From contig JADZBD010000025.1 in the NCBI GenBank assembly GCA_020852255.1, positions 1-64,000 on the forward strand: DNA of 64,000 nucleotides, written 5' to 3'. This DNA comes from Bacteroidia bacterium (GTDB lineage: Bacteria; Bacteroidota; Bacteroidia; JADZBD01). Shown here in pieces: positions 1 to 64,000 of the stretch (the first letter of the stretch is position 1; the number at the start of each line of letters is the position of its first letter). The translations under genes were made by a program, and so were the position numbers. The notes under the pieces were generated by a model, which was given only the letters and a program-made list of their open reading frames with translations, did no database searches and was not told the DNA's origin.

Positions 1-262
1 ATTGCCCAGAATAAACCCACCGCTGCAAGATGGGGCTGTATTTGCTTTTGAATAAAGAGAGGAAAACAGCATCACCAAGCTACTAATTAGGTAGAGCGCT
101 GATTTTCTGATAATTACACAGGGGGGGTGAATTTTACATTTCCCATAACCGGAAGATTTAAGCAATGATACAAAACCGGAAGGGGAAGTGCAAGGGATGC
201 AGAATAGAGACCTGAAATAAAAAAAGTTTACAGAGACTCTAAAAAGGATTAAAGATGAAAAA
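1..262. other. Left-edge region with no supported gene
   Basis: No convincing coding region, RNA gene or repeat is seen here. A plus-strand open frame enters from the left edge and stops with TAA at positions 53-55, so it could be the last 17 codons of a gene outside the window, but it is too short to judge. The rest is AT-rich sequence downstream of asd. No clear terminator hairpin for asd was found. Confidence 0.4.
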
Positions 263-1252
263 CTACACCAACCCCTTCTCCACCAAATACTCCGCGATCT
301 GAACCGCATTTGTAGCGGCACCCTTGCGGAGGTTGTCAGACACCACCCACATGTTAAGGGTATTGGGCTGGGTTTCGTCGCGGCGTAATCTTCCAACAAA
401 AACTTCATCCCTGTCGTACGCGTCTATGGGCATCGGGTATTTTAAATTCCTTATATCGTCTACCACTATTATTCCCGGCGAAGATGCCAATAGTTGCCGT
501 ACTTCTTCGAGGTCAAAATTCTTTTCAAATTCTATATTCACACTCTCGCTGTGCCCGCCCATCACCGGCACCCGCACGGTAGTGGCCGTAACACGAATAG
601 TATCATCACGCATGATCTTCTTCGTTTCATTCACCATCTTCATCTCCTCTTTCGTGTAGCCGTTGTCCAGGAATACATCAATTTGCGGAAGCAGATTCAG
701 GTCAATGGGATACGCATAGGCCATTTCTCCCTTCACTCCTTTACGCTCGTTCATTAGCTGATCCACCGCCTTCTTGCCTGTTCCTGTCACGCTCTGGTAG
801 GTTGAAACTACAATGCGCCTGACCTTATATTTCTGATGAAGGGGGTTCAATGCCACCACCATTTGAATGGTGGAGCAATTCGGATTAGCAATGATCTTAT
901 CCTCTTTCCCCAGCACATCCGCGTTGATCTCCGGCACCACCAGTTTCTTGGTGGGATCCATTCGCCAGGCGGAGGAGTTATCCACCACTGTGATGCCTGC
1001 CGCTGCAAACTTCGGCGCCCACTCGGTAGAAGTACCGCCCCCAGCAGAAAAAATAGCGATGTCAGGTTTGCACCTGATCGCCTCGTCCATCCCAATAACC
1101 TTATACGTCTTGCCTTTGAATGTTACCTCCTTCCCTACACTTTTTTCGGAGGCTACAGGAAAGAACTCCATTACGGGGAAATTTCTTTCCTCCAGCACTT
1201 GCATCATTTTGGTACCTACGAGCCCGGTAGCTCCTACAACGGCGATTTTCAT
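263..1252 (-). CDS. asd: Aspartate-semialdehyde dehydrogenase
   Basis: This enzyme reduces L-aspartyl-4-phosphate to L-aspartate-4-semialdehyde with NADPH in the cytosol, at the branch point leading to lysine, methionine and threonine. The 329-residue protein has the N-terminal nucleotide-binding motif GATGLVG (residues 7-13) and the active-site motif NPNCSTIQ with the catalytic cysteine at residue 126. A GGHSESVNIEF segment near the C-terminal third fits the family's substrate-binding histidine region. Length is normal for the family. The ATG start directly precedes the nucleotide-binding fold, so the start is secure. The gene appears monocistronic, with a leader peptide and hairpin 25-130 nt upstream suggesting attenuation (described separately). 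Confidence 0.96.
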   Translation of the reverse strand: MKIAVVGATGLVGTKMMQVLEERNFPVMEFFPVASEKSVGKEVTFKGKTYKVIGMDEAIRCKPDIAIFSAGGGTSTEWAPKFAAAGITVVDNSSAWRMDPTKKLVVPEINADVLGKEDKIIANPNCSTIQMVVALNPLHQKYKVRRIVVSTYQSVTGTGKKAVDQLMNERKGVKGEMAYAYPIDLNLLPQIDVFLDNGYTKEEMKMVNETKKIMRDDTIRVTATTVRVPVMGGHSESVNIEFEKNFDLEEVRQLLASSPGIIVVDDIRNLKYPMPIDAYDRDEVFVGRLRRDETQPNTLNMWVVSDNLRKGAATNAVQIAEYLVEKGLV

Positions 1253-1276
1253 GAATCTTGTTTTAATTCCTTACAT

Positions 1277-1302
1277 AAAAAAACCCTTCTTTACGGGAAG
1301 GG
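1277..1302 (-). terminator. Candidate attenuator hairpin with T7 tract in the asd leader
   Basis: Read on the minus strand, CCCTTC (1302-1297) pairs with GAAGGG (1289-1284) around a 7-nt loop. Seven Ts follow directly (1283-1277). This is the form of an intrinsic terminator, but it lies only 24 nt before the asd start codon and no other minus-strand gene precedes it. It therefore probably acts as a conditional terminator (attenuator) together with the leader peptide at 1331-1381. The structure was judged by eye, without energy calculation. Confidence 0.7.
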
Positions 1303-1330
1303 CCTCTATGACATATACCATGTACAGGTC

Positions 1331-1381
1331 CTACCCCGGAGGAAAGGCTTTCTTACACTTTTTATACATCATCGTACTCAT
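1331..1381 (-). CDS. Putative asd leader peptide (Lys/Met/Thr rich)
   Basis: A 16-codon frame reads MSTMMYKKCKKAFPPG and stops with TAG. It holds four lysine codons within five positions, three methionines and one threonine, which are exactly the end products of the aspartate pathway that asd feeds. It lies between a promoter-like sequence (1390-1420) and a hairpin with a T tract (1277-1302). By analogy with classical his, thr or trp attenuation, a ribosome starved for lysine would stall on the AAA AAG...AAG AAA codons. The terminal CGGGG (1338-1334) could then pair with TCCCG (1298-1294) and weaken the terminator. The peptide is inferred; its composition could be chance. Confidence 0.55.
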   Translation of the reverse strand: MSTMMYKKCKKAFPPG

Positions 1382-1389
1382 TTCGACGG

Positions 1390-1420
1390 CAAATATCTAT
1401 TATTTTCACCTCACGGCAAA
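1390..1420 (-). promoter_or_regulatory. Predicted asd promoter
   Basis: On the minus strand TTTG (1420-1417) is followed after 19 nt by GATATTTG (1397-1390), one mismatch from the Bacteroidota consensus TTTG-N19-TAnnTTTG. The expected start of transcription, about 3-7 nt downstream, lies immediately before the leader-peptide ATG at 1381. Confidence 0.55.
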
Positions 1421-1443
1421 AAAATTCAGACCTTTAATAAGCC

Positions 1444-2082
1444 ATGAGAAAGATCTTCTGCCCCATCCTGCTCCTCACACTTCTTTATTGTTCCTGCGAA
1501 ACCCCGGTTCAACAGAACGAGGTCTCCGGAGACCGTAAACCGGAAGTATTTGAAAAAGACGGTAAGTACGGCTTCCGTGATTCGCTGGGAGTGATCATCC
1601 CTGCCCGGTACGACTTCGCCTACGACTTTGATACCAGCCTTGTTACGGCAGTAACCGATAGTTCCGGCTGGAGCATTATTGACCGGAAAGGGAACTACCT
1701 TCTCACTCCGGTGGTGTATGATAATGGTCCTGATTACTTCGAAGAAGGACTCGCCCGCTTCATTGACAATGGCAAAATGGGGTTTTTTAATACCCGCGGA
1801 CAGAAAGTGATTCCCGCCAACTGGGATTTCGCCACTCCCTTTAAAGCCGGACTTACCAGCGTATGCCTGGGCTGCTCCCAGGTTCCTATTGATGAGGAAC
1901 ATTGGAAAATGGAAGGCGGCAAATGGGGAATGATGGATAAAACCGGGAAAATGGTGATTCCGGCAGAATACCAGGCCTTGCTGCACTTCGACAACGACTC
2001 CATTACTATTCAGCAGGATGGCAAGTGGTACAAAATGCATATCCGGAAGCCGGAGCGCATTCCCATTAAGGCACCCTATTAA
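1444..2082 (+). CDS. WG-repeat lipoprotein
   Basis: The 212-residue protein begins with a lipoprotein signal peptide: a hydrophobic stretch ending LLYCSC, so acylation at one of the cysteines near residue 16-18 is expected. The mature part carries at least three WG-type repeats, recognisable as (K)YGFRDSLGVIIPARYD, KMGFFNTRGQKVIPANWD and KWGMMDKTGKMVIPAEY. WG repeats form beta-rich modules common in Bacteroidota envelope proteins. Their function is generally unknown, so no specific role is claimed. The gene is divergent from asd and convergent with the next gene. Confidence 0.8.
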   Translation: MRKIFCPILLLTLLYCSCETPVQQNEVSGDRKPEVFEKDGKYGFRDSLGVIIPARYDFAYDFDTSLVTAVTDSSGWSIIDRKGNYLLTPVVYDNGPDYFEEGLARFIDNGKMGFFNTRGQKVIPANWDFATPFKAGLTSVCLGCSQVPIDEEHWKMEGGKWGMMDKTGKMVIPAEYQALLHFDNDSITIQQDGKWYKMHIRKPERIPIKAPY

Positions 2083-2108
2083 AAAAGCCCCGCGGGTTTC
2101 CGCAGGGC
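2081..2108 (-). terminator. Intrinsic terminator for the minus-strand gene at 2134-2553
   Basis: GCCCCGCGG (2087-2095) and CCGCAGGGC (2100-2108) form a nine-base stem with one C/A mismatch around a 4-nt loop. Six As on the plus strand (2081-2086) give a T6 tract after the hairpin on the minus strand, so it terminates leftward transcription. It also lies just after the plus-strand stop codon and could act in both directions. Confidence 0.75.
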
Positions 2109-2133
2109 CGGGCAGCATGGGAATGTTTCCGTA

Positions 2134-2553
2134 TCACCAGTTAAAACACACGCTGTAATTGCTTTTAGATTTTTTCATGCCCGTGCGGTGGCTGAGGTTA
2201 TAACATATGCGCTTCCAGGTTTTTCTCCGCTTGAATTTCTTTGCCCCGCCATTGTAATTACCGGCATAATTATTCCCGTAATTTTCACGCTTTGACTTCT
2301 TGATTTTATCACAATCCGGGCAGGGTTTCTCTTGTTGCTCCTCTTTATTCACCTGCGGCTGCTCTTCGTTCCAGTCCTGCTGATTTACCACATTCCGGTC
2401 GTTGTTATCCTCATTGTTCACCGGATTATTATTTACATTGAGAATCTGCTGCTGCATCTGTTGCGGAAGCGGATTCTGGTATTGCGGATTGAGGTTCTGC
2501 GCTGCGAGGCAACAGGTGAAAAGTACTGCGATGATTGTGAGTGTGTTCTTCAT
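2134..2553 (-). CDS. Small secreted Asn/Gln-rich protein of unknown function
   Basis: The protein is 139 residues if started at MKNTLTIIAVLF (2553), which gives a proper signal peptide ending near CLAAQ; an upstream in-frame ATG at 2580 would put nine polar residues in front of the signal and is less likely. The mature N-terminal half is very rich in asparagine and glutamine with NNPVNNEDNN-like stretches. A CPDCDK motif sits in the middle and a Lys/Arg-rich segment near the C-terminus. No family is recognised. It lies downstream of the alpha-2-macroglobulin-like gene in the same direction and ends before an intrinsic terminator. Confidence 0.6.
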   Translation of the reverse strand: MKNTLTIIAVLFTCCLAAQNLNPQYQNPLPQQMQQQILNVNNNPVNNEDNNDRNVVNQQDWNEEQPQVNKEEQQEKPCPDCDKIKKSKRENYGNNYAGNYNGGAKKFKRRKTWKRICYNLSHRTGMKKSKSNYSVCFNW

Positions 2554-2621
2554 GATTATGCTGCTTTTATGCTCTCCCACCCTCCCCTTTTTTCAAGGGA
2601 AGGGTGCAGAGCACTGGTTGT

Positions 2622-5600
2622 TTAGTTAATGGTTACTGTTCCGTAATTGGTCCAGGTTTTAAATTCATTCGTGTAGTAGAGATAGGCCGCGGAAGCAGGA
2701 GCTTCGTACGTGCCGGGGATCTCTGCTTTCAGATCAAAGTTGAGTTCTTTTACGGCTTCCGGAGCCATTCCGGTATAGTAGATCGCAAGTTTATTACCAA
2801 TGATCTCGTAATAATCGAACATCTTCTTCTCCTGCATTTCCTTCAGCTGCCAGGGCTGAACACTGAATCCGGCAGGTATTCCCACTACTACCATCGTGCT
2901 GGGTACGCCTTCTTTTTTCAGGTTCTTCACGGTAGCCTTCAGCCTTACTGTCTCGCCCTGTTTTACGGTCTTCTCGCTGATTTTTACATCCAGATCAATT
3001 ACACACTCCTTGTTGCTGTTGGGAAGTGAGGTGCTGTATTCAACAGATACCGTGTAAGGAAGTGATTCTTTGGTGTCGGTGAATTTCACTTTGATATCCT
3101 CGTTGCCTTTGGTGATGTACTTCTCCAGTCCGTCCATTTCAATAGTTCCTTCCTGTCCGGCCTCATACTTCACCTCATCAACTTTCCTGCCATCTACATA
3201 AAGCTCAATTGTTCCGCCCTCTTTAGCTTTTTTAGACTTTTTTGCATACTCGGTCATCGCTTTAAGAGCCAGTACCGTTCCCTGGGTATTACCAAATGTT
3301 CCGTAGGAATTGCGGCTGGAAGCCAGCCACTTAACGCTGTTGATCAGGTTGCCGCTGTATGAACCGCCCGGATCCTTCAGCATCGCAATGATTGCCAAAG
3401 AGGTGGTCTCGATGGTCAGCGACTGACCGGTGGAATGTGTGATGCTATGTGTGGATCCGGAGAAGCTACCATCGCTCTTCTGAGTTTTAAGGAGCTCCTG
3501 CATCACATGGTTATACCGTGAATCCTTATTTGCGCCCAACGTGTTGGCAATAAGTGCCAGCTGGTAAGGGTCCTTGCTTTCCATGGCATTTTTATACGAA
3601 GCATTCACCTCTTTTTCCATATTGGAATATCCGGATTCCGCCAGGGCGTAGGTAATATATCCGTTCATCACTTCAGGGCTGATCGAACCGAAGGCGTGAT
3701 ACGCCGTAGTGTTACGGCGATACCCACCGTTTCCATCGCGCTGTTCCATCAGCCAATCAGAAGTACGCTTCAGCATGTCCTTGTCCACTTCTGCGCCTAC
3801 TCTCTGCATATCGCTGAACTGCATTATGCCGTAAGCGGTAAGCCCTTCGTGAGCGGGAGCCTGTCCGAACCACTGGTATCCTTTTGCATTTGTTTCAAAA
3901 GTGACCAGGCGGCTGTAACCTCTTTTGAGAAGGTCGGCTGCTTTTTGCATTGTCTCTGTATTCTTCTCATCGGTATTCTGGTAATAATCCAGCACCATGG
4001 TATTCGGCCAGGAACTCATGGATGTTTGCTCGAAGCATCCATGCGGCTCGCGAAGAATACCGTCCAGCCCGGTCAGAATATCTCCCACTACCGACGGGAA
4101 AGCGGCAAATTTCACACGAAGAGATCCTTTGATCATATTCCGGATATCGAGTTTGAACTGCCCGTTTCTGTCTGTTCCGTTATAAGAAACCGCCACCGGG
4201 AATCCTTTAGCTACAATAGTGATTGGTTGTGAGAATGCATCTTTCATTCCACAAGCGCTGAATTCCACGCTCAGGTTTCCGCTTCGGGCATCGCTGCCCA
4301 CCTCATACTGAAGTAACACCGTTTTAGCTTTACCGGGAGCAATGGTTTGCAGTTCGGTTACGGAGCCCATCAGTTTCATTCCCTCAGGTGCCGTAAAGCG
4401 GAGCATACCGGACACAGGCTTGGCTGTGTTATTCTTCAGGGTCAGCGGAATGCTGATCTGATCCAGCGTAGCCACTTCCACGGGAGCTTTCACGGTCATC
4501 GCAATGGGAGTTTGGGTGAAGATCACTTTTTCTCCTCTGCCCACGCTGCCATTGTTTCCTACTCCTTCTGCAACAGCCCGGAAAGATGTAATCTCATCCG
4601 AATTGTAAAATGCAACTGTCTTTACTCCGTTTGCACCTACCTGCACCTCCGGATTCCAATATACAGTGCTGCGGAAATCTTCACGAACCGTGGGAATTTC
4701 ACCGTCTTTATACTGAGGAGCTGCGAATTCGCGGGAGCGATACAGCCCGGTAGCTGAAACATTTCCCATTGGGCCGAACTTCTCTGCCTTCCCCTTTTTC
4801 TTCAGTTCTTTACCGCTAACCGGATCATTAACATTTTTCTGGTCCACCGGCTTTGAATCCGGTGCGCCGAAGGCAACAATCGTTCCTGATTTAACCTGTA
4901 CATTGTTTCCGGTACCCGTTACCACCGTGGTGGATTTGGGCATTGGCGCCGGGGCTGATTTTTTGGGTGCGAAATCATCAAAACCGGCACTGCGCGATTT
5001 ATTCTTCACGCCATTTCCGGCATTGTCCTTCTTCTGCTGCTGTACCTGCACTTTCATTTCATCTCTCTGAACAGGTACAAACTGTACATCTTCCAGCTCC
5101 ATTACACCAGCATCACCGTCAGAGGAAGGAACAGCATCATAATAATAGCTCTGGTACTGCTGGTTATTTTTCGGATACAGGTAAACGTACATCGCCGGAT
5201 TATAGGTATTCACATACATCTGGTTCGCATTGTACTGGGGCGCGTCAACAGTAAAGGTTACGGGCTCGAACAGTTCCAGCTTGTTGAAAATAAATCGTCC
5301 GGAAGCATCGGTTTTAAATACATTACCATTGCTGTTCATTTTAATAGTAGCATTCGGTACCGGCTGTGAGGTGTAAGCATTGTATACCACTCCACTCACT
5401 ACGGCGCGTTCACCCTGATAATACATGGGAGGGAACTGCCGGGCGATTACCTGCTTCCATTCAAATCTTCTCCAACCGGAAGTAAGCAGGAGGAAATCCA
5501 GCGCCTGGTCCGCTTTCGCTTCTTTCTTATCAAAGTAAAAATTAGGTTCCTCCACCTTTTGCTTCAGATCGCTCTCCAAAAGAAGTTTCGCAAGGATATT

Positions 5601-7094
5601 TCCCTGGCGATCATCGGCAAAAGCATTCAGCTGATCGTTCATAACCGTAAGGGCCAGGTCGGCTGCTGCAGGAGCACCATGTTCATCCGTAACGGTTATC
5701 GTCATATTCACCTTCTCGCGGGGCATGTATTTTTCCTTGTCGGTTGTGATGTTCACGTTGAGCTGCTTCTTTTTATTCATGAATGCAAGTCGCTCACACA
5801 CCTCCACTCCGTTTTCATCGAACAGTGTAAACTGCGCCACACCGATAGGGAATGAAGAAGAAGGAATCAGGAAAAGATTTTCTCCGGACTTCACTTTTAA
5901 TGCAGTGCTGTAAACAATCTTTCCGCGTACCTGTCCGATCAGAGAAAGTTCCTTGCTTTCATTGGAATTAATTTTGATGCCTACCTCACCTGGTTTTGTA
6001 TTGTTGATGGCCAGCGTATAGCCGGTTGGCTGTACCGTGGGAAGGCTGTACGTGGTTTTCACACCCTCCGGGCGGGTAATCTTAACTGTATATTGCTCTT
6101 TATCGGATGGGATCATGTTAAACGCGCCCATTCCGAAATGGAAACTGGAAAACGATGCGATCTCTTTCCCTTTGGAGTCCAGAACAACTCCATCCACATC
6201 CGCCGGTTTTCCGAATTCATTCAGCGCGCGGAAAGCAACCTTGCTTCCCATCCCGTTCACCAGATCTCCTCCTTCGGGAAAGAATTCCAGCTTAATGTTA
6301 TTTAGGACAATGGGTATAGAACGGGATACTGACTCCGTGTTCCCGTTATAATCCATCATTATATTCACAAGTCCGTCGTTACTCTTGAGTTTGTTGGGAA
6401 GTTTGAATTTGATCTTTTTCTGTCCCAGTACATCGGTCATCGCCATTTCTTCGGTAAATTTTTCCCCACCGATGTTCACCACCACCTTCACTTTCTGGTT
6501 AGACAGCGGTTTATTCTCGTTCGTATTCACCTCTAGTTTCACACTTACTTCATCACCGGGGCCATAGGCTTTTTTCTCAAAATCGAGTTTCATTTTCAGG
6601 TTGGGAAGTATAACGTCCTGCACCTGGATGTCTTTTTCGAACCCATAGGTGCCGGAGGAGAAGTTGCGCATCCATTGCGTATAAGCGCGTACCTTATACA
6701 TACCGCCCGCTGCCATCTCGCTGATTGCAAAATCACCTTTCCCCTGTCCGTCGCGTGCAAGTATTTTGATGGTTTTTTCAACCGTTCCTTTCGGACTCAT
6801 GAGGTCCACATAAAGCATTTCGCTTTTGGTGCTCGGTTTCAGCGAAACCCCGTCACGTACAAAAGCCGAAAACCAGATGGTCTCACCCGGCTCATAAAAC
6901 GGCTTGTCAAACTGCAGATACAGGCGGTCCTCCGGAGCGCGCTCATTCCAGGTTCTTGTTTTTTCCTTCAGTGAAGTTGTAAAGGAGTTGTCCGCCGCGC
7001 TGTGATACAAGGCGGGGTACATCCAGCTTATCATACATACCATTCCGGCGGCAGCTACTGCGGCAAGAACGGGTTTGATGAACGACTTTCTCAT
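2622..7094 (-). CDS. Alpha-2-macroglobulin-like protein with thioester motif
   Basis: The predicted 1490-residue protein starts at MRKSFIKPVLAAV (ATG at 7094). The frame stays open about 110 codons further upstream, but that stretch is low-complexity and runs into the divergent sigma-factor gene, so it is excluded. An N-terminal hydrophobic segment is followed by MG-type beta domains (for example DRLYLQFDKPFYEPGETIWF). Next come a carboxypeptidase-regulatory-like insert (near VVSGVVYNAYTSQPVPNATI), an alpha-2-macroglobulin core domain (TVYWNPEVQV...DEITSFRAVAEG) and a thioester region with GCFEQ, Cys1020 to Gln1023, matching the CxEQ motif. A terpenoid-cyclase-like helical domain and a receptor-binding-like C-terminus complete it. 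Such proteins are thought to trap proteases in the periplasm or at the cell surface. No lipobox is evident, unlike many bacterial homologues, and no penicillin-binding protein partner gene is adjacent. Confidence 0.85.
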   Translation of the reverse strand: MRKSFIKPVLAAVAAAGMVCMISWMYPALYHSAADNSFTTSLKEKTRTWNERAPEDRLYLQFDKPFYEPGETIWFSAFVRDGVSLKPSTKSEMLYVDLMSPKGTVEKTIKILARDGQGKGDFAISEMAAGGMYKVRAYTQWMRNFSSGTYGFEKDIQVQDVILPNLKMKLDFEKKAYGPGDEVSVKLEVNTNENKPLSNQKVKVVVNIGGEKFTEEMAMTDVLGQKKIKFKLPNKLKSNDGLVNIMMDYNGNTESVSRSIPIVLNNIKLEFFPEGGDLVNGMGSKVAFRALNEFGKPADVDGVVLDSKGKEIASFSSFHFGMGAFNMIPSDKEQYTVKITRPEGVKTTYSLPTVQPTGYTLAINNTKPGEVGIKINSNESKELSLIGQVRGKIVYSTALKVKSGENLFLIPSSSFPIGVAQFTLFDENGVEVCERLAFMNKKKQLNVNITTDKEKYMPREKVNMTITVTDEHGAPAAADLALTVMNDQLNAFADDRQGNILAKLLLESDLKQKVEEPNFYFDKKEAKADQALDFLLLTSGWRRFEWKQVIARQFPPMYYQGERAVVSGVVYNAYTSQPVPNATIKMNSNGNVFKTDASGRFIFNKLELFEPVTFTVDAPQYNANQMYVNTYNPAMYVYLYPKNNQQYQSYYYDAVPSSDGDAGVMELEDVQFVPVQRDEMKVQVQQQKKDNAGNGVKNKSRSAGFDDFAPKKSAPAPMPKSTTVVTGTGNNVQVKSGTIVAFGAPDSKPVDQKNVNDPVSGKELKKKGKAEKFGPMGNVSATGLYRSREFAAPQYKDGEIPTVREDFRSTVYWNPEVQVGANGVKTVAFYNSDEITSFRAVAEGVGNNGSVGRGEKVIFTQTPIAMTVKAPVEVATLDQISIPLTLKNNTAKPVSGMLRFTAPEGMKLMGSVTELQTIAPGKAKTVLLQYEVGSDARSGNLSVEFSACGMKDAFSQPITIVAKGFPVAVSYNGTDRNGQFKLDIRNMIKGSLRVKFAAFPSVVGDILTGLDGILREPHGCFEQTSMSSWPNTMVLDYYQNTDEKNTETMQKAADLLKRGYSRLVTFETNAKGYQWFGQAPAHEGLTAYGIMQFSDMQRVGAEVDKDMLKRTSDWLMEQRDGNGGYRRNTTAYHAFGSISPEVMNGYITYALAESGYSNMEKEVNASYKNAMESKDPYQLALIANTLGANKDSRYNHVMQELLKTQKSDGSFSGSTHSITHSTGQSLTIETTSLAIIAMLKDPGGSYSGNLINSVKWLASSRNSYGTFGNTQGTVLALKAMTEYAKKSKKAKEGGTIELYVDGRKVDEVKYEAGQEGTIEMDGLEKYITKGNEDIKVKFTDTKESLPYTVSVEYSTSLPNSNKECVIDLDVKISEKTVKQGETVRLKATVKNLKKEGVPSTMVVVGIPAGFSVQPWQLKEMQEKKMFDYYEIIGNKLAIYYTGMAPEAVKELNFDLKAEIPGTYEAPASAAYLYYTNEFKTWTNYGTVTIN

Positions 7095-7175
7095 GGTATT
7101 GGTTTTTAAGTGTCTTTGCCTGTTTGATGCCCCAGGATCATGAATTCCATAAGCCCCATCTCTTTTTTTAAAGAT

Positions 7176-7183
7176 TATCTTTG
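7176..7183 (+). promoter_or_regulatory. -7 promoter box of the ECF sigma gene
   Basis: TATCTTTG matches the Bacteroidota -7 consensus TAnnTTTG exactly. It ends only eight bases before the TTG start codon at 7192, so the transcript would have almost no leader. No clear -33 TTTG is seen at the usual distance, which would be consistent with dependence on an alternative sigma factor. Confidence 0.45.
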
Positions 7184-7191
7184 TATCGCTC

Positions 7192-7773
7192 TTGGAAACA
7201 GGCCAAAACATACGCTCTTTACCGGATGCCGAACTGGTAGCGCTATATAAGTCGTTGAATAACAGCGAGATAGTAGGAATTCTCTTTGAGCGGCATACCG
7301 TCATGGTTTTTGGTATATGCATGAAATACCTCGGCGATGAAGATGAGGCCCAGGATGCAGTAATGCTGATTTTTGAGAAATTGCTGGAAGACCTTAAGAA
7401 ACATGAGGTTGAGAACTTCAAATCCTGGCTGCACAGTGTGGCCAGGAATCACTGTCTGATGTATTTACGGAGCCGTAAATCAAAGCAGGAAAGATTGAAG
7501 GAGTATAAGAAGGATGAAGAGGCGGTTATGGAATCCTCTGTTTTCATGCATCAAGAGGGTGAAAAGGATAAAGAAGTGATGTTGCGGCAGCTGGAAGAAT
7601 GCATAAAGAAACTGAATGAGCAGCAGCGCATGAGTGTTGAATTGTTCTTTTTAAAAGAAAAGAGTTACACGGAAGTATCGGGGATTACTGGATACTCCAT
7701 GAACGAAGTAAAAAGTTTTATCCAGAACGGTAAGCGGAATCTTACCAACTGTATGAACGGAAAAAATGAGTGA
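7192..7773 (+). CDS. ECF-type RNA polymerase sigma factor
   Basis: The 193-residue protein has sigma region 2 (residues about 25-100, with YLGDEDEAQDAVMLIFEKL and FKSWLHSVARNHCLMYLRSR) and region 4 (about 130-185, ending in a helix-turn-helix with SYTEVSGITGYSMNEVKSFI). It would direct RNA polymerase to a small regulon. The start is a TTG at 7192; the next methionine (residue 38) would remove part of region 2, so TTG is favoured despite being unusual. The gene overlaps the anti-sigma gene by 8 nt, the usual sign of translational coupling. Confidence 0.88.
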   Translation: METGQNIRSLPDAELVALYKSLNNSEIVGILFERHTVMVFGICMKYLGDEDEAQDAVMLIFEKLLEDLKKHEVENFKSWLHSVARNHCLMYLRSRKSKQERLKEYKKDEEAVMESSVFMHQEGEKDKEVMLRQLEECIKKLNEQQRMSVELFFLKEKSYTEVSGITGYSMNEVKSFIQNGKRNLTNCMNGKNE

Positions 7774-9046
7774 TCAGTTCCATAAGCTATTCGGACCCGA
7801 CGGGCATATACCGGAGGAGATGATGTTACGTTATGTTGGGAAGCAGCTGAATGCTGCTGAAGAACATAAAGTAGAGCGACATACGCTGGGGTGTGAGATT
7901 TGCTCCGATGTATTGGAAGGGCTGCTGGCTGTTCGTAACCGGGAAAAGATTCCGGTGATCATTGATACCATTAAGAAGGAAGTACGTCTTCAAACATCTC
8001 CTCCACAGGTAAAGGTGGTCCGTATGACCACCCGCACCTGGGTTTCTATGGCCGCAGGTCTTACCCTGGTTCTTGGCCTTGGCTATTTCTTTATTTCACA
8101 GGATAAAGATCTCAGTTCACCGGTTACCACGGAAGAATTGTCCCCACTTAAAGAAGAAAATCAGGGAGGTGCGGTAACAGAAACCGGCAAGGAGGAGCCC
8201 AAACCGGAAAATCTGACTTCACCTCCTGGTACGGGAGAAAATTCCACTTTGGAACGAAAAGGTACCGGTACGCTCACATTCACTAACGAATCTGGTAAAG
8301 AAGAGTTTACGGTCTCAGAAGAAGAAGTGAATGCGCCGAAATCTGCTTCGGAAGATATTATTTTTACAGGCCCGGACTCAAAGGTTCCCCTGACTGATGA
8401 TTTAAAAAAGAACGACGCTGCACCTTCAGAAACTTCAGTGCAGGAGGGAGACAACGACCTGCAGGATGTTGAGATAGAAAATAAACAGCAAAAAAAATCC
8501 AATTCAGACGTTCCCAATGTAATAAACAAAGGAAAAACGGCCGGTAAGAAGAAAAGAAGTTCCGTTAAATTCGGCGATTCATCCCAAAAGGAAAAAACAA
8601 AAGACGCGTCCATAAACGATAAGGCTCCTCCCGAAAAAACTGTTACAACCATGCCTCCGCCAAGCCCTAACCAGGTGATCGTGCCAACGGACAACAATAC
8701 GTATAATACGGTTCCAAACACTTCCACTACTACTTCTGGTAATACTAATAATCAGGGGTATAATTTCGGTGGAATGGCCGATAGTATTTATGTAACAACT
8801 GATATACATTTTAAGCAGGGGATGACATACCTGGATACCGGTAAGACGGATCTGGCTATCGCAGAATTCCTTGAGGTTATCAAGTACCCAAAGCATCCAA
8901 AGTACGAGGAGGCCCGCTGGAATCTGGCTTTATCCTACCTTAAGAAAGGTGAGAAAGAAAAGGGTAAAACGTTGTTGGAGGAGATCAGCAAAGGAACCGG
9001 ACAATACAAGCAGCAGGCCGTTAAGAAGCTGGAAGAGATTAAGTAG
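7766..9046 (+). CDS. Anti-sigma factor with zinc motif, one membrane segment and C-terminal TPRs
   Basis: The cytosolic N-terminus carries the HxxxCxxC zinc-binding signature of anti-sigma factors (H39-T-L-G-C43-E-I-C46). A single membrane segment follows at about residues 93-113 (WVSMAAGLTLVLGLGYFFI). The long, charged, Ser/Thr/Lys-rich linker is probably periplasmic, and the final roughly 80 residues form two tetratricopeptide-like repeats (FKQGMTYLDTGKTDLAIAEF and YEEARWNLALSYLKKGEKEK). The overlap with the sigma gene indicates that it sequesters that sigma factor. The periplasmic TPR part may bind the activating signal or a partner, which is inference. Confidence 0.82.
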   Translation: MSDQFHKLFGPDGHIPEEMMLRYVGKQLNAAEEHKVERHTLGCEICSDVLEGLLAVRNREKIPVIIDTIKKEVRLQTSPPQVKVVRMTTRTWVSMAAGLTLVLGLGYFFISQDKDLSSPVTTEELSPLKEENQGGAVTETGKEEPKPENLTSPPGTGENSTLERKGTGTLTFTNESGKEEFTVSEEEVNAPKSASEDIIFTGPDSKVPLTDDLKKNDAAPSETSVQEGDNDLQDVEIENKQQKKSNSDVPNVINKGKTAGKKKRSSVKFGDSSQKEKTKDASINDKAPPEKTVTTMPPPSPNQVIVPTDNNTYNTVPNTSTTTSGNTNNQGYNFGGMADSIYVTTDIHFKQGMTYLDTGKTDLAIAEFLEVIKYPKHPKYEEARWNLALSYLKKGEKEKGKTLLEEISKGTGQYKQQAVKKLEEIK

Positions 9047-9080
9047 GTCAGACCAAAATTTATTTAATGACCTGACCTAC
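9043..9080. terminator. Hairpin between convergent genes
   Basis: GTAGGTCAG (9043-9051) and CTGACCTAC (9072-9080) are perfect complements with a 20-nt AT-rich loop. The left arm overlaps the stop codon of the anti-sigma gene. It lies between two convergent genes and could end transcription in both directions, although there is no T tract. Confidence 0.5.
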
Positions 9081-9102
9081 TGAATCTGTTATTCTGACTT
9101 AA

Positions 9103-12100
9103 TTAATAAACAATCACCTTCTTCACACTCTGGTTCGCTTCGTTTCGGATGCTGAGTGTATAAACTCCCTTGCCGAAGCTGGTGATGTCGAAGCGGTGAC
9201 TGTAGTTTCCGGAAAAGGTACTCAGCTTCTCTGAATATACGGTTTGCCCTATCGCATTCTGGATCTCTATGGTTAGATTATGTGATCCCAAAATACCAAA
9301 CTCAAGATTGAACACTCCATCATTCGGATTCGGGAAGAGGTTGAAATGTGTAAGCGAGAATTCTTCCACTCCAGTATAGATCGCAGAAAAGCCGGTGGAT
9401 GTAGCAGTGCATCCGTTGGCATCTGTAACTACTACCGTGTATGTTCCGGTTTGTGTAATGGTGTACGACTGATTTGTAGCACCCGATATGAGCACACTGT
9501 TCAGGTACCACTGATAGGTTGCAAAGGCTGGATTACATGTGAGCACGTTGCTCAGCTGAGTAATAGTGGGCGTGGCCGGAGCCGGATAAACAGTCACTGT
9601 TACTATGGTGGTATTAGTACATCCGCCTGCTGTGCCTGTTACCGTATACGAGGTGGTAGCCGTCGGAGATGCCGTTACGGAAGTTCCGGTAGTTGCGCTT
9701 AAGCCCGTAGCCGGCGCCCAGGTATACGTGTTGGCTCCGTTAGCGGTGAGTACAACATTGCCGCCTGGACAATACGCCGGATTAGCAGGCGAAACTGTTA
9801 CTGTGGGGTTGGTGGTAACCGTTACCGTTACCGTGGTGGTACGTGTACATCCATTGGAACCGGTTCCCGTAACTGTATAGGTTGTTGTTACGGTAGGCGA
9901 TGCCGTTACGGTAGCGCCTGTTGTAGCACTCAGACTTGCTCCGGGTGCCCAGGCATAGGTGCTGGCACCCGTAGCGGTAATGGACGTAGAAGAAGTGGAA
10001 CACAGTACCGGATTTGCTGCTGTAGCTGTTACGGTAGGTGAAGGATTCACCGTAATGGTTCTTGTAGCGGTACGGGTACATCCGTTGGAAGACGTTCCTG
10101 TTACAGTATACGTTGTAGTAACAGTCGGGGTAGCGGTAACCGTTGCACCGGTGGTAGCACTTAAGCTGGCACCGGGTGCCCAAGTATAAGAAACGCCACC
10201 ACTGGCAGTTATGCTGGTGCTTGAGCCGCTGCAAATGGTTGCGTTAGTAACCGTGGTGGTGATGGTAGGTGAAGGAATAACGGTTATGGTTTGTGTGGCG
10301 GTGCGGGTACATCCTGCTACACTGGTGGCGGTAACCGTATACACTGTGGTTACAGTGGGGGTGGCCGTAACCGTTGCACCGGTAGTAGCGCTCAAACTTG
10401 CACCGGGTGTCCAGGTATAGGTACTTCCTCCGCTGGCGGTTATTGAAGACGAACTGCCGCTGCAGATTGTTGCAGGAGTTGGGGTTACAGTAACCGTTGG
10501 GAGCGGATTTACTGTTACAAGAACTGTCGCCGTGTTGGTACATCCGTTCGAAGCGCTTCCCGTAACGGTATATGTTGTGGTTACCGTAGGGTTGGCCGTT
10601 ACGTTATTGCCCGTAGTGGCGCTGAGGCCTGATGCAGGTGCCCAGGTATACGAATTGGGGTTTTGGCCGCCGGATGCGGTAATAGCAACACTTCCGCCTG
10701 AGCAGAAGGTGGCGGTGGACGGCGTTGCAGTAATCGTAGGTCGCGGATTCACGGTAATTGTTTGTGTAGCGGTGCGGGTACAACCGTTCGATCCGGTTCC
10801 AGTTACCGTATACGTGGTAGTCACTGTTGGAGAGGCGGTAACAGATGCACCGGTGGTAGCGCTTAAGCTGGCACCGGGTGCCCAGGTATACGATGCGGCT
10901 CCGGTTCCTGTAAGTGTTGTGTTAGATCCTGCACAAATAGTTGCGGACGATGCGGAAACAGAAACCGTTGGCAATGGGTTCACCGCTACCGTAACCGTTC
11001 CTGTACGTGTACATCCGTTCGCGTTAGTTCCGGTAACTGTATAAGTAGTGGTTACCGTTGGTGTGGCTGTTACGGTAGTGCCTGTTGTTGCACTCAGACT
11101 TGCCCCGGGTGCCCAGGTGTAGCTCGTACCTCCGCTTGCTGTTACACTTGATGAACTACCGCTGCATATCGTGGCTGGTGTTGGTGTAACGGTTATGGTG
11201 GGAAGCGGGTTCACGGTAACCGTTACAGTAGCTGTTCGTGTACATCCGTTTCCTCCGGTACCGGTTACCGTGTATGTGGTAGTAGCCGTGGGGCTGGCTG
11301 TTACGTTTGCTCCTGTTGTGGCGCTCAGTGAAGTTGCCGGGCTCCAGGTATAAGTTGTTCCGCCGGCGGCGGTCAGCGCTACGTTACCGCCCTGGCAGTA
11401 ACTGGGTGCGGCAGGAGTAACGGTGATAGTAGGCTGCGGATTCACCGTGATTACCTGAGTGGTGGTACTGGATCCATTGGCGTTTGATGCGGTAAGAGTC
11501 ACGGTATAGGTCCCTGCCGTGCTCCAGCAAACAGAACCCGGATTCTGAACATTGGATGTGGCCGGTGTTCCGCTCGGGAAAGTCCAGCTCCATGCGGTAG
11601 GTGAACCGGTAGATGCGTCGGAGAAACTGATACAGCCGTTCGCACAGGTAGATGTTGAACTAGCGTTCATCACGGCCGTTGGCGGCGGACCGCTCACAGG
11701 GGTACCGTTCAGATTAATGTTATCTACATAAATATTATTTCCCCAACGACCACGGTTCTGAAATACGACCATGAATGTAGGTTGTCCGGTATACGTATTA
11801 AGGTTAACAGTTTCCGTTCTCCATTGTGTAGAAGTAGGAGTAAATGCAGTGGTATTATCCGGTGCGGTAGCCAGCGTTGGACCACCTTTGATCCAGACCT
11901 GGGTAAAAGTTTGCCCGCAGTCAGTGGAAATCAGAACGGCCAGCGTATCGCTGTAAGTAGCATCATAACGCGCGTAAGCCACGTCGAAACTAAGTGTACA
12001 CGTACTCACCGTGGTGAGATCATATTTAGGACTCCACATTTCATCTCGTAAACCCGAGCTATTCAGTGTGTAGTTGTCGTACCACATACACGCGGTGGAA

Positions 12101-14775
12101 AGTGCATATCCTCCGGTGGCGATAGTACGTGCCCAAACGTAGCTATCCAGTCCTGCGTCCTTATTGATCCAGTTGGTAGGAGGGAAAGTAGGCGAAGGCT
12201 CGAATCCTTCCTGCAGCGGAAGAGGACCGGCGGTTGAAATGGTAATGTATGTTGTTTTGGTTTCCGTATCGGTGCCATTGGCATTCGTTGCGGTCAGTGT
12301 CACTGAATAAGTTCCGGGTGCGCTGTAACAGATCAGCGGATTCTGGGAAGTGGATGTGGCCGGCGTTCCTCCCTGGAAGCTCCAGCTCCAGCTGGTGGGT
12401 GAAAACGATGAAATATCGGTAAACTGGATACAAATTCCCGGGCATCCGCTGGTGTAGTTTGATGTAAAGTCTGCCACAGGAGCAGAACTTCCTGAGGAGA
12501 ACAGATCTGATTCCCAGATACCACGTCCGTACGTAGCTGCTCTGATTTTTCCGAGTGTGTACTGAATCTCCAGTTCATTCACGATTACGTTTGGAAGTCC
12601 TGTAAAGAAGTTCACCCAGGTCGCGTTGTTGTCATCGCGATAATATACACCCACATCCGTTCCCACATACACACCGTTGGCGGATGCGTTCTGGTAAACG
12701 ACACAGTTCACCGGAAGGTTAGGGAGGCCGGTAGAATAATTCGTCCAGGTTGCTCCGGCATCGGTAGACATATACACTTTAGTACCTGAAACATACCCCG
12801 AATACGTAACATACACCCGTGTTGGATCCGTTGTGGAAGTATAGATATATGTCATGGCCGCCGAAGTCGGCAGCGCTCCTGTTACGTTAGTAAAGGAAGT
12901 TCCGCCGTTGGTAGACCGGAATACTGCATTCTGTTTGATAGCGTATATATAGGACGGATTGGATTTCGCATAATGAACCTGCACGAAGCTTCCGCTACCT
13001 CCGGTGGTGGCACCCAGCGCGGTCCATGTGGTTCCGCTGTTTGTACTTTGATATAAACTGGCTTTGCCGATCAGCAGCGTGCTGGAGGTAGTGGGATGCA
13101 TCACATACGGAGTTACCCAGTTACCATTGGCATTCACCCCGCTTCCACCTGTGTTTACGATGGTAGACCACGATCCCCCATCGTTGGTAGAACGGCGTAC
13201 GTTGCCGTAATAAAGTTCACCATAAAGGATCGAGGCATTATTATAGTCAATGATACACTCCATACCATCGCCGCCGATGATAGCCTGGAAAGTGGTACCG
13301 GTATTTTTGCTGGTTCCATTATCCTGCCAGCCATGGATATTTTTATTACTCACGGTTGCAGAAGTTCCCAACCGGTACATCTGTGCAATGTGTAATCCGC
13401 TGCTCAGATCCGACCATGCACCTCCGTTATTGGTAGTTCTGAAAATTCCACCGTCGTTCCCGCACATCACAGTGGTTCCGTTCACATATTCCAGCCAGTG
13501 ATGATCAGCATGTACATAAGGAGCGCCGCTTCCGGTCCAGTGTGCATTCAGTGTCCAGCTGGTTCCGCCGTTAGTGGTTCTCCATACGTTCACACCACCC
13601 GCCACACACTCGTTCGCATTGGTTGGGGAAGCAGCCAGCGCGAGGTCGTACCAACTCTGCCCGCCGGTATCATTACCGGCGCTCGCCCAACCGAGCATAT
13701 TTGAAGGGGAAGAAACGGTGATCTGAGTAAAACTTGCCCCGCTGTTCGTGGAACGGTAAAAAGCGAGGAATCCGCTATTCGCAGCACTGCCTGCCAGCAT
13801 ATAAACATAGGCTGTATTGGCTGCAGTTACTGCAATGGCAAGGCGGTTCGCGGAAGTATTGTTAAATGGGTTAGAATAGGATGCTCCGGAATTTGTGGAA
13901 AGATAAAAACCGGTAGCCGTTACAGCATAAACAGTAGCAGGAGATCCGGGTTTCAATTCCGCATCTTTGAAGTTCCCAGCCTGTGTTTGAACAAAAGTTG
14001 TTCCGCCGTCGGTGGAGCGATACATTCCGATGCTAGTGGCTGCGTGAATAATTTGTGTGTTGCTGGGATCAATGAGCAGCTTACTTATACGGCGTCCGTT
14101 TGTCACCACCCAGTTCAGGTTGGTTGTATTCCATGTGGTTCCCCCGTTTGTAGATTTCAAAACACCAATGCTGTAGGTATCCGCAGCATCGCCGTCGCCT
14201 GTGGCCAGGTACATGACCTGGCTGTTGGTAGGATCAATGGCAAGGTGGGTTGCGCCTATGGCCGCCAGCCCGTCTGTGTTCCACATGGTCCATGAACCTC
14301 CGCTGTTGGTTGTTTTCCACAATCCTCCACCCGGTGCGCATACATACCAGGTGGTAGAGGAATTAGGATCTATCACCACACCATTCACCCGGCCCACGCC
14401 TGTTCCGCTCGACTGTGTCAATGGTCCGATATATGTCCAGTTTCCGGCTTGGGGTGAAGGATTCGGTCCCTGCGATTCTGTCAGAAGATTTTGTGCCCAT
14501 TGTGCGTAGTAGGTTTGCATGGCAGTGTACATCTGCGTGCGGTCTCCATGTGGAAACACACGAGGTCCGACAAAATTTTCCCAGCGCTTGAATGCTTTAA
14601 ATCCTTTTCCACGTTCTGTGTAATCGCGGGATGACCAATATTGATCGAACTCGTCCTGAACGTCATAGAAGTTCTGGTTCGGATCCTGCATCATATCTAC
14701 CCAATTCTGGGCGTGCAGGTTAAACGACAATACCGTAACTGAAAGTATTGCTACAAGGGCAGAAAAAGTTCTCAT
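9103..14775 (-). CDS. Giant T9SS-exported surface protein: propeller, PKD and Ig-like repeats
   Basis: The 1890-residue protein starts with a signal peptide (MRTFSALVAILSVTVLS...HAQ). Residues about 100-760 hold repeated sortilin/BNR-like blades (STNGGTTWN-type motifs). A PKD domain follows at about 765-850 and a jelly-roll or MAM-like domain (LQEGFEPSPTFPPTNW...WGNNIYVDNINLNG) at about 855-1025. A second PKD domain precedes eight Ig-like repeats of about 77 residues (1111-1727). The end is another Ig-like unit and a type A T9SS sorting domain (FNLFPNPNDGVFNLEF...GVYTLSI...KKVIVY). It should be exported across the outer membrane and fixed to or released from the surface. An adhesin role is plausible, but the propeller could also be enzymatic or ligand-binding. 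It is flanked by hairpins and appears monocistronic. Confidence 0.88.
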   Translation of the reverse strand: MRTFSALVAILSVTVLSFNLHAQNWVDMMQDPNQNFYDVQDEFDQYWSSRDYTERGKGFKAFKRWENFVGPRVFPHGDRTQMYTAMQTYYAQWAQNLLTESQGPNPSPQAGNWTYIGPLTQSSGTGVGRVNGVVIDPNSSTTWYVCAPGGGLWKTTNSGGSWTMWNTDGLAAIGATHLAIDPTNSQVMYLATGDGDAADTYSIGVLKSTNGGTTWNTTNLNWVVTNGRRISKLLIDPSNTQIIHAATSIGMYRSTDGGTTFVQTQAGNFKDAELKPGSPATVYAVTATGFYLSTNSGASYSNPFNNTSANRLAIAVTAANTAYVYMLAGSAANSGFLAFYRSTNSGASFTQITVSSPSNMLGWASAGNDTGGQSWYDLALAASPTNANECVAGGVNVWRTTNGGTSWTLNAHWTGSGAPYVHADHHWLEYVNGTTVMCGNDGGIFRTTNNGGAWSDLSSGLHIAQMYRLGTSATVSNKNIHGWQDNGTSKNTGTTFQAIIGGDGMECIIDYNNASILYGELYYGNVRRSTNDGGSWSTIVNTGGSGVNANGNWVTPYVMHPTTSSTLLIGKASLYQSTNSGTTWTALGATTGGSGSFVQVHYAKSNPSYIYAIKQNAVFRSTNGGTSFTNVTGALPTSAAMTYIYTSTTDPTRVYVTYSGYVSGTKVYMSTDAGATWTNYSTGLPNLPVNCVVYQNASANGVYVGTDVGVYYRDDNNATWVNFFTGLPNVIVNELEIQYTLGKIRAATYGRGIWESDLFSSGSSAPVADFTSNYTSGCPGICIQFTDISSFSPTSWSWSFQGGTPATSTSQNPLICYSAPGTYSVTLTATNANGTDTETKTTYITISTAGPLPLQEGFEPSPTFPPTNWINKDAGLDSYVWARTIATGGYALSTACMWYDNYTLNSSGLRDEMWSPKYDLTTVSTCTLSFDVAYARYDATYSDTLAVLISTDCGQTFTQVWIKGGPTLATAPDNTTAFTPTSTQWRTETVNLNTYTGQPTFMVVFQNRGRWGNNIYVDNINLNGTPVSGPPPTAVMNASSTSTCANGCISFSDASTGSPTAWSWTFPSGTPATSNVQNPGSVCWSTAGTYTVTLTASNANGSSTTTQVITVNPQPTITVTPAAPSYCQGGNVALTAAGGTTYTWSPATSLSATTGANVTASPTATTTYTVTGTGGNGCTRTATVTVTVNPLPTITVTPTPATICSGSSSSVTASGGTSYTWAPGASLSATTGTTVTATPTVTTTYTVTGTNANGCTRTGTVTVAVNPLPTVSVSASSATICAGSNTTLTGTGAASYTWAPGASLSATTGASVTASPTVTTTYTVTGTGSNGCTRTATQTITVNPRPTITATPSTATFCSGGSVAITASGGQNPNSYTWAPASGLSATTGNNVTANPTVTTTYTVTGSASNGCTNTATVLVTVNPLPTVTVTPTPATICSGSSSSITASGGSTYTWTPGASLSATTGATVTATPTVTTVYTVTATSVAGCTRTATQTITVIPSPTITTTVTNATICSGSSTSITASGGVSYTWAPGASLSATTGATVTATPTVTTTYTVTGTSSNGCTRTATRTITVNPSPTVTATAANPVLCSTSSTSITATGASTYAWAPGASLSATTGATVTASPTVTTTYTVTGTGSNGCTRTTTVTVTVTTNPTVTVSPANPAYCPGGNVVLTANGANTYTWAPATGLSATTGTSVTASPTATTSYTVTGTAGGCTNTTIVTVTVYPAPATPTITQLSNVLTCNPAFATYQWYLNSVLISGATNQSYTITQTGTYTVVVTDANGCTATSTGFSAIYTGVEEFSLTHFNLFPNPNDGVFNLEFGILGSHNLTIEIQNAIGQTVYSEKLSTFSGNYSHRFDITSFGKGVYTLSIRNEANQSVKKVIVY
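9595..11440 (-). repeat. Eight tandem 231-bp repeats encoding Ig-like domains
   Basis: The protein units all follow the plan T[IV]TVTP..ATICSGSS, then YTWAPGASLSATTG and TVTTTYTVTGT, then NGCTRTATVTVTVNPLP. Each is 76-80 residues. At DNA level the central part of each unit is nearly identical (for example repeated GGTGCCCAGGTATA), while the unit starts vary more. Units 1 and 8 (CQGGNVALTA and CPGGNVVLTA types) resemble each other more than the inner ones. Such arrays can gain or lose units by recombination. Confidence 0.92.
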
Positions 14776-14882
14776 GAGATTTTGCTTTAGGGGCTATACC
14801 TGATTCTTCAGCTATAAAGAAACGAAAAAACAAAGGAAAAAGCAATAGGGCCTCACCTAAGGCCTGACGAACCACTGAATTT

Positions 14883-14908
14883 CTTCGACGAACTTAAATT
14901 TCGTGAAG
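14883..14908 (-). terminator. Hairpin downstream of the T9SS cassette
   Basis: CTTC-G-ACGAA (14883-14892) can pair with TTCGT-GAAG (14900-14908) around a short AT-rich loop, with a single bulged G. It lies just after the last gene of the minus-strand cassette, which stops at 14917. There is no T tract, so its role as terminator is only suggested by position. Confidence 0.35.
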
Positions 14909-14916
14909 ACGTGTTC

Positions 14917-17586
14917 TTACTTTTTTGTCTGGATCTTAAACTCGGTGCGCCGGTTCTTGGCGTGCTCGTCCTCCGTACACTCTACCCCATCCTTACACTT
15001 ATTCAGCACTTTCTGCTCTCCCATTCCTTTACTTGTCAGGCGCTTTTTATCAATGCCTTTTGAGGCAATGTAATCTGCAGCGGCCTTCGCGCGCTTTTCA
15101 GACAGTTTTTGGTTGTAATCCGTGCTGGAGCGACTATCCGTGTGCGCATAAATCTCGATGGTGATGCCCGGGTTCATTTTCATTACCTGCACCACTTTAT
15201 CCAGAACAATTCTGGCTTCAGGTAAAAGATCCCACTTATCGTATTCATAATAGATATTCTCGATGATGGTAATTGTATCCTTTTTTTCCGTGTTTGATTT
15301 CAGCTTCTGCACCTGGAGCCAGGGATCATCTACATAAATACTGGCCAGCGTTTTCTGTTCGGTAGGAAGCATCTCCCATTTGAATTTACCACTGAAGAGG
15401 TGAAAGTTCCCCAGCACCTTTCCTTTCTCATCCACCACAACCAGATTTTTAAAATTGAGCACTTGTGCGTCTTTCTCATCAATTTGTACGAGGTACTTTT
15501 TATCAGCAGGAAGAGAAACAAAAACAAAATCTCCTTTACCATCGGTAATGGCGGTCTGCACCACTTCACCCTTCTCGTTCACCACCAGCACTTTGGTATT
15601 GGTTAACGGGGTTTTGTTGTCGCCCAGAATCTTTCCTTTCAGGTCTATACGCAGGTCCTCGTCCTTCACTATTAAGAGGGAAAGACTCGTTTTATCTGAA
15701 TGAATGAGTTTATACTTAAACCCACCCTGTGATACGGCTACTTCCTTCCCACTCTTATTCACGAAGTAAATTTTCTTCCCGTTAAGGTCGGCATCCTTCT
15801 CCTCAATCATGAGAAGGTAATTATCGTCGGTGGGAAGGTCAGTAAATACGAATGCTCCGAACGAGTTGGTGGTAGTAGTCTGAATCAGTTCTCCCTTTTC
15901 ATTTTTAACATTTACACTGGTATTGGAAAGGGGCATCTTCTCTTCTCCCACCAGCAGGCTGCCGGCGATGGAAACAAAAGCATCCTCCTCTACCAGCTTT
16001 GGAAGTTTGGTCAGATCGGAAGGAAGCAGTTCAAAAACAAAGAGACCCTTTTGCCCGACCACTGTCTTTTTCACAATCCGGTTCTGATTGTCGGCCAGGT
16101 AATACTTATCCTTTAGTTGGGTGGGATCGTCCGACTCGATCATCACCATATAGTTTTTATTGGAAGGAACATGATCGAAACGAAAATATCCGAACTCATC
16201 GGTAACGGTGGTTTGCAGCACTTCCTTTTTATCATTGAGCAGGGCCACCTGAACATTCGCCGCCGCATCTTTGATATTTTTCGTCAGGAGTATCTTACCG
16301 CTCACATTGCTGATTTCAGCGATGCGGTAAAAGCCGTATATATCATCGCCGCCTGCACCCGGCCGGTTGGAAGTAAAATAGCCGCGATTCTTGTCTCTGA
16401 AACACATGCCGAAATCATCGGATGCAGTATTAACGGGATATTGCAGATTGGCCGGACTCTCCCACTTTCCCTCCTTCAGATGGGTGGAAAAAATATCCAG
16501 TCCTCCAAAACCGATATGACCGCTGGAAGAAAAATACAATACACCGTCCGGGCCACATCCGGGAAAAGTTTCGTCTCCTTTCGTATTCACCGGTGCACCC
16601 AGATTTACGGGTTTACCCCAGCCGCCGGACTCTCTTTTACACATCCAGATATCCTTCCCTCCCATTCCGCCGGGCATGTCGGAAACAAAAAACAAAATGT
16701 TTCCATCATTGGAATATGCGGGATGCCCTACGGAATAATCATCGGAGTTATATTCGAAAGGCACCGGCTCTCCCGGGCGGTTTCCATTCATGGTCACAAA
16801 GAAAAGTTTTGGCCGGTTGGTGAACTCTTTCCCTTTCTTTTTCTGATTATTCACTTTACAATAACAGGCTTCCTTTCCATCGGGAGCGAATGCGATAGGG
16901 CCGTTCTGAGATTCGTTATTGAACAGCACCGACAACGGAGTACCGTTACCATATACGGTTGAGTCGCCGCTTCGTTTCCCCTTACTGTAAAACACCACAA
17001 GGTTCGGGTTGCCGTTCCACTGGTTCGCGCCGCCGGATACCAGATCTAACTTTGATTCCGAGGCATAAACCAGTCCCTCTCCGAATATTACCGGAGAATA
17101 TTCCGACAGGGAGGTATTCAGATCTTTCAGGGGATATACTTTATATGCGGCAGTCTGAACTTTCCATGCTTTCATTTCGTCCGACGAGCGAAGCAGCAAT
17201 TTGCCTTTCTCATCAGACGGCACCAGGGCAAGATAGGTTCGCAGCTGTTCCCCGGCTTCATCGTACTTCTTATTATGCAGGAGCATTTCGGCATAATGGT
17301 AATACACTTTTGGATTAAGGGTTTTCATATTAACCAGGCGGCTATAGACTGCTTCCGCTTCCTTGTAGTTATTCATCATGCGGTAACATTCCGCAAGTTT
17401 GAACAACGCCTCCTCTTTTTTCTTCCCTTTGGCGGCCTTCCGGTACATTTTTGCCGCCATCGCATACTGATAGGTATTATAGTAACGGTCGGCCCGTTGA
17501 AGTCGCGACTGAGACGTAGCGGAAGCACTGATCCCGCAGAAGAATCCGACAAACAGCAGTATGAATAGTATTCTCCGGCTCCTCAT
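14917..17586 (-). CDS. PorE-like OmpA-family protein (TPR, PD40 propeller, regulatory-like domains, OmpA)
   Basis: The 889-residue protein has a signal peptide, TPR-like repeats at about 28-130 (ADRYYNTYQYAMAAKMYRKA, ALFKLAECYRMMNNYKEAEA) and a PD40/WD40-like propeller at about 150-430 (HPAYSNDGNILFFVSDMPGG, GPDGVLYFSSSGHIGFGGLD). Three carboxypeptidase-regulatory-like repeats follow at about 435-745 (each with TDEFGYFRFDHVP-like endings). The OmpA domain at the end (YAHTDSRSSTDYNQKLSEKR, then NRRTEF) should bind peptidoglycan. This domain order is that of PorE of the T9SS and of OmpA-like genes paired with sprF. It is the last gene of a five-gene operon, 3 nt after porP/sprF, and probably anchors that system to the cell wall. 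Confidence 0.85.
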   Translation of the reverse strand: MRSRRILFILLFVGFFCGISASATSQSRLQRADRYYNTYQYAMAAKMYRKAAKGKKKEEALFKLAECYRMMNNYKEAEAVYSRLVNMKTLNPKVYYHYAEMLLHNKKYDEAGEQLRTYLALVPSDEKGKLLLRSSDEMKAWKVQTAAYKVYPLKDLNTSLSEYSPVIFGEGLVYASESKLDLVSGGANQWNGNPNLVVFYSKGKRSGDSTVYGNGTPLSVLFNNESQNGPIAFAPDGKEACYCKVNNQKKKGKEFTNRPKLFFVTMNGNRPGEPVPFEYNSDDYSVGHPAYSNDGNILFFVSDMPGGMGGKDIWMCKRESGGWGKPVNLGAPVNTKGDETFPGCGPDGVLYFSSSGHIGFGGLDIFSTHLKEGKWESPANLQYPVNTASDDFGMCFRDKNRGYFTSNRPGAGGDDIYGFYRIAEISNVSGKILLTKNIKDAAANVQVALLNDKKEVLQTTVTDEFGYFRFDHVPSNKNYMVMIESDDPTQLKDKYYLADNQNRIVKKTVVGQKGLFVFELLPSDLTKLPKLVEEDAFVSIAGSLLVGEEKMPLSNTSVNVKNEKGELIQTTTTNSFGAFVFTDLPTDDNYLLMIEEKDADLNGKKIYFVNKSGKEVAVSQGGFKYKLIHSDKTSLSLLIVKDEDLRIDLKGKILGDNKTPLTNTKVLVVNEKGEVVQTAITDGKGDFVFVSLPADKKYLVQIDEKDAQVLNFKNLVVVDEKGKVLGNFHLFSGKFKWEMLPTEQKTLASIYVDDPWLQVQKLKSNTEKKDTITIIENIYYEYDKWDLLPEARIVLDKVVQVMKMNPGITIEIYAHTDSRSSTDYNQKLSEKRAKAAADYIASKGIDKKRLTSKGMGEQKVLNKCKDGVECTEDEHAKNRRTEFKIQTKK

Positions 17587-17589
17587 TCC

Positions 17590-18504
17590 CTACAAGTATC
17601 GTGGTGTTAATGTTTTCGTAGTATTCCATCCTATACCATATCCCAGCATAAATTCGTGGCTTCCTCTTCCTACCGCTCCAATCCGGTTCAGTCCGTAATC
17701 GTAGGAATAGCCCATCCGTAAGTGATCGCTGATGTTCCATAAACCCAACAGGCTTACTCCGTATCCCATCCGGTATCCGGCACCCAGCCATACCTTATTA
17801 TCTATAAGAAAATTACAATTTACATCCAGGTCAAGCGGAGCGGCCACCGTTGCCTTCAGTAAAATAGAAGGATTCATCACGAGATGTTCGCTGAGCTGAA
17901 TTCCCACGCCCACAGGAAGAAAGAGGTGGGGTACCTGTGTTTCATTATAGAGTGTGTCGGATAATTCGTAAAGGCGATTCTGGTTCAGGTGTGTAATCGC
18001 CAAACCGGAGTAAAAAGATTTGGTGTAATAAAACATTCCGAAATCCGCGGAGATAACGGTCCACTGATCCTGACCATTATCCCCTGCAAACGGATCATTC
18101 AGATCACGGTATTTTATTTTATTCCAGTCGTAATGGTAACTGTTCACACCCATCTTCAGTCCGAAGGAAAGTTTTCCGGGTCCCAGTTTAATTCTGTAAG
18201 AGTAGGAACCCCGTATGCTTCCAATGCTTTTGGGTCCGATTTTTTCAGAGAGGAGTTCAACACCCACGCCGGCTTTTTTCTTCCCAATGGGCATCTGGAA
18301 TGCCATGGACGAGTTCAGCGGGCCTCCGTCCATTCTGGTCCATTGCGTACGATGCTGCAGTACCACGTCCAGCACATCCCTGGTTCCTGCGTAAGCAGGG
18401 TTCATCGCAAGGTGATTGAACATATACTGTGTATACTGTGCATCCTGCTGCGACCATCCGGAGATGAACAGCAACAGGGAACAAAATGTGAATATCCGTT
18501 TCAT
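17590..18504 (-). CDS. PorP/SprF family T9SS outer-membrane protein
   Basis: The 304-residue beta-barrel protein starts with a signal peptide and the diagnostic PorP/SprF beginning QDAQYTQYMFNHLAMNPAYA, followed by HRTQWTRMDGGP and alternating amphipathic strands to the C-terminus. In Flavobacterium johnsoniae SprF is needed specifically for export of SprB, and SprF-like genes usually sit next to genes for proteins with type B sorting domains. Here two such proteins are encoded just upstream, so it is probably their dedicated partner. Gaps to the neighbours are 4 nt and 3 nt. Confidence 0.9.
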   Translation of the reverse strand: MKRIFTFCSLLLFISGWSQQDAQYTQYMFNHLAMNPAYAGTRDVLDVVLQHRTQWTRMDGGPLNSSMAFQMPIGKKKAGVGVELLSEKIGPKSIGSIRGSYSYRIKLGPGKLSFGLKMGVNSYHYDWNKIKYRDLNDPFAGDNGQDQWTVISADFGMFYYTKSFYSGLAITHLNQNRLYELSDTLYNETQVPHLFLPVGVGIQLSEHLVMNPSILLKATVAAPLDLDVNCNFLIDNKVWLGAGYRMGYGVSLLGLWNISDHLRMGYSYDYGLNRIGAVGRGSHEFMLGYGIGWNTTKTLTPRYL

Positions 18505-18508
18505 ATCC

Positions 18509-19009
18509 TTATCTCAATAATTCAATCCAGCCTTTAAATTCCTTCTGCGGTGTACTGATGATATAAAAATAGGTTGCAACGGGAAGCCGATCACCGTTGA
18601 AGTTGTCGCCTTTCCACACCACCGATGCATTATCATAATCGCTGGCTTTCCAAACAAGATCGCCCCAACGGTTAAACACGTACACCGTGTTCCTGACAGT
18701 ATCAATTCCGTCAATAACCCAGGAATCATTAAATCCGTCGCTGTTGGGAGTAATGCCGTTAGGGATAAAAGCAGATGTGTCGGAGTAGGGAATAGAATCG
18801 TTCACGCGAACCGGCTGATGAAATCCCTGGGTCATCCAGCGTGTTCCGTCGGTAAGGCTGGTCACGAATGTTTCACCAAAAGTCCATGATAGTACCATAT
18901 TCCCACTCACACCGGTTCCGCCTCCTCCTATTACGGAAGAGGAAATGGTTTGTGCCCGCATCGCGGACCACAATAACCAGACAAAAATCAGCAGTGGGAA
19001 TTGTTTCAT
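18509..19009 (-). CDS. Short secreted protein with type B T9SS sorting domain
   Basis: Starting at MKQFPLLIFVWLL (ATG at 19009, 1 nt after the upstream stop) gives a signal peptide and a 166-residue precursor. An earlier start at 19135 would place over 40 residues before the signal and overlap the upstream gene. After the signal comes a short domain with SVIGGGGTGVSGNMVLSWTF and WMTQGFHQP, seen in many short Bacteroidota secreted proteins. The last roughly 85 residues are a gliding-motility-type (CHU_C, type B) sorting domain (FIPNGITPNSDGFNDSWVID, VYVFNRWGDLVWKASDYDN, ATYFYIISTPQ). The mature cargo is thus under 60 residues. Confidence 0.85.
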   Translation of the reverse strand: MKQFPLLIFVWLLWSAMRAQTISSSVIGGGGTGVSGNMVLSWTFGETFVTSLTDGTRWMTQGFHQPVRVNDSIPYSDTSAFIPNGITPNSDGFNDSWVIDGIDTVRNTVYVFNRWGDLVWKASDYDNASVVWKGDNFNGDRLPVATYFYIISTPQKEFKGWIELLR

Positions 19010-19010
19010 T

Positions 19011-20945
19011 TCACCAGAATTCTTCAATAAGAACATTGCTTGCATTCCAGCAACCGTTATCATACATAATTCCGGTAGCATTGCCTCCCAGGGTATAAAC
19101 AAACAACTGGACTGCATGCCCTCCGGCGGGCACATTAGAAAAGTATCCCACCACCGTCACCGGTTCAAAGACCGACATGGGCACGCTATTATTGTTGTCT
19201 TTAAAATAAATGACCTTGCCCGATGCGTTCACACCCGGATTGCCGTCTATCCTCAATTCAAAAACACATCCGTTACTCCCTGACAAGTCGGCTACAGTCA
19301 AATGTGTTTGAAAGGTAATTTTAACTTTAGTGTTGGCCGACCCTTTAACAAAGGTTGCCAGATTATTGTTGAAGGGGGTGGCAATACTTGATGCAGACAC
19401 CACCGTCTGACATGCGGGCGGGGTTACGCATGTTATCTGAGAGGCGGCAGCCCAGGAACCTGTTCCGGTATTATCGCTAACCATTATTTTCCCGCTCGCC
19501 TGGTTGCCGTCGTTCATGCGGATAGACCCTGTTACATCCAGCGGAGCCTGGGGAGCGGTGTTCAGAATTCCCATATAACCGGTATTCCCAAGAACGGAAA
19601 GCCGGTCAGCTCCGTTCACAGACAAAATCCAGTCACCGCTTGAGGTAACAAATGAATAGGCCTTTACGCTTCCCATAATTTTATACCCATAAAATGGCTG
19701 AGTTGAGTTGGTGGTACCATTTACATAAATTCCTGCCCAGAGAGCATCCGAGCCATCTACCTGTATCCCCGGATAGGTGCCTGAGGAAACATGTAATTTG
19801 TAACCTGGTGTTCCTATGCCTATCCCTACGTTCGTACCCGTATTGATTAAATTTGAATTGGCGAGCCAGGTGCTTCCGTTGTGATGAAGTGTTTGCCCCG
19901 AGAGACCTGCCGGTAACCCGGTAATCGTTGTCCAGGACAAAGTGCCCGATCCGTTGGTGACCATTGTTTGCCCATTCACTCCGTCGGATGCCGGAAATGA
20001 ATAATTGTTCACTGTAAGGGAAGATGAAAAGCGACCGGTACCGATTACCTCCAATTTATAATTGGGTGTGATTGTTCCAATACCCACATCTCCGGCCGTG
20101 GTTACTTTAATGCGATCAAGGAAATTGGTTCTGAAGAGCAGATCGTTCCCATGAAGGGATACACCGTTTTGCCCTTCCAGCGTTAACGTGGTCGGGGAAT
20201 AAATATCGGCACCGGTAATACCAAAAAAACCTATTTCTGTTCCGGTGGTGGTGCCGATCGTTAGCGGGAATGAAGGTGTGGCATTGTTGATTCCTATGTT
20301 TGTTCCGTCATTGAATAAATTGCTGGCGGCAGTCCATCCGGTTCCGTCATGATAGATGGTTTGACCAAAGGTTCCTGTGAGCGAAAAAGATCCGGTAGGG
20401 CCGGTAACGCCGGTGGAGCCGGTTGCGCCTGTGGGGCCGGTTGCACCCGCGGCACCGGTGGGACCAACAGTTCCGGTTGCGCCAGTGGGGCCGGTTGCGC
20501 CTGCAGGGCCGGTGGGGCCGGTGGGGCCTGCGGGACCATTGCCTGCCGTTTGTGCGTAAAGTGCGTAGGGTACCGACATCATCTGAGTGGTTCCGATAGA
20601 AAGAGTATTTGTTCCACCACTGGCATCAAGCAACACTTCCAGATAATAGGGTCCGGCTGACCAGTTAATCGTGGTGAAAGATCCGGTAAGATCCGGTGCT
20701 GAAGGATCTCCGATGCTAACAGAAAATAACCCGAATTGATTTGTTACCGCCGTATGTCTTTCAGAAAACACCACTGTTCCGGTCGGGCTTCCCTGATGCA
20801 CAGCAAAATCCACCGTGATGGTTCCGCTGATCTCATTACCCGAAGCATCTCTTGCAATGCCCTGATATGGAATCAGGGACGGCGCCTGGCTAAAGCACAA
20901 ATGCAGTGAACAAAACAAAATTGAAAAAGTAAAAATCTGTTTCAT
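19011..20945 (-). CDS. Collagen-like tail-fibre-type secreted protein
   Basis: The 644-residue protein has a signal peptide and an N-terminal domain common in Bacteroidota ([20 protein letters not shown], then a DINW-like segment and [12 protein letters not shown]). Sixteen Gly-X-Y triplets follow at residues 137-184. A long region resembles phage tail fibres (repeats such as [49 protein letters not shown]). The C-terminal domain is unfamiliar and ends IEEFW. No type A or type B sorting domain is visible, so how it would pass the outer membrane is unclear; its position inside a T9SS operon suggests surface location. It starts 3 nt after the upstream gene. Confidence 0.8.
20394..20537 (-). repeat. 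Collagen-like Gly-X-Y triplet tract
   Basis: This stretch encodes 16 uninterrupted Gly-X-Y triplets, rich in GPT, GAT and GPA. Threonine is the usual third residue. The DNA is GC-rich and repetitive (GGGGCCGGT-like units), which makes it prone to slippage in units of 9 bp. Such tracts form trimeric collagen helices in bacterial surface proteins and phage fibres. Confidence 0.9.
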
Positions 20946-20948
20946 TGT

Positions 20949-23489
20949 TTACTTCGTTAATTCGATCCACCCGGACCGTGTTGGTTTGGTTGGAATTTGT
21001 ATTACGTAGAAATAGGTAGCGGCCGGAAGTTCATCACCAGTTAGAGTGCACCTTCCGTCCCATGCGTTATTACGGTTATGATAATCACCGGTAGACCAAA
21101 CCAGGTCGCCCCAGCGATTAAATACACTCACTTTGTTGCCGGGCTGGTTATCAATTCCCTCTATAAACCAGGTATCATTGAATCCGTCGTTGTTTGGCGA
21201 AAATCCGTTCCACACCTGTAACTGGCATGTATCATCCGGGTTAATGTACACTGAAACGTAATCCGTGTCGCGGCATCCGTTTGCATCCGTTACCAATAAT
21301 TGATATGTAGTGGTGGACGAAGTGTTGCCGTTGGTAAACTGCATGTAAGGATTTTCAAGTCCTGAGGCCGGTGACCAGATATAACTGATTCCACCTGAAC
21401 CGGACAAAGTGAAGGTAAAGTCCTTACAAACGGTGGTGTCTGTACCGGCGTTAGCTACTGGTTGAGGAAAAACAGTATAGGCAAATGCGGAAGGCAATCC
21501 GAAACAGGAAGTAAGCGCATCGTAATAAATGGTGTACACCGTATCCGTGCCGGGGAAAAGCCCGGTGAGTACGATAGGATTAGTGGTATTGGGAAATGAA
21601 AAATTTCCGCTAGCATCCCAGATTAACGCGCAGCCGAATGGCATATTGGTAGGGGTGATAACCAGTGGTTGCTGATCTACACAAATGCTGGTGGCGCCGC
21701 TCATTGCCGGGGCCGGAGGCGACTGTGTAAATGTAAGTTGTTGCGAACTGGAGGTGGTACATGGCCCCGGTGTGGTGTAGGTAATGGTATAGGTACCACC
21801 ATTGAACGGTGGGAATGAGATGATATCTCCTGTGGCCGGATTCAGGTTCGAAGCGGGACCAGTCCACGAAAAAATGCCGCCGGGATGTGCAAGGTATTCC
21901 ACCTCAACGATACCGGTATCTACTGTGCAGTAATTGGGTCCATAGGGAGGCTCATAATAAAAAGCCGGATCGTCCGGAGGCGGAGCGGTCACATTGAGCA
22001 TGAAGGTATCATTACATCCCAAGTTGGTATAACTCACAGCAATGGTATATACGCCCGGACAAAGACCTGAAGCCGTTGGTGTAGTTTGCCCGGACGGGCT
22101 CCATAAAAAACCATAGCCTGAAACAACAGGACCTGTTATGACAGCAGAATTGTTACAGGAAGGAGTACAATGGAAGGAAGTTTGCTGCGGTTGCCATGCC
22201 ATTTGGGATTTCAAACGGAAGGCAGTCCCGGTGGTGCATTGCGCCCCCCAGGAAAGCGCAGTATACTCACCCGCAGCGAGTCCGCTGATAATAAAATTGG
22301 GTGAAGCCTGTCCGATGACGTTGAACACCAGGGTTCCGCTGGCATTGTAAATCTGGCATGAATAAGGCGGGCTTTGTGCAATCACACTCAGATTGGCCAT
22401 TCCGTTGGTGTCGTTCTTACACCCTGAATTTACGGTGGTGATTACCGAGGCGGTACAGCAGTTCAGGATGGCTTTGAAGTGATAATCTGCATCATATTTA
22501 CAATCCGGTTGTGTGCCACTGCCGGTTTCAAAATCGGAGAGATGGTAAATATTCATGCTGAGATCATCCGGTGAAGTACAGCCGGGAAGTGTACGAACCT
22601 TCCACCGGAACGTCCAGGTACTACCCGGGTTGCTCACATCTCCTTTGTTGTCGGTAGGATTGTTATTGATGCTGGGAGGACCATCGTAAAAAAACCCATT
22701 CAGTAAATTACTGTTTTCATCCGGGATATTGTTATACCAGCCCCAGGAGCCCAAGCCGCTGGCCGGTTGGGTTGGTGGTGTGTTCACAGGTGTAAGACTG
22801 GATAGATCCCACCCCGGGCCTAAATCAGGAACAATTCCATGAAGCTGATCGCCTCCGAAAGGTTTGTACCCTTTTATCACGTAGGTGAACTCCACCGTAT
22901 CGCCCGGAAAGAAGTGCCCCTGCACGGGAGGGGGATTCACAAACAGCCGGGAATTCTGCACACAGTCATCGCAGGGGTGCATCCAGTGAAATTTCATTGT
23001 AAAAGTAGCCTGGTCGGTGGAAGAGCCGCCAAAAACGCGCAGGTAATACGATTCGCCGGGCACCATCACATCACAACTAAGAAAGGCAGATCCTGCCGTT
23101 ACAAAATCACAATTGATAGGAATCAGTGCATTGCAGGATGTCTGGCGGAGGTAGAGCTGCACACCATTTTGTCCGAGTCCGGAAACACCCACAGAAAGCC
23201 TCTCTGCCGTGGCAATAAATTTATACCATACATCCGCTGTTACAGGCGGTGCGTCGTTACCGCTCACGCAGCCAAAATAACCCGGTTTCAGCGGATCAGC
23301 GCTTGCACCAAAATTATTCCCTTGAAAAATATTGGTGTCAATGTCCCAGGTAGGACAGGACGCAGGATTTGTCATGGTCAGCGAGAAGGCGTTACAGGGA
23401 TCATCGTTGCCCTGCGCCATGGAATAGCACGGAAGAAAAAGAACGAGGCAGGTAATCAGAAAAAACCTGCTTTTAAAACAATGCATCAT
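20949..23489 (-). CDS. Large secreted protein with type B T9SS sorting domain
   Basis: The 846-residue precursor has a signal peptide (FFLITCLVLFLPCYSMAQ), several cysteine-rich beta domains, Ig/SprB-like segments (TVCKDFTFTLSGSGGISYIW, SPASGLENPYMQ) and a complete C-terminal type B sorting domain (WNGFSPNNDGFNDTWFIEGI, VSVFNRWGDLVWSTGDYHN, ATYFYVIQIPTKP). Type B proteins are secreted by the T9SS and often form adhesins or motility filaments. It is the first gene of the cassette that also holds porP/sprF and an OmpA-family gene, so it is probably the main cargo. The N-terminal part (residues 25-180) resembles domains that often precede such repeats, but I do not recognise a specific ligand. 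Confidence 0.86.
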   Translation of the reverse strand: MMHCFKSRFFLITCLVLFLPCYSMAQGNDDPCNAFSLTMTNPASCPTWDIDTNIFQGNNFGASADPLKPGYFGCVSGNDAPPVTADVWYKFIATAERLSVGVSGLGQNGVQLYLRQTSCNALIPINCDFVTAGSAFLSCDVMVPGESYYLRVFGGSSTDQATFTMKFHWMHPCDDCVQNSRLFVNPPPVQGHFFPGDTVEFTYVIKGYKPFGGDQLHGIVPDLGPGWDLSSLTPVNTPPTQPASGLGSWGWYNNIPDENSNLLNGFFYDGPPSINNNPTDNKGDVSNPGSTWTFRWKVRTLPGCTSPDDLSMNIYHLSDFETGSGTQPDCKYDADYHFKAILNCCTASVITTVNSGCKNDTNGMANLSVIAQSPPYSCQIYNASGTLVFNVIGQASPNFIISGLAAGEYTALSWGAQCTTGTAFRLKSQMAWQPQQTSFHCTPSCNNSAVITGPVVSGYGFLWSPSGQTTPTASGLCPGVYTIAVSYTNLGCNDTFMLNVTAPPPDDPAFYYEPPYGPNYCTVDTGIVEVEYLAHPGGIFSWTGPASNLNPATGDIISFPPFNGGTYTITYTTPGPCTTSSSQQLTFTQSPPAPAMSGATSICVDQQPLVITPTNMPFGCALIWDASGNFSFPNTTNPIVLTGLFPGTDTVYTIYYDALTSCFGLPSAFAYTVFPQPVANAGTDTTVCKDFTFTLSGSGGISYIWSPASGLENPYMQFTNGNTSSTTTYQLLVTDANGCRDTDYVSVYINPDDTCQLQVWNGFSPNNDGFNDTWFIEGIDNQPGNKVSVFNRWGDLVWSTGDYHNRNNAWDGRCTLTGDELPAATYFYVIQIPTKPTRSGWIELTK

Positions 23490-23545
23490 TGACCGTTTCA
23501 GACCTGATTAGCTGTCTAAATTTACAAATAATAATGAAGCTGCTT

Positions 23546-25324
23546 TTAGTGGATTCTCACTCCCATGACCAATATGTCATCTACCTGATCTTCAGCCCCT
23601 TTCCAGTCTTCCAGAGCTTGTTCAAGGTTCTGCTTTTGGGCGGTCATCGGCAGGGTGTGATTTTTCAGCAAGAGCTGCCGGAACTGATTCACCATGAACT
23701 TTTTGCCCTTTAATCCTCCGAACTGATCAGCATACCCATCGGAGAACAGGTAGATTACATCCCCTTTCTGTACAGAGATTTTATGATTGGTAAAGTTCTT
23801 TTTTTCGCCCACAAAAACACCCACCGGGAATTTATTCCCTTTGATTTCCTGCACTTCTCCATCGCGGATAAAGTACAGCGGGTTGAACGCCCCGGCCACT
23901 TCCAGGATCATGGCATCAGGATCAAGGGCACAAAGCGTCATATCCATACCATCCTTGGTGGTAGATCCTTCTACGTTCTGGTGGAGCGATTCTCTTACTC
24001 CTTTTGAAAGTTCATCGAGGATCAGGCTGGGCTGCAGAGAAGGTACTTTAGCGACGGCCTGTTTTAGCTGGTTGTGTCCCACAATACTCATGATAGCTCC
24101 CGGAACACCGTGGCCAGTGCAGTCGATGGTAGCAAAGAATATCTTCTTCCCGACTTTTTCGATCCAGTAGAAATCTCCTGAAACAATATCCTTGGGTTTA
24201 TAAAGTACAAACGATTCAGGAAGAAGACGGGAAACCACAGAGTCCGGAGGAAGAATAGCATCCTGCAGTCGTTTAGCATAGCGGATACTATCCGTAACGT
24301 GGTTGAACAGCACCTCGATTTTAGCCTTTTGAAATTCAATCTCCTGCTTCTGCTGCACCACTTCCGCTGTTCGTTCTTCCACTTTTTGTTCCAGCGAGCG
24401 CTCATTCTCCCGGAGGTCAAGGCGCATTTTCAGAAGCGCCTGCCCCAGCGTATCCTCTTCAGAAAGGGGTTTGTAATAGGATTCAAAGTTTCCGGATCCC
24501 ACCTCGTTTGCAAATTCAGTGGTCATTTTCATAGCGGTAACGAGTTCATTGAGTGCGCGGGACATGTCGCCGATTTCGTCGCTTCTCTCCTTGATTTTTT
24601 CGGCGGGTAGCACTCCCTTGCTCATTCGAAACAGCACATTTTTCAGCTGTGTTACGGGCCGTACTATGGAAATAAGGGTAAAGAAAGCGATGAATATTCC
24701 ACCCAGCGGCAACAATACACCAAGCAGAACCACCACCTGCTGCAGGGTAGAAAAGGAATCCTGCATTTCAGCTACTCGCACAGAAGCATTTTTCTGCTGA
24801 ATGGAAGTAAGCTCCGCCAGCTCATCCAGTATGATGCGTGTTTTCTCACTGACTTCGCCGGTTTCGTCAATCATTTCGGTATAGGGAAACATCACAGAAG
24901 GGTCCTCATACGAATCAAAGGATCCGAGATCGCGCATGATATCCTTATGCAGGTCAAATAATTTATCGATCAGCGAAAAAATGGCTTCTATTGAAGTCCG
25001 TTCTTCGTCGCTCCAGTTGGCTGCGAGTGTTTTTATCCGGATCCGGAGATCGGGATACTGCTCGTAGATCAGGCTTTTTAGCTTCACTTTATCCTCGCTG
25101 GGGCCTTGCGTTTTCACCCAGGAATTGATCAGCATTTTGGAACGGATCACCAGCACATTCAGTTCCCGTAAATCGCTTACCGAAGGATTATAAAGGTTGG
25201 TAATCTTGTCGTTAATACGGGTACTATCCCGGATGGTGAGGATCGTAAGGGCAAAGGCCAGCAGAGTCAGGAATACGAGGATCCCGAAACCGAAACTGAT
25301 CCTACGACCGATGGTAAGCCGCAT
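23546..25324 (-). CDS. Membrane HAMP-SpoIIE serine phosphatase
   Basis: The 592-residue protein has a membrane segment at about 10-30, a roughly 160-residue helical periplasmic sensor (four-helix-bundle-like), and a second membrane segment at about 195-220 (VVVLLGVLLPLGGIFIAFFT). A HAMP linker, a coiled coil (about 290-335) and a C-terminal PP2C/SpoIIE phosphatase domain follow. Metal-binding aspartates are visible in SGDFYW (about 383), IDCTGHGVPGA, SDGYADQFGG and QVDDILVMG. Such RsbU-like phosphatases dephosphorylate anti-sigma-factor antagonists or similar partners. It lies 36 nt after a TPR gene and a YfiR-like gene, suggesting that these periplasmic proteins feed a signal to it. Confidence 0.88.
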   Translation of the reverse strand: MRLTIGRRISFGFGILVFLTLLAFALTILTIRDSTRINDKITNLYNPSVSDLRELNVLVIRSKMLINSWVKTQGPSEDKVKLKSLIYEQYPDLRIRIKTLAANWSDEERTSIEAIFSLIDKLFDLHKDIMRDLGSFDSYEDPSVMFPYTEMIDETGEVSEKTRIILDELAELTSIQQKNASVRVAEMQDSFSTLQQVVVLLGVLLPLGGIFIAFFTLISIVRPVTQLKNVLFRMSKGVLPAEKIKERSDEIGDMSRALNELVTAMKMTTEFANEVGSGNFESYYKPLSEEDTLGQALLKMRLDLRENERSLEQKVEERTAEVVQQKQEIEFQKAKIEVLFNHVTDSIRYAKRLQDAILPPDSVVSRLLPESFVLYKPKDIVSGDFYWIEKVGKKIFFATIDCTGHGVPGAIMSIVGHNQLKQAVAKVPSLQPSLILDELSKGVRESLHQNVEGSTTKDGMDMTLCALDPDAMILEVAGAFNPLYFIRDGEVQEIKGNKFPVGVFVGEKKNFTNHKISVQKGDVIYLFSDGYADQFGGLKGKKFMVNQFRQLLLKNHTLPMTAQKQNLEQALEDWKGAEDQVDDILVMGVRIH

Positions 25325-25360
25325 GAATAAAAGTGCAAGTAGATTAAGACCCTGAAGGTA

Positions 25361-26242
25361 CTATTTTTTATCCAGTAGCTCGAGTTCAGCCTTGATCTGA
25401 GCCTCTTTGTCGTTCTCGTGAAGCGAGAAGTAGATGCCCGAAAGAGAAACCAGGGTTTCTCTGCGTTTCGGATCCAGCTCATAGGCTTTCAGAGCATAAG
25501 GCAGAGCCTGTTTGAAAAACACCAGCGCTTTATCCTGCACCTGATCCATATCCAGGATATCTGTTTCATCACTCATATCGTTGATGACGCTTACTCCCTG
25601 GTTATAGTAGAGCACACAAAGATTATAGTAAGCCGTAACGTTTACTGAATCCATCTCCAGTACTTTCCGGAACATACCTGAGGTTACGTCCATGTATTCA
25701 AAATTCACTTTGCGGTTTGAAACAAATATCTCTTCCATTGCTGTACCCAGGGCGAGATAGAATTTAATATGGCTTGGACGGGAATCGAACGTTGGATCTG
25801 CGATCTGGTAACACTTTTTATAAATCTCAAAATATTCAATGGCGATTTTATAGGAATCCTTGGTAAAGAAGTCCGTGGAAGTATTGTAATAAGTAGATCC
25901 TAGGAATTTGAGCGACTGGTACACGCTGGCATCTACAAATTTCCGGGCCGTATCCAGCTCAATCACCTTGAAGAAGGAGCGCACCGATTCGTCACGGGCT
26001 TTAGAGCGCGAATCAGCGGCTTCAAAGTTCTTGAAGTATTCTTTATAAATGAGACCCCGGAGGTACCAGCTGTTCGGCATATTCATGGTGGCGGGATGCT
26101 CAACAACCCCGTTGATGACCCGGATGGCTGCTGCAAAATCTTTTGCAGAATAAAGGTCAATGGCTTTGTTCAGGCTGTCTACCTGCGCACCTGCCCATAC
26201 CGGAAGGAGGAAGAAGAGCGATATGTGCAGCAGCTTTCTCAT
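25361..26242 (-). CDS. Secreted TPR protein
   Basis: The 293-residue protein begins with a signal peptide (MRKLLHISLFFLLPVWAGAQ) and is otherwise helical with several tetratricopeptide-like repeats (DLYSAKDFAAAIRVINGVVE, AYYNLCVLYYNQGVSVINDM, ALPYALKAYELDPKRRETLV). It should reside in the periplasm and serve as a protein-protein scaffold. The start overlaps the stop of the YfiR-like gene by 4 nt (ATGA), indicating translational coupling. The partner is unknown; the neighbouring membrane phosphatase is the obvious candidate. Confidence 0.78.
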   Translation of the reverse strand: MRKLLHISLFFLLPVWAGAQVDSLNKAIDLYSAKDFAAAIRVINGVVEHPATMNMPNSWYLRGLIYKEYFKNFEAADSRSKARDESVRSFFKVIELDTARKFVDASVYQSLKFLGSTYYNTSTDFFTKDSYKIAIEYFEIYKKCYQIADPTFDSRPSHIKFYLALGTAMEEIFVSNRKVNFEYMDVTSGMFRKVLEMDSVNVTAYYNLCVLYYNQGVSVINDMSDETDILDMDQVQDKALVFFKQALPYALKAYELDPKRRETLVSLSGIYFSLHENDKEAQIKAELELLDKK

Positions 26243-26772
26243 TCGATATTAATGGCCAGATTGGTAAGACTGCTGGAAACCTTGAGATCATATTTCTCGG
26301 CATTCGCCTTATTCAGTTCAAATTTCTGCTTGTTTTCCACCACGGTAAAGTTGATGGCCGCTCCCTGCTTGGCATAACCCGCCTTTTCCGTTATCAGCAA
26401 GGTGCTCTTGCCCTTGATCCGGTTGAGCACCTCCGAAATATTGCCGCTGAAATTCGGAGACACGTAGATCATGTGACACTGCGAAATATCCGAAGGCTTG
26501 GGAAAATATTTTATCTCGAACCGCTGGGATCCGATACTTTTGGGATTGAAGAACACATCTATCTCCTTCGCAAATCCTTCGTCGGCCAGAACCCCGATAA
26601 TAAAGTTCCCGGACTTATATTTCTGCGGCCATTCAATGTACTTGGTGAAGTTGTACAAAAAAACAGCCTTGATCTTGGTGTTGGTGTCGGAAGCCAAAGG
26701 CGGAGCCAGTTTCACCAGATCGGCCGAAACCAACAGAAAAGAAAGCACCACTAAAGCAAACGCCTTTTTCAT
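26239..26772 (-). CDS. YfiR/HmsC-like periplasmic protein (DUF4154)
   Basis: The 177-residue precursor has a signal peptide and the typical YfiR start KIKAVFLYNFTKYIEWPQ, followed by FIIGVLADEGF, CHMIYVSPNFSG and STLLITEKAGYAKQGAAINF. In Pseudomonas, YfiR restrains the membrane diguanylate cyclase YfiN from the periplasmic side in a redox-sensitive way. Here only one cysteine (in SQCHMIYV) remains after the signal peptide and there is no cyclase; the downstream membrane output is a SpoIIE phosphatase. It is the first gene of that operon. Confidence 0.82.
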   Translation of the reverse strand: MKKAFALVVLSFLLVSADLVKLAPPLASDTNTKIKAVFLYNFTKYIEWPQKYKSGNFIIGVLADEGFAKEIDVFFNPKSIGSQRFEIKYFPKPSDISQCHMIYVSPNFSGNISEVLNRIKGKSTLLITEKAGYAKQGAAINFTVVENKQKFELNKANAEKYDLKVSSSLTNLAINIE

Positions 26773-27006
26773 TCTTTCTGGCTACTTACAAACCCTGTTC
26801 CAATCCAGCTAATACTTTATATCTATCTGATTACGAGTAATTTATAAAGTGTCCGGTAAGCAGAACGCAAAGTTACCGAATTCGCTGAACATGGACAAAT
26901 GAAGCCCTTGATTATAACAGAGTTGTGTTGATTTCTTTGGGGGAGGCCCTACGGAGTCCGGAGTCCGGTTTCATAGTTTTACTCCGTAACAATACCGCAT
27001 TCCCTT

Positions 27007-28335
27007 ATGCAGAAAGACAAGAAGATCTTCGTGCTGGACACCTCCGTAATAATTTATGATCACAATGCCCTCAAGAATTTCAAAGAACACGACGTGGTGA
27101 TTCCGATCACGGTGCTGGAGGAGTTGGATAATTTTAAAAAAGGAAACGATACCAAGAATTTCTCTGCCCGGGAGTTCACCCGGTACATCGACAAAGTTTC
27201 GGGGAAAAACACCTTGCAGGAATGGGTGAATATCAACGGGAAAGGGCACGGGCTTTTTAAGATTGAGATGCATCAGTCGGCCAAACTGGATGCAGAACGC
27301 GTTTTCGGGGAAAGGAAGGCGGATCACCGCATTCTTAATTCCGCTCTTCACCTGAGCGAACAGTATCCTGACCGAAAGGTGATTCTGGTTACCAAGGACA
27401 TCAATTTGCGCATCAAGGCAAAATCACTCAACCTGCTGGCAGAAGATTACGAGACGGGTAAGATTAAGGACCTGAGCGAGCTGTACACGGGAAAAACATA
27501 TCTGGACAAGGTAAATCCCGCTGCGATTGATCAGCTCTACGAAAAGGGTTCATGTCCTGTGGATTTAGTGCTGAAAAAACAGAAGCCGCCTGCGAATCAT
27601 TTTTATGTGATCAAGAGCGGTCAGAAATCGGTGCTGGGGCACTATAACCAGGAGGAAGGAAAGATTGAGCGCGTGCAAAAGAATTCTGCATTCAGAATCA
27701 ATCCAAAAAACGCTGAACAGGCCTTTGCACTGCAGGCTATTCTTGATCCAAAGATTGCACTGGTAACGGTACAGGGGGTTGCCGGAACAGGAAAAACCCT
27801 TTTGTCGCTGGCCGGTGCGCTGGAGCAACGCCGCAATTTCCACCAGATTTACCTTGCACGCCCCATTGTTCCGCTAAGCAACAAAGACATCGGATATTTG
27901 CCCGGCGACATCAAGAGCAAGCTGAATCCGTACATGGAACCGCTGTGGGATAATTTGAAATACATCAAGAGTCAGTTCTCAGAAAAAGATAAGGAGTTCA
28001 AGCAGATCACCGAGATGGTAGAGAATGAGAAGCTGGTTGTTTGCCCGCTGGCGTACATACGGGGCCGAAGCTTATCGAACGTATTCTTCATTGTGGATGA
28101 AGCCCAGAACTTAACACCACACGAAGTGAAAACCGTGATCTCCCGCGCCGGAGAGAATTGTAAGATTGTGTTCACGGGTGATATCTTCCAGATCGACACG
28201 CCCTATCTCGACACTCAAAGTAACGGCCTCTCCTATCTTATTGACCGTCTGAAAGGCCAGGACGTGTATGCACATATAACGCTGGAAAAGGGCGAACGAA
28301 GTGAACTAGCCAACCTTGCTAATGATTTTCTGTAA
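27007..28335 (+). CDS. PIN-PhoH fusion: predicted ribonuclease/ATPase (PhoH2 type)
   Basis: The 442-residue protein joins an N-terminal PIN nuclease domain (FVLDTSVIIYDHNAL with the first acidic residue, then VLEELDNFKKG and DHRILNSALHL) to a C-terminal PhoH ATPase. The ATPase has a Walker A motif GVAGTGKT near residue 257 and a Walker B motif FIVDEAQN near 363. PhoH2 proteins are RNA helicase/ribonucleases and are widespread in Bacteroidota. The last 30 bases overlap the convergent membrane-protein gene. A 7-bp inverted repeat (ACGGAGT 26951-26957 and ACTCCGT 26981-26987) lies upstream in the 234-nt divergent intergenic region; its role is unknown. Confidence 0.92.
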   Translation: MQKDKKIFVLDTSVIIYDHNALKNFKEHDVVIPITVLEELDNFKKGNDTKNFSAREFTRYIDKVSGKNTLQEWVNINGKGHGLFKIEMHQSAKLDAERVFGERKADHRILNSALHLSEQYPDRKVILVTKDINLRIKAKSLNLLAEDYETGKIKDLSELYTGKTYLDKVNPAAIDQLYEKGSCPVDLVLKKQKPPANHFYVIKSGQKSVLGHYNQEEGKIERVQKNSAFRINPKNAEQAFALQAILDPKIALVTVQGVAGTGKTLLSLAGALEQRRNFHQIYLARPIVPLSNKDIGYLPGDIKSKLNPYMEPLWDNLKYIKSQFSEKDKEFKQITEMVENEKLVVCPLAYIRGRSLSNVFFIVDEAQNLTPHEVKTVISRAGENCKIVFTGDIFQIDTPYLDTQSNGLSYLIDRLKGQDVYAHITLEKGERSELANLANDFL

Positions 28336-29985
28336 TAGCGAAATAGTGTCATCCTGAGTCTGCCGAAGGGTTTGCGAATGATTTTTTGTAAACCCTCCCG
28401 GTTTCTTCGCCATGTAGATATAATATTGCTCATCTTTCACCACGGTTGCTGTAACCATTTTGATCAGATGCACCTCCACATCGGGGGAAAGCACCTCGTT
28501 CTGGAGGAGGTGCGCGCCCTGGGCTGTGTTCACATTGGGTGGAGCGGATAATATAACAAGCACCGAATCGTGCGCCCGGATCTGTTCCGCTGCTGCTGCT
28601 ATTACTTTATTGAAATCCACTGTTTTCTCACGTTTGCTGTCCCACTTTACAAATGTTCCCCACTCTCCACGCTCGGTGTAATAGGTATTTCTGTTCTGAA
28701 GCTCCGAAGGAATACAGGAGATCACAAAATCCGTAGCACCTATGATCTTCATGCCCGTAAGATGCTTCTGCTTTAAAAAGGTTACCGCTTCCGTGCTTCC
28801 CGAGAAAGGAACATTCACGTCTTTCATAAATGCCAGAATGCCTCCTGCAGCACTGATCGCCAATGCGGCAGGGAATACAAATTTTTTTACCTTATCTCCC
28901 CATCCGGCCAGCATGCTCTTGTCCTGCTCCGGCCTGAAATATTCCTTCAGCCAAAGACAGAGCAGCAGCAAAATCATAAAATGCCCCAGGTAACGACCAT
29001 GCGTAAGAAGACTGTAATAGAATAATCCCAGCAGTCCGCAAATTCCCAGTGTAAAGACAATGAAAACACTCCGGTTTTGAATGAACATCAGTGCAAACGC
29101 GGCAATAACCATCAAAGGGAATACAGCTCCGGAGGTATGCGCATCAGAGATAAAAAAACTGGTATTCCAAAACTCAAGTCTTGAAACATCCGGAACAGAG
29201 AACCAGGTGGAAAAAACGCGCCAAACGCAGAACCACAAACGGTTAATATCGAATGCTCCTCTGGCATAAGGCACCGGGAACGTATTATCCGGCTCCGGCA
29301 TCACCTGCCACACGGAAAGAACCGAGCCAGAAAGCCAGAAAAAACCTATGATCGCTATGGCGGCAGGAGAAATCTTCACCTGCTTTAGCTTCCCAAAATA
29401 ATTTTCCAGGAATAATATTCCGAATACCGCTGTTCCCATCAGCATTCCGTAAATAGAAGTATTTGCTAATAGAAACAGGGTCAGCCCGGTCCAGAGGGGC
29501 TTTTCACCGGCTTTTTTGAAAAGTATGCAGGCAATAAAAACCAATAACAATCCCAATCCGTAACCCCGGGAAATCACGGCATATTCATAAAATAAAAAAT
29601 AATTGAATGTGATCAGGGTGTTTATCACTCTGGAAAAAGGAGAAAAACGATGAAGGAGAAAAACAAATCCTGCAGCGATCAGCAGATGAAACACCTGCAT
29701 CACTACCGGGTTCCAGGTGATTTTGGCGAAGATCCACAGAAACGTATGCCAGAGCATAGGGTTCCCTTCGTATCGCATATTCTGGTAAAGGTCTGCATAC
29801 GAGGCCGCGTCGCGTGCCACGAGCCAGGCCTGATGCTCATCGCGCCACATTTCGTGATGGTACATGCCTGTACCGGCGAGAAGCAGAAACAAAGCGGTGA
29901 TGAGGAACGGGAAATATGGTATCTCGTCGAAAATTCCTTTCACCGGAACCTTATGAACCGCCGTTGCCGCTTTTTTCTTCGACAT
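28306..29985 (-). CDS. GT-C-like polytopic membrane protein
   Basis: The protein is about 559 residues from MSKKKAATAVHK (ATG at 29985). An upstream in-frame start at 30033 would overlap the preceding gene and is disfavoured. It has roughly ten hydrophobic segments, and the first loop carries MWRDEHQAW, in which the Asp-Glu pair matches the catalytic loop of GT-C glycosyltransferases (ArnT/PMT-like, lipid-linked sugar donors). A soluble C-terminal part follows. The last 25 or so residues (after AKKPGGFTK) come from a repeat-like sequence at 28347-28370 and run into the 3' end of phoH, so the original C-terminus was probably shorter. Substrate is unknown. Confidence 0.68.
   Translation of the reverse strand: MSKKKAATAVHKVPVKGIFDEIPYFPFLITALFLLLAGTGMYHHEMWRDEHQAWLVARDAASYADLYQNMRYEGNPMLWHTFLWIFAKITWNPVVMQVFHLLIAAGFVFLLHRFSPFSRVINTLITFNYFLFYEYAVISRGYGLGLLLVFIACILFKKAGEKPLWTGLTLFLLANTSIYGMLMGTAVFGILFLENYFGKLKQVKISPAAIAIIGFFWLSGSVLSVWQVMPEPDNTFPVPYARGAFDINRLWFCVWRVFSTWFSVPDVSRLEFWNTSFFISDAHTSGAVFPLMVIAAFALMFIQNRSVFIVFTLGICGLLGLFYYSLLTHGRYLGHFMILLLLCLWLKEYFRPEQDKSMLAGWGDKVKKFVFPAALAISAAGGILAFMKDVNVPFSGSTEAVTFLKQKHLTGMKIIGATDFVISCIPSELQNRNTYYTERGEWGTFVKWDSKREKTVDFNKVIAAAAEQIRAHDSVLVILSAPPNVNTAQGAHLLQNEVLSPDVEVHLIKMVTATVVKDEQYYIYMAKKPGGFTKNHSQTLRQTQDDTISLLQKIISKVG
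28347..28370. repeat. Short dispersed-repeat-like element
   Basis: The 24-bp sequence beginning TGTCATCCTGAG and ending TGCCGAAGGG resembles a short intergenic repeat family (TGTCATCCTGAGCCTGTCGAAGGA-like) known from many Bacteroidota and other genomes. Read on the minus strand it encodes TLRQTQDDT-like residues at the end of the membrane protein. Only one copy is in this window, so the repeat status rests on recall of the family. Confidence 0.45.
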
Positions 29986-30011
29986 TTCATAAAAATAGAA
30001 AAAACAGGGGA

Positions 30012-30788
30012 TCAGGCACCGAACATATCCCATCCCAGCTTCAGAATGAGTGCGCTCACCACCACCAGAAAAAGAATCCTCACGAACCGGCTTCCCTGCT
30101 TTATAGCAACACGCACACCCAGCCAGGCCCCGGCCATGTTGAAAACAGCAATCAGCAATGCTACCGGCCAGATCACATTTCCCGTGAAGGCAAACCAGAT
30201 CACGGCCGTGGCATTCGCAGCCACATTAAGAATTTTCGCGGCGGCCGACGCATGCAGAAAATCGTAACCGAAAACACCCACAAAGAAAAAAATAAAAAAA
30301 CTTCCGGTACCCGGGCCGAAAAAGCCGTCATAGAAACCGATCAGGGCCCCGAAAACCGCTCCCAGCCACTTCGCTCTTGTTTCCGTGTGGTGATGACGGT
30401 GGTGCATCCCGAAATCTTTTCGAATGAACGTATACACGGCCACGGCAATGAGCAGAATAAACACCAACGGGCGCACTACCTCACGGCTGATCAAACTTAC
30501 GCACTGCGCTCCCCCCACTGCCGCTATCAGCGACGTTACCAGCGCAGGCCACAACACCCGCCAGTTCAGGTTTACCTCCTTTGAATACCGGTAGGCCGAC
30601 ACGGAGGTGCCCATAATGGCTGCTGTTTTATTGGTGCCGAACATGGTGGTTACCGGTAATTCAGGCACAAGGATCATGAAAGCAGGAATGGTAATGAGTC
30701 CGCCTCCGCCCACGATGGAGTCTACAAATCCGGCCAGAAAAATCAAGCCGCACAGCCACACAAGATCGGAGACCGAGAATACGTCCAA
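30012..30788 (-). CDS. TSUP (TauE/SafE) family membrane transporter
   Basis: The 258-residue protein has about eight membrane segments in two homologous halves, each opening with a conserved motif (FLAGFVDSIVGGGGLITIPA in the first; ALIGFYDGFFGPGTGSFFIF in the second). This is the classic TauE/SafE (DUF81) signature. Members export sulfite, sulfoacetate or related organosulfur anions, or move other small anions; the substrate cannot be told from sequence. A histidine-rich loop (MHHRHHH) lies between the halves. It sits between two GT-C-like genes with short gaps (36 and 26 nt). Confidence 0.9.
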   Translation of the reverse strand: MDVFSVSDLVWLCGLIFLAGFVDSIVGGGGLITIPAFMILVPELPVTTMFGTNKTAAIMGTSVSAYRYSKEVNLNWRVLWPALVTSLIAAVGGAQCVSLISREVVRPLVFILLIAVAVYTFIRKDFGMHHRHHHTETRAKWLGAVFGALIGFYDGFFGPGTGSFFIFFFVGVFGYDFLHASAAAKILNVAANATAVIWFAFTGNVIWPVALLIAVFNMAGAWLGVRVAIKQGSRFVRILFLVVVSALILKLGWDMFGA

Positions 30789-30824
30789 GGGGCTGAAGGT
30801 AGTAAAAAGCTATCGGGATAAGGG

Positions 30825-32282
30825 TTACGGCACCGGCGGAGTGTTCCGGGGGAAAGGGTCCTTTATCAGCCATTCTCTCTCCGTCCGGAAATTGTCGGAT
30901 TTTCTTCCGCTGTCGGTTTCAAAGATATAGATGCTGTAATTCCCTGATTCATACGGAAGAAATTCTCTTGCGAAAAATATTCTCTTCAAGTGAATTTCGG
31001 GTCTTTGCATCAGCTCGCGCTTGTCCATCCATTTTCCCCAATGAGCGTCTACCAGCAGCAGGGAGCCGTTGGTCATTTTTCCGTAATGACCTTTGTGGTT
31101 GACCTGAACCCAGCCCTCTTCATCCCAAAAATCTCTGTTGAAATAATACCAGAACATAGGATCGGTACTATAGATCTTCCGATGTTGCTTATCTCCCTCG
31201 GGAAATGTGGAGGAAAATTCCTGCACCGCGCGCTGCACCGGATTCTCCCGCAGCGGCAAGTCCACCGCCCTCCATGTTAAAAATCCCTGGAGCAATAACA
31301 AGAACCATCCGGCAGGAATGAACATCCTCGATTTTCTGATCCATTGCAAACCTGCAAGGACCAGCAATGCAGCCAGCGGGGCCACCGTAGCCATTACACG
31401 CAGCAATCCGATTGCGCCGGCTTGTCCTTTGTAATTCACATAGGAATGTGCCGCAAGTACCATGAAAAATCCGGCGGCCGGAAGCCAGTCGTTCCACTGC
31501 TTCATCCTCCGGCCCCGCTGAATCATCCAAGCGGATCCGGCCACCAGCAGTATGCTGCCGGCTACTCCGAAGAGTCCATTATATGAAAGAAAATAATGAA
31601 ACGGGTCGCCGGTTCGTGTAAAATCATCCGCATGGTAAGGCTGCTGCTCTAATACCCAGAAAATATCATTGAAGACCAACGCGCCTGCCAGCGAAAAGAA
31701 GAGGGTGCCGGTAGCCAGCCAGGGTATTCTTTTCCACTCCTTCCTTAAGACAAAAAGTAGGGCGAAAAGAATAATAAATGCAAATCCCTCCTGCCGCGCA
31801 AAGGGTAAAAAAGAAACCACCACGGCTGCGGTGATATCCTTCCCTGAAAAAAGGGCATACACGGCCCAGGCCAGAAGAAATGCAAAAAGGGGCTCCGTCA
31901 TGGTACTGAAAGTGAGCGGCAGCCATACCGGGAACAGGAAAAGAACGGCTCCTGCAAACCAGGCTGAATATAATCCCAGTTTCCCTGCAGTCCGGATGAC
32001 CAGCCATGCAGTTGCCGCACTAACCAGAATGTTGAAAAATCCGTGAGCACCTGCGCCTCCCTGAGCAAACGGAGAGGAAAAAATGGTAAAAAGAGGTTTC
32101 CCCCACAGATCAAGAAAAAGTTCCGGGTGCTGCCAGGAATACTTCGCAATACCGTAATGCATGATGGCATCTGTTCCACCTTCCGAGGTTTCGGAAGTAA
32201 TCCATACTATCACAGACAGTATAGTGCCGGCGCAAACCGTCAGCAAATCAGTCAATACGACACCCCGCACGAGTGTCCGCAT
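30825..32282 (-). CDS. Polytopic membrane protein, GT-C-like
   Basis: The 485-residue protein has about ten membrane segments and a soluble C-terminal third. The first extracytoplasmic loop includes SEGGTDAIMHYGIAKYSWQH with an acidic residue where GT-C enzymes place their catalytic Asp, and a later segment reads FARQEGFAF. This arrangement suggests a mannosyltransferase-like or ArnT-like glycosyltransferase, but the match is weak. It starts 5 nt after the stop of the outer-membrane-protein gene, so it belongs to the same transcription unit. Confidence 0.6.
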   Translation of the reverse strand: MRTLVRGVVLTDLLTVCAGTILSVIVWITSETSEGGTDAIMHYGIAKYSWQHPELFLDLWGKPLFTIFSSPFAQGGAGAHGFFNILVSAATAWLVIRTAGKLGLYSAWFAGAVLFLFPVWLPLTFSTMTEPLFAFLLAWAVYALFSGKDITAAVVVSFLPFARQEGFAFIILFALLFVLRKEWKRIPWLATGTLFFSLAGALVFNDIFWVLEQQPYHADDFTRTGDPFHYFLSYNGLFGVAGSILLVAGSAWMIQRGRRMKQWNDWLPAAGFFMVLAAHSYVNYKGQAGAIGLLRVMATVAPLAALLVLAGLQWIRKSRMFIPAGWFLLLLQGFLTWRAVDLPLRENPVQRAVQEFSSTFPEGDKQHRKIYSTDPMFWYYFNRDFWDEEGWVQVNHKGHYGKMTNGSLLLVDAHWGKWMDKRELMQRPEIHLKRIFFAREFLPYESGNYSIYIFETDSGRKSDNFRTEREWLIKDPFPRNTPPVP

Positions 32283-32287
32283 GGGAA

Positions 32288-33289
32288 TCAGGATTCTTTT
32301 TTGGTGAAGGGCTTATTGGCGAAAAAGCGCCAGGACAGCCCGGTGGTAATAAAACGTTCGGAAGCAACCTGGGCCTTGTTCAGTCGCTGGTAAACAGGAA
32401 ACTCGGAAGAAATGTAATACAGCAATTTCCCTTTAAAGAACCCATAGGACAGCTGAGGTACAAGAAACAATTTTTCACTGCCCGTTGCATCCACATCATA
32501 CAAATAGGATCCCATCATATACGCGTCCTCGTTGTATTTCATCCGCTCGATATTTTCCGTCTTGAGCTGGAGGGTTACTCCCAGTTTCTTTTTAAAAACC
32601 TTACTCACAAATAATCCGAGCGCAGTGTAATTTCCAAACTTCTCTCCCAGCGGATTCCAGCCCTTATGCACATGCACCAGTGAACTGAAGACTTTCAGTT
32701 CCGGCTTCAGGAGTTCGCGATAATAAAATCCGTATAAAATCACATCGTTGGCACCCGTGGAAGGTTGCACGGCAGGCGGCATGGTAAAGTAGATGGTAGT
32801 ACCCGAGAAAGGTTCCAGCATTCCGATTGAATCATTGTATTTCCCGAGGGGAATTTTAAAACCCAGTCCTAATACAATTTCCGTTTTATGTGACTCACAG
32901 GCTTTGCTGTACACCTCGTATCTCGGGAAAAGAATGAGATCGCCGATGCCGCCTGATTGATAGGATAGTGAATCGTTAAGAAAATCGGTCCGGTTCAGGT
33001 AATATCCGGATTCAACGGAAAAAGTTAGTTTTTTCGAGAGCCCGATGGCCGTGCGGAGATACAGGTAATTGCTGGAAAACCATGTTGTGGTATCCTTCAA
33101 TTTTTCGCTGCCCCTGTAGTAAGTACCTGTGTAAATATGCTGAAAATGGGTACTGATCTCCATCTGTTTCTCCTGCAGAACACCCTGAGACGTACCTCCG
33201 GCCACGGGGCTGCCGCTGCCGGCAGAACAACACTGTGCCGCCGCAATGGCCGAGGCAAGGATGCTCAATAAAAAAAACGCGGATCTCAC
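32288..33289 (-). CDS. Outer-membrane beta-barrel protein with double-cysteine N-terminus
   Basis: The 333-residue precursor starts with GTG, sharing one base with the stop of the upstream gene (TAGTG). After the signal peptide the mature part begins near AAQCCSAGSGSPVAGGTSQG, a Cys-Cys and Gly/Ser-rich pattern. The rest alternates polar and aromatic residues as in outer-membrane barrels, with terminal strands such as FITTGLSWRFF. I recognise the general type from Bacteroidota genomes but no established function. The coupling to a T9SS-exported thioredoxin-fold protein suggests a role linked to thiols or metals, which is inference. Confidence 0.65.
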   Translation of the reverse strand: MRSAFFLLSILASAIAAAQCCSAGSGSPVAGGTSQGVLQEKQMEISTHFQHIYTGTYYRGSEKLKDTTTWFSSNYLYLRTAIGLSKKLTFSVESGYYLNRTDFLNDSLSYQSGGIGDLILFPRYEVYSKACESHKTEIVLGLGFKIPLGKYNDSIGMLEPFSGTTIYFTMPPAVQPSTGANDVILYGFYYRELLKPELKVFSSLVHVHKGWNPLGEKFGNYTALGLFVSKVFKKKLGVTLQLKTENIERMKYNEDAYMMGSYLYDVDATGSEKLFLVPQLSYGFFKGKLLYYISSEFPVYQRLNKAQVASERFITTGLSWRFFANKPFTKKES

Positions 33290-34062
33290 TATTGAACAAC
33301 AAATTTCAGTACACGGGCGCGGGTTCCCTCACTCACTTTCAGGAAATAGATACCGGGTGCCAGATCCTTCGCACTCCACTCTACTTTCTGATCTCCGGCG
33401 GCAAAAACAGAAGAAGACACTGTTTTGAGCCGGCTGCCCAGCAGATCATAGATCTCGATCTGCAGGTTGGCGGAATTCTGCAAGGAAAAAGTAAGAACAC
33501 CCTTGTCCGTTACCGGGTTGGGAGTTAATACCAGCGGACTTACGTTGGAAGAAACATCTTTAACACTGTTCACAATATCCAGACAAGCCTGGGTAATGGC
33601 GTTTTGAACCGTGGTTGAATTCACCGAATTGTTCTGGATGGTATAAACCGTATGCGTAGGTCCTCCCACCACCACAATCTTCGGCATGGCTGCTGCTCCA
33701 TAAGCGGTCATATCTATAGCCGCATTTGAAAAGTTGATTGTATTCGGGCCGATATTATTGGTGGTACCCCAGTTGGTTAACGTGGCACAGTTTGTATTTC
33801 CGTAATCATCAATGAGATAAAATTCCACGTCGCAACCTGAAGAAGCAAAACTCTGGGCTACGTTATAGGCCGTAAGTGTGGGGGTAATACAAACACCGCA
33901 GGGCATTACCCAAGCCATTACGATTACCTTGCCCTGGTTGAGCTCGGTAAAAAGATTATGTGGGTTTCCACTGCAATCATTTGCAGTCCAGTCAGTAGCT
34001 GTGGTTTGTGCAGAGAGCCAACCGCTGATTAGCAGAACGGCGGCAAATCCAATTTTTTTCAT
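33289..34062 (-). CDS. T9SS-exported thioredoxin-fold protein
   Basis: The 257-residue precursor has a signal peptide, then a redoxin/thioredoxin-like domain (about 22-165) with a CGVC active-site motif (VIVMAWVMPCGVCITPTL) and the AMPKIVVVGGP segment carrying the cis-proline. A type A T9SS sorting domain follows (PLVLTPNPVTDKGVLTFSLQ, LLGSRLKTVSS, LAPGIYFLKVSEG, ARVLKFVVQ). It is therefore predicted to act as a disulfide oxidoreductase or electron donor at the cell surface or outside the cell. Two further cysteines (in SSGCDVEF and NTNCATLT) could form a structural disulfide. It is first in a minus-strand group with the outer-membrane protein. Confidence 0.87.
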   Translation of the reverse strand: MKKIGFAAVLLISGWLSAQTTATDWTANDCSGNPHNLFTELNQGKVIVMAWVMPCGVCITPTLTAYNVAQSFASSGCDVEFYLIDDYGNTNCATLTNWGTTNNIGPNTINFSNAAIDMTAYGAAAMPKIVVVGGPTHTVYTIQNNSVNSTTVQNAITQACLDIVNSVKDVSSNVSPLVLTPNPVTDKGVLTFSLQNSANLQIEIYDLLGSRLKTVSSSVFAAGDQKVEWSAKDLAPGIYFLKVSEGTRARVLKFVVQ

Positions 34063-34129
34063 CTTCTCAATTTTGCCGCAATTTAGTGATTACGAAGGCT
34101 ATGAACAATGGAGAAAGTCATATTCTGAG

Positions 34130-34158
34130 TTGATTTTCGACCAAAATCAGTACATTTA
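34130..34158 (+). promoter_or_regulatory. Formate operon promoter with embedded palindrome
   Basis: TTG (34130-34132) and TACATTTA (34151-34158) are 18 nt apart, one base off the Bacteroidota -33/-7 pattern. Between and overlapping them lies a perfect inverted repeat, TGATTTT (34131-34137), spacer CGACC, AAAATCA (34143-34149). A protein bound there would compete with RNA polymerase. The predicted transcript starts about 35 nt before fhs. Confidence 0.45.
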
Positions 34159-34196
34159 TTCCTTCGGAATTACGGCAAACCCTAATCTAAAACCCT

Positions 34197-35879
34197 ATGT
34201 CTCAACCGGTACCAACAGATCTTGAAATCGCACAGAAGGCGAGCATTCTGCATATTAATGAAATTGCAAAAAAGCTGGGATTAAACCTCGATGAACTGGA
34301 ACATTATGGTAAGTACAAAGCCAAGCTTCCCCTCCACCTGATTGATCAGAATAAAGTTGCCAAAGCCAACCTTGTGCTGGTAAGCGCTGTCAATCCCACC
34401 CCGGCCGGAGAGGGTAAGACCACTGTTTCGATCGGGCTCTCGGACGGACTGAATAAAATCGGAAAAAAATCCATGGTTGTGCTCAGGGAACCATCGCTTG
34501 GACCTGTTTTCGGAATGAAAGGAGGAGCGGCCGGCGGCGGATATTCCCAGGTTATTCCCATGGTGGATATCAACCTGCATTTCACAGGTGATTTTGCTGC
34601 CATTGAAAAAGCCAATAATCTCCTGGCAGCACTCATAGACAATAACATTCAGAATAAAAGCAATAATCTGGGAATAGATCCGCGCACGGTGGCCTGGAAG
34701 CGTGTGATGGACATGAACGACCGTTCGCTCCGGCAAATGGTGATTGGTTTAGGAGGTACCGGTAACGGAATCCCCCGCGAAGCAGGATTTAATATTACTG
34801 CGGCTTCCGAAGTGATGGCCATCCTGTGTTTGTCTAAAGATTTTGCAGATCTGAAAAAGCGGCTGGGAAATATTTTCGTGGGATACACTTTTGGGAAGAA
34901 GGCGATCTACGCACGCGACCTCAAGGCAGAAGGGGCTATGGCTATTCTGCTCAAAGATGCCATCAAGCCCAATCTGGTGCAAACACTTGAAGGAAATCCC
35001 GCCATCATTCATTGCGGACCATTTGCCAATATTGCGCAGGGTACTAATTCCATAGTGGCTACGCAGATGGGCTTGTCTCTTTCGGATTATGTTGTAACAG
35101 AGGCAGGCTTCGGCGCTGACCTGGGAGCGGAAAAATTCCTTGATATTAAGTGTCCCGCAGGAGAACTCAAGCCAAAAGCCCTCGTGATTGTGGCCACTGT
35201 GCGTGCCCTCCGGCATCATGGCGGTGCCCGAAGCGAAGAGTATAACACCCCGAATATGGAGTACGTGAAGAAGGGGTTCGGAAACCTAGAAAAGCATATA
35301 GAAAATTGCAGGCAGTTCGGATTCACGGCGGTGGTAGCGCTGAATTTCTTCCCCACCGATTCGGAAGAAGAATTGAATTTTGTAAAAGAAAAATGTGCCG
35401 CGATGGGCGTCAAGGCGGTGGTATCCAGAGGCTGGGGACAGGGAGGAAACGGCACCAAGGAGCTGGCGCAGGCCGTGGTGGAGGTAATCGAAAGCAAGAC
35501 GAACAATTACAAACAGCTCTACGACTGGAGTATGCCTATTGAGGAAAAGATCAAAACCATCGCCACCCGAATTTACGGAGCGGATGATGTAACGTATTCA
35601 CCCAAAGCGAAATCCCAGCTTAAAGAATTTGATAAACTCGGCATTGGCGGCTTCCCGGTGTGCATCGCCAAAACACAGAAGTCATTCACAGACGATGAAA
35701 AGAAAGTAGGCCGTCCGACCGGATTCAAGATCAATATCCGGGAATTTGAGATTGCAGCCGGCGCCGGATTCGTGGTGGCCATAGTGGGTGAAATGATGCG
35801 CATGCCCGGACTGCCGGTAATTCCTGCTTCCGAAGGAATGGATATAGACAACAACGGTAACATCACCGGACTTTCCTGA
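34197..35879 (+). CDS. fhs: Formate-tetrahydrofolate ligase
   Basis: This cytosolic enzyme joins formate to tetrahydrofolate with ATP to give 10-formyl-THF. The 560-residue length is normal. Family motifs include the ATP-binding loop NPTPAGEGKTTVSIGL (about residue 64), REPSLGPVFGMKGGAAGGGY, and TEAGFGADLGAEKFLDIKC; the C-terminal region MRMPGLPVIPASEGMDID is also typical. The stop overlaps the fdhD start by one base (TGATG). With formate dehydrogenase downstream, the operon handles formate by both activation to folate and oxidation to CO2. Confidence 0.97.
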   Translation: MSQPVPTDLEIAQKASILHINEIAKKLGLNLDELEHYGKYKAKLPLHLIDQNKVAKANLVLVSAVNPTPAGEGKTTVSIGLSDGLNKIGKKSMVVLREPSLGPVFGMKGGAAGGGYSQVIPMVDINLHFTGDFAAIEKANNLLAALIDNNIQNKSNNLGIDPRTVAWKRVMDMNDRSLRQMVIGLGGTGNGIPREAGFNITAASEVMAILCLSKDFADLKKRLGNIFVGYTFGKKAIYARDLKAEGAMAILLKDAIKPNLVQTLEGNPAIIHCGPFANIAQGTNSIVATQMGLSLSDYVVTEAGFGADLGAEKFLDIKCPAGELKPKALVIVATVRALRHHGGARSEEYNTPNMEYVKKGFGNLEKHIENCRQFGFTAVVALNFFPTDSEEELNFVKEKCAAMGVKAVVSRGWGQGGNGTKELAQAVVEVIESKTNNYKQLYDWSMPIEEKIKTIATRIYGADDVTYSPKAKSQLKEFDKLGIGGFPVCIAKTQKSFTDDEKKVGRPTGFKINIREFEIAAGAGFVVAIVGEMMRMPGLPVIPASEGMDIDNNGNITGLS

Positions 35880-36688
35880 TGGAGATCAAGCGCTTTACAG
35901 GACTGCGTTTTAGCACTAACCATGCAGAAGAAGTGCAGGATGATGTAACTGTGGAGGTGGCCTTATCCATTTCCGTTAATCAGATTCCTTTTACAGTTAC
36001 AATGCAAACGCCGGGAGATGAGTTTGACCTTGCCCGCGGCCTGATGCTGACGGAAAACCTCCTCCGCAATTCGCTGGCAGCTCCCCGGATAGAAATCCTC
36101 TCACGCAATAAAGAAGGACATATTGATTCCGTTAATCTTACCATTCCGGAAGAAAATGTTTCGATGGATCTGCTCGGAAAACGCAATCTCATCTCCGCCT
36201 CTTCCTGCGGGATCTGCGGTAAGACCAGCCTTGAAGGCATGAGTGGCCCACCCCTCGACAACCAGCGGACGCTTGATGCCGCTGCTGTTGGAAAAATGTT
36301 TGAATTCCTGAACCGCAAACAGCTCCATTTCCAGCGTACCGGGGGAACACATGCAGCGGGTATGTTCACACTGGAAGGGGAAGCGCTCTCCGTGCGTGAG
36401 GATATCGGCAGGCATAACGCGGTAGATAAAGTGATCGGTGATTTGCTCAACCGCGGCTTGCTGGAAAAGGCCCGTCTGCTGACGGTAAGCGGAAGAATTT
36501 CCTTTGAAATTGTAAGCAAGGCACATCTGGCGGGAATCTCATTTGTAGCCTCCGTTTCTGCCCCCTCCAGTCTCGCCGTGGAATATGCCCGCGAATCAGG
36601 AATCAGCCTGCTCGCCTTTTGCAGAAATGGAAATTTTACGGCCTACACTCATACCGGAAAGGTGAAAATACTTTCTCCTGTTACATGA
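35879..36688 (+). CDS. fdhD: Formate dehydrogenase accessory sulfurtransferase FdhD
   Basis: FdhD passes sulfur from a cysteine desulfurase to the molybdenum cofactor of formate dehydrogenase, which makes the enzyme active. The 269-residue protein has the conserved SSCGICG loop with Cys110 and Cys113, the GGTHAAGM segment, and EDIGRHNAVDKVIG. The start codon overlaps the fhs stop, and the genes for the two subunits of its client follow 18 nt downstream, which supports the assignment. Confidence 0.95.
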   Translation: MEIKRFTGLRFSTNHAEEVQDDVTVEVALSISVNQIPFTVTMQTPGDEFDLARGLMLTENLLRNSLAAPRIEILSRNKEGHIDSVNLTIPEENVSMDLLGKRNLISASSCGICGKTSLEGMSGPPLDNQRTLDAAAVGKMFEFLNRKQLHFQRTGGTHAAGMFTLEGEALSVREDIGRHNAVDKVIGDLLNRGLLEKARLLTVSGRISFEIVSKAHLAGISFVASVSAPSSLAVEYARESGISLLAFCRNGNFTAYTHTGKVKILSPVT

Positions 36689-36706
36689 TTCAAGATACCC
36701 CGCACT

Positions 36707-38359
36707 ATGTCTAAGAACCTCAGTGAACTTTCAGGCAGAAAAGGATTAACGAAGAACCTCTTTGAAGAGTTGGGTGCCGCTGCAAAGCGGACCGGAACTC
36801 CTTCTGCAGCTGAAATGGAAAAACTTGCCGATGAGTTTTTGATTGGCAGGGCCAATGTTTACGGCACGGCAAGTTTCTATGATTTTCTCCACGCCGGCAA
36901 CAAGGGCAAAAAGGTGTACACATGTAACGGCAGTTCCTGCCTGACAGCCGGCACACAGGACGCACTCAAAAAGAAGCTTTCCCGCCATTTCAAAAAAGAA
37001 GAAATCGGGGAAATGTGCTGCATGGGACGCTGTCATGAGAATCATTCTTTTCATTACAAAGGCCTGAATTATTCCGGGAAGGATATCGCGGAGATCGCAC
37101 AGATCCGTAAAGGGAAATATAAAAGTCCGGGTGCCTATTCTACCGGCCACCTTGGCACCCCTGTGCTGACTGCGCCTTTCCCCGGAATAGAAAATTTCTA
37201 TGCCCTGCTGGGGCCGTCTCTTAAACGGGGAGCCGGTGCCTTACTGGAAGAACTAAAAATTTCCGGTTTGCGCGGACGCGGCGGGGCCGGATTCCCTCTT
37301 GGCATGAAACTGGAATCCTGTAAAAACACAGAAGGAAAGATCAAGTTTATCGTCTGTAACGCTGATGAAGGAGATCCGGGCGCGTATTCGGACCGCTATT
37401 TGCTGGAACAACGTCCGCACAGTTTACTGCTGGGAATGCTACTGGCAGGGTTTATCACCGGCGCAACTACCGGCGTAATCTATATCCGGACGGAATATCC
37501 CGAAGCCATTGCTGTTGCACAGCAAGCGATAGACGACATCCGCAGCGCAGGGTTCACCGGTACCAATATTCTTGCCTCCGGTTTCGATTTTGATTTTAAG
37601 ATCATTCGGGCCGCCGGTGCATATATCTGCGGCGAGGAAACGGCGTTGCTTTCATCCATTGAAGGACAAAGACCGGAAGTACGCGTACGTCCGCCTTATC
37701 CCACCCAACAGGGACTCTTCAATAAACCAACCGTGGTGAATAATGTAGAAACCCTTGCCTGTATTCCCTATGTGATCCGCAACGGGGGCAAAGCGTTCGC
37801 TTCCCTTGGTAAAGGGCGAAGCACAGGCACCAAACTGGTTTCGCTCGACGGGTTTTTTAAACGGGCCGGAGTATATGAAGTGGAAATGGGAACTCCCCTG
37901 AAGGAAGTATTTCAGAAATGTGGCGGCGGATTGCGGGAAAAAATTAAAGCCTTTCACATTGGAGGTCCGCTGGGCGGGCTTGTACCTGCTTCCCGGGTGA
38001 AGGATCTGACTCTTGATTTCGAATCCTTCACTTCCGGCGGATTTTTGCTTGGTCATGCTTCCGTAGTGTGCCTGCCCGCTGATTTTCCAGTGATAGATTA
38101 CATTGAACATCTTTTCCGTTTTACGGCACACGAAAGTTGCGGGAAGTGTTTCCCCTGCCGCCTGGGTTCAACCCGCGGATATGAATTGGTAAACAAAGCC
38201 AAAGAAGAAGATTACAAAATAGACCGGACGCTGATGAACGACCTGCTTGAAACAATGGAAACAGGATCGCTCTGCGCGTTGGGAGGCGGACTTCCGCTGC
38301 CGGTGAGGAATGCCCTGCAGTATTTTGAAAAGGAATTAAAACCCTATTTTAAAAAGTAA
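36707..38359 (+). CDS. NAD-reducing formate dehydrogenase, NuoE-NuoF fused subunit
   Basis: The 550-residue protein is a fusion. Residues 1-145 form a NuoE-like thioredoxin-fold [2Fe-2S] domain with C73-x4-C78 and C105-x3-C109. Residues about 155-550 form a NuoF-like flavoprotein with the NADH site GLRGRGGAGFP, the FMN site CNADEGDPGAYSDR, AAGAYICGEETALL, and [4Fe-4S] ligands in ESCGKCFPCR (Cys478, 481, 484) plus Cys523. It transfers electrons from the catalytic subunit to NAD+, as in FdsB or HoxF-type subunits. The alpha gene follows after 3 nt. The NuoE part lacks much of the usual N-terminal helical bundle. Confidence 0.93.
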   Translation: MSKNLSELSGRKGLTKNLFEELGAAAKRTGTPSAAEMEKLADEFLIGRANVYGTASFYDFLHAGNKGKKVYTCNGSSCLTAGTQDALKKKLSRHFKKEEIGEMCCMGRCHENHSFHYKGLNYSGKDIAEIAQIRKGKYKSPGAYSTGHLGTPVLTAPFPGIENFYALLGPSLKRGAGALLEELKISGLRGRGGAGFPLGMKLESCKNTEGKIKFIVCNADEGDPGAYSDRYLLEQRPHSLLLGMLLAGFITGATTGVIYIRTEYPEAIAVAQQAIDDIRSAGFTGTNILASGFDFDFKIIRAAGAYICGEETALLSSIEGQRPEVRVRPPYPTQQGLFNKPTVVNNVETLACIPYVIRNGGKAFASLGKGRSTGTKLVSLDGFFKRAGVYEVEMGTPLKEVFQKCGGGLREKIKAFHIGGPLGGLVPASRVKDLTLDFESFTSGGFLLGHASVVCLPADFPVIDYIEHLFRFTAHESCGKCFPCRLGSTRGYELVNKAKEEDYKIDRTLMNDLLETMETGSLCALGGGLPLPVRNALQYFEKELKPYFKK

Positions 38360-38362
38360 CGC

Positions 38363-41089
38363 ATGAGTCAGCCGATCGCCTATATTGATAACCGTCCGTA
38401 TGAGATTATCCCGGGAGAGACCCTTCTCATTTTTTTGAAGAGAAATTTCGGGAAGGATTATATTCCCACCCTGTGCGATGCCCCCAAGCTGGATCCCTTC
38501 GGATCCTGCCGGGTATGCAGCGTGGATGTGGCGCTAAAGGAAAACGGTCCCACAAAAGCCCAGGCCTCCTGCCACACGCCTGTGGTTCCCGGCTCTTATA
38601 TTTATCCTCATTCCGAAAGAATACAGAAACTGCGGAAGAATATCGTAGAACTGGTACTGACAGATCATCCGCTGGACTGCCTCACCTGCGAAGTGAATAA
38701 CAACTGCGAACTGCAAACCGTGGCAGCCAAAGTAGGCGTCCGTGATGTGCGCTATCCCGAAGGGAAAAATCACCTCGGCAGGAAAAAAGATCTGAGTCAT
38801 CCGTACATGACATCCGACTTTTCAAAGTGCATTAATTGCTTTCGGTGCGTACGCGCCTGTGATGAAGTGCAGGGGCAGTTTGTGCTTAGCATGGCCGGAA
38901 GGGGATTTGACAGTCACATCATCAAGGGGATGGAGACCACCTTTGCCGCTTCCGACTGCGTGAGCTGCGGCGCCTGCGCTCAGGCTTGTCCTACCTCTGC
39001 TATATCGGATGTTTTTGAATCCAAATCAGTAGCCAACGTCACCAAAACCCGCACCGTATGTACTTACTGCGGTGTGGGATGCAATCTGGAGGTGGCCACC
39101 GTGAATGAAAAAGTCAAGTCCATACAGGCGCCCTACAATGCGGAAGTGAACAGCGGACACACCTGCCTGAAAGGGCGTTACGCATTTAAATTCTATGATC
39201 ACCCTGACCGGCTGACAACACCACTGATCAAACGCCACGGAAAATTTGAGCCGGTAAGCTGGGAAGAAGCCTACGATTTCATGGCAAAGGAATTTACCCG
39301 CATAAAACAAACAAGCGGCCCGGATGCCATTGCCGGCATTTCATCTGCACGCACCCCGAATGAGGAGAATTACCTGATGCAAAAATTCATTCGTGCTGTT
39401 ATCGGTACCAATAACATTGATTGCTGTGCCCGGGTGTGTCATTCTCCAACGGCACTGGGCATGCAGAAATCTTTCGGAACCGGGGCGGCCACCAATTCCA
39501 TAGAAGACCTGGAATACACCGATTGCATTTTCGTTATCGGTGCAAACCCTAACGCAGCACATCCGGTAACCGGGGCGAAAATCAGGCAAAAAATGATGAA
39601 GGGAGTGGTGGGTATCGTAGCTGATCCGCGCAAAACCGAACTGACAAAATACGCCACGTATCATCTGCAGTTACGTCCGGGCACCAACGTAGCACTGCTG
39701 AATATGATGCTGTATTATATTATCAGCGAAGGCGCGGAGGACAAAGAATTTATTGCTTCCCGCTGCGAAGGATATGAGGAGATGAAGGAAGAAATAATGA
39801 AGCTGAAAATGGATCAGCTTGAAAAAATCACCGGTGTAAGGAAAGAACTTGTTCGGGAGGCAGCCCTGGCCTACGCCAGGGCCAAAGCAGCCATGGAATT
39901 TCACGGACTGGGGGTCACCGAGCAATACCAGGGAACCTATACTGTGCAGTTGATTTGCGATCTGGCAATGATCGCCGGCCACGTGGGAAAAAAAGGCACC
40001 GGGGTGAATCCGCTGCGCGGACAAAACAACGTACAAGGCGCCGCAGATATGGGAGCCCAACCCCACCAGGGAGCCGGCTACCTCGATTTTACAATTCCCG
40101 AAATTCTGTCGAAGTACAACCGGTTTTACGGTACAACCGTTTCCGGAAAAGCCGGCTACAAAATTCCCGAGATGTTTGAAGCGGCCATAGATAAGAAACT
40201 TAAGGCCCTTTGGATCATTGGCGAAGATGTGGTGCAAACCGATCCCAATTCCCAAAAAGTAATGAAAGCCCTGGACAGCCTGGAGATGCTGGTGGTGTCT
40301 GAGATCTTTATGACCGAAACGGCCCGCCTTGCCACAGTAGTGCTTCCCGCCTCTACCTTCCTTGAAAAAGAGGGCACCTTTACTAACGGCGAACGCAGGA
40401 TTCAGCGGGTACAACGGGCAGTGCCTCCACTAAAAGGCACCAAACCCGACGGACAGATCATTGTGGAAATGATGCGAAAAATGGGATATGACCAGTGCGA
40501 TTATACAGCGGATAACCTGCTGAAAGAAATTTCGCAGATCGTTCCGTTCTTTGAAGGCGTGAAATGGGATGAATTAGGAGACAACGGAAAACAATGGCCG
40601 GTGGCCGCCGGTGGCACCGAAACTAAAATCATGCACCAGAAGGAATTCAAAAGAGGCAAAGGAAAATTTTATTTCTACCCCTTCGAGGAAAGCCGGGAGC
40701 TGGAAAAGAACGGAAAAGAATACCCGTATATCATTACTACCAACCGGGAGCTGGAACACTATAACTGCGGCACCATGACACGCCGTACAGGAAATGTAAA
40801 AATTCTCACCGAAGATGTACTGCTCATTCATCCGGACGACGCGAAACTGAAAAATATTGCTGACGGCGATATGGTATGCGTGGAAAGTGCCAGGGGAAAA
40901 GCAGATATCAAAGCCCGGATCAGTGAAGATGTAAAACCCGGAATATTAAGTTCCACGTTTCACTTCCCCGAGATAATGCTCAATAATATTACCTCTGACG
41001 AGCACGACAGCGAAGCGCTTTGCCCGGAATATAAAGTAGTAGCCGTTCGCATCCGCAAAAGCAGGGGAAGGCAGGGGAAGCAGAACTGA
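38363..41089 (+). CDS. Formate dehydrogenase catalytic (alpha) subunit, molybdopterin enzyme
   Basis: The 908-residue protein has, in order: a [2Fe-2S] ferredoxin domain (Cys38, 49, 52, 70); a NuoG-type His/Cys cluster (H102, C106, C109, C115); two [4Fe-4S] ferredoxin motifs (C156/159/162/166 and C199/202/205/209); and a molybdopterin domain whose own [4Fe-4S] site is C233, C236, C240, C268. The metal ligand is Cys359 in DCCARVCHSP, where selenium-containing enzymes have selenocysteine. The C-terminal dinucleotide-binding domain includes TNRELEHYNCGTMTRR. It oxidises formate to CO2, and may run in reverse. It is the last gene of the operon and ends 5 nt before a convergent gene. Confidence 0.95.
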   Translation: MSQPIAYIDNRPYEIIPGETLLIFLKRNFGKDYIPTLCDAPKLDPFGSCRVCSVDVALKENGPTKAQASCHTPVVPGSYIYPHSERIQKLRKNIVELVLTDHPLDCLTCEVNNNCELQTVAAKVGVRDVRYPEGKNHLGRKKDLSHPYMTSDFSKCINCFRCVRACDEVQGQFVLSMAGRGFDSHIIKGMETTFAASDCVSCGACAQACPTSAISDVFESKSVANVTKTRTVCTYCGVGCNLEVATVNEKVKSIQAPYNAEVNSGHTCLKGRYAFKFYDHPDRLTTPLIKRHGKFEPVSWEEAYDFMAKEFTRIKQTSGPDAIAGISSARTPNEENYLMQKFIRAVIGTNNIDCCARVCHSPTALGMQKSFGTGAATNSIEDLEYTDCIFVIGANPNAAHPVTGAKIRQKMMKGVVGIVADPRKTELTKYATYHLQLRPGTNVALLNMMLYYIISEGAEDKEFIASRCEGYEEMKEEIMKLKMDQLEKITGVRKELVREAALAYARAKAAMEFHGLGVTEQYQGTYTVQLICDLAMIAGHVGKKGTGVNPLRGQNNVQGAADMGAQPHQGAGYLDFTIPEILSKYNRFYGTTVSGKAGYKIPEMFEAAIDKKLKALWIIGEDVVQTDPNSQKVMKALDSLEMLVVSEIFMTETARLATVVLPASTFLEKEGTFTNGERRIQRVQRAVPPLKGTKPDGQIIVEMMRKMGYDQCDYTADNLLKEISQIVPFFEGVKWDELGDNGKQWPVAAGGTETKIMHQKEFKRGKGKFYFYPFEESRELEKNGKEYPYIITTNRELEHYNCGTMTRRTGNVKILTEDVLLIHPDDAKLKNIADGDMVCVESARGKADIKARISEDVKPGILSSTFHFPEIMLNNITSDEHDSEALCPEYKVVAVRIRKSRGRQGKQN

Positions 41090-41094
41090 TTTGT

Positions 41095-42351
41095 TCAGGC
41101 GCGATCCAGGGCCTGCGCTACATCAGCGATGATGTCTTCCGGATGTTCTACACCCACAGATAAACGTATCATTTTGGGAGTGATACTCATCTTTTGCTTA
41201 AGTGCTTCATCTACCGGAAAATGCGTCATGGTATACGGATGCTCTGCCAGAGATTCCGTACTTCCGAGGCTCACCGCCAGTTTAACGAGCTGTAATGAAT
41301 TCAGCACTTTAAATGCCTTCTTCATTCCACCCTTCACGTCAAAACTGATCATGGCCCCCGGACCCAGGCATTGCCTGCGGAATATCCGGTGCTGAGGGCT
41401 GCCCGCTTTGAGTAATCCCGGGTAGTAGACTTTTTCCACTTTCGGATGTTTTGAAAGCCAGCGGGCCACCACCGCTGCATTTTCGGCCTGGGTAGTCATG
41501 CGCATTTTAAGCGTTTCCAGGCTCCGCATCAGCAACCATCCTGTGTTGGGAGATGCCATAGTGCCCATGATACTCCGGAAGGACTTGATCCGTTTCATCA
41601 AAACAGCTGAGCCTACGCAGGCGCCGGCGATTACATCGCTGTGTCCGCCAATATATTTTGTTGCCGAATACAATACCAAATCAAATCCGTGCTTGAGCGG
41701 ATGAGAAAAAACGGGTCCCAGAAAAGTGTTATCAATAGCGGTTATTACCTTTCTGCCGTTCCGCCGGGAATACGTTTGTGCCAGCGCAGCACACATTTCC
41801 AGGTCGAACAAATCGTTGGTTGGATTGGCCGGACTTTCCACATAGATCATGGCCAGTTTACCCGCCATTCCGGTAGATTCAATCACACGCAGGATTTCCT
41901 CCTTGCTCTGATCCGGCATAAAACCCACCGTATTTATTCCGTACTTCTTCAGTACGTTCTTAAAAAAATGATCGGTCCCTCCGTAGAGGGGCTCACTGTG
42001 CAGCAGGAGATCTCCGGGCTGTAACAATTCCAGCACCGTTGTGCTGATGGCCGCCATTCCACTTTCGAAAACTGCCCCGTCCTCCGCTTCATCCCAAAGG
42101 CATAATCTGTTTTCCAGGATTTCCAGATCCGGATTATTGATGCGGCTGTAGATCAGTCCTGTTTCTTCCTTCGGGCGCAGATCCCTCTTTCCGTAGGCTA
42201 CCTCAAAGAAGGCCTTCCCTTCCTCTGCCGTTTTAAAACCAAAAGTGGATGTCTGGAAAATAGGACACTTCACTGCGCCCTCGGATAGTTCCGGTTTGTA
42301 GCCATGACTCATCATGAGGCTTTCCGGTCTGTATTTTCTCTTTTTTGCCAT
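41095..42351 (-). CDS. Cys/Met metabolism PLP-dependent enzyme (gamma-lyase/gamma-synthase family)
   Basis: The 418-residue protein belongs to the trans-sulfuration PLP family. The cofactor lysine is K232 in SATKYIGGHSDV; DNTFLGPVFSHPLKHG and GLIYSRINNPDLEILENRLC are also characteristic. Compared with classical MetB it carries a roughly 15-residue insert (EVAYGKRDLRPKEETG) found in a distinct subfamily called cystathionine gamma-synthase family. Methionine gamma-lyase activity is equally possible. The divergent Lrp/AsnC gene suggests amino-acid-responsive control, as for mdeR beside methionine gamma-lyase in Pseudomonas. Confidence 0.85.
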   Translation of the reverse strand: MAKKRKYRPESLMMSHGYKPELSEGAVKCPIFQTSTFGFKTAEEGKAFFEVAYGKRDLRPKEETGLIYSRINNPDLEILENRLCLWDEAEDGAVFESGMAAISTTVLELLQPGDLLLHSEPLYGGTDHFFKNVLKKYGINTVGFMPDQSKEEILRVIESTGMAGKLAMIYVESPANPTNDLFDLEMCAALAQTYSRRNGRKVITAIDNTFLGPVFSHPLKHGFDLVLYSATKYIGGHSDVIAGACVGSAVLMKRIKSFRSIMGTMASPNTGWLLMRSLETLKMRMTTQAENAAVVARWLSKHPKVEKVYYPGLLKAGSPQHRIFRRQCLGPGAMISFDVKGGMKKAFKVLNSLQLVKLAVSLGSTESLAEHPYTMTHFPVDEALKQKMSITPKMIRLSVGVEHPEDIIADVAQALDRA

Positions 42352-42388
42352 ACGGTTGATGTTGCTGTAACAAAGGTGAGAAAAATAG

Positions 42389-42479
42389 TCATTATTGCTT
42401 CATTTTACTCATTATTTAGTGTTTTATTCTTCTATTAGCCGATTTCCAGATGTTTATTCTTCTACATTCCGTACATTTG
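42389..42479 (+). promoter_or_regulatory. Divergent regulatory region with repeated AT-rich sites and lrp promoter
   Basis: TACATTTG (42472-42479) is an exact -7 consensus for the Lrp/AsnC gene, 23 nt before its ATG. Upstream lie two pairs of direct repeats: TCATTATT at 42389-42396 and 42409-42416 (20-bp spacing), and TTTATTCTTCTA at 42423-42434 and 42453-42464 (30-bp spacing). Spacing near whole helical turns on one DNA face is what an Lrp octamer would bind, so autoregulation and control of the PLP enzyme are likely. Confidence 0.5.
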
Positions 42480-42502
42480 CAGTCATTCAGAAAATTCATC
42501 CG

Positions 42503-42967
42503 ATGGAAAAACTGGACACTACCGACCGGCAGATTCTTCGTTTACTGCAGCGCGACGGCACCTTGAACATCAAGCAGGTAGCCGACGAGGTGGGATTAAC
42601 CGCCACGCCGGCATACGAGCGGATACGTCGGATGGAGCGCAGCGGCATCATTTCGAAATACGTGGCCTTGCTTAACCGTGAGAAGGCCGGGAAACCGCTG
42701 ATGGTATTCTGTCATGTTTCTCTTCAGCTCCATTCCAAGCCGCAACTGAAAAAATTCGAATCATCCATTGTAAAATTCGACGAAGTAATGGAGTGTCATC
42801 ACACGGCCGGGGCGAACGATTACCTGCTGAAGATTCTGGTACGCGACATGAATGAATACAGTGCGTTTATCACGAACAAGCTGGCCGCCCTGGATAATAT
42901 TTCACGGGTACAGAGTTCCTTTGTTATGACCGAAGTGGTTAGTAAAACAGAAATTCGCCTGGAATAA
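42503..42967 (+). CDS. Lrp/AsnC family transcriptional regulator
   Basis: From ATG 42503 the product is 154 residues: an N-terminal winged helix (MEKLDTTDRQILRLLQRDG, NIKQVADEVGLTATPAYERI) and a C-terminal RAM ligand-binding domain (VMECHHTAGANDYLLKILVR). The frame stays open upstream to 42395, but a consensus -7 box at 42472-42479 lies inside that extension, so the later ATG is correct. It is divergent from the PLP enzyme gene, which it probably controls in response to methionine, cysteine or a related amino acid. Confidence 0.92.
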   Translation: MEKLDTTDRQILRLLQRDGTLNIKQVADEVGLTATPAYERIRRMERSGIISKYVALLNREKAGKPLMVFCHVSLQLHSKPQLKKFESSIVKFDEVMECHHTAGANDYLLKILVRDMNEYSAFITNKLAALDNISRVQSSFVMTEVVSKTEIRLE

Positions 42968-43050
42968 GGGCCCGATGTATCAATCAGCCTGCGGCGACAG
43001 ATCTCCGGATAACACGCTTCGATAAACTACAGCAGCATGATGAATGGAAG

Positions 43051-43124
43051 TGGTCTCGATGGGAGTCGAACCCATAACCTTCGGCTTCGGAGGCCGACAC
43101 TCTATCCAGTTGAGCTACGAGACC
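43051..43124 (-). tRNA. tRNA-Arg (anticodon CCG)
   Basis: The minus strand folds into a full cloverleaf of 74 nt: acceptor GGTCTCG/CGAGACC, D stem GCTC/GAGT, anticodon stem TCGGC/GCCGA with loop CTCCGAA, a five-base variable loop, and T arm ATGGG-TTCGACT-CCCAT. The anticodon CCG reads the arginine codon CGG. The discriminator base is A and CCA is not encoded. Confidence 0.97.
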
Positions 43125-43202
43125 AAAATTGAAAATAATGGGGCCAAAGATACTCTTTTCTATTGGCGTCAGTGAGTTGAACCGAACCCATTCGTCTGCC
43201 GC

Positions 43203-45209
43203 TCAGGTCCGGATCCCTGCGACTAAAATATCATCCAGTTGCTCTGTGTTTCCCATCCATTCCTTCATCGTTTCCGCCAGCCGGCTCTGCTGCTCCTTGC
43301 AGGTCATTCCCCCGAGTTCCTTTAAAAGATTCTTGAAGCGCTTTGTCCGGAACTTCTTCCCCTCCTGTCCGCCAAACTGATCCGCATATCCATCTGTACT
43401 CATGTAAATCATACTCCCCGCAGGCAGTTTCAGAACATGGCCTGTGAAACTCCTCTTCTCTCCCCTGCCCTGACTACCGCCGATGGGTGCCTTGTCTGCG
43501 GCCGTTTCTGTTAGCTCACCCCCGTAATAAGTCCACAAGCTCCTGTTGGCTCCTGCATAATGCAATTCTCCCTTGCTGCGTTCAATTGAACAGATGGCGA
43601 TATCCATCCCGTCATTCGTCTCGGCATCATTATGCTGTTGCAGCGCCTTCACAACCCCGGAATGTAGGTGCTCCAGAATTTGCGCCGGCTCATGAATGCC
43701 CTTTTCATTGATAATCTCACTGAGAAGACTGTTTCCGATCATGCTCATGAAAGCACCCGGAACACCGTGTCCTGTACAGTCTGCCACGGCAAAAATAACC
43801 TTGCTCCCGGCCGAAGAAAAAAAGTAAAAATCTCCTGATACAATATCCTTGGGACGATAGTAAACAAAGTGTTCCCCCAACCCTGCATGCAGCACCTCAT
43901 CAGACGGAAGAATGGCTGTTTGAATTCTCCGCGCGTAAAGTATACTGTCTGTAATGCTTTTGTTCTTCTCCTCAATGATCGCATTTATCTTTTGCTTCTC
44001 CTTAAACCCCCGAAAAAGAAAAAATGAAAATACGATTACAATCAGCAGTCCGGCACCTGAAAACCAGATAAGCATGCGCTGCTGCGACAATTTTGCATTG
44101 GAGAGATCCTGCTCCTTTTTATAAAGTTCGATCTCCCGGTCTTTCTTCTCGGTATTATATTTACCCTGCAGCTCGGCCATTTCTTCCTTCGCATTGGCAT
44201 TTAACAGGGAGTCGGTGATCTTCTTGTACTTGATGTAATATTTCAGTGCATTCTTATAGTCTCCGGTACGCTCATACAGTTCATACATTCCGCCGTAACC
44301 TTCCTTCAGCCAGTCGTAATAGTGCGTTTGTTCCGCCAGCTGCATTCCCTCAATATAATAGTTGAGCGCGTTCTCGAACTGCCCCCGTTCTTTGTAGGCC
44401 GTTGCCAGATTGCCAAGAGTGTTCGCAATACCGCGGATATCATTCTGTTCGCGTTTTATTTTCAACGACTGGTCATAATAGTGAATCGCCTTATCCATGG
44501 ACTGGCTAAAAAGGTTGGAGGTCTGATTATCCTGGTCGTCCAGTGCCATATCGAAATACAAACGTCCCAGACTGTTCAGAACATGCCCCTTTACTTTCTG
44601 ATAATTACTCTTTTCGCAGGTAAATAAGGCCTGAGTATAAAAGTCAAGCGCCTTACCGTATTCTTTGAGCCGGTGATGAATGATCCCAATGTTCGACTGG
44701 GCCTGAGCGATCTGCGGCGAGCGGTTCTTCTCCTGCGCCAACTGCAGCACCTCCTGGTAAAAACGGAGCGCGTTTTTATTATCCTCCATCGAAAAATAAA
44801 GCGCTCCGATGCTGTTCTTGATCCGTAAAATATCCGACCATCTTCCTGTTTCTTCGGCCAGCTTCAATGCCCTCAGGTTGTTTTCCAGCGCTTTGGGAAG
44901 ATTTCCAAGGATCTGATAATACTGACCAAAAAAAGAATAAACACCCACCAGCCCGGGCTTGTTTCCGGTACTATCTGCGGCCTGCAATGCCCGGTTGCCG
45001 TATTCATAGGCTTTTTGCTTTTCTTCAGGCGTTGCACTGAAATTAAGAAAAACGTTGGCCAGATTTATCAGCGTTAGTACCCTTGCCGTATCATTCGTCT
45101 TGTACTCCTGCAAACGCCTTTCCAGCGAATCCGCGCGGGCGTGGTTAACACCCTGGGAAAATACCACCACCGGTAAGATCAGTACATTAAACACGAGAAG
45201 GAACCTCAT
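43203..45209 (-). CDS. TPR sensor-SpoIIE serine phosphatase
   Basis: The 668-residue protein has a signal peptide, six to eight tetratricopeptide repeats on the periplasmic side (about 25-350, e.g. ALDFYTQALFTCEKSNYQKV and ALNYYIEGMQLAEQTHYYDW), a coiled coil, one membrane segment (about 378-397, MLIWFSGAGLLIVIVFSFFL) and a cytosolic SpoIIE/PP2C phosphatase domain. Metal-binding acidic motifs are SGDFYFF, ADCTGHGVPGAF, STDGYADQFGG and QLDDILVAG. The catalytic part is close in sequence to the HAMP-containing phosphatase at 23546-25324. It probably senses a periplasmic partner through the TPRs and dephosphorylates a regulatory protein. Confidence 0.87.
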   Translation of the reverse strand: MRFLLVFNVLILPVVVFSQGVNHARADSLERRLQEYKTNDTARVLTLINLANVFLNFSATPEEKQKAYEYGNRALQAADSTGNKPGLVGVYSFFGQYYQILGNLPKALENNLRALKLAEETGRWSDILRIKNSIGALYFSMEDNKNALRFYQEVLQLAQEKNRSPQIAQAQSNIGIIHHRLKEYGKALDFYTQALFTCEKSNYQKVKGHVLNSLGRLYFDMALDDQDNQTSNLFSQSMDKAIHYYDQSLKIKREQNDIRGIANTLGNLATAYKERGQFENALNYYIEGMQLAEQTHYYDWLKEGYGGMYELYERTGDYKNALKYYIKYKKITDSLLNANAKEEMAELQGKYNTEKKDREIELYKKEQDLSNAKLSQQRMLIWFSGAGLLIVIVFSFFLFRGFKEKQKINAIIEEKNKSITDSILYARRIQTAILPSDEVLHAGLGEHFVYYRPKDIVSGDFYFFSSAGSKVIFAVADCTGHGVPGAFMSMIGNSLLSEIINEKGIHEPAQILEHLHSGVVKALQQHNDAETNDGMDIAICSIERSKGELHYAGANRSLWTYYGGELTETAADKAPIGGSQGRGEKRSFTGHVLKLPAGSMIYMSTDGYADQFGGQEGKKFRTKRFKNLLKELGGMTCKEQQSRLAETMKEWMGNTEQLDDILVAGIRT

Positions 45210-45286
45210 ATCCTAATTGGCTTGAAATCAGGGCGTGAGTTAAAGATAAGAAAAGTCGCAGGTACAATATCCGGATGCATCCGCCG

Positions 45287-45317
45287 TTTGGGGAGAGGCA
45301 GGAATTTCGTATCATTG
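45287..45317 (+). promoter_or_regulatory. Predicted porZ-recO promoter
   Basis: TTTG (45287-45290) is followed after 19 nt by TATCATTG (45310-45317), one mismatch from TAnnTTTG. The box ends eight bases before the GTG start of porZ at 45325, so the transcript would have only a few bases of leader. Confidence 0.5.
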
Positions 45318-45324
45318 TAATCCC

Positions 45325-47661
45325 GTGAAAAAACCCCTGTTCATCCTCATTATCAACACATTGCTTATGGTTCATGCCATAGGTCAGATTGGCATCGGCC
45401 AATGGCGGGATCATTTGCCCTACCGGAAAGGAACCGCGGTAACCTTCAGTGGTGAAAAAGTGTGGTGCGCTACCCAGGGTGGGATAATTGAGTACGACAA
45501 AGGAGACAACTCCATTAAGCGTATCGGAAAGCATAACGGATTTTCCGACGTTTCTCCCAGCGATATCAAATTCAATTCCTACAACAGCACACTGGTTGTA
45601 ACCTACACCTCCGGTAATATTGACATCCTGGATGGAACCATCGTTACAAATATATCTGACATCAAGCGCGCCAATATCGTAGGAAGTAAAACGATTAATT
45701 CTGTTTTTCTGAAAAACGATTACGCTTATCTCAGTACCGGCTTCGGCATTGTTGTGCTGGATACGCGTCGGAAGGAAATCAAAGACACTTATTACCTTGG
45801 AGTAAACGGCGGATATATCAATATTCATGATGTGGGGATGGACGGCACCTACATCTACGCAGCTACGGATTCGGGCGTTTACCGTGCCCCCCTGTCCAGT
45901 AACAATCTTTCGAATTTCGCGGCATGGAGTAAAATGACCGGATTACCCACAGGGATCTATTCCAGTGTATGTGCTTTCAACGGCAATGTGTACGTGAACT
46001 TTGCTAAACGGCTGATGACGCTGGCGTACGGACAGGATACTGTTTTTGTTTATAACGGAAGCGCCTGGTCTCCTGCTTTCATACCGGTTTCAGGATACAA
46101 CTGTTTTCATATTGAAGCCAATGCCAACAATATTGTTTTTTCATTCGACGGATATTTTGATGTTTATGACCCGGCCATGACGCTGGTTTCACACGTTTAC
46201 ACTTATCAGAACGTATTTCCGGCCCCCCGGCAGGTAGCCATGGAGAACGCGAATAGGGTATGGGTGGCGGATGCGAATATTGGTCTGGTCAATGTGTGGA
46301 ACACCTGGAATACTTCCGCACATACACCCGATGGCCCGTCTACCAATAAAGTATACGCGCTGGATGTGAAAGGTCAGAATGTCTGGGTAGTGCCTGGCGA
46401 ACACAACGGGTTGTGGGACAACGCTGACGATCCGAATGTGGACGGAATCTTTTATTACAGCAATCAAAGCTGGAATACCATTGACCTGAACACCCAAACC
46501 ATTCTGGACTCTGTAAGAGACATTGTATCCGTTACGATTGACCCGCAGGATCCCACCCATGTTTATGCAGGAACCCTGGGGAAGGGACTAATCGAAATCC
46601 GTAACGGAGTAATCACTACTTTTCACAACCAGTATAACAGTGCGCTTCAGCCCCGCGGGGATGCACCCCAGACCGGATGGGTAGCCAGTTACGGGCAGGT
46701 GTTTGATGAAGACGGGAATCTGTGGGTCAGCAATGCAAAAGCCAACACTCCCATCTGTTTGAGAAAACCTGACGGCTCCTGGTACGCATTTAATTTCGGT
46801 GCCGGATACCAGGCGTTGCTCATCAGCAACCTCATCATAGACAAAGAAGGACAAATCTGGGGCGTTTTACCGCGCGGTGGCGGATTGCTCGTGTATGACC
46901 CGGGATCCGACCCGGTTTCTTCTGCTGATGATCAGGTTAAAAAGGTGATTACAGGCGAGGGATTGGGAAATCTGCCCAGCAATGAAGTGTACAGCATCGC
47001 CTGCGACGACGATGGGGAAATCTGGATAGGAACCGACCGCGGCATTGCAGTGATCTATAGCCCGGAGAATGTTTTTAACGGAGGGGATTTTGACGCCCAG
47101 CAGATTTTTGTCACACAGGACGGGCACACGCAGATCCTTCTGGAAACAGAGGTGGTAACCTCTATCACCACCGACGGCGCCAACCGTAAATGGATCGGCA
47201 CGCAAAATGCAGGCGTATTCCTGCTCTCGGAAGACGGGCAGACTCAAATCTATCACTTCGAAGAAAATAATTCCCCCCTGCTTTCCAGTACCATTACTTC
47301 CATTGCGATTGACGGCATTTCGGGAGAGGTTTTTTTTGGTACCGCACAAGGACTGTGTTCTTTCCGCAGTACGGCAACGGACGGACTGGAAAATTTTGAA
47401 AACGTGTATGCATTCCCTAATCCTGTGCGACCGGGCTATAACGGGATTGTTGCCATACGCGGACTGGTAAAAGACTGCCATGTCAAGATCTCCGATATTT
47501 CAGGTACGGTAGTTTATCAGACCAGAGCGCTGGGCGGACAAGCCATATGGGATTGCCGCACATTCAGCGGTAACAAAGTAAGCAGCGGAGTTTATATGGT
47601 ATTTCTTACCAACGATGACGGCAGCAAAACGTTCGTGACCAAGATCCTCGTGATCAACTGA
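45325..47661 (+). CDS. porZ: PorZ-like T9SS protein (two beta-propellers, type A sorting domain)
   Basis: The 778-residue protein starts with GTG and a signal peptide. Two seven-bladed-type propellers made of two-component-regulator-like repeats follow (WRDHLPYRKGTAVTFSGEKV, GGIIEYDKGDNSIKRIGKHN, SNEVYSIACDDDGEIWIGTD). The C-terminus is a type A sorting domain (YAFPNPVRPGYNGIVAIRGL, SSGVYMVFLTNDDG, TKILVIN). In Porphyromonas PorZ belongs to the surface attachment complex and hands anionic lipopolysaccharide to the sortase PorU. The adjoining recO gene 2 nt downstream matches a common Bacteroidota gene order and supports the call. Confidence 0.88.
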   Translation: MKKPLFILIINTLLMVHAIGQIGIGQWRDHLPYRKGTAVTFSGEKVWCATQGGIIEYDKGDNSIKRIGKHNGFSDVSPSDIKFNSYNSTLVVTYTSGNIDILDGTIVTNISDIKRANIVGSKTINSVFLKNDYAYLSTGFGIVVLDTRRKEIKDTYYLGVNGGYINIHDVGMDGTYIYAATDSGVYRAPLSSNNLSNFAAWSKMTGLPTGIYSSVCAFNGNVYVNFAKRLMTLAYGQDTVFVYNGSAWSPAFIPVSGYNCFHIEANANNIVFSFDGYFDVYDPAMTLVSHVYTYQNVFPAPRQVAMENANRVWVADANIGLVNVWNTWNTSAHTPDGPSTNKVYALDVKGQNVWVVPGEHNGLWDNADDPNVDGIFYYSNQSWNTIDLNTQTILDSVRDIVSVTIDPQDPTHVYAGTLGKGLIEIRNGVITTFHNQYNSALQPRGDAPQTGWVASYGQVFDEDGNLWVSNAKANTPICLRKPDGSWYAFNFGAGYQALLISNLIIDKEGQIWGVLPRGGGLLVYDPGSDPVSSADDQVKKVITGEGLGNLPSNEVYSIACDDDGEIWIGTDRGIAVIYSPENVFNGGDFDAQQIFVTQDGHTQILLETEVVTSITTDGANRKWIGTQNAGVFLLSEDGQTQIYHFEENNSPLLSSTITSIAIDGISGEVFFGTAQGLCSFRSTATDGLENFENVYAFPNPVRPGYNGIVAIRGLVKDCHVKISDISGTVVYQTRALGGQAIWDCRTFSGNKVSSGVYMVFLTNDDGSKTFVTKILVIN

Positions 47662-47663
47662 AC

Positions 47664-48395
47664 ATGCTTGCTTCCACGCGCGGTATCGTTTTTCATACAC
47701 TTCCGTACTCTGATACCACCGTAATTTCCCGCATTTATACTGAAGCGTATGGTCTGCGAAGTTACCTTGTGAACGCAGCGCACAGCCGCCGTTCGGCTTC
47801 CAAAGCCCGTTTGCTGCAACCTTTGTCGCTGGTGGAACTGGTAGCCTATGAAAAGGAAAACCGGGGACTGCAGCGGATCCGGGAGATCCGTACCGAGGTG
47901 CATTATATAAACCGGGAAGATATCCGCCGGAGCAGTATCCTTCTTTTCCTGGACGAAGTGCTTTGCCAGGTGATCCGGGAAGAAGAAAAAAATCCGCTAT
48001 TATTTGAATTCCTGCATAGTTCACTTCAGATCCTGGATGTACTGCCCGGCAATCCCTCTAATTTTCATCTCAGTTTTCTGCTGCAGCTATCAAAATACCT
48101 TGGCTTTTTTCCTCACGGCAATTATTCGGAGTTTTGTCCCTGGTTTGATCTGAAGGCCGGGGAGTTTGTTCCCGAGGAGCCCGCTCATCCGCTCCACCTC
48201 GACCCGGCGGCAGGAAAAATACTTGGGAATTTTCTTTTTATGGACTATGGTGGATGCTGTGAAGTAGCGCTGAGCGGGGAACAGCGAAGAGCCGTTCTCC
48301 ACGGAATCATCAGTTACTACGGCACCCATGTAGAAGGATTCCCCTCACTAAAAAGCGTACAGGTGCTGGAAGAGGTGCTGGGAGAACTAGCCTAA
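47664..48395 (+). CDS. recO: DNA repair protein RecO
   Basis: RecO works with RecR and RecF to load RecA onto single-stranded DNA in gap repair. The 243-residue protein has the N-terminal OB fold typical of the family (STRGIVFHTLPYSDTTVISR, EAYGLRSYLVNAAHSRRSAS) and a helical C-terminal part. The usual four-cysteine zinc site is not present, as in other Bacteroidota RecO proteins. It starts 2 nt after the porZ stop, so it is cotranscribed. Confidence 0.9.
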   Translation: MLASTRGIVFHTLPYSDTTVISRIYTEAYGLRSYLVNAAHSRRSASKARLLQPLSLVELVAYEKENRGLQRIREIRTEVHYINREDIRRSSILLFLDEVLCQVIREEEKNPLLFEFLHSSLQILDVLPGNPSNFHLSFLLQLSKYLGFFPHGNYSEFCPWFDLKAGEFVPEEPAHPLHLDPAAGKILGNFLFMDYGGCCEVALSGEQRRAVLHGIISYYGTHVEGFPSLKSVQVLEEVLGELA

Positions 48396-48411
48396 TTCCT
48401 ACTTTTGAACC

Positions 48412-49161
48412 ATGCCGGTCATTTACGGAATACTCGCAGTTTACGGAACCCTGCTCTTCGCCCTGACTTTGATTCTGGCTGTTCCCACCTATTTTTTTGT
48501 GTTCACTTTTTTTCCGCCGCAGCGTGCGCCCCGTGCCGCCCATCAAGTCAGCCGGTTCTGGGCCGGCGTACTGATGTTTTTCCTGATGGTAAGGGTACGG
48601 GTAAAAAACCGCGAGATACTTGACCCGAACGCTGTGTATGTGGTCATAGCAAATCACCTTTCCCAGCTGGATATTCCCACCTATGCCATCGCCTGCACGC
48701 CCGTTGTTCGTTTTCTTGCCAAAGCAGAACTGGGAAAGATCCCGCTGTTGGGATATGTGATACGCAGAACCTATCTGATGGTAAAGAGGGAGGACAAGGC
48801 CGACCGGCATAAGATCATGATCGCCATGCAAAAAACCCTGGAAGAAGGCATTGGCCTCTTCCTCTGCCCTGAAGGCACGCGCAACCGCACCGAACAAGCT
48901 CTTTTGCCGTTTAAAGACGGCGCTTTCCGGCTGGCTATCCGCGCGCAGGTGCCCCTGGCGGTACTGGTTGTGTACAACTCCCATCTCCGGAATCGTCCTG
49001 CTCAACCCCTTTCACTTGTTCCCGGTACCATTGAAGCAGAGTGGCTGGAGGTAGTAGATACCCGTGGCATGACGGAGGAAGATGTAGAAAAACTGCGCGA
49101 CCGTGTTTGGTCCGGTATGAAAACAAAGATTTTAAACCGGAGATCAGCTCATGGAAAATAA
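48412..49161 (+). CDS. plsC: 1-acyl-sn-glycerol-3-phosphate acyltransferase
   Basis: This membrane-bound enzyme acylates lysophosphatidate to phosphatidate in phospholipid synthesis. The 249-residue protein has an N-terminal membrane segment (about 5-33), the catalytic HX4D motif NHLSQLDIPT (His82, Asp87), and the glycerolphosphate-binding block CPEGTRNR near residue 155. It lies 16 nt after recO and overlaps the next small gene by 11 nt. Specificity among acyl donors cannot be read from the sequence. Confidence 0.9.
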   Translation: MPVIYGILAVYGTLLFALTLILAVPTYFFVFTFFPPQRAPRAAHQVSRFWAGVLMFFLMVRVRVKNREILDPNAVYVVIANHLSQLDIPTYAIACTPVVRFLAKAELGKIPLLGYVIRRTYLMVKREDKADRHKIMIAMQKTLEEGIGLFLCPEGTRNRTEQALLPFKDGAFRLAIRAQVPLAVLVVYNSHLRNRPAQPLSLVPGTIEAEWLEVVDTRGMTEEDVEKLRDRVWSGMKTKILNRRSAHGK

Positions 49162-49540
49162 GAAGCCACGGTCTATCCTACTACCTCTGATTCTGATTGC
49201 TGTACTGGGGGTGGGTTCCTTTCTGATCCGGCTTGCTTTCGAAAACCCTCCAATACCGGATGGCGGAGATTGCAGCTATTCGTCCGTTTATCATCCTGCA
49301 TTGATAATTAGTATAGATACAGTCAGTGAAGGGTATTGCGAAATGGAGATTGAGGTGCGAACGGACTACGGAACGGATACCTTACTTTATTCTCAGGTTT
49401 TTGGCGGCTATGCCAGTTTTGAGCAGATCCGCCGACACGGGATATCCCTGGGCGACACCCTTCAGTACCAAATCAGGGATATTGTCTCCGGATCTTGCAA
49501 TCCCCATATTGAAACCCTCCTCCTGCCACCCGCCCCCTGA
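49151..49540 (+). CDS. Small membrane-anchored protein of unknown function
   Basis: The 129-residue protein has one N-terminal membrane segment or signal anchor (SILLPLILIAVLGVGSFLI) and a small, probably beta-rich domain after it. Cysteines at GGDCSY, EGYCEMEI and SGSCNPHI could form disulfides in the periplasm. It overlaps plsC by 11 nt, so it is likely translated with it. No family is recognised. Confidence 0.6.
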   Translation: MENKKPRSILLPLILIAVLGVGSFLIRLAFENPPIPDGGDCSYSSVYHPALIISIDTVSEGYCEMEIEVRTDYGTDTLLYSQVFGGYASFEQIRRHGISLGDTLQYQIRDIVSGSCNPHIETLLLPPAP

Positions 49541-49557
49541 AAGAAAAAAGGGGCGGG
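49529..49557. terminator. GC-rich hairpin between convergent genes
   Basis: CCCGCCCC (49529-49536) pairs with GGGGCGGG (49550-49557) around an A-rich 13-nt loop, giving eight G-C pairs. It overlaps the end of the preceding gene, stop codon included, and lies 14 nt before the end of the convergent YbjN-like gene. No T tract follows on either strand. Confidence 0.6.
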
Positions 49558-49570
49558 GGAAGAGAAAGAG

Positions 49571-50020
49571 CTATACGCGTTGTCCGGCAGGCACGATGCC
49601 GTATTTCTGCTTCAGGCGATCATCATATTCGTCTGCATAAGATCCAATACGGTTGAACATGGCCTGTGCCTCGTTCTGATCCAGCCCATCCAGTTCACGG
49701 ATCGACTTAATGTACGCCCATTCCTTGAAAATGGTAAATGATACTCCGTACAGATTGTGGTTGATCTCGAGAAGTTCCTTGGTGAATAGATGCTGGTTGT
49801 TCACTGGCACTTCACATACAGGGGCCATCACCTGGATGTAACCGTAATCCTGAAGATTTCCCTGTTGATCTTTGGTTTGCCACACATCTACCCAGATATT
49901 GGCAGATCCCCGTTTAAGATTCCACTGTCCGGCGATTTCCCCGCGGCAAATAGCAGGATCTACGCCCAGGTTTCGGATAATATCCTCCACCATGTTGTAA
50001 TACGTCTGAATTGGTTGCAT
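49571..50020 (-). CDS. YbjN-like protein
   Basis: The 149-residue cytosolic protein resembles the YbjN / type III-chaperone-like fold: an N-terminal helix (YYNMVEDIIRNLGVDP), a beta sheet (WNLKRGSANIWVDVWQTKDQ, YGYIQVMAPVCEVP) and C-terminal helices with ELDGLDQNEAQAMFNRIGSY. YbjN proteins are linked to stress responses and motility in Enterobacteria, with unknown biochemistry. The promoter upstream carries a perfect palindrome over the -7 box, suggesting tight control. Confidence 0.7.
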   Translation of the reverse strand: MQPIQTYYNMVEDIIRNLGVDPAICRGEIAGQWNLKRGSANIWVDVWQTKDQQGNLQDYGYIQVMAPVCEVPVNNQHLFTKELLEINHNLYGVSFTIFKEWAYIKSIRELDGLDQNEAQAMFNRIGSYADEYDDRLKQKYGIVPAGQRV

Positions 50021-50066
50021 TTTTTGTTATTTAAGTTAGACCTTTAAAACCATGGCTGGTTTTTAA

Positions 50067-50096
50067 CAAAGATATGAGTATATCTTTCCCCTGCAA
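50067..50096 (-). promoter_or_regulatory. YbjN-like gene promoter with overlapping palindrome
   Basis: On the minus strand TTG (50096-50094) and TATCTTTG (50074-50067) are 19 nt apart, an exact Bacteroidota promoter. The palindrome AAAGATAT-GAGT-ATATCTTT (50068-50087) covers the -7 box and may be an operator. The 5' leader also contains a 7-bp hairpin, AAAACCA/TGGTTTT (50046-50063). Confidence 0.55.
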
Positions 50097-50109
50097 GTAA
50101 AATCAGGGC

Positions 50110-50140
50110 TTTCGTAACGGGTTCAATTGCATTACCTTTG
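50110..50140 (+). promoter_or_regulatory. Predicted bactofilin promoter
   Basis: TTTC (50110-50113) and TACCTTTG (50133-50140) are separated by 19 nt; the second is an exact -7 consensus. It lies inside the upstream extension of the bactofilin frame and only four bases before the ATG at 50145. It therefore favours the ATG at 50169, or a leaderless start at 50145. Confidence 0.55.
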
Positions 50141-50168
50141 CCCCATGTTCAACACAAAAAAAGATCCC

Positions 50169-50564
50169 ATGTCAAAAAGCCATACCACCGATTCCGGCAC
50201 TGTAAATATCATCGGGGCGGGAACCATCATTGAGGGTGAGATTAATACAAACGGAGACATCCGGGTAGATGGATCGCTCACAGGTAAACTGAACGTGAAA
50301 GGAAGGCTTGTACTGGGAGCTTCAGGGAACATTGAGGGGGAGATCAGCTGTCAGAATGCCGACATTTCGGGAACCATCAACGGGAAGATCAATGTGACCG
50401 ATCTCCTTGCTCTTAAATCCTCCTCCAAGCTTTCGGGAGATATTGTTGCCAATAAACTGGCGATTGAACCCGGTGCTGTGTTTACGGGTTCCTGCTCTAT
50501 GGGCGGGATCATCAAGGACATGAAGAGCGCGGAAACTACTGAGGAAAAAGCGGTCTCCTACTAA
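50169..50564 (+). CDS. Bactofilin (polymer-forming cytoskeletal protein)
   Basis: From ATG 50169 the product is 131 residues: a short polar N-terminus, a right-handed beta-helix core (VNIIGAGTIIEGEINTNGDI, RVDGSLTGKLNVKGRLVLGA, DISGTINGKINVTDLLALKS) with hydrophobic residues in a regular pattern, and a short tail. Bactofilins self-assemble into filaments without nucleotide and help localise cell-wall enzymes. An in-frame ATG at 50145 would add eight residues. Bactofilin genes often sit upstream of the ATP synthase operon in Bacteroidota, as here. Confidence 0.9.
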   Translation: MSKSHTTDSGTVNIIGAGTIIEGEINTNGDIRVDGSLTGKLNVKGRLVLGASGNIEGEISCQNADISGTINGKINVTDLLALKSSSKLSGDIVANKLAIEPGAVFTGSCSMGGIIKDMKSAETTEEKAVSY

Positions 50565-50600
50565 ACTAATTCATCCTCCACCGGAGGTATCTGCTTTCCG

Positions 50601-50975
50601 ATGAATTATTTTCTCCGGCTTGGTTTGCTCTGCGCACTGCTGCTCCTGCTGGCCGCGGTACCCTACCTTTCACAGGAACTCGTTTCTTTCCGTCATCCGG
50701 GCGCTTTTGTAATGACTCCCCTGTTCTGCCTTTTCACACTGTTTCAGCACCAATACCTCATCCGTTCTACCAAAGGCTCCCCTACCGCCTTCATCAGGGC
50801 ATTCATGGGTATGACCGTAATGAAAATGCTGGTGCTGGCCACCGCCTTTATCCTCACACTGGTACTGGGAGTGCCTTCGCCTTTTTGTTTTGCAGGCTGG
50901 TTTGTGCTGATCTATATCAGTTTTCTGATTTATGAGGTTGTGCAGCTCTCCGCAGTGCTAAAAAAGACTTCTTAA
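50601..50975 (+). CDS. Small membrane protein, possibly AtpI-like
   Basis: The 124-residue protein has four predicted membrane segments and little else. Its size, topology and position between bactofilin and atpB fit the AtpI-like ATP-synthase-associated membrane proteins. Sequence identity to AtpI is not obvious, so the name is only positional. No second small atpZ-like gene is seen in the 120 nt before atpB. Confidence 0.5.
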   Translation: MNYFLRLGLLCALLLLLAAVPYLSQELVSFRHPGAFVMTPLFCLFTLFQHQYLIRSTKGSPTAFIRAFMGMTVMKMLVLATAFILTLVLGVPSPFCFAGWFVLIYISFLIYEVVQLSAVLKKTS

Positions 50976-51050
50976 GTCCTGATTTTCTGACACTTGAAAT
51001 AGCCCCTTTTTCCCTCCGGGATTGTGAAAAAAAGAGGCCGGGCCAGCGCA

Positions 51051-51079
51051 TTTCTGAACCATTTATATATATAAATTTG
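51051..51079 (+). promoter_or_regulatory. Predicted atp operon promoter
   Basis: TAAATTTG (51072-51079) is an exact -7 box, preceded after 17 nt by TTTC (51051-51054). It lies 17 nt before the atpB start, so the six atp genes probably have their own promoter, separate from bactofilin. Confidence 0.55.
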
Positions 51080-51096
51080 CCCCCGAATTTCAGGGT

Positions 51097-52227
51097 ATGA
51101 ATACGGTGTTGAACTCTCGCATATTTATCGTTTTAGCCTTCCTGGGTCTTTCCTTTTCCGCTTTTGCCGGAGATCCGGACCATCACTCCGTTTCTGCCGA
51201 TACCGGTTCCGGTGCCCCGTCTGCTGCCGGGCACGGCAGCGATAAACTGGACGTGGGTGCCATGATCCTCCATCACGTTCTCGATGCCCACGAATGGCAT
51301 TTGTGGGGAGAAGGAGAACATTCCGTTTCGGTTCCGCTTCCTGTCATCCTCTGGACCGACAAGGGCTTAGATGTATTCCTGTCTTCTGCCTTTCACCATG
51401 GTACAGCCACCGTAGAAAAAAAGTATGCCTACCGTATCGAACACGAGCATATTTATATTGTGGATGAAACCGGACTGAAAGATGAGCGTGCCAGTGCAAC
51501 ACTGATCGATCTTTCTGTTACCAAAAACGTGGCCTCCATTTTTGTGGCCATGATCCTGATGATTCTTATTTTCCGCGCTGTGGCAAAAGGATATGTGCGC
51601 AACAAAGGAAAAGCGCCCACCGGCATCCAGTCGTTTTTTGAGCCTCTGATCATTTTTGTGCGCGACGATGTAGCCCGTCCTAACATTGGAGAAAAGAAGT
51701 ATGAGAAATACATGCCTTTTCTCCTTACAGCCTTTTTCTTCATCTGGATAAGTAACATGATGGGACTGGTTCCTCTTATTCCGGGGGGTGCCAATGTTAC
51801 CGGAAATATTTCTGTTACGCTGGTGCTGGCATGCATTACCTTTCTGATCACGCTGTTCAGTTCCAACGGACATTACTGGAGACACATCCTCGCCATGCCC
51901 GGAGTGCCGGTGCCGGTGCTGTTCATCCTCACACCGCTGGAAATACTGGGAATGTTCATTCGTCCGTTGGTGCTCATGCTCCGACTCTTTGCCAACATCA
52001 CTGCCGGTCACATCGTAATCCTGTCCTTCGTTTCGCTCATTTTCGTATTCGGTGAAATGAGTTCAACCGCCGGGTACGGATCGTCCGTGCTTTCAGTTTT
52101 CTTCGTTTTGTTCATGTCCCTGCTGGAGTTGCTGGTGGCCTTCCTGCAGGCATACGTATTCACCTTGCTCTCGGCGATCTATATCGGCGCGGCAGTGGAA
52201 GAAGGTCACCATGCCGAACATCATTAA
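51097..52227 (+). CDS. atpB: ATP synthase F0 subunit a
   Basis: Subunit a forms the proton half-channels beside the c-ring. The 376-residue protein has the long N-terminal extension common in Bacteroidota (signal-like segment, then a His-rich region with HHVLDAHEWHLWGEGEH) before the membrane domain with five to six helices. The essential arginine lies in LVLMLRLFANITAGH. It opens the atpBEFHAG operon. Confidence 0.95.
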   Translation: MNTVLNSRIFIVLAFLGLSFSAFAGDPDHHSVSADTGSGAPSAAGHGSDKLDVGAMILHHVLDAHEWHLWGEGEHSVSVPLPVILWTDKGLDVFLSSAFHHGTATVEKKYAYRIEHEHIYIVDETGLKDERASATLIDLSVTKNVASIFVAMILMILIFRAVAKGYVRNKGKAPTGIQSFFEPLIIFVRDDVARPNIGEKKYEKYMPFLLTAFFFIWISNMMGLVPLIPGGANVTGNISVTLVLACITFLITLFSSNGHYWRHILAMPGVPVPVLFILTPLEILGMFIRPLVLMLRLFANITAGHIVILSFVSLIFVFGEMSSTAGYGSSVLSVFFVLFMSLLELLVAFLQAYVFTLLSAIYIGAAVEEGHHAEHH

Positions 52228-52261
52228 ATGAATTTTTGTTAAACCCTTAATACCTAATCAA

Positions 52262-52516
52262 ATGTTAAACCTCGTATTACTTGCCGCAGAAAACCTCGGT
52301 CTCGGATATGGTCTGGCTGCTCTTGGAGCGGGCCTCGCCGCCGTGGGAGCAGGACTCGGTATCGGTCGCATTGGCGGAAGCGCGCTGGAATCCATCGCAC
52401 GTCAGCCGGAAGCACTGAACGACATCCGCGCTAACATGATCCTTACCGCTGCCCTCGTGGAAGGTGCCGCCATCATCGCGATGCTGGTAGGATTCCTCGT
52501 AGTGTTCAAGTCGTAA
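52262..52516 (+). CDS. atpE: ATP synthase F0 subunit c
   Basis: The 84-residue hairpin protein has two membrane helices with a glycine-rich first helix (GAGLAAVGAGLGIGRIG), the conserved ARQPE loop and the ion-carrying Glu67 in ALVEGAAI. The residues that mark sodium-dependent rings (a glutamine in helix 1 and a serine after the glutamate) are absent, so it should carry protons. It lies 34 nt after atpB. Confidence 0.96.
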   Translation: MLNLVLLAAENLGLGYGLAALGAGLAAVGAGLGIGRIGGSALESIARQPEALNDIRANMILTAALVEGAAIIAMLVGFLVVFKS

Positions 52517-52585
52517 GCATTTCGGACAGCTCCCGGCGGTTGGCTGGGATGCTGTTTGAACAAGGGAAACAAAAACAAAAAGAAC

Positions 52586-53080
52586 ATGGAACTGTTAACG
52601 CCCTCGTTAGGACTCATCGTTTGGATGACCCTTTGCTTTCTTATCCTTTTCTTCCTGCTGAAGAAAATGGCCTGGAAGCCGATCATGAAAATGATCAAAG
52701 ACCGTGAAGTTTCCATTCAGGACGCGCTCGATTCAGCTGAAAAAGCCCGCGAAGAAATTAAAAACCTTCAGGCAGGTAATGAGCAGATCCTTAAGGAAGC
52801 CCGCTCGGAACGCGACCAAATGCTGAAAGAAGCACGTGATATCAAAGATCAGATTGTAGCGGAAGCCAAAACAAAGGCTCAGCTGGAGGCTGATAAAATT
52901 ATGACCACCGCCCGTGAGAACATCCAGCACGAGAAAATGGCTGCCATCACCGAATTGAAAAACCAGGTGGCTCAGCTCTCCATTGAAATTGCAGAAAAGA
53001 TCCTGAAAGAAGAATTGTCTTCCCAGGAAAAACAAAAGCAGCTGGTGAAAGCCCTGCTGGATGATGTGAAACTGAACTAA
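52586..53080 (+). CDS. atpF: ATP synthase F0 subunit b
   Basis: The 164-residue peripheral-stalk protein has one N-terminal membrane helix (LGLIVWMTLCFLILFFLLKK) and a long charged coiled coil. The ATG at 52586 is chosen over a TTG 30 nt upstream, which would add a polar NKGNKNKKN stretch in front of the membrane helix. It ends 1 nt before atpH. Confidence 0.93.
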   Translation: MELLTPSLGLIVWMTLCFLILFFLLKKMAWKPIMKMIKDREVSIQDALDSAEKAREEIKNLQAGNEQILKEARSERDQMLKEARDIKDQIVAEAKTKAQLEADKIMTTARENIQHEKMAAITELKNQVAQLSIEIAEKILKEELSSQEKQKQLVKALLDDVKLN

Positions 53081-53081
53081 A

Positions 53082-53639
53082 ATGAAAGGTTCCCGCTTAG
53101 CGGTACGGTACGCAAAATCACTGATCGACCTGGCTGTAGAAAAAGGCAAGGTGGAACAGGTATATGCGGACATGAAGCTGGTACAAAAGACCTGTAAGGA
53201 AAGCCATGAACTGGAATTGCTTTTTAACTCTCCCATTGTAAAAACAGATAAGAAACAAGCTATTCTGAAAGCCTTGTTTGATGGGAAGGTGGACGCTATC
53301 ACCTCTGCCTATTTTCAACTGATGGCCTCCAAGCGCCGCGAAAGTTACATCCCTGCCATTGCCGAATCCTATATTGAAAAATACAAGGTGCGGAAGAAGA
53401 TCCTCACCGCTGTGATCACTACCGCCTACGGGCTGGATGACGATGTTCGCGCCAAAGTAATGAAACTGGTGAAAGACAGCTACAGCAGCGAAGTGGAATT
53501 GGTGGAGAAAGTGGATAAGAATATCATCGGAGGGTTTATCCTTCGCATTGGCGATAAACAGGATGATACCAGCTTACTCCGGAAAATTAAAATGCTTACA
53601 CGCACATTCAACGAAAATCCTTACATCAAAGACTATTAA
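53082..53639 (+). CDS. atpH: ATP synthase F1 subunit delta
   Basis: The 185-residue protein joins the F1 head to the peripheral stalk. Typical motifs are the N-terminal LAVRYAKSLIDLAVEKGKVE, SPIVKTDKKQAILKALF, and the C-terminal LVEKVDKNIIGGFILRIGDK. It sits in the canonical place between atpF and atpA, 12 nt before the latter. Confidence 0.95.
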   Translation: MKGSRLAVRYAKSLIDLAVEKGKVEQVYADMKLVQKTCKESHELELLFNSPIVKTDKKQAILKALFDGKVDAITSAYFQLMASKRRESYIPAIAESYIEKYKVRKKILTAVITTAYGLDDDVRAKVMKLVKDSYSSEVELVEKVDKNIIGGFILRIGDKQDDTSLLRKIKMLTRTFNENPYIKDY

Positions 53640-53651
53640 TAATCAATTATC

Positions 53652-55229
53652 ATGGCAGAAGTAAAACCAGCAGAAGTATCCGCAATCTTACGCCAGCAAC
53701 TGGCAGGATACAAAACCGCCTCGGATCTGGAAGAAGTAGGAACCGTGTTGCAGGTGGGTGACGGTATTGCGCGTATCTACGGTCTTTCCAACGTACAATC
53801 CGGTGAGCTCATTGAATTTGAGAACGGACTCAAAGGAATTGTATTGAACCTGGAAGAAGATAACGTGGGAGCTGTATTGCTTGGTTCTTCCAATGATATT
53901 AAAGAAGGGGATACCGTAAAACGTACCGGTCGTATTGCTTCCATCAAGGTGGGAGAAGGTATGCTGGGGCGTGTGGTGAATACCATGGGAGAGCCCATTG
54001 ACGGAAAAGGACCGATCAAAGGTGAGCTTTTTGAAATGCCTATTGAGCGTAAGGCTCCCGGGGTAATCTTCCGCCAACCGGTAAATGAACCCCTCCAGAC
54101 TGGTATCAAGGCGATTGATGCCATGATTCCCATCGGGCGCGGACAGCGGGAATTGGTGATCGGAGATCGGCAGACCGGGAAAACCGCAGTTTGCCTGGAT
54201 ACCATTATCAACCAGAAAGAATTTTATGAGCGCGGAGAACCCGTGTTCTGTATTTATGTGGCCATCGGACAAAAAGGTTCAACGGTAGCCAACGTACAAC
54301 GCGTACTGGAAGAGAACGGAGCTATGCCTTATACGGTAATCGTTTCCGCCACAGCTTCTGATCCTGCGCCTATGCAGTTCTACGCGCCTATGTCCGGTGC
54401 CGCTATCGGAGAGTTCTTCAGAGATACCGGTCGCCCGGCACTTATTGTATATGATGATCTTTCCAAACAGGCGGTGGCCTACCGCGAGGTGTCCCTTCTG
54501 CTCCGTCGTCCTCCCGGCCGTGAAGCCTATCCCGGCGACGTATTCTATCTGCACAGTCGTTTGCTGGAGCGTGCCGCAAAAGTGATTTCTTCCCAGGATG
54601 TGGTGAAAAACATGAATGATCTGCCGGATTCTTTAAAAGATAAAGTAAAGGGCGGAGGATCTCTGACAGCCCTTCCCATTATTGAAACACAGGCCGGTGA
54701 CGTATCTGCCTATATTCCTACTAATGTGATCTCGATCACTGACGGGCAGATATTCCTTGAGGCGAACCTGTTCAACTCCGGTGTGCGTCCGGCCATCAAC
54801 GTAGGTATTTCCGTATCCCGCGTGGGAGGAAATGCCCAGATCAAGAGTATGAAAAAAGTTGCTGGAACGTTAAAACTGGATCAGGCGCAATACCGCGAAT
54901 TGGAAGCGTTTGCAAAATTCGGATCTGATCTGGATGCGGCTACTAAATCGGTACTCGACAAAGGTTCACGGAACGTAGAGATCCTGAAACAAAATCAGTT
55001 CTCTCCGTTCAGGGTTGAGCAACAAATTGCCATCATCTATTGCGGAACCAAAGGATTGTTGCGTAACGTGCCTTTGAATAAAGTAAAAGAATTTGAAGTG
55101 GATTTCCTCCAATACATGGAAAGCAAGCATAAGAATGTGCTAAATGACCTGAAAGCCGGGAAGCTGGATGATACGATTACCGGAACCCTGGAGAAAGCGG
55201 CCGCAGAAATTTCAGCGAAATACAAATAA
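53652..55229 (+). CDS. atpA: ATP synthase F1 subunit alpha
   Basis: The 525-residue protein carries the regulatory nucleotide site of F1. The P-loop is GDRQTGKT near residue 172, and [20 protein letters not shown] and [20 protein letters not shown] are hallmark segments with the arginine finger region following ([20 protein letters not shown]). Length and motifs are normal for the family. atpG follows after 35 nt. Confidence 0.98.
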
Positions 55230-55264
55230 CCCTTTGATTCTTGATCTTTGAATTTTAATTCTAA

Positions 55265-56146
55265 ATGCCGAATTTAAAAGAAGTCAGAACCCGGATCACT
55301 TCTGTGTCCAGCACACAGCAGATTACTTCTGCTATGAAGATGGTTTCTGCTGCCAAATTAAAACGGGCTCAGGATGCCATAGTTCAGATGCGTCCGTATG
55401 CAGAGAAACTCAAGGAGATACTTGAAAACGTTTCTGCCAGCTTATCCGCTTCAGATGGCATATATTCCAAACAGAAAGAGGTAAAATCTGTGTTGTTGAT
55501 TGTGATTACCTCTAACCGCGGATTGTGCGGAGGGTTTAACTCTTCAGTGATCAAACGGGCCTTGCTTACCGCACGACAAGAATATGCCGGAAAGCAAATT
55601 TCGGTATTGTGTATTGGGAAGAAAGGGGGAGATTATTTCCGGAAAACCGAGTACAAGATCATTGGGTCTGATTTGCCAAGAAAGGTAAACGAGTTGTTTG
55701 ATAAGCTAACTTTTGAAAATGTGGCCCCGGTTGCGGAGAAGATCATGGAAGCGTTTGTGAAGGGGCAGTTCGACCGTATTGATCTTGTCTATAACAAATT
55801 CAAGAATGCCGCTACGCAGATCAACACCCGTGAGCAGTTTTTGCCGGTGGCACCGCCCGCCAATGACGGGAAGAAGAAGCGCTCCGTTGATTATATTTTT
55901 GAGCCAACGAAAGAGTTTATCATAGAAGACCTTATTCCCCGTTCTTTAAAAACCCAGTTCTACAAAGCCTTATTGGATTCCCATGCTTCCGAACACGGGG
56001 CACGCATGACGGCCATGCACAAGGCTACGGATAACGCCCGCGACATGCTGCGCGAACTGCGCATCACCTACAACAAAGCCCGTCAGGCCGCCATCACCAA
56101 GGAGATCTTAGAGATCGTGGGTGGAGCGGAAGCGTTGAATAATTGA
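55265..56146 (+). CDS. atpG: ATP synthase F1 subunit gamma
   Basis: The 293-residue rotor-shaft protein has the terminal helices typical of the family: N-terminal TRITSVSSTQQITSAMKMVS and C-terminal ASEHGARMTAMHKATDNARD with MLRELRITYNKARQAAITKE. SNRGLCGGFNSS marks the Rossmann-like domain. It is the last gene of the operon; the genes for beta and epsilon (atpD, atpC) are absent here, as is usual in Bacteroidota, where they lie elsewhere. Confidence 0.97.
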   Translation: MPNLKEVRTRITSVSSTQQITSAMKMVSAAKLKRAQDAIVQMRPYAEKLKEILENVSASLSASDGIYSKQKEVKSVLLIVITSNRGLCGGFNSSVIKRALLTARQEYAGKQISVLCIGKKGGDYFRKTEYKIIGSDLPRKVNELFDKLTFENVAPVAEKIMEAFVKGQFDRIDLVYNKFKNAATQINTREQFLPVAPPANDGKKKRSVDYIFEPTKEFIIEDLIPRSLKTQFYKALLDSHASEHGARMTAMHKATDNARDMLRELRITYNKARQAAITKEILEIVGGAEALNN

Positions 56147-56200
56147 TTGATTTAGTGAGATTTACGAAGATCTTTGGAACTGTAGTTCTACGGACTTAGT

Positions 56201-56257
56201 TTTGCGTTTTCATAATATAGTGTTATATTTGCTTTAATTATATAAGACTATATTATG
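56201..56257 (+). promoter_or_regulatory. Promoter and large dyad operator of the XRE/Fic pair
   Basis: TTTG (56201-56204) and TATATTTG (56224-56231) form a perfect Bacteroidota promoter with 19-nt spacing. Around it lies an interrupted palindrome: CATAATATAG (56211-56220), TG, TTATAT (56223-56228), an 11-nt centre, ATATAA (56240-56245), GA, CTATATTATG (56248-56257). Seventeen of 18 arm positions match. The left arm lies upstream of the expected transcript start, so this is a DNA operator rather than an mRNA hairpin, and it reaches over the ATG at 56255. Confidence 0.75.
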
Positions 56258-56692
56258 AAATTTAAACGAGTCTCTTTTGAAGATCCTATGGCTATTTCCT
56301 TGCCTCCGAAACCTGAATCCGGATGGGTTCAGTGGATGCGTGGCGCACTTCAGATGTCGTTAAGACAATTGGGCAAACGACTGAACATTAGCGCCCAGAG
56401 TGTGAATGATCTTGAGCGGAGGGAGCGCGAGGCCAGCATCACCCTGCATGCCCTGCAGCAGGCGGCGGAGGCAATGAATATGAAATTGGTTTACGCGCTG
56501 GTGCCAAAAGAGAAAGGGATAGAAGAAATGATCCGTCAGAGGGCAGAGGAAAAGGCCAAAGAAATTGTGATGCGCACGCACCAAACGATGATATTGGAAA
56601 AACAGGGTGCAAAAAAAGAATGGATTGAAAATGCCATCCGCCAGAAGACCGAAGAGTTGATGCTGAAAATGCCCCGGTATTTATGGGATTGA
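56255..56692 (+). CDS. XRE-family helix-turn-helix protein, 'mobile mystery protein A' type
   Basis: The 145-residue protein contains an XRE-type helix-turn-helix (about 30-80: MRGALQMSLRQLGKRLNISA, QSVNDLERREREASITLHAL) and a charged helical C-terminus. It is followed, with a 10-nt overlap, by a Fic-domain gene, an arrangement known as mobile mystery proteins A and B. It probably represses the pair through the dyad at 56211-56257 and may counteract the Fic protein as antitoxin. This last point is inferred from gene order. Confidence 0.85.
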   Translation: MKFKRVSFEDPMAISLPPKPESGWVQWMRGALQMSLRQLGKRLNISAQSVNDLERREREASITLHALQQAAEAMNMKLVYALVPKEKGIEEMIRQRAEEKAKEIVMRTHQTMILEKQGAKKEWIENAIRQKTEELMLKMPRYLWD

Positions 56693-57282
56693 AAAAGGGA
56701 GATTCGTCTGATGGGCAGACTTTGCTGAGTGAAGGCGACCGTGACGGGCTTTTGATTAAAAGCATCCGAACCCGGGAGGAGCTGAACAGGTGTGAACACT
56801 TGAACATTCAGGAAGCGTTGGAATGGACCTTGGGTAAAAATTTTGATGAGGAGGAATTGTTATCGGAGCAATTTACCAGGGACATTCATCGGAGGATGTT
56901 TGGGAGTGTTTGGGAGTGGGCCGGAAAATTCCGAAGGAGCGATACCAATCTGGGGGTGAACTGGAAACAAATTCCCGTACAGCTCAGGCAACTGAACGAT
57001 GACGTACGGCTATGGATCAAGGAAGAAAGCTTCCCGCCGGACGAATTAGTGATCCGCAATAAACATCGCCTCGTATGCATCCACGCCTTTCCTAATGGGA
57101 ACGGACGACATTCGCGCTTAATGGCAGACCTCTTGATCCGTCATGTTTTTGATGGGAATTATTACACCTGGGGAAGCCAAGCCACCGAATCGTCCGAAGA
57201 AATTCGCGAGCGTTACTTAAAAGCTTTGCGTGAAGCCGACCGGGGAAAATACACGGCGCTGATACGGTTTGCGAGGAGTTGA
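56683..57282 (+). CDS. Fic-domain protein, 'mobile mystery protein B' type
   Basis: The 199-residue protein has the Fic core motif HAFPNGNGRHSR at 134-145, matching HxFx(D/N)GNGRxxR with catalytic His134, so it is expected to transfer AMP or a related group to a target protein. WEWAGKFRRSDTNLGV is the usual upstream segment of this family. A TLLSEG stretch at 13-18 fits the loose (S/T)xxxE(G/N) inhibitory signature, but other family members do not keep it there, so it may be chance. The start codon lies inside the XRE gene. Confidence 0.88.
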   Translation: MGLKKGDSSDGQTLLSEGDRDGLLIKSIRTREELNRCEHLNIQEALEWTLGKNFDEEELLSEQFTRDIHRRMFGSVWEWAGKFRRSDTNLGVNWKQIPVQLRQLNDDVRLWIKEESFPPDELVIRNKHRLVCIHAFPNGNGRHSRLMADLLIRHVFDGNYYTWGSQATESSEEIRERYLKALREADRGKYTALIRFARS

Positions 57283-57482
57283 ATAGTTATTCATCCTGTT
57301 AGAATATTTGCCATTGATTACTCCTTCGTCTTGAAATAATATCTTTGGGATGGGCTAACGTGAGATATAAGAATTACGCCATCGTACATTTGGGCTGGAA
57401 TAATTCTTTCCAACACCCTACCAACATTATAACAGTACATAGGCTTGATTTTGGAATAAGCAAGAGTCTGGCGGCTAACCCC

Positions 57483-59471
57483 CTACTCCCCGTTCTTCCC
57501 TTCCTCGGCCGGAGGTTTTGGGAAAACCCGCTTCATGCTCTGCAGTTTAACAGGATTGATCACAAGCGGAAATTTTTCCACCACCACAGAGGAAGTGTCG
57601 AGGCCAAAGGCGCGGCCTTCGGATAACCCCAGCCACTTGAGAATGCCGTAAATGTCCAGGGTGATCTTTTCCAGGAAGGGGAATTCGTTCTCGAAGCTCA
57701 TGAACTTCTCGATCACTATAAAGCGGAAATCGCCGATTACCCCGCTTCTTCCCAATGACTCATAGCGTGAAGTGATATCCACCTCGTGGTTCGCTACCAA
57801 ATCCTCGATCACCTTGCGGAACATGAGGTTGATTCGGGGTGCCACACGGAATCCCAGTTTGAATTCAACACGAATAATATCATTCTTTACGATCTCAATC
57901 ACTTTATAATCCATCCGGTAAGGCTCATCCACCACGTCTACATGCACAAACCAGTATATATCCGCCCGCTTTGGCCGTCGTTGTAAAATAGAATGCACCA
58001 CCTTTTGTTCAATCTCATCGGCCTTATTTGCGCTGGTAAGATAGACTAAATGCGTGGCAAATTTCGGTATGCTTTCATCTTTGCTCAGCTCCGCAATCAT
58101 GGGCACATAATCGTCAAGCTTCACAAACTCCACATAACGATTGCGGATTTTTCTTCCACCCTGCCAGCACCACATGGCAAGGTAGAGGATGGATGCGATC
58201 ATTAAACTTACCCATCCGCCTTCAAAGAATTTTCGGGAATTTGCCACCAGGAAGGCAGACTCCACAATTAAATACACTACGATGAACCCGATAATCCAAA
58301 TTCCTTTATAGTGCTTGATCCTCATGTACCAGATCAGAAGTAATGAGGTCATTATCATCCCTACAATGATGGTTAGTCCGTAGGCCGCCTCCATGTGTGA
58401 CGATTCTTTAAAATAAAGTACTACTCCAACACAGCCTGCCCATAACAACCAGTTCACCGAGGGTATATACAATTGTCCCTTTAATTCTGTAGGGTATTTA
58501 ATCCTGACTTTGGGCCAGAAATCCAAACGCACGGCTTCGTTGATCAGGGTAAATGATCCGGAGATTAACGCCTGGCTGGCAACAACGGCAGCGGCAGTAG
58601 CAATGGTGATCCCGACAGGCAGAAACCATTCCGGCATAATGGAATAAAATGGATTGCTGCTGAGCTGTTCACCATCCCGCGCAATGAGCCATGCGCCTTG
58701 TCCAAAGTAATTTATAAGTAACATTGTTTTCACAAAGATCCAGGTGATGCGAATATTCTTCCTCCCACAGTGGCCAAGGTCTGAATACAAAGCTTCAGCC
58801 CCTGTAGTGCAGAGAAATACCGCTCCCAGAAGCCAAAATCCTTCCGGATGATCGGATAATAAATTAAATGCATAATGCGGACTTACTGCGGCCAAAACTC
58901 CCCAATTGTCCGAAACCTGAATAATTCCTAAAACTCCCAACATCAAGAACCAAACCATCATGATGGGGCCAAACGACTTTCCAACGAACTTTGTACCGAA
59001 TTGTTGAATCGTGAAAAGCAATGTAAGAATGATTAAAATAATAGGAATAGTGGGGATGTGACTTAAGGATTCAACTTGACCTAATCCTTCTACTGCCGAC
59101 GCAACAGATATCGGAGGGGTGATAATTCCATCTCCCAAAATAAAACACCCGCCAATTATTGCAGGATACATCAGCCACTTCACTTTGGTTTTCTTTACCA
59201 GCGCGTAAAGCGCAAATATTCCGCCTTCCCCCTTGTTATCTGCACGTAATGTAAGCATCACATACTTTAATGTTGTTTGCAGCGTAAGAGTCCAGAAAAT
59301 ACAGGAAATCCCTCCCAGCACCACATCGGCCGAAATAATTTTCCCATCGCCTACAATGGCTTTCAATACGTAAAGCGGGGAGGTACCGATATCGCCGTAA
59401 ATGATCCCCAGTGTAACCAGAAGTCCGGCGGCAGTAACCTTGCTCAGGTAACTATGATATCCGTTTTGCAC
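57483..59471 (-). CDS. kup: KUP-family potassium transporter
   Basis: The 662-residue protein has about twelve membrane segments and the KUP signature GIIYGDIGTSPLYVLKAIV near the N-terminus, plus GGCFILGDGIITPPISVASA. It imports potassium, probably with protons. The soluble C-terminal part (about 440-660) is long and includes VHVDVVDEPYRMDYKVIEI. The start is GTG at 59471, close behind a consensus promoter box; no ATG is available before the signature. The gene seems monocistronic. Confidence 0.94.
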   Translation of the reverse strand: MQNGYHSYLSKVTAAGLLVTLGIIYGDIGTSPLYVLKAIVGDGKIISADVVLGGISCIFWTLTLQTTLKYVMLTLRADNKGEGGIFALYALVKKTKVKWLMYPAIIGGCFILGDGIITPPISVASAVEGLGQVESLSHIPTIPIILIILTLLFTIQQFGTKFVGKSFGPIMMVWFLMLGVLGIIQVSDNWGVLAAVSPHYAFNLLSDHPEGFWLLGAVFLCTTGAEALYSDLGHCGRKNIRITWIFVKTMLLINYFGQGAWLIARDGEQLSSNPFYSIMPEWFLPVGITIATAAAVVASQALISGSFTLINEAVRLDFWPKVRIKYPTELKGQLYIPSVNWLLWAGCVGVVLYFKESSHMEAAYGLTIIVGMIMTSLLLIWYMRIKHYKGIWIIGFIVVYLIVESAFLVANSRKFFEGGWVSLMIASILYLAMWCWQGGRKIRNRYVEFVKLDDYVPMIAELSKDESIPKFATHLVYLTSANKADEIEQKVVHSILQRRPKRADIYWFVHVDVVDEPYRMDYKVIEIVKNDIIRVEFKLGFRVAPRINLMFRKVIEDLVANHEVDITSRYESLGRSGVIGDFRFIVIEKFMSFENEFPFLEKITLDIYGILKWLGLSEGRAFGLDTSSVVVEKFPLVINPVKLQSMKRVFPKPPAEEGKNGE

Positions 59472-59487
59472 AGGATCAGCGAGGGTG

Positions 59488-59516
59488 CAAATTTACTTGT
59501 TTTCCTGCTCACCAAA
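59488..59516 (-). promoter_or_regulatory. Predicted kup promoter
   Basis: On the minus strand TTTG (59516-59513) and TAAATTTG (59495-59488) are 17 nt apart. The second is an exact -7 consensus and lies 16 nt before the GTG start. Confidence 0.55.
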
Positions 59517-59636
59517 ATCAGTTCAACAGGATATATTCGTCGAAATTGTTTATCAACGGCCTCGCAAAACACTATAAATCATCTGATTATGATCTGCGTC
59601 ACAAATCTGACCTTTAGACCTTTCGACGCAAAAAGG

Positions 59637-59644
59637 TACTTTTG
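59637..59644 (+). promoter_or_regulatory. -7 box of the membrane-protein gene at 59649
   Basis: TACTTTTG matches TAnnTTTG exactly. A weak -33 element, TTTA (59613-59616), lies 20 nt upstream. The box ends four bases before the GTG start codon, so the mRNA would be leaderless or nearly so. Confidence 0.5.
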
Positions 59645-59648
59645 AAAA

Positions 59649-61139
59649 GTGAGAAGCCAGAAGATCCTCTATCCCGTGTATGGCACCGTGTTTCTGACGG
59701 CCTGCATCGTTTCTTTTCTGCATTTTTCTCCTGTCTTTCATTTTGATCTACATTCCGACATGGTGATTCCTGTGCTCCAGGCGTATGATTTTAACTGGAG
59801 AACGGATCTATATTACTGGGGACAGGACCGGCTGGGAAGTCTGCTGCCCGCCCTCGCCCACCTGTTCCGATGGCTGCCTGTGCATACAGTTTGGCTTGTT
59901 TCGGTTCTTCAATGGATGCTCAGTGCTGCCGCCCTGTGGTTACTTACCGATAAACTGCGTCCGTTGTTCCTGCGTTTGTTGTTTGCCGTGGCATGGCTCA
60001 TGCCATTCCCGTTTTTTTCCTGGAATCTGCTTGTAGGACAACCGTACACTGCCCAGTTTTTCCTGATCGGACTCAGCTTCTTTTTCCTCTACAGGTACAG
60101 GGAATTTCGCGGCCATGCCCTTAAAAAAAGTTTTTTGCTGGGCTGTTCCCTTTTTTCATGGATGCTTTCCGTTTGGACCAATGATATGTCGGTAGTGATT
60201 TTGCCTCTTTTCCTGCTGTTTATTCTGCAGCCCTCGCTGGATATGGGTAAAGAAGGTACGTCCACTGTTTTCCGTTTTCGCATTCCGTTTGAGATGAGCC
60301 GGTCAGACATTGCCGCATCCTTTGTAGCCTTACTGGCAGGGGTTTTCTTTCTCCTGTTTGCCAAATCACAGGCTTACCAGTTCAAATATACCGTGTACCG
60401 TGTTTCCGATATATCCGTGGTCACAGACGGGCTGTTCCAGCTCTTCAATGAGGTCACACGCGCCTTCGCCTTCCGGGTTTTTAACATTCTGGTTTCAGTT
60501 CATGCCTGGCTGCTGCTGCTTATCCTGGGGCTCACTTTCCTGAGCGGAAGAGTAAAAAATGAATCCTTCCCCTTGTCTAACCTGCTCCTCTTTTCATCCG
60601 TACTTACTTTCTTTGCCTTGCTGTTCTCGGAATGGGTTTCTCTGAATTCATTCCAGGCAAGGTATTTTGTAGTACCCTACTATCTGTTGCTGCTGGGAAT
60701 TTTTTTTCGCATCTGCTGTATGCAGGCCGGAAGAATTCGCCTGGCTGCCACCATCGCCCTCACTGCTGCCGTTCTTCTTTCCGCGGTAGATTCCCTGATT
60801 CATTACCCCTGGGCGGCAACCGGCGATAAACATCTTTCCTTTGCTGAACACCGTGTAATTACAACGCGGCTCGACAGCGGGGCGGTGCTGGGAACGTACT
60901 GGAACTCGTACCTGCTCAGCGCGGGTGATCCCGGCAAGATCACCGGAACTCCGAAAGAGCACGAGCCGATCCGGAACTACGACCGGATGTGGGCCGCCTC
61001 AAAAATGAAACGGATTTATCTTGTAAAAAACAACTGGCTCGATTCTTTCCCTGATACCCTCACCCAGTTCGGCCGACAATTGTACCGCAACGGAGCACCC
61101 TTCCGGTTCGAATACCTTGAACTCTGCGAATACCGTTAA
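59649..61139 (+). CDS. Polytopic membrane protein, GT-C-like
   Basis: The 496-residue protein has about ten membrane segments and a short soluble C-terminus. The first loop reads DLHSDMVIPVLQAYDFNW with acidic residues in the place of the catalytic Asp of GT-C glycosyltransferases, so a lipid-linked sugar transferase is possible. No family-defining motif is present and no substrate can be named. The start is GTG. Its stop codon (61137-61139) interlocks with that of the convergent rnr gene (61136-61138). Confidence 0.62.
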   Translation: MRSQKILYPVYGTVFLTACIVSFLHFSPVFHFDLHSDMVIPVLQAYDFNWRTDLYYWGQDRLGSLLPALAHLFRWLPVHTVWLVSVLQWMLSAAALWLLTDKLRPLFLRLLFAVAWLMPFPFFSWNLLVGQPYTAQFFLIGLSFFFLYRYREFRGHALKKSFLLGCSLFSWMLSVWTNDMSVVILPLFLLFILQPSLDMGKEGTSTVFRFRIPFEMSRSDIAASFVALLAGVFFLLFAKSQAYQFKYTVYRVSDISVVTDGLFQLFNEVTRAFAFRVFNILVSVHAWLLLLILGLTFLSGRVKNESFPLSNLLLFSSVLTFFALLFSEWVSLNSFQARYFVVPYYLLLLGIFFRICCMQAGRIRLAATIALTAAVLLSAVDSLIHYPWAATGDKHLSFAEHRVITTRLDSGAVLGTYWNSYLLSAGDPGKITGTPKEHEPIRNYDRMWAASKMKRIYLVKNNWLDSFPDTLTQFGRQLYRNGAPFRFEYLELCEYR

Positions 61140-63409
61140 ACTTCAAACCCCCATTCGTCTTTTACGCTGCCGCCTTTTTTTGGCAGGGGATGCGCCGGCT
61201 GTTGTTTTCCGGGGCGCGTTTCTTTTTTCGGGGAAGGGCCGGCTCCTTTGTTTCCCATTTCCACCAGGGCAAATTCGAGTTGTTTGCGCGCAAGATCCGC
61301 TCTCTTTACAAGTATCCTCACCTTATCGCCCAGTGTAATTTTTCGCCGGAAACGTTTTCCGATCACCGAATAACTGGTCTCGTCAAAATAATAATAATCG
61401 TCCGTCATGTCGCGAAGGCGGATCATTCCCTCGCAGAGCGAATCGTTCAGTTCTACAAAAAAACCGAATTCAGTAACTCCCGACACCACCCCGTCAAACT
61501 CCTCTCCGATTTTATCGCCAAGGAATTTGACCTGCATGTATTTGACGGAGGCCCGCTCGGCTTCGGCCGCAATTTTTTCTCTTTCGGAGCTGTGTTTGCA
61601 CTTTGACTCCAGATCCGCCTCTTTGGGATAATGCTTGTCGTTACTAAGGCATTTCTCCAATAGCCGGTGCAGCATCACATCCGGGTAGCGGCGGATGGGA
61701 GAAGTAAAATGAGAATAATATTCAAATCCGAGCCCGTAGTGCCCGATATTTTTTGTGGAATAAACGGCCTTGGCCATGGTGCGGATAGCGAGGAGCTCAA
61801 TCGCATTGGCTTCGGGCTTCCCCTGAACATCGCTCATTAGTTTGTTAAGTGATTCCGCGATGCTCCGTTCTGTTTTGGTACTGATCTTATATCCGAACTT
61901 AGAGGCAAAATCGGCGAAAGAGCGCATCTTCTCCGGATCCGGTGAATTGTGAATGCGGTATACATTAGGGCGCGGTGCCGCTGCTTTCCCGCTAAGGGTT
62001 TTTCCCATACCGATGAATTCAGCCACCCTGCGGTTAGCCAGCAGCATGAAGTCCTCGATCAACTGGTTAGCATCTTTCATTTGTTTAAAGAATACACCCA
62101 GGGGGTTCCCCTCCTCGTCCAGCTTGAATTTCACTTCCAGTTTTTCAAAACCTATGCTTCCCTTCTGAAAACGGTCCCTTCGCAGTTTTTTCGCCAGATC
62201 ATCTAATAGCTTTAGCTCATCCGCCAGATCGCCGGTACCGTTCTCCAGCCGTTCCTGCGCTTCCTCGTACGTAAAACGCCGCCGCGAATGGATAATTGTC
62301 TTACCGAACCACTCGCTTTTAATTCTGGCTTCACTGTCCAGTTCAAACACCGCGGCGAAGCAAAGTTTGTCTTCATCAGGGCGAAGGGAACACAGGTCGT
62401 TGGATAATGCCTCCGGCAGCATGGGAACAGTACGATCCACCAGATAAACGGATGTTGCACGGGCGTAAGCCTCCTTCTCCAGCAGGGTATTCTCCTTCAT
62501 GTAATGCGTAACATCCGCAATGTGAATGCCCACTTCCACGTTCCCGTTGGGAAGTTTTTTCAGGGAAAGCGCGTCATCAAAATCCTTCGCGTCAAACGGA
62601 TCAATGGTAAAGGTGAGCACCTCGCGAAAATCTCTTCTCTTTTTAATTTCCTCCGGCGTAATCGTCCTCGGAATTTTTTCCGACTCCCTGATCACCGCTT
62701 CATCAAACGAATACGGCAGGGCGAATTCTTCCAGAATAGCGTGAATCTCCGCATCCATTTCCCCGGCATTGCCAAGAATGCGGAGGACTTCTCCTATGGG
62801 ATTATCCTCTTCCGGATACTCCAGAATTTTTACCACCACTTTCTGTTTGTCCGTTGCTCCTTTGAGCGAAGATTCAGGAATAAAAATATCTGCACCGAAT
62901 TTCTGGTTGTCGGGTACCAGGAAACCAAACTTCCCTTTAACCTGCAGGGTTCCCACCACCTCGGATCGTCCGCGGGAAATTACCTCTTCCACTTCTCCTT
63001 CTGCCTTTCGTCCGCTTCGGCCTTTACTCACTTTCAGGCTGACAATATCTCCGTGAAGCGCTCCGTGCAGTTTGGATTCATGAACATAGATATCGTCTCC
63101 TTCTCCTTCGGTGGGAATAACATACGCTGATCCGGACATCAGCCGCTCTACACGTCCTGTTACCTGTTTGCCTTCAAACTTCCATCTGAATTTTCCCCGG
63201 TCGGTCTCCTCCGCCATTCCTTTTGTAACCAGATCTTCCAGAATATGCTGAACCAGCATTTTCTGTCCGTGCTCTGTAATGGCTAGAAACGATGATATCT
63301 GCTTATAATTCAGTGGCTTGCCCTTGCTGTATCGCAGCGCCTCGATCACCTCCTCAAACAGGTACTTTTTATTTCTTACTCCTTTCTTTCTTCTTATTTT
63401 TGAAGACAT
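61136..63409 (-). CDS. rnr: Ribonuclease R
   Basis: RNase R is a 3'-to-5' exoribonuclease that degrades structured RNA. The 757-residue protein has an N-terminal winged-helix-like region (about 15-85), cold-shock domains (about 90-220), the RNB catalytic domain with the acidic DPFDAKDFDDALSL motif near 270, and a C-terminal S1 domain (GEEFDGVVSGVTEFGFFVEL). A lysine-rich tail follows. A TATCTTTA -7-like box (63422-63415 on the minus strand) ends only five bases before the ATG, suggesting a very short leader. Confidence 0.96.
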   Translation of the reverse strand: MSSKIRRKKGVRNKKYLFEEVIEALRYSKGKPLNYKQISSFLAITEHGQKMLVQHILEDLVTKGMAEETDRGKFRWKFEGKQVTGRVERLMSGSAYVIPTEGEGDDIYVHESKLHGALHGDIVSLKVSKGRSGRKAEGEVEEVISRGRSEVVGTLQVKGKFGFLVPDNQKFGADIFIPESSLKGATDKQKVVVKILEYPEEDNPIGEVLRILGNAGEMDAEIHAILEEFALPYSFDEAVIRESEKIPRTITPEEIKKRRDFREVLTFTIDPFDAKDFDDALSLKKLPNGNVEVGIHIADVTHYMKENTLLEKEAYARATSVYLVDRTVPMLPEALSNDLCSLRPDEDKLCFAAVFELDSEARIKSEWFGKTIIHSRRRFTYEEAQERLENGTGDLADELKLLDDLAKKLRRDRFQKGSIGFEKLEVKFKLDEEGNPLGVFFKQMKDANQLIEDFMLLANRRVAEFIGMGKTLSGKAAAPRPNVYRIHNSPDPEKMRSFADFASKFGYKISTKTERSIAESLNKLMSDVQGKPEANAIELLAIRTMAKAVYSTKNIGHYGLGFEYYSHFTSPIRRYPDVMLHRLLEKCLSNDKHYPKEADLESKCKHSSEREKIAAEAERASVKYMQVKFLGDKIGEEFDGVVSGVTEFGFFVELNDSLCEGMIRLRDMTDDYYYFDETSYSVIGKRFRRKITLGDKVRILVKRADLARKQLEFALVEMGNKGAGPSPKKETRPGKQQPAHPLPKKGGSVKDEWGFEV

Positions 63410-63473
63410 GGGGATAAAGATAGGGATAAAAGACAGGGATTTCGGGAAAGGGATAATTGATAAAAGATCTGCT

Positions 63474-64000
63474 ATGATTAAAAATTTTGTTCTTCTGCTG
63501 GGACTGCTCGGCCTTACAGCCGCACTCCGGGCTCAAACCGCGGTGAATGCCGGAGCCGATCAGAATATCTGCGTTCCGAACTGTGCCAACCTGACCGCCA
63601 CCATCACACCGGCACTCGGCACCAACACCTACACCGTTGCGCAAATTCCGTACGCGCCGGATCCGTTCACCAACGGAACTGCGCTGGTGTGGCAAAGCAA
63701 TTCTGATGATGAAGTACACGGACCATACGCTATCGGATTCAATTTTTGTTTTTTCGGCGTAACACGTAACCAGTTTTATATTGGCACCAACGGGTGGGTG
63801 GGATTTTCAAACGGACCTACTGCTTATACCGCGGCTTCCGTTCCCAATACAGCCGCAACGGTTCCAAAAGATTGTATCATGGGGCCATGGCAGGACTGGT
63901 ATCCTGCGCCTTCGGGAGGAACCATTCGGTACCAGGTTTACGGAACAGCGCCTTTTCGCCGTCTGGTGGTATCCTGGAACAACTGCGCATTATATAACTG
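63474..64000 (+). CDS. Secreted protein, partial (runs off the right edge)
   Basis: An open frame starts with ATG at 63474 and continues to the end of the window (175 codons). The signal peptide is IKNFVLLLGLLGLTAALRAQ. The mature part begins with a segment rich in threonine and alanine, followed by GPYAIGFNFCFFGVTRNQFY and IGTNGWVGFS, a beta domain common near the N-terminus of large Bacteroidota proteins that end in a type B T9SS sorting domain. The C-terminus is outside the window, so T9SS export is only expected. The gene is divergent from rnr. Confidence 0.75.
   Translation, partial: MIKNFVLLLGLLGLTAALRAQTAVNAGADQNICVPNCANLTATITPALGTNTYTVAQIPYAPDPFTNGTALVWQSNSDDEVHGPYAIGFNFCFFGVTRNQFYIGTNGWVGFSNGPTAYTAASVPNTAATVPKDCIMGPWQDWYPAPSGGTIRYQVYGTAPFRRLVVSWNNCALYN

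Follow-up and report, generated by a model that had tools for sequence, protein, structure and literature searches.

The gene asd in the window, a stretch of 64,000 nucleotides from a Bacteroidia bacterium, is probably controlled by a lysine-responsive, ribosome-mediated transcription attenuator, a reading given a probability of about 90%. The elements of the leader, their conservation, the codon specificity, the spacing and the pairing alternatives were computed. The main support is comparative and strong, while the pairing evidence from the window alone is modest. The features that mark an attenuator were found together: a frame with codons matched to the pathway, an intrinsic terminator, an antiterminator geometry exclusive of the terminator, and a change of codons on a constant scaffold.

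Layout of the asd leader

On the minus strand, read 5' to 3', a Bacteroidota-type promoter is followed by the short frame MSTMMYKKCKKAFPPG, an antiterminator segment, a hairpin with seven T, and asd (Table 1). A sequence-only reading had described a promoter, a 16-codon frame and a hairpin with seven T before asd, all of which are present at the positions given in the table. It had also counted four Lys, three Met and one Thr in the peptide, correctly if the start Met is included. The CGGGG by TCCCG pairing that it offered as an antiterminator is real and extends to CGGG..AGG with CCT.CCCG; in the window this pairing is weak and interrupted. The identity of asd is given by NCBIfam PRK14874 (asd_B, 450 bits) and TIGR01296 (435 bits) and by Pfam PF01118/PF02774, and the contig ends 262 bases beyond the gene.

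Table 1. Features of the asd leader in the window and related leaders elsewhere in the same genome
Feature	Position (strand)	Remarks
Promoter	1390..1420 (-)	TTTG 1420-1417, 19-base spacer, GATATTTG 1397-1390; one mismatch to TTTG / TAnnTTTG
Leader peptide frame MSTMMYKKCKKAFPPG	1331..1381 (-)	ATG at 1381, stop TAG 1333-1331
Control codons AAA AAG TGT AAG AAA	1363-1349 (-)	Within leader frame
Region 1, AUGAUGUAUA	1363..1372 (-)	Within leader frame; predicted partner is region 2 if no ribosome covers region 1
Region A (antiterminator 5' arm), CGGGGUAGG	1330..1338 (-)	Overlaps stop codon; starts 10 bases past last Lys codon
Region 2, UAUAUGUCAU	1308..1317 (-)	Predicted partner of region 1
Region 3, CCCUUCCCG	1294..1302 (-)	Predicted partner is region A (antiterminator) or region 4 (terminator)
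Region 4, GAAGGG, with T7	1289-1284, 1283-1277 (-)	3' half of intrinsic terminator
Terminator hairpin CCCTTC-CCGTAAA-GAAGGG	1302-1284 (-)	T7 at 1283-1277
asd, aspartate-semialdehyde dehydrogenase, 329 aa	263..1252 (-)	ATG at 1252; 24 bases past T tract
hisG leader MNNQFHNHHHASYPKG	L176, G000:C2, before hisG at 32149	His-rich
trpE leader MKMNKNNWWWLSTHS	L224:1342, G000:C18	Before trpE; carries WWW
Met/Cys leader MNYTIHTILNKGMMCCMMCCCPRGMEMSC with terminator	G000:C4 ~115924-116060, locus L229:7925-8065 (+)	Before sulfite reductase-siroheme-cysH-homoserine dehydrogenase operon

The gap between the T tract and asd is short and holds no -7-type motif, and consequently transcription of asd must come by readthrough. 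The neighbour at 1444-2082 (+) encodes a WG-repeat protein whose N terminus (MRKIFCPILLLTLLYCSC) resembles that of a lipoprotein, with the asd promoter no farther than ~55 bases from the start codon of this gene. Because this gene is divergent from asd, the terminator closes no upstream gene. When the 191-bp intergenic region was shuffled with its dinucleotides preserved, a comparable terminator arose in 3/3000 cases, and a terminator with an upstream frame of at least four Lys codons in 0/3000. The pairings of the window sequence alone stand out only moderately from shuffles, the antiterminator being matched by 78/1000 and the leader helix by 33/1000.

The promoter recurs in the leaders of other genomes. 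A -7 box agreeing with TAnnTTTG at no fewer than five of its six positions was found upstream of the leader ATG in 53 of 56 leaders, compared with a mean of 18 and a maximum of 29 in shuffles. The distance from this box to the ATG has a median of 8 bases (quartiles 7-9) across the asd, dapA and hisG leaders, and is 8 bases in the window. The geometry of Bacteroidota promoters implies a 5' untranslated part of a few bases here; given the position of the ATG, the window leader probably has such a short one, with a putative start site only just upstream. Initiation in Bacteroidota largely proceeds without a Shine-Dalgarno sequence. For Bacteroides thetaiotaomicron, 5' untranslated regions under 10 bases are rare, at ~3.7% (PMC7366714).

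Relatives and codon specificity

The leader set comprised 41 asd/dapA leaders, 40 of them distinct leaders before asd and one before dapA, together with 15 hisG leaders (56 in all). A covariance model was built from 26 leaders, in all of which the terminators align, and was used to search 395 Bacteroidia genomes. About 20 matches were obtained at E <= 1e-8, all of them before asd except one before dapA. Weaker matches (E ~1e-7 to 1e-5) were on inspection mostly ordinary terminators. A structure-only search blind to Lys gave 24 asd upstream regions, 20 of which carry at least three Lys codons in one frame.

The frame and the hairpin, expected from the sequence-only reading to persist in close relatives, are both present in the one other genome of the order examined (L032), where asd is preceded by the leader MILRQKIKKQLKNFR, a ACGGAAAG segment past the stop, and a terminator, CCTTTCCCGGAAACGGCAAAGG, with T residues after it. 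The layout also recurs beyond the order in many Bacteroidia, chiefly in Chitinophagaceae. In a set of 80 named genome loci, leaders such as MMTLKHTKRTKKPL or MKMIMKHTKKQTKKMFPRREGV precede asd in many members of that family, Niastella yeongjuensis and Limnovirga soli among them, and none was found at the loci of Mucilaginibacter, Pedobacter, Sphingobacterium, Dyadobacter, Hymenobacter and Flavobacterium; the element is absent from many asd-bearing Bacteroidia. The genome with the dapA leader (L121, with IKKNTKRSKK in its frame) also has an asd leader. In the window genome, as in most relatives, dapA lacks such a leader. In the asd leaders L036, L037, L047, L062, L068 and L010 the gap between terminator and asd is 119-206 bases, with repeat-like sequence in some, which suggests that the switch tolerates insertions past the terminator.

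Across the 41 asd/dapA leaders, Lys accounts for 177/562 in-frame codons (31%) against 50/548 (9%) and 80/537 (15%) in the other frames, an enrichment inflated by the choice of the first 26 leaders partly for Lys content. The structure-only search, the sister genome, the His side of the hisG leaders and the swap tests described below are unaffected by this choice. All 41 leaders have at least two Lys codons and 38 have at least four. A Lys-Lys pair occurs in 37/41 and is spelled AAG AAA, AAA AAA, AAG AAG or AAA AAG, so that the amino acid rather than the bases is conserved.

The natural exchange of these codons at hisG is the best control for the lysine reading. Lower in the list of model matches was the region before hisG in the window's sister genome (L163), with the leader MKQFTHIHHHHTFP, and hisG was consequently searched in 20 genomes and found in 17; the 15 distinct leaders with His runs were compared. 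They share the scaffold of the asd leaders, and their His codons are spaced from the antiterminator as the Lys codons are; the Lys and His peaks nearly coincide, three to six codons before it. His makes up 64/200 codons (32%) of the hisG leaders versus 34/556 (6%) in the asd/dapA leaders (p = 2.8e-18), and within the hisG leaders it falls to 4% and 5% in the other frames. Conversely, Lys before the antiterminator amounts to 32% of codons in the asd/dapA leaders versus 10% in the hisG leaders (p = 7.5e-11).

A combined aspartate-family sensor, raised in the sequence-only reading, would stall ribosomes on Lys, Thr or Met, and a shortage of any end product would turn asd on. One Thr and two internal Met in the window peptide speak for it, as do a KHTK motif in many Chitinophagaceae leaders and the presence of Thr in 30/41 asd/dapA leaders. 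However, the frequencies of Thr (p = 0.9) and Met (p = 0.18) are no different from those of hisG leaders, and the commonest control position before the antiterminator is occupied by Lys in 33/41 leaders, by Thr in 1 and by Met in 1. In addition, the Thr and Met codons of the window leader lie upstream of the Lys codons, farther from the antiterminator, and the KHTK stretch is also under the pairing constraint of region 1. A combined sensor is thus improbable. Because neither Thr nor Met is enriched over the hisG leaders, the asd leader is, on codon evidence, a lysine sensor and not a Lys/Met/Thr sensor.

Methionine sensing appears to be located elsewhere, at the sulfite reductase-hom operon of the window genome. 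The sequence immediately preceding hom yielded no leader; the start of the operon further upstream was therefore examined, and a separate Met/Cys-rich leader was found there, which looks like an undescribed Met/Cys attenuator. Relatives have Met/Cys-rich leaders with MMCCMMC or MCMCMCMCCC, and their attenuators often stand two in tandem (L230, L231, L232, L234). A trpE match was obtained in six genomes, the window genome included, and the trpE leader carries WWW in every one. Rfam 15, including Bacteroid-trp, matches neither the His leader nor the Trp leader of the window genome. Three ilvD loci of relatives (L226, L227, L228) have Ile/Val-rich leaders (IVVII, VVIII), in tandem in 2/3. No ilvD match came from the window genome or from four other carriers, in which branched-chain amino acid synthesis by the ilvD route may be lacking. 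The codons therefore follow the pathway on a shared scaffold, with His at hisG, Trp at trpE, Met/Cys at sulfite reductase-hom and Ile/Val at ilvD, the full spacing and pairing test having covered the asd/dapA and hisG leaders only.

Alternative pairings and the proposed switch

Region A is of the type GGGAAGG before asd and GGTAAGC before hisG, and is CGGGGUAGG in the window. In most asd and hisG leaders it starts ~9-16 bases past the last control codon, at or around the stop. It is coding in some leaders (..REGV) and lies past the stop in others, which suggests conservation of region A at the RNA level and of the Lys codons at the peptide level. With this placement, region A stays accessible while a ribosome waits on the control codons, and is covered by a ribosome at the stop codon.

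The pairing alternatives were evaluated by folding with a ribosome footprint of ~12 bases beyond the A site, the E. coli value. Equilibrium folding of the full-length RNA makes the terminator more stable in nearly every ribosome state and fails to separate these states; for this reason, RNA truncated before region 4 was used. Since the terminator wins in the finished RNA, the proposed switch would require the antiterminator to form before region 4 is made. In the RNA up to region 3, all 26 leaders, the window included, have an antiterminator probability of 1.0 if the ribosome sits on the last Lys codon and of 0 if it sits on the stop, the latter value being largely set by the position of region A. 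In free RNA, the helix between regions 1 and 2 competes with the antiterminator (mean probability 0.53); in the window, the predicted helix in the truncated RNA has 10 pairs, AUGAUGUAUA with UAUAUGUCAU.

RNAalifold on a MAFFT alignment recovered the terminator only. The leader helix was missed because it is out of register in the alignment, and swap tests were used instead. Over 56 leaders, both the 1:2 and the A:3 pairings are better within than between leaders (0/1000 permutations each), and within the hisG leaders alone the corresponding values are 4/1000 and 25/1000. Taken with the in-frame Lys, the conservation of antiterminator and terminator, the fixed spacing, and the His and Trp swaps at hisG and trpE, ribosome-mediated attenuation of asd, as the sequence-only reading had proposed it, is strongly supported.

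From these results we infer where transcription starts, that the leader is translated, that ribosomes stall and transcription terminates, and in which direction asd responds. RNA polymerase would begin a few bases ahead of the leader's ATG, with a ribosome loading on the RNA as it emerges. With ample charged tRNA-Lys, the ribosome would reach the stop codon and cover region A, region 3 would pair with region 4, and the resulting terminator would keep asd off. When lysine is scarce, the ribosome would stall on the Lys codons, covering region 1 and leaving region A free; pairing of A with 3 would then block the terminator, and asd would be transcribed. If the leader is untranslated, 1:2 pairing would tie up region A, giving the terminator by default.

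The same elements might instead form a gene for an sRNA or small protein with its own terminator, placed before asd by chance, asd having a separate promoter. Promoter, frame and terminator do make a complete transcript of ~105 bases, and in some relatives the gap from terminator to asd exceeds 100 bases. Nevertheless, the gap in the window is too short for a promoter, the element is tied to asd (once dapA) across genomes, its codons match the pathway (His at hisG), and an antiterminator has no purpose in a plain sRNA gene, all of which makes this explanation very unlikely. A lysine riboswitch (L-box), T-box or other aptamer acting through the same terminator would accord with the lysine riboswitches of other phyla (PMC1262725), but it is scarcely credible, as the conservation lies in codons, the ~105 bases already holding a coding frame leave an aptamer little room, and the window and 12 loci match nothing in Rfam 15 at the gathering score and nothing plausible at a loose threshold.

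Known systems and significance

The classical E. coli attenuators (trp, his, thr, ilv, leu, phe) resemble the asd leader in their frame of end-product codons, alternative antiterminator and terminator, default-off helix, and T tract before the first gene. The asd leader differs from them in sensing lysine, in its asd/dapA target, in its Bacteroidota promoter and different sequences, and in a start codon that nearly abuts the 5' end of the transcript. The asd leaders scanned have no relevant match in Rfam 15, at either the gathering score or a loose threshold, and do not match the L-box and T-box covariance models. Bacteroid-trp RNA (RF01692), listed as a candidate cis-regulatory RNA for Bacteroidetes (Weinberg et al. 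2010, PMC2864571), is by name the nearest Rfam entry in the phylum; the window leader falls below its gathering score, which was likewise unreached by the asd, trpE and hisG leaders scanned. The asd RNA motif RF01732 of Lactobacillales, unmatched in the window, shares only the name asd, being a different structured RNA of another phylum.

The transcriptome of Flavobacterium psychrophilum is reported to show strong signs of attenuation by leader peptides upstream of amino-acid operons, and to include structured 5' elements, conserved across Flavobacteriaceae, ahead of pheA and hisG (PMC9723704). The main text of that report does not name asd, and the asd leaders described here belong to other families of the phylum. 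In a survey of Actinobacteria, lysine genes were assigned to riboswitches, and His, Thr and Phe genes to attenuation (PMC1262725). No specific description of lysine or asd attenuation in Bacteroidota was found in the open-licence literature. Lopatovskaya et al. (cited in PMC4833913) reportedly surveyed attenuation in a set of genomes including Bacteroidetes. The lysine-coded asd/dapA leader thus appears to be new within a known class of attenuator, with the reservation that it may have been predicted computationally before.

There is perhaps an even chance that the phylum holds a large undescribed set of attenuators on one scaffold, with ribosomes loading at the nascent 5' end without a Shine-Dalgarno sequence; no study of such loading with this coupling in Bacteroidota was found. 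The shared scaffold, which could equally well hold or fail, would consist of a near-leaderless frame ~8 bases past the -7 box, an antiterminator ~11 bases past the control codons and a default-off helix. Within the set the control codons would be exchanged, a proposal as open to doubt as to belief: Lys codons would serve asd/dapA, His codons hisG, Trp codons trpE, Met/Cys codons sulfite reductase-hom and Ile/Val codons ilvD.

Textbook leader-peptide attenuation is described in the searched papers for other amino acids, the lysine genes being assigned to riboswitches. Leaders of the asd type are short annotation targets absent from Rfam, and a lysine attenuator on asd and dapA in several Bacteroidia families would be a testable rule for control of the aspartate pathway. 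The matching His, Trp and Met/Cys leaders in the same genomes suggest that the phylum may gauge amino-acid supply in general by where the ribosome stands on the nascent transcript.
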